Below are positions 1 through 7,217 of a stretch of 7,217 nucleotides of DNA, piece after piece. This stretch comes from Candidatus Scatomorpha stercorigallinarum. Lineage in GTDB: Bacteria; Bacillota_A; Clostridia; Oscillospirales; Oscillospiraceae. Position 1 is the stretch's first letter, and every line of letters begins with the position of its first letter. The DNA lies in NCBI GenBank assembly GCA_018713375.1, contig DVOV01000158.1:1-7217 (forward strand), written 5' to 3'. Below the pieces are notes generated by a model, which did not search any database, was not told the DNA's origin, and saw nothing but the letters and a program-made list of their open reading frames with translations. Made by a program: the position numbers and the translations under genes.

Positions 1-1
1 C

Positions 2-1321
2 GAGTGCCTCAAGGGCTGCGCTTACCTGCGCCACTACGACAAATTCCCGCGCATACTGACGCGCGAGATATACAATAACGCCGGCATCATCATGGGCGAC
101 CACATGATGAACAAAGCGCTCAACTCCTGCGCCCTCTGCGGCCAGTGCACCGTCACCTGCCCCAACGGCTATGACATGGCGGAGATCTGCCTCTCCGCGC
201 GCGAGAATATGGTGGCCACCGGCAAAATGAGCCTGGCCGTACACGAGTTTGCCCTCTATGACCAGATATTCTCCAACGGCGAGGCGTTTTTGTGCCGCAG
301 GCAGCCGGGCTATGAGCGCTGCCGCTATGTGTTCTTCCCCGGCTGCCAGGCCGGCGCCGTGGCCCCGGAGGTCATCGAGCGCGCCTATGCCGACCTCTGC
401 GCCCGCCTGGAGGGCGGCGTGGCGCTCATCCTCGGCTGCTGCGGGGCCGTCTCCCGCTGGGCCGGCCGCACGGAGCTGACAGAGGAGACGGACGGACAGC
501 TGCGCTCCGCGCTGGAGTCCCTCGGCTCGCCGGAGGTCATCGCCGGCTGCCCCACCTGCGCCGTCACGCTGCGCGCTCTCTCCGCCGCCCCCGTGCGCGG
601 CGTCTGGGACACGCTGCTGGATATCGGCCTGCCGGCGACGGCCTCCCACGCCGGCGGCACCGCCGCGCTGCACGACTCCTGCGGCGCGCGCGGGGACGCC
701 TCCACGCAGTCCGCCGTGCGCGAGCTGCTGGGCCGGCTGGGCTTTGAGATAAAAGAGGGCGAATGGAGCGGCGACCGCGCCCCCTGCTGCGGCTACGGCG
801 GGCTGGTGTCCTATGCTGCCCCGCAGGTGGCCTCGGAACTGGCGCGAAGCTGCGTGGAGGCCCCCTCCCTGCCGCAGGTCACCTACTGCATGGCCTGCCG
901 CGACCGCCTCGCGCGCGAGGGCGCTCAGAGCGTGCACCTGCTGGAGCTCGTCTATGGCGTGCAGGCCGCCCAGACGCCCGGCATCAGTGAAAAACGCAGG
1001 AACCGCCTGCTGCTGAAGCAGACGCTGCTGCGGGATATATGGGGTGAGGATGTGCAGAAAAAAGACCTCGGCTTCCGCCTGGACATCACGGACGAGGCCC
1101 GCGCGCTGATGGAAGAGCGCATGATACTGGATACGGACGTACAGCAGGTGATGCAGCGCTACCGCGAGAGCGGCGAGGCCGTGCTGGAAAACGAGAGCGG
1201 CCTGCTGGTGACGCGCGCACGGCTGGGCAACGTCACCTTCTGGGCGAAATTCACCGAGGAGCCGGACGGCTACACCGTCCGCCGCGTTTACAGCCACCGC
1301 ATGACGATAGAGACGAGGTGA
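2..1321 (+). CDS. Fe-S dicluster / CCG-domain redox protein, 5'-truncated (DVU_1558-type)
   Basis: This gene is open at the left edge: the frame runs from base 2 without a start, so the N-terminus is missing and the ATG at 92 is internal. The 439 visible residues begin with Cys2-x3-Cys6, the tail of one [4Fe-4S] motif, followed by a full CxxCxxCxxxCP cluster (Cys43, 46, 49, 53). Two CCG-like modules follow, as in HdrB/HdrD, GlpC and LutA: PGC at Cys115 with CCG at 146-148, then DSCG at Cys227 with CCGYGG at 262-267. The last ~120 residues form a separate tail without cysteine motifs. It is probably a cytoplasmic electron-transfer or disulfide/thiol oxidoreductase subunit. From memory, full-length relatives are annotated as pyridine nucleotide-disulfide oxidoreductase/dicluster-binding proteins, so a flavin domain may lie upstream; that part cannot be seen. 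It is the first visible gene of the operon, 4 bases before the next. Confidence 0.85.
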   Translation, partial: ECLKGCAYLRHYDKFPRILTREIYNNAGIIMGDHMMNKALNSCALCGQCTVTCPNGYDMAEICLSARENMVATGKMSLAVHEFALYDQIFSNGEAFLCRRQPGYERCRYVFFPGCQAGAVAPEVIERAYADLCARLEGGVALILGCCGAVSRWAGRTELTEETDGQLRSALESLGSPEVIAGCPTCAVTLRALSAAPVRGVWDTLLDIGLPATASHAGGTAALHDSCGARGDASTQSAVRELLGRLGFEIKEGEWSGDRAPCCGYGGLVSYAAPQVASELARSCVEAPSLPQVTYCMACRDRLAREGAQSVHLLELVYGVQAAQTPGISEKRRNRLLLKQTLLRDIWGEDVQKKDLGFRLDITDEARALMEERMILDTDVQQVMQRYRESGEAVLENESGLLVTRARLGNVTFWAKFTEEPDGYTVRRVYSHRMTIETR

Positions 1322-1325
1322 GGAC

Positions 1326-1547
1326 ATGCCTGAAGAAAAGAGCTATTACGTCATCGACCCGGAGGGCAAACTGACCTGCCACAAGTGCGGCGTGCCGCTG
1401 GTGAAGGACAACGCCGTGTTTGGCTATCTGGACAACGCCTTCCCCGTGGAGCTGCCCGTCTGCCCCAAATGCGGCTTCGTCTACGTCCCCGAGGAGCTGG
1501 CCATGGGCAAGGTGCTCTCCGTGGAAAAAGTACTGGAGGACAAATGA
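1326..1547 (+). CDS. Small double-CxxC redox/metal-binding protein (DVU_1557-type)
   Basis: A 73-residue protein with two CxxC pairs, CHKC (residues 18-21) and CPKC (46-49), spaced as in a zinc ribbon or rubredoxin-like knuckle. It has no signal peptide or membrane segment, so it should be cytoplasmic. The four cysteines could bind Zn or Fe; the sequence does not decide which. A GAGGTGAGG ribosome site (1315-1323) lies inside the end of the preceding gene, immediately before the ATG. Its stop overlaps the next start (ATGA at 1544-1547), which implies translational coupling. From memory this corresponds to the DVU_1557 family redox protein. Its place between the Fe-S protein and the methyltransferase suggests an electron-carrier or metal-site accessory role, which is an inference. 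Confidence 0.8.
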   Translation: MPEEKSYYVIDPEGKLTCHKCGVPLVKDNAVFGYLDNAFPVELPVCPKCGFVYVPEELAMGKVLSVEKVLEDK

Positions 1548-2068
1548 CCCGCCATCCCGGCGGCGAAGCCGCCACGCTGCGCCTCCTGTCCCTGTCCGGC
1601 ATAGCCCCGCCCTGCCGCGTCGTCGACCTCGGCGCAGGCGATGGGGACGCTGTGCGCGCCCTGCGCGCGCGGGGCTTCGGCGCCGTGGGCATTGACCTCT
1701 CCCCCGGGGCGGATGTGGAGCGCGGCGACATCCTCGCCCCGCCCTTCCCGCCTGGCAGCTTTGACGCGGCGCTCAGCCAGTGCGCCTTCTTCCTCACAGG
1801 CGACGTGCTGGCCGCCTTCCGCGCGGCGTATTCCCTTCTGCGCCCCGGCGGAGTGTTCATGTACTCGGACATCGTCCCCGGCGGCGGGGAGGCATTGCGC
1901 GCCCTCGCGGAAAACGCCGGTTTTTCCCTCGTATCCATCGAGGACACCACGCCGCAGTGGCGTGAATACTACATCCGCGCCCTCTGGCAGGGCGCGGCGG
2001 AGCCGCCGCCAAAAGGAGCAGATATCAGGCGCAGCCGCTATCTCAGCGCCATATTCCGCCGCCCCTGA
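1544..2068 (+). CDS. Class I SAM-dependent methyltransferase (TrsM / DVU_1556-type)
   Basis: A 174-residue Rossmann-fold methyltransferase. The start at 1544 is chosen because it follows GGAGGA (1535-1540) and forms an ATGA overlap with the upstream stop; longer in-frame readings from 1385 would run over the whole preceding gene. Motif I is VVDLGAGDG (residues 26-34), the acidic ribose-binding end of strand 2 is GID (49-51), the GDI motif is at 61-63 with a following SFD (72-74), and LLRPGG (98-103) marks the post-motif-III loop. The N-terminal HPGG (4-7) is, from memory, typical of the DVU_1556/TrsM family. It is shorter than most class I methyltransferases and has little room for a substrate cap, so it may act on a small or partner-bound substrate. 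The substrate is unknown. It could in principle methylate the product of the downstream radical SAM enzyme. Confidence 0.85.
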   Translation: MTRHPGGEAATLRLLSLSGIAPPCRVVDLGAGDGDAVRALRARGFGAVGIDLSPGADVERGDILAPPFPPGSFDAALSQCAFFLTGDVLAAFRAAYSLLRPGGVFMYSDIVPGGGEALRALAENAGFSLVSIEDTTPQWREYYIRALWQGAAEPPPKGADIRRSRYLSAIFRRP

Positions 2069-2095
2069 AGCGGCGGGCGTTCAAAAGGAGGACAC

Positions 2096-2518
2096 ATGGA
2101 CGTATTCGACCGTATGTTGGAACTCGCGCGCGAGGGCTATGACTGCGCGCAGATCATGCTCACCCTCGCCCTGGACATGGACGGCAAGTCCGACCCCGAC
2201 CTCGTGCGCGCGATGGGCGGGCTCAGCCTCGGCGTCGCCGGCGGCGGGGATATCTGCGGCGCGCTCAGCGGCGGGGCCTGCCTGCTGGCCTATTTTGCCG
2301 GCCGCGGCGCCCCGGGCGAGCAGCCCCACCCCAAGCTGGGCGAGATGTACGCCTCCCTCCGCGAGTGGTTCAGCGAATACACCGCCGGCTACGGCGGCGA
2401 CAGCTGCCGCTGCATACTCGCCGGGGACGAGCGCAACCGCGTCATGCGCTGCCCCCTTGTCGTCCAGGCCGTCTTTGAAAAGTGCTGCGGCCTGCTGGAG
2501 ATGAACGGCATCCTCTGA
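2096..2518 (+). CDS. C-GCAxxG-C-C family protein (DVU_1555-type)
   Basis: A 140-residue cysteine-rich protein of the C_GCAxxG_C_C type, usually thought to be a metal- or cluster-binding redox protein. The ordered cysteines are visible: Cys17 (in GYDCAQ), Cys54 followed by GALSGG and Cys62, then Cys104/106, Cys119 and Cys130/131. The central signature reads CGALSGG rather than GCAxxG, so the Gly and Cys are in swapped order. A glycine-rich stretch (AGGGD, 48-52) precedes the signature. There is no signal peptide or membrane span. A strong AAGGAGG site sits a few bases upstream of the ATG and the gap to the methyltransferase is 27 bases, so it is an operon member. The molecular function of the family is unproven; redox support for the radical SAM partner is an inference from context. 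Confidence 0.82.
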   Translation: MDVFDRMLELAREGYDCAQIMLTLALDMDGKSDPDLVRAMGGLSLGVAGGGDICGALSGGACLLAYFAGRGAPGEQPHPKLGEMYASLREWFSEYTAGYGGDSCRCILAGDERNRVMRCPLVVQAVFEKCCGLLEMNGIL

Positions 2519-2543
2519 GCGCCGCGGACAGAAAGGCTCGTAT

Positions 2544-3851
2544 ATGACTCCATTCGCCACCACGACCAGCGTCTGCCCCGTCTGCCTGCGCCCGATACCG
2601 GCGGAAAAGGCGGTCGGGGACGACGGCTTTATCCACCTTGTCAAGACCTGCCCCGAGCACGGGTATTTCGACGTCCTCATCTGGGAGGGCGGCATCGTCG
2701 ATCACCTGCTCTGGAACACCGCCGGCAAGGGCGGCGGCAACCGCCCGCCGGTCACCGTCCCCGCCGCCGCTGACTGCCCGCGCTCCTGCGGCCTCTGTGA
2801 CGAGCACGAGAGCGCTGGCTGCTGCGTGCTGCTGGAGCTGACGGACCGCTGCGGCCTCAAATGCCCCGTCTGCTTCGCCTCCGCCGGCGAGGGCGAGGGC
2901 CGCGACCTCCCGCTGGAGGACGTCGCGCGGCTCTACGACATGCTGATGGCCCGCGGCGGGCCCTTCAACATCCAGCTCTCCGGCGGCGAGCCCACCGTGC
3001 GCGACGACCTGCCGGAGATCGTCGCCCTCGGCCGCGAAAAGGGCTTCAGCTACTTCCAGCTGAACACGAACGGCCTGCGCCTGGCCACGGAGGTCGGCTA
3101 TGCGGAAAAACTGCGCCGCGCGGGCGTCTCCTGCGCCTTTTTGCAGTTCGACGGCCTGGACGACAGCATCTACCGCGTCCTCCGCGGCCGCGCTCTGCTT
3201 TCGCTCAAGCTGAAGGCCGTTGAAAACTGCGCCGCGGCCGGCCTGCCCGTGGTGCTGGTACCCACGCTCGCCCCCGGCGTCAACGACGGCGCGCTGGGCG
3301 ATATCCTGCGCTTCGGCCTGGAACGCATGCCCGCCGTGCGCGGCGTACACATCCAGCCCATCAGCTACTTTGGCCGCTGCGCCCTGCCCGAGCCCGAGCG
3401 CCGCCTAACCATCCCCCGCGTCCTGCGGGAGATCGAGCGCCAGACGGGCGGGCTGATGCGCGTTACCGACTTCGGCGGCGGCGGGGCGGAGAGCTCCTAC
3501 TGCTCCTTCCACGCCAGCTACCGCCGCCGGGCCGACGGCTCGCTGAAGGCCCTCCCCCGCCGACGCGGGGAATGCTGCTGCGTCAAGAGCGCGGACGCCC
3601 GCGACTTCGTCGCCGGCCACTGGGGCGCGCAGGAGGAAGGCGGCGGGCGCGACGGCTTCGACGAATTCCTCGCCGAGGCCCGCGCCAGCACCTTCACCGT
3701 CTCCGGCATGGTGTTCCAGGACGCGATGAACCTCGACCTCGAGCGCCTGCGCCGCTGCCACATCTGCGAAGCCGACCTCGAATACGGCATGGTGCCCTTC
3801 TGCGCCTATAACCTGACGGACACCGCCGGCCGCGCCCTCTACCGCCGATGA
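2544..3851 (+). CDS. trsS: Radical SAM enzyme with extra Cys clusters (TrsS-type, class D methylase-like)
   Basis: A 435-residue radical SAM protein. The cluster motif is CGLKCPVC (Cys103, 107, 110) with SGGEP at 146-150 for SAM binding. Before it are an N-terminal CPVC...CPEHG knuckle (Cys11, 14, 36; His39) and a second motif CPRSCGLCDEHE (Cys78, 82, 85) followed by Cys93/94. This layout is that of the MJ0619-like, class D group, which has members thought to methylate pterins using methylene-tetrahydrofolate as the carbon source. The C-terminal MNLDLERLRRC (395-405) plus Cys408 and Cys420 is the matching tail motif. Some TrsS proteins are selenoproteins, but this one has no in-frame TGA, so it is a cysteine form. 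The ATG at 2544 has an AGAAAGG site at 2530-2536. The stop overlaps the CoA ligase start (ATGA). The substrate is unknown; the trsS symbol is from family memory. Confidence 0.87.
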   Translation: MTPFATTTSVCPVCLRPIPAEKAVGDDGFIHLVKTCPEHGYFDVLIWEGGIVDHLLWNTAGKGGGNRPPVTVPAAADCPRSCGLCDEHESAGCCVLLELTDRCGLKCPVCFASAGEGEGRDLPLEDVARLYDMLMARGGPFNIQLSGGEPTVRDDLPEIVALGREKGFSYFQLNTNGLRLATEVGYAEKLRRAGVSCAFLQFDGLDDSIYRVLRGRALLSLKLKAVENCAAAGLPVVLVPTLAPGVNDGALGDILRFGLERMPAVRGVHIQPISYFGRCALPEPERRLTIPRVLREIERQTGGLMRVTDFGGGGAESSYCSFHASYRRRADGSLKALPRRRGECCCVKSADARDFVAGHWGAQEEGGGRDGFDEFLAEARASTFTVSGMVFQDAMNLDLERLRRCHICEADLEYGMVPFCAYNLTDTAGRALYRR

Positions 3852-5065
3852 TGCGCTCGCGGCTGGACAACTGGATATGCTCCCTCGAGGGCCTTCCCGA
3901 GCTAACGCCCGATGCCCTTGCTGCATTGCAGCTTGAGCGGCTGAACGCGCTGCTCGCGCGAGAGCGCGCTCGCGGCGGCTTTTATTCCGGCCTGCCCGCG
4001 CGGCTCGAGAGCCTTTCCCAGCTCTCCTCCCTGCCCTTCACCACGCCGCGGCAGCTCGCGGAGAACGCCGGCGCCATGCTGCTCTGTTCGCAGTCGGAGA
4101 TAAGCCGCGTCATCAGCGGCGCCACCAGCGGCACCACCGGCCCCGCCAAGCGCGTGTTCTACACGGAGCGCGACATCGCCCACACCGTAGGCTTTTTCGC
4201 CGCCGGCATCGGCGAGTTCACCTCCGCGGGTGACACGGTGATGATAGCCATGCCCTTCTCCGGCCCCTTCGGCCTCGGCGACCTCATCGCCCGCGCCGTC
4301 GAGAGCCTGGGCGCGCGCGCCCTGCGCACGGGCGTGGCGCGCACATATTCATCCCTCTGCGCGGAGCTGGACGATGAGCGCCCCTCCGCCTATATCGGCA
4401 TGCCCGTCCCGCTGCTGGCGACGCTTAGATATTATGTAAACTTAAATGGCCGCCTCCCCTCCCTCCGCCGCGCGCTGATATCCGGCGACGCCTGCCCGCG
4501 CGGCGTCGTACAGGAGATAGAAAAGCTGCTCGGCGGGCCGCTCTTCCCACACTACGGCTCGCGCGAGATGTGCCTCGGCGGCGCCATCACCTGCCCCGCG
4601 CACGAGGGGATGCACCTGCGGGCCAACCACATCCTCGCGGAGATCGTCTCCCCGGAGGGCGAGCCCCTCCCGGACGGCGAATGGGGCGAGCTGGTGATAA
4701 CGACGCTGGACATGGAGGCCCTGCCGCTCATACGCTACCGCACGGGCGACCGCACGCGCTTGCTGCCGGGGCCCTGCCCCTGCGGGAGCTACGCGCCGCG
4801 GCTCGACCGCGTCAGCCGCCTTGACGCGCGCGAGAGCTTCATGGAGCGCCTTGATTCCGCCCTTTTCCCGCTCCCCGGCCTCCTTGACTATGATGCCCGC
4901 CTGCTTCCCGGCCGGCTTGAAATATCCGCCGTCACGCTGGACGGCCGGGACGGCGGCCTTGCCGCCGCGGCCGCGCCGCTGCTGCCCGGCGCGGAGATAT
5001 CCGTCTCCTGCCGCCGCGCGGACGGCGGCGGCGTCCCCTCCCCGCGCAAGCGGACGCTGCTTTGA
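3848..5065 (+). CDS. AMP-forming CoA ligase, PaaK/phenylacetate-CoA ligase-like (DVU_1553-type)
   Basis: A 405-residue member of the adenylate-forming superfamily, closest in layout to phenylacetate-CoA ligase. Visible motifs are the phosphate loop SGATSGTTGPAK (90-101), HYGSREM (235-241; the A5-like aromatic-Gly...Glu signature) and the A7/A8 hinge IRYRTGD (295-301), followed by CPCG and a conserved RLDRVSRLD. It would activate a carboxylate as an acyl-AMP and transfer it to CoA or another thiol. It is a little shorter than typical PaaK, with a brief C-terminal lobe ending in a basic RKR; a catalytic A10 lysine cannot be assigned with certainty. The start overlaps the radical SAM stop (ATGA at 3848; a second ATG at 3851 is possible). 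It is the last gene of the operon. The acid substrate cannot be read from the sequence. Confidence 0.85.
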   Translation: MMRSRLDNWICSLEGLPELTPDALAALQLERLNALLARERARGGFYSGLPARLESLSQLSSLPFTTPRQLAENAGAMLLCSQSEISRVISGATSGTTGPAKRVFYTERDIAHTVGFFAAGIGEFTSAGDTVMIAMPFSGPFGLGDLIARAVESLGARALRTGVARTYSSLCAELDDERPSAYIGMPVPLLATLRYYVNLNGRLPSLRRALISGDACPRGVVQEIEKLLGGPLFPHYGSREMCLGGAITCPAHEGMHLRANHILAEIVSPEGEPLPDGEWGELVITTLDMEALPLIRYRTGDRTRLLPGPCPCGSYAPRLDRVSRLDARESFMERLDSALFPLPGLLDYDARLLPGRLEISAVTLDGRDGGLAAAAAPLLPGAEISVSCRRADGGGVPSPRKRTLL

Positions 5066-5073
5066 ACAGCATG

Positions 5074-5102
5074 AAAAAAAGGCCCGTCACCGGGCCTTTT
5101 TT
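5074..5102. terminator. Bidirectional intrinsic terminator between convergent genes
   Basis: A perfect hairpin GGCCCG-TCAC-CGGGCC (5081-5096) is flanked by seven A on the left and six T on the right, so it works as a rho-independent terminator in either direction. The symmetry extends outward to ATG/CAT (5071-5105). It starts 9 bases after the CoA ligase stop, and on the other strand it contains the stop codon region of the M23 gene (5102-5104). It closes the + strand operon and the - strand SpoIIQ-like unit. Confidence 0.93.
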
Positions 5103-5890
5103 CATCTTACGGGCAGATATGCCGTGGGATCGACGCTCTCTCCGTTCACCCTCATGGCAAAGTGCAGGTGATAGGGCGAGTTCGTCTCGCAGATGGCCGT
5201 CGTGCCGACGGAGCCGATGGTGTCCCCCAGCGACACACTGTCCCCCGCCACCACAGTCGGCAGCGCGGCCAGGTTGGAGTATACGCTGACGATGCCCGCG
5301 CCGTGGTCGATGACCACCGTCGTGCCATAGAGCCCGTCGTCATATACCTCCGTCACCGTGCCGCCGGCGGCGGCCTTCACCGGTTCGCCCAGCGGGGCGA
5401 GGATGTCCAGCCCGTCGTGCGTGCGCCAGTCGCCCATCGTGCGGTCATAGGCCAGCGTGTCCATGATATAGCCCACGTCCACCTCCCCGCTGAGCGGCCA
5501 GCCATAAGTCGCGGGGCCCGTCTCCTCCTGCGCCGGCTCCTCCTGCACGGCCGGCTGCTCTGACGGCTCTTCTGCCGCCACCTCCGGCGGCTCCGGCTGC
5601 GGCTCGGCGATGACCTCCACAGCATCCTCCGGCACCTGCCACTCCGTCTCGTCTGCCTCCGGCGTCGCCGCCGGCGTGGGCGCGGGAGTCACGGCCGCTG
5701 GCGTGGGCGCCGCGGTGGCAGAAAGCGAGATGTCGCCGATGTCGTCCTTCTGCACAGTCCTATTCCCGCTCAGCAGGCTCCAGGCCGAAACGCCGATCAC
5801 CGCCGCGCAGAGGAAAAGGACTATGTAGAAGCCCTTCCCATTAAAAAAGCCGTCCAGCTTGCCGCCGGAACCCTTGTTATTTTCGTCCAT
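5102..5890 (-). CDS. M23-family metallopeptidase-fold protein, SpoIIQ-like, membrane anchored
   Basis: A 262-residue protein starting at the ATG at 5890, which lies 7 bases after GGAGG; a GTG directly before it (5893) would be too close to that site. A short cytoplasmic N-terminus is followed by one hydrophobic segment (about residues 20-40, GFYIVLFLCAAVIGV), then a Pro/Ala/Glu/Thr-rich linker (about 55-125) and a LytM/M23 domain (about 130-262). Zinc ligands are present: His158 and Asp162 (HDGLD), and HLH with His241/His243. The third conserved histidine, usual in a YxHL motif, is Asn206 (YSNL). The single N-terminal membrane anchor, the linker and this pattern resemble clostridial SpoIIQ, the forespore partner of SpoIIIAH in the engulfment channel. 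A general cell-wall M23 endopeptidase is the alternative. It is convergent with the operon and ends inside the shared terminator. Confidence 0.85.
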   Translation of the reverse strand: MDENNKGSGGKLDGFFNGKGFYIVLFLCAAVIGVSAWSLLSGNRTVQKDDIGDISLSATAAPTPAAVTPAPTPAATPEADETEWQVPEDAVEVIAEPQPEPPEVAAEEPSEQPAVQEEPAQEETGPATYGWPLSGEVDVGYIMDTLAYDRTMGDWRTHDGLDILAPLGEPVKAAAGGTVTEVYDDGLYGTTVVIDHGAGIVSVYSNLAALPTVVAGDSVSLGDTIGSVGTTAICETNSPYHLHFAMRVNGESVDPTAYLPVR

Positions 5891-5895
5891 CACGA

Positions 5896-5922
5896 AACCT
5901 CCAACAGATGTTGTCGGAGGTT
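5896..5922 (-). promoter_or_regulatory. 5'-leader hairpin covering the M23 gene's ribosome binding site
   Basis: On the - strand mRNA, AACCTCC (5922-5916) is the exact complement of GGAGGTT (5902-5896), which contains the Shine-Dalgarno of the M23 gene. The 13-base loop can pair further (AAC/GTT around ATCT). A 7-bp perfect stem on the ribosome site, 5 bases before the ATG, would hinder translation when folded. Whether this is regulation or chance is not shown by the sequence. Confidence 0.5.
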
Positions 5923-5942
5923 ATTGTTACCAGCTGGCAATC

Positions 5943-5948
5943 ATTATA
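5943..5948 (-). promoter_or_regulatory. Possible -10 box for the M23 gene
   Basis: A consensus TATAAT on the - strand lies about 53 bases upstream of the M23 start, in an AT-rich patch of an otherwise GC-rich sequence. No good TTGACA-like box is found at 16-19 bases spacing, so this is a half-supported promoter. If it is used, the transcript would start near 5936 and carry the ribosome-site hairpin in its leader. Confidence 0.35.
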
Positions 5949-6042
5949 TACATCCCCGGGGGAAGTTATTTATCCTCAATTTCTCTGTATTGTGAAGATG
6001 CTGCCTTCATATTATCAAAAGAGGGAAACCACCCGGGCGCGC

Positions 6043-6351
6043 TCACCCCTCCCGGCCCCAGAAATCGTACTTGCAGACCGGGCACTTCGGGTAGTCAAAA
6101 TCTATTACAGCGCCGCATTTGGGACACTTTTTCTGCGGCAGTTCCCCGGAATCCACGCCTTCTATCTCGCCCTCCGGCAGGAACAGCTCCACCTTGCCGC
6201 AGCCTTTGCAGACGTACACGTCGAGCTCCATAGCCCCAGCCAGCAAATTCGGCCAGTCGCCGAGTATCCACCCGGTGCGTCCCAGCTGGAAATCCTCCCG
6301 GCTCATGAACTGCATGTCCTCGCCGCAGCGCAGGCACTTCAACTTCCGCAT
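6043..6351 (-). CDS. Small zinc-ribbon protein of unknown function
   Basis: A 102-residue protein with four CxxC pairs: CLRC (6-9), CKGC (48-51), CPKC (76-79) and CPVC (90-93). These would make two zinc ribbons, one formed by the first two pairs and one by the last two. Between the first pairs is a conserved-looking QLGRTGWILGDWPNLLAGA segment (22-40). There is no signal peptide or membrane helix. Small proteins of this layout are common in Firmicutes and have no known function that I can name. A strong GGAGGTG site (6357-6363) precedes the ATG. No terminator is visible between it and the M23 gene 150 bases downstream, so the two may be partly co-transcribed. Confidence 0.8.
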   Translation of the reverse strand: MRKLKCLRCGEDMQFMSREDFQLGRTGWILGDWPNLLAGAMELDVYVCKGCGKVELFLPEGEIEGVDSGELPQKKCPKCGAVIDFDYPKCPVCKYDFWGREG

Positions 6352-6372
6352 ATACGCACCTCCTTTTTTTTT

Positions 6373-6402
6373 AGTATATCATCCCCTGAGCGGGTCGCGC
6401 AA
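6373..6402 (-). promoter_or_regulatory. Extended -10 promoter for the zinc-ribbon gene
   Basis: On the - strand, TGATATACT gives an extended -10 (TGn followed by TATACT, 6378-6373), and TTGCGC (6402-6397) is a weak -35 at 18 bases spacing. A run of nine A (6372-6364) follows directly, then the GGAGGTG ribosome site. The expected start point falls inside the A-run, so the leader would be only about 15 bases. Confidence 0.6.
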
Positions 6403-6425
6403 GGCCCGCCGGCCCAAATGCAAGC

Positions 6426-6459
6426 AAAACACCCCGGGATCTCACCCGGGGTGTTTTTT
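6426..6459 (-). terminator. Intrinsic terminator downstream of enolase
   Basis: A 13-bp perfect stem (6426-6438 with 6445-6457, core CACCCCGGG) with a 6-base loop lies 14 bases past the enolase stop. In the enolase direction the T-run is only TTTT and is part of the stem, then GCTTGC; on the + strand the run is six T. It is probably the enolase terminator and could also stop + strand read-through. Confidence 0.8.
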
Positions 6460-6472
6460 GATATTAAAGCGA

Positions 6473-7138
6473 TTACTTGCTGAGGTTGAAGAAAGCGTCC
6501 TTGCCGGCGTACTGCGCGACGTCGAAGAGCTCCTCCTCGATGCGGAGCAGCTGGTTGTACTTGCAGACGCGGTCGGTGCGGCTGGGGGCGCCGGTCTTGA
6601 TCTGGCCGGTGTTCAGGCCCACGACGAGGTCGGCGATGGTGGTGTCCTCGGTCTCGCCGGAGCGGTGGGACACGACGGTGGTGTAGCCGTGGCGGTTGGC
6701 GAGCTGGATGGTATCCAGGGTCTCGGTCAGGGTGCCGATCTGGTTGACCTTGATCAGGACGGAGTTGGCGACGTGCTTCTCCAGGCCGGTCTTGACGCGC
6801 TCGACGTTGGTGACGAACAGGTCGTCGCCGACGAGCTGCACGCGGTCGCCCAGGGCCTTGGTGAGCATGCTCCAGCCTTCCCAGTCGTCCTCGCCCATGC
6901 AGTCCTCCATGGAGATGATGGGGTAGGTGTCGGCGAACTTCTTCCACATGTTGACCATCTGCTGGCGGGTCATGGTCTTCTTGGCCTTCGGCAGAGTGTA
7001 GGTGCCGTCCTCGTGGTTGTACCAATCCGAAACGGCGGCGTCGATGGCGAGCATGAAGTCCTCGCCGGGCTTGTAGCCGGCTTCCTCAATGGCCTTGACG
7101 ATGCACTTGAAGGCGTCCTCGTCCTTCTTCAGGTTGGG
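6473..7138 (-). CDS. eno: Enolase, C-terminal half only
   Basis: Phosphopyruvate hydratase, the glycolytic enzyme that converts 2-phosphoglycerate to phosphoenolpyruvate. The visible 221 residues cover the C-terminal part of the TIM-barrel, about half of the usual ~430. They begin at PNLK, which in the family follows the GDEGGFA motif. Numbering from that proline, the Mg ligands are Asp33 (LAID), Glu78 (SMED) and Asp105 (VGDD). The catalytic base is Lys130 (IKVNQIG), His158 and the [10 protein letters not shown] loop bind substrate, and Lys181 (GQIKTG) is present. The reading frame is intact to the normal end, FFNLSK. Codon use is less extremely GC-rich than the operon's, as expected for a highly expressed gene. 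The 5' half is absent because the sequence switches to unrelated DNA at about 7138; the ATG at 7054 is internal and not a real start. Confidence 0.95.
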
Positions 7139-7140
7139 CC
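7135..7140. other. Chimeric junction between enolase and hydrogenase-protease sequence
   Basis: Enolase homology is valid up to PNLK (proline codon 7138-7136), while the HycI-type frame is valid up to GP (codons 7140-7135). The two share the bases TGGG(CC) at 7135-7140 and lie in different frames. Base composition changes here from GC-rich to strongly AT-rich. This is the pattern of a short-overlap misassembly at a contig end. Confidence 0.75.
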
Positions 7141-7217
7141 AACACCATCATCACATTTAAGTTCATTACCAACTCCCAAAATTAGTAACTTTTCATAATC
7201 TTGTAAAAACTCAAATT
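7135..7217 (-). CDS. Hydrogenase maturation protease (HycI-type), N-terminal fragment from AT-rich DNA
   Basis: On the - strand from 7215 the frame reads [16 protein letters not shown] and then [11 protein letters not shown], ending at 7135. GVGN...DDGVGP is the N-terminal signature of nickel-hydrogenase maturation proteases (HycI/HyaD/HybD), in which the Glu and Asp help sense Ni. These enzymes remove the C-terminal peptide of the hydrogenase large subunit after Ni insertion. The start codon lies off the window. The family position that is usually Gly before DDG is Cys here. The codons are strongly AT-rich (TTA, ATT, AAA, GAT), unlike everything else in the window, and the wording resembles methanogen versions such as Methanobrevibacter. 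The frame meets a TGA (7131-7129) right after the switch into enolase DNA, so the gene is cut off. Confidence 0.7.

What the first reader, a model, noticed from the sequence alone, without database searches (positions are those of the whole stretch)
2..5065. Six-gene radical SAM / CoA ligase / Fe-S operon of unknown function
The genes are packed with two ATGA overlaps and no gap over 27 bases, so they are made together. They combine a class D-like radical SAM enzyme, a small methyltransferase, an acyl-adenylate enzyme and three cysteine-rich redox proteins. From memory, the order equals DVU_1558 to DVU_1553 of Desulfovibrio vulgaris, so the module is conserved between distant phyla without a known product. 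A workable hypothesis is synthesis or modification of a small cofactor, perhaps linked to molybdenum hydroxylases or selenium use, since relatives are named for closeness to selenoprotein genes. That link is inference and is not shown here.
Basis: partly seen in the sequence, partly recalled or inferred. Interest (0 to 1): 0.75.

Follow-up and report, generated by a model that had tools for sequence, protein, structure and literature searches.

The report
Helper genes for molybdenum aldehyde enzyme
The window carries most of a conserved set of six closely packed genes that in its relatives sits beside the gene for a molybdenum enzyme that oxidises aldehydes, so the set is most likely that enzyme's electron partner and custom-made helper chemistry, whose exact product is not known.

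Summary
Six same-strand genes fill 2-5065 (gaps 4, -4, 27, 25, -4; two ATGA overlaps); gene 1 is cut by the contig edge. Each best matches NCBIfam's curated 'Trs' set (dicluster flavoprotein, DVU_1557, 1556, 1555, TrsS, DVU_1553); the methyltransferase is below its cut-off. The set is thus named already; I found no paper giving it a function.

New here: the set goes with one molybdenum enzyme, the MOP-type aldehyde oxidoreductase (AOR) crystallised from Desulfovibrio gigas. In 61 of 61 testable relatives the AOR lies upstream of gene 1; of 169 genomes of the phylum, 13 have TrsS, all 13 with this AOR (13 of 15 AOR genomes; p about 1e-17). The selenium idea is not supported: yqeB in 6 of 13, and the selD excess is not significant among genomes with such enzymes.

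The parts
2..1321 (+). diclust: C-terminal 439 aa of a pyridine nucleotide-disulfide oxidoreductase / dicluster protein with two complete CCG-type motifs (C..CC..CxxC); its N-terminal flavoprotein half lies beyond base 1
   Evidence: NF045663 538.5 bits, model 313-758/759; CCG and Fer4 Pfam hits; Cys 115/146-147/183-186 and 227/262-263/296-299, conserved in every row that covers them of 79; full-length relative L065 carries Fer4_20 and GltD-like matches
1326..1547 (+). DVU_1557 family: 73-aa four-cysteine (CxxC...CPxC) ribbon protein with a nearly invariant C-terminus ...VExxLEDK
   Evidence: NF045645 92.8 bits/60, DUF7479; [LM]EDK at the very end in 83 of 84 rows
1544..2068 (+). TrsM (DVU_1556) SAM methyltransferase with invariant PGG motif and invariant Cys80
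   Evidence: NF045667 105.2 bits, cut-off 155 not reached; P5 G6 G7 C80 invariant in 24 rows
2096..2518 (+). DVU_1555 family C-GCAxxG-C-C protein, cysteine-rich and all-helical; iron-sulphur role inferred
2544..3851 (+). TrsS radical SAM enzyme: rubredoxin-like site, N-terminal and radical-SAM 4Fe-4S sites as in tetraether synthase, C-terminal cluster region kept in part
3848..5065 (+). DVU_1553 family PaaK-like acyl-adenylate/CoA ligase
   Evidence: NF045666 339.2/300; nearest solved relative PaaK 4r1l E 3e-29; K401 R402 in every row that covers them of 88, possible Zn site C249 H256 C310 C312 in 85-86 of 87
5072..5104 (+). terminator-like hairpin closing the operon, facing the convergent downstream gene
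   Evidence: fold -18.2 kcal/mol with T-run

Best explanation
The six genes are the accessory half of a molybdenum aldehyde-oxidoreductase unit; the AOR gene should lie just upstream of base 1. Shown: in relatives the set is physically and phylogenetically tied to the MOP-type AOR, and molybdenum-cofactor genes (MocA-like NTP transferase, XdhC-type factor, phosphatase/HD protein) share its operon in several genomes. Inferred: (1) AOR oxidises an aldehyde to the acid at its Mo-pterin site; AOR has no flavin domain, and the flavoprotein diclust next door is its NAD(P)-linked partner, with the four-cysteine DVU_1557 ribbon as shuttle. (2) The same relay feeds TrsS, whose surface rubredoxin-like and N-terminal 4Fe-4S sites hand electrons to its radical-SAM cluster. 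(3) TrsS does tetraether-synthase-type radical chemistry, with its Met-ligated C-terminal cluster as partner, on a polar substrate and not on a lipid; TrsM methylates and the PaaK-like ligase activates a carboxylate of the same molecule, which serves the AOR as cofactor, activator or modification. Steps 1-2 are more likely than step 3.
For: AOR (NF045668) upstream of and co-directional with diclust in 61 of 61 loci with at least 400 bp upstream, 55 within 400 bp. 169 genomes: TrsS in 13 (12 over cut-off plus one cut by a contig edge), AOR in 15 (13 over cut-off plus two contig-edge fragments), overlap 13, Fisher 1.1e-17. Second sample: 12 further TrsS places, 10 with AOR, diclust, 1557, TrsM, 1555, TrsS and ligase in one run (scored with my own profiles). 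In L106 and L161 NTP transferase and XdhC sit inside the run. The AOR is the D. gigas/D. desulfuricans kind (1sij 1165 bits, 1dgj 1178 bits). The highest-scoring TrsS-like subfamily lies next to a different molybdopterin enzyme (MopB type) in 4 of 4 genomes. Tes Tyr459 is E, V, F or I in 29 of 29 TrsS, against a lipid substrate. In D. vulgaris AOR is DVU_1559 and a cysteine-rich Fe-S protein DVU1558.
Against: D. gigas AOR purified from native cells carries an ordinary pyranopterin cytidine dinucleotide without sulfido ligand (PMC3877041, passages), so a lasting covalent change of that cofactor is not seen (whether D. gigas has Trs was not tested). For D. [quoted passage not shown] TrsS-TrsM relatives form a pair in haloarchaea and Mycolicibacterium with no molybdenum enzyme annotated within 6-7 kb (that gene table is incomplete). 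One of 12 further TrsS genomes (G362) shows no AOR over cut-off, and two AOR genomes (G078, G088) no TrsS over cut-off. A CoA ligase fits a catabolic pathway equally well. In the window itself the AOR cannot be seen.
Confidence: 0.5

Rival explanations
1. Metabolic pathway: AOR turns a specific aldehyde into an acid, the PaaK-like ligase makes the acyl-CoA, and TrsS/TrsM make or remodel the substrate; no role in maturing the enzyme.
For: A PaaK-like ligase that keeps the C-terminal lysine (PaaK 4r1l E 3e-29) beside an aldehyde-oxidising enzyme is the natural pair aldehyde to acid to acyl-CoA; TrsS-TrsM pairs exist without annotated Mo enzymes nearby.
Against: Of the recurrent neighbour clusters that I annotated, most serve molybdenum: NTP transferase, phosphatase/HD, XdhC, ModA, ModB, a ModC/PhnT-like ATPase, a molybdopterin-synthesis domain. 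Not molybdenum: a TylF-like methyltransferase (15 loci), a DUF5714 protein (8), a Crp-type regulator (5), and three clusters (9, 17, 21) with no family, so a catabolic gene is not excluded.
Confidence: 0.26
2. DVU_1557 is not just a shuttle but the protein substrate: its invariant C-terminal tail is adenylated, methylated or radical-modified by the ligase, TrsM and TrsS.
For: [LM]EDK ends the protein in 83 of 84 relatives and LEDK in 10 of 11 of a second set (LEEK in the other), although identity to the window falls to 38%; E71 D72 K73 are invariant in the 21-row alignment.
Against: DVU_1557 stays next to diclust (67 of 68 within 300 bp) also where TrsS is moved away (L112), which fits an electron shuttle with a docking tail. 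PaaK-like ligases normally act on small acids.
Confidence: 0.1
3. The set serves selenium use (selenium-dependent molybdenum hydroxylases).
For: Some TrsS are selenoproteins (PMC13188914 table, passages); selD in 13 of 13 TrsS genomes; a cysteine desulfurase whose best model is the EF2568 type sits between DVU_1555 and TrsS in five relatives; a DUF5714 protein with a weak match to the selenoprotein model MbdU recurs in 8 of 80 loci.
Against: yqeB in 6 of 13, no enrichment; the selD excess is not significant within XO-family-positive genomes. The window trsS and every TrsS over cut-off have no in-frame stop, so none of those is a selenoprotein.
Confidence: 0.06
4. TrsS makes membrane-spanning bacterial lipids, as has been proposed for bacterial Tes homologues.
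Against: Tyr459, invariant in 1000 archaeal homologues (PMC9433317, passages), is absent in 29 of 29 TrsS; between the two aligned blocks Tes has 117 residues, window TrsS 65; NF045702 cut-off not reached (299 vs 450); no lipid gene among the annotated recurrent neighbours. Other TrsS-like genes do lie near Lgt-like genes.
Confidence: 0.04

Closest known systems
NCBIfam Trs set (NF045663, NF045645, NF045667, NF045669, NF045646, NF045666; with NF045664, NF045665, NF045668)
   Same: All six window proteins best match it; the three further families are found around the operon in relatives
   Different: Window methyltransferase below cut-off; the window copy does not reach the AOR because the contig ends
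Tetraether lipid synthase Tes / GDGT-MAS (7tol, 7tom)
   Same: Fold, rubredoxin-like CxxC...CxxH site, N-terminal 4Fe-4S CxxxCxxC plus His, radical-SAM CxxxCxxC, labile Met
   Different: Tyr459 replaced, shorter middle region, different operon
Aldehyde oxidoreductase MOP of Desulfovibrio gigas and D. desulfuricans
   Same: The AOR next to the operon in relatives is this kind, 1165-1178 bits over the full length
   Different: Not itself in the window; no Trs partner is mentioned in the passages that I saw on the Desulfovibrio enzyme
Phenylacetate-CoA ligase PaaK
   Same: Adenylation domain, likely zinc site, C-terminal lysine
   Different: Below PaaK's own cut-off (99 vs 646); substrate unknown
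Selenium-dependent molybdenum hydroxylase trait (yqeB, selD)
   Same: Also a helper set for xanthine-oxidase-family enzymes with MobA-like and XdhC-like genes (PMC2432076, passages)
   Different: No co-occurrence with yqeB beyond chance

Membership tests
NCBIfam Trs gene set | each protein over the curated cut-off | tested here: inconclusive
   five of six over cut-off; NF045667 105.2 against 155
NCBIfam Trs gene set | gene order of the set | tested here: met
   same order as in the related loci and in the DVU numbers of the models
AOR-linked Trs operon | MOP-type AOR next to diclust | not testable with these tools
   window starts inside diclust; 61 of 61 testable relatives have it upstream, among them the close ones L002 and L003
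Tetraether synthase Tes | rubredoxin-like, N-terminal and radical-SAM cluster ligands | tested here: met
   C11 C14 C36 H39, C78 C82 C85 H88, C103 C107 C110 in 29 of 29; ligands named in PMC9433317 (passages)
Tetraether synthase Tes | labile Met439 | tested here: met
   M389 in the window, M in 27 of 29
Tetraether synthase Tes | Tyr459 | tested here: not met
   E409 here; E 16, V 11, F 1, I 1 of 29
Tetraether synthase Tes | NF045702 curated cut-off 450 | tested here: not met
   299.4 bits
Selenium-dependent molybdenum hydroxylase trait | co-occurrence with yqeB | tested here: not met
   6 of 13 against 48 of 156, p 0.20
Selenoprotein TrsS | in-frame UGA in trsS | tested here: not met
   window trsS has no internal stop
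CCG proteins of the HdrB kind | two C...CC...CxxC motifs | tested here: met
   cluster content not testable; the likeness to HdrB is recalled
Split-Soret cytochrome c | fold | tested here: inconclusive
Split-Soret cytochrome c | haem c motif CxxCH | tested here: not met
   no CxxCH in the 140 aa (translation)
Phenylacetate-CoA ligase PaaK | TIGR02155 cut-off 646.3 | tested here: not met
   99.2 bits

The most novel reading that the evidence does not exclude
The Trs operon makes a previously unknown prosthetic group or protein modification for a classic molybdenum enzyme: DVU_1557 is the carrier whose invariant C-terminal LEDK tail is worked on by the ligase, the TrsM methyltransferase and the tetraether-synthase-like radical enzyme TrsS, which would be a new reaction for that enzyme fold.
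Probability: 0.1. Interest if true: 0.85.

Novelty: new member of a known kind. Interest (0 to 1): 0.5.

Why it matters
The D. gigas aldehyde oxidoreductase is a textbook molybdenum enzyme; its physiological flavin partner is taken to be flavodoxin from in vitro reconstitution and docking. If its conserved neighbours are its dedicated partner and helpers, both its electron acceptor and an unassigned radical-SAM chemistry become testable by deletions in D. vulgaris. A Tes-like fold used away from lipids would also widen what that radical enzyme family is known to do, and would caution against reading bacterial Tes homologues as lipid synthases.

Tried and rejected
Selenium link: tested by profiling against yqeB and selD; not supported once restricted to genomes with xanthine-oxidase-family genes. 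Position of Sec in TrsS selenoproteins: no TrsS over cut-off has an in-frame stop, so it could not be read. D. vulgaris and other Desulfobacterota: no genome handle could be reached; the single genome-contig scan kept 80 of 442 relatives, Oscillospirales and other Bacillota as far as the titles tell, so that sample is biased to close kin; the 169- and 398-genome samples partly repair this. The 199-genome sample around G003 returned mostly the same genomes and is not counted separately. Foldseek alone found nothing for DVU_1555 (best E 3.1); the split-Soret row came from VIA-align. ArsM-type reading of TrsM (its invariant Cys sits where, from recall, arsenite methyltransferases have one): ArsM chains are among the profile hits (E about 2e-14), but phosphoethanolamine methyltransferases score higher and I saw no residue alignment to ArsM, also not, so I dropped it. 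L003: the stretch between AOR and diclust was read but its genes were not settled. Paper library, all ten searches: 11, 12, 16, 18, 19, 34, 56, 81, 97, 101. For Trs function (11, 12, 19, 34, 97, 101) I found only the name TrsS/NF045646 in a table of PMC13188914 and three papers that print DVU1558 or DVU_1559; one search held 89 papers of which 12 were listed, held 18 of which 8 were listed. Seen as passages only: PMC9433317, PMC8941075, PMC2432076, PMC10223205, PMC3877041, PMC13188914, PMC10920352, PMC11784015, PMC4287179, PMC3114432; others only as search listings.
Full report
Observation. Six genes on the + strand fill 2-5065 with gaps of 4, -4, 27, 25 and -4 bases and two ATGA overlaps. The first is cut by the contig edge: it holds positions 313-758 of a 759-position model. 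A hairpin with a T-run at 5072-5104 (-18.2 kcal/mol) separates the run from a convergent peptidase gene.

Identity. Against NCBIfam the six best hits are one family set: diclust_near_Sec 538.5 bits (cut-off 530), DVU_1557 92.8 (60), MTase_DVU1556 105.2 (155, not reached), DVU1555 C-GCAxxG-C-C 141.1 (103), TrsS 544 (490), DVU1553 AMP ligase 339.2 (300). So this is a new copy of a set that NCBI curators have already named. Searches of the paper library for TrsS, TrsM, DVU locus tags, the model accession and related words gave no paper on its function: a table entry for the selenoprotein form of TrsS and three papers that print DVU1558 or DVU_1559; searches added nothing on it.

Neighbourhoods, close kin. 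A scan of genome contigs with a 20-row TrsS alignment gave 442 relatives; the best 80 were kept. In these, TrsS is present in 80, DVU_1555 in 77, ligase in 77, methyltransferase in 72, DVU_1557 in 70 and diclust in 69; many contigs end inside the run. Pairs within 300 bp: diclust-1557 67 of 68, 1557-methyltransferase 70 of 70, methyltransferase-1555 71 of 73, 1555-TrsS 70 of 77, TrsS-ligase 75 of 77. In L045 and L047 DVU_1555 lies about 9 kb upstream; their TrsS-ligase failure comes from a second hit, the genes being adjacent. In five loci (L002, L008, L042, L060, L066) about 1.4 kb between 1555 and TrsS hold a cysteine desulfurase (for L042 best model TIGR01977, 300 bits, cut-off 377) and, in some, a 94-aa protein without family. 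The window has no such insert.

The enzyme upstream. In all 61 loci with diclust and at least 400 bp upstream, a molybdopterin aldehyde oxidoreductase (NF045668, 1530 bits for L037) lies upstream on the same strand, within 400 bp in 55; in the other six (L002, L003, L004, L005, L009, L066) 1.6 to 4.6 kb intervene. By sequence it is the enzyme crystallised from D. gigas (1sij and others, 1165 bits) and D. desulfuricans (1dgj, 1178 bits). Recurrent neighbours that I annotated: a MocA-like NTP transferase, in L080 joined to a ModE-type domain, a phosphatase/HD protein, an XdhC-type maturation factor, ModA, ModB, an ABC ATPase nearest to PhnT2 and ModC (below both cut-offs) and a molybdopterin-synthesis domain protein; also a TylF-like methyltransferase (15 loci), a DUF5714 protein (8) and a Crp-type regulator (5); clusters 9, 17 and 21 have no family. 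In D. vulgaris the AOR is printed as DVU_1559 (PMC10920352 and PMC11784015, passages) and DVU1558 as a cysteine-rich, iron-sulphur cluster-binding protein (PMC3114432, passage), which is what diclust looks like; I could not open that genome.

Phylogenetic profile. In 169 genomes drawn evenly from the phylum of a Blautia genome, TrsS is over cut-off in 12; I added G077 (469 bits, cut by the contig edge), making 13. I did not count four lower-scoring places (a further copy in G047, G129, G088, G110). AOR is over cut-off in 13; I added two contig-edge fragments (G078, G081), making 15. Overlap 13, Fisher one-sided 1.1e-17. G078 and G088 have AOR without TrsS over cut-off. diclust is over cut-off in 12 of the 13 TrsS genomes and in three others; the ligase in 10 of 13, with G035 and G077 below at 281 and 275 bits. 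yqeB: 6 of 13 against 48 of 156 (p 0.20). selD: 13 of 13 against 106 of 156 (p 0.0085); but selD goes with any xanthine-oxidase-family gene (71 of 82 against 48 of 87), and within those 82 genomes the TrsS-selD excess has p 0.13 and yqeB p 0.96.

Second sample. Gene maps of distant genomes (L103-L116) show the same genes reshuffled; in L106 NTP transferase and XdhC lie between TrsS and DVU_1555. A search of 398 genomes with a TrsS-like profile brought 12 TrsS places outside the first sample; 10 have AOR, diclust, 1557, methyltransferase, 1555, TrsS and ligase in one run (1555 weak, 39 bits, in L171) (own profiles). The two exceptions: G321 has an AOR over cut-off elsewhere in the genome, G362 none.

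TrsS relatives. A tree of 43 rows puts the 29 TrsS together (100/100), apart from Tes, three 'like2' rows, four 'like3' rows and six plasmid rows; the order between the groups nearest TrsS is unresolved and Tes, a long branch, was entered as joined segments. 'like2' scores highest of the relatives with the TrsS profile (380-404 bits, next 350) and lies next to a MopB-type molybdopterin enzyme in 4 of 4 genomes (L119, L123, L124, L159), a second tie to a molybdenum or tungsten enzyme. Relatives on plasmids of haloarchaea and Mycolicibacterium are followed directly by a TrsM-like methyltransferase with the PGG and EC motifs at all seven sites with annotation (two of them copies on one plasmid, one with a TrsS-like gene split into two frames), and no molybdenum enzyme is annotated within 6-7 kb. 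The eighth site, unannotated (Persicobacter, L128), gave no TrsM match. TrsS-TrsM seems to be an older working pair.

How it works. The relay may also reduce TrsS; TrsS, TrsM and ligase tailor a small molecule for the enzyme. The native D. gigas cofactor is plain pyranopterin cytidine dinucleotide without sulfido ligand, and its activity depends on the redox state of the dithiolene (PMC3877041, passages): this speaks against a lasting change of the pterin and leaves reductive activation by the diclust relay as an attractive but untested idea. Rivals are an aldehyde-to-acyl-CoA pathway (0.26), modification of the DVU_1557 tail (0.1), selenium (0.06) and lipids (0.04).

Verdict. A real, well-conserved operon, correctly seen. 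It is a new member of a named set; what is added is its tight link to one classic molybdenum enzyme, the failure of the selenium link, the Tes fold without the Tes tyrosine, and a nearly invariant C-terminal tail on DVU_1557 that offers a direct test.

Noticed in passing
window 7139-7217: Contig end looks chimeric: GC drops from 60% to 29% in the middle of the minus-strand enolase gene, and the last bases read on the minus strand as ...[18 protein letters not shown], which from recall resembles a hydrogenase maturation protease of another, AT-rich organism.
   Followed up: partly
window 5105-5893 (-), 6043-6351 (-), 6476-7054 (-): Downstream genes on the other strand: an M23 peptidase whose best NCBIfam hit is SpoIIQ (66 bits, cut-off 250), a small zinc-ribbon protein without NCBIfam hit, and partial enolase.
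   Followed up: no
window 6426-6457: Strong terminator-like hairpin readable on both strands (13 pairs) between enolase and the zinc-ribbon gene.
   Followed up: no
L119:7145-8464, L123:838-2124, L124:5746-7098, L159 around 6786: A TrsS-like subfamily sits directly beside a MopB-type molybdopterin oxidoreductase in 4 of 4 genomes.
   Followed up: yes
L125, L126, L127, L129-L132: Haloarchaeal and Mycolicibacterium plasmids carry a TrsS-like plus TrsM-like gene pair, in several near redoxin, DUF547 or DUF3179 genes; no function known to me.
   Followed up: partly
L002, L008, L042, L060, L066, between DVU_1555 and TrsS: Inserted cysteine desulfurase (L042: EF2568-type best model), in some followed by a 94-aa protein with no family hit.
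   Followed up: partly
L080:2251-3186 and L065:142-1188: The DVU_1551-type NTP transferase looks split: in L080 the MocA-like domain is joined to a ModE-like DNA-binding domain, in L065 a phosphatase to the HD domain.
   Followed up: no
L120, L121: More distant TrsS-like genes beside a prolipoprotein diacylglyceryl transferase-like gene, a possible lipid-linked branch of the family.
   Followed up: no
L063:3330-3590 and 20 further loci: A frame of about 86 aa upstream of the AOR recurs in 21 of 80 loci (cluster 9) and has no NCBIfam or Pfam hit.
   Followed up: partly
L076:12559-13383 and 7 further loci: A DUF5714 protein with a partial, below-cut-off match to the selenoprotein model MbdU recurs just downstream of the operon in some relatives.
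   Followed up: no
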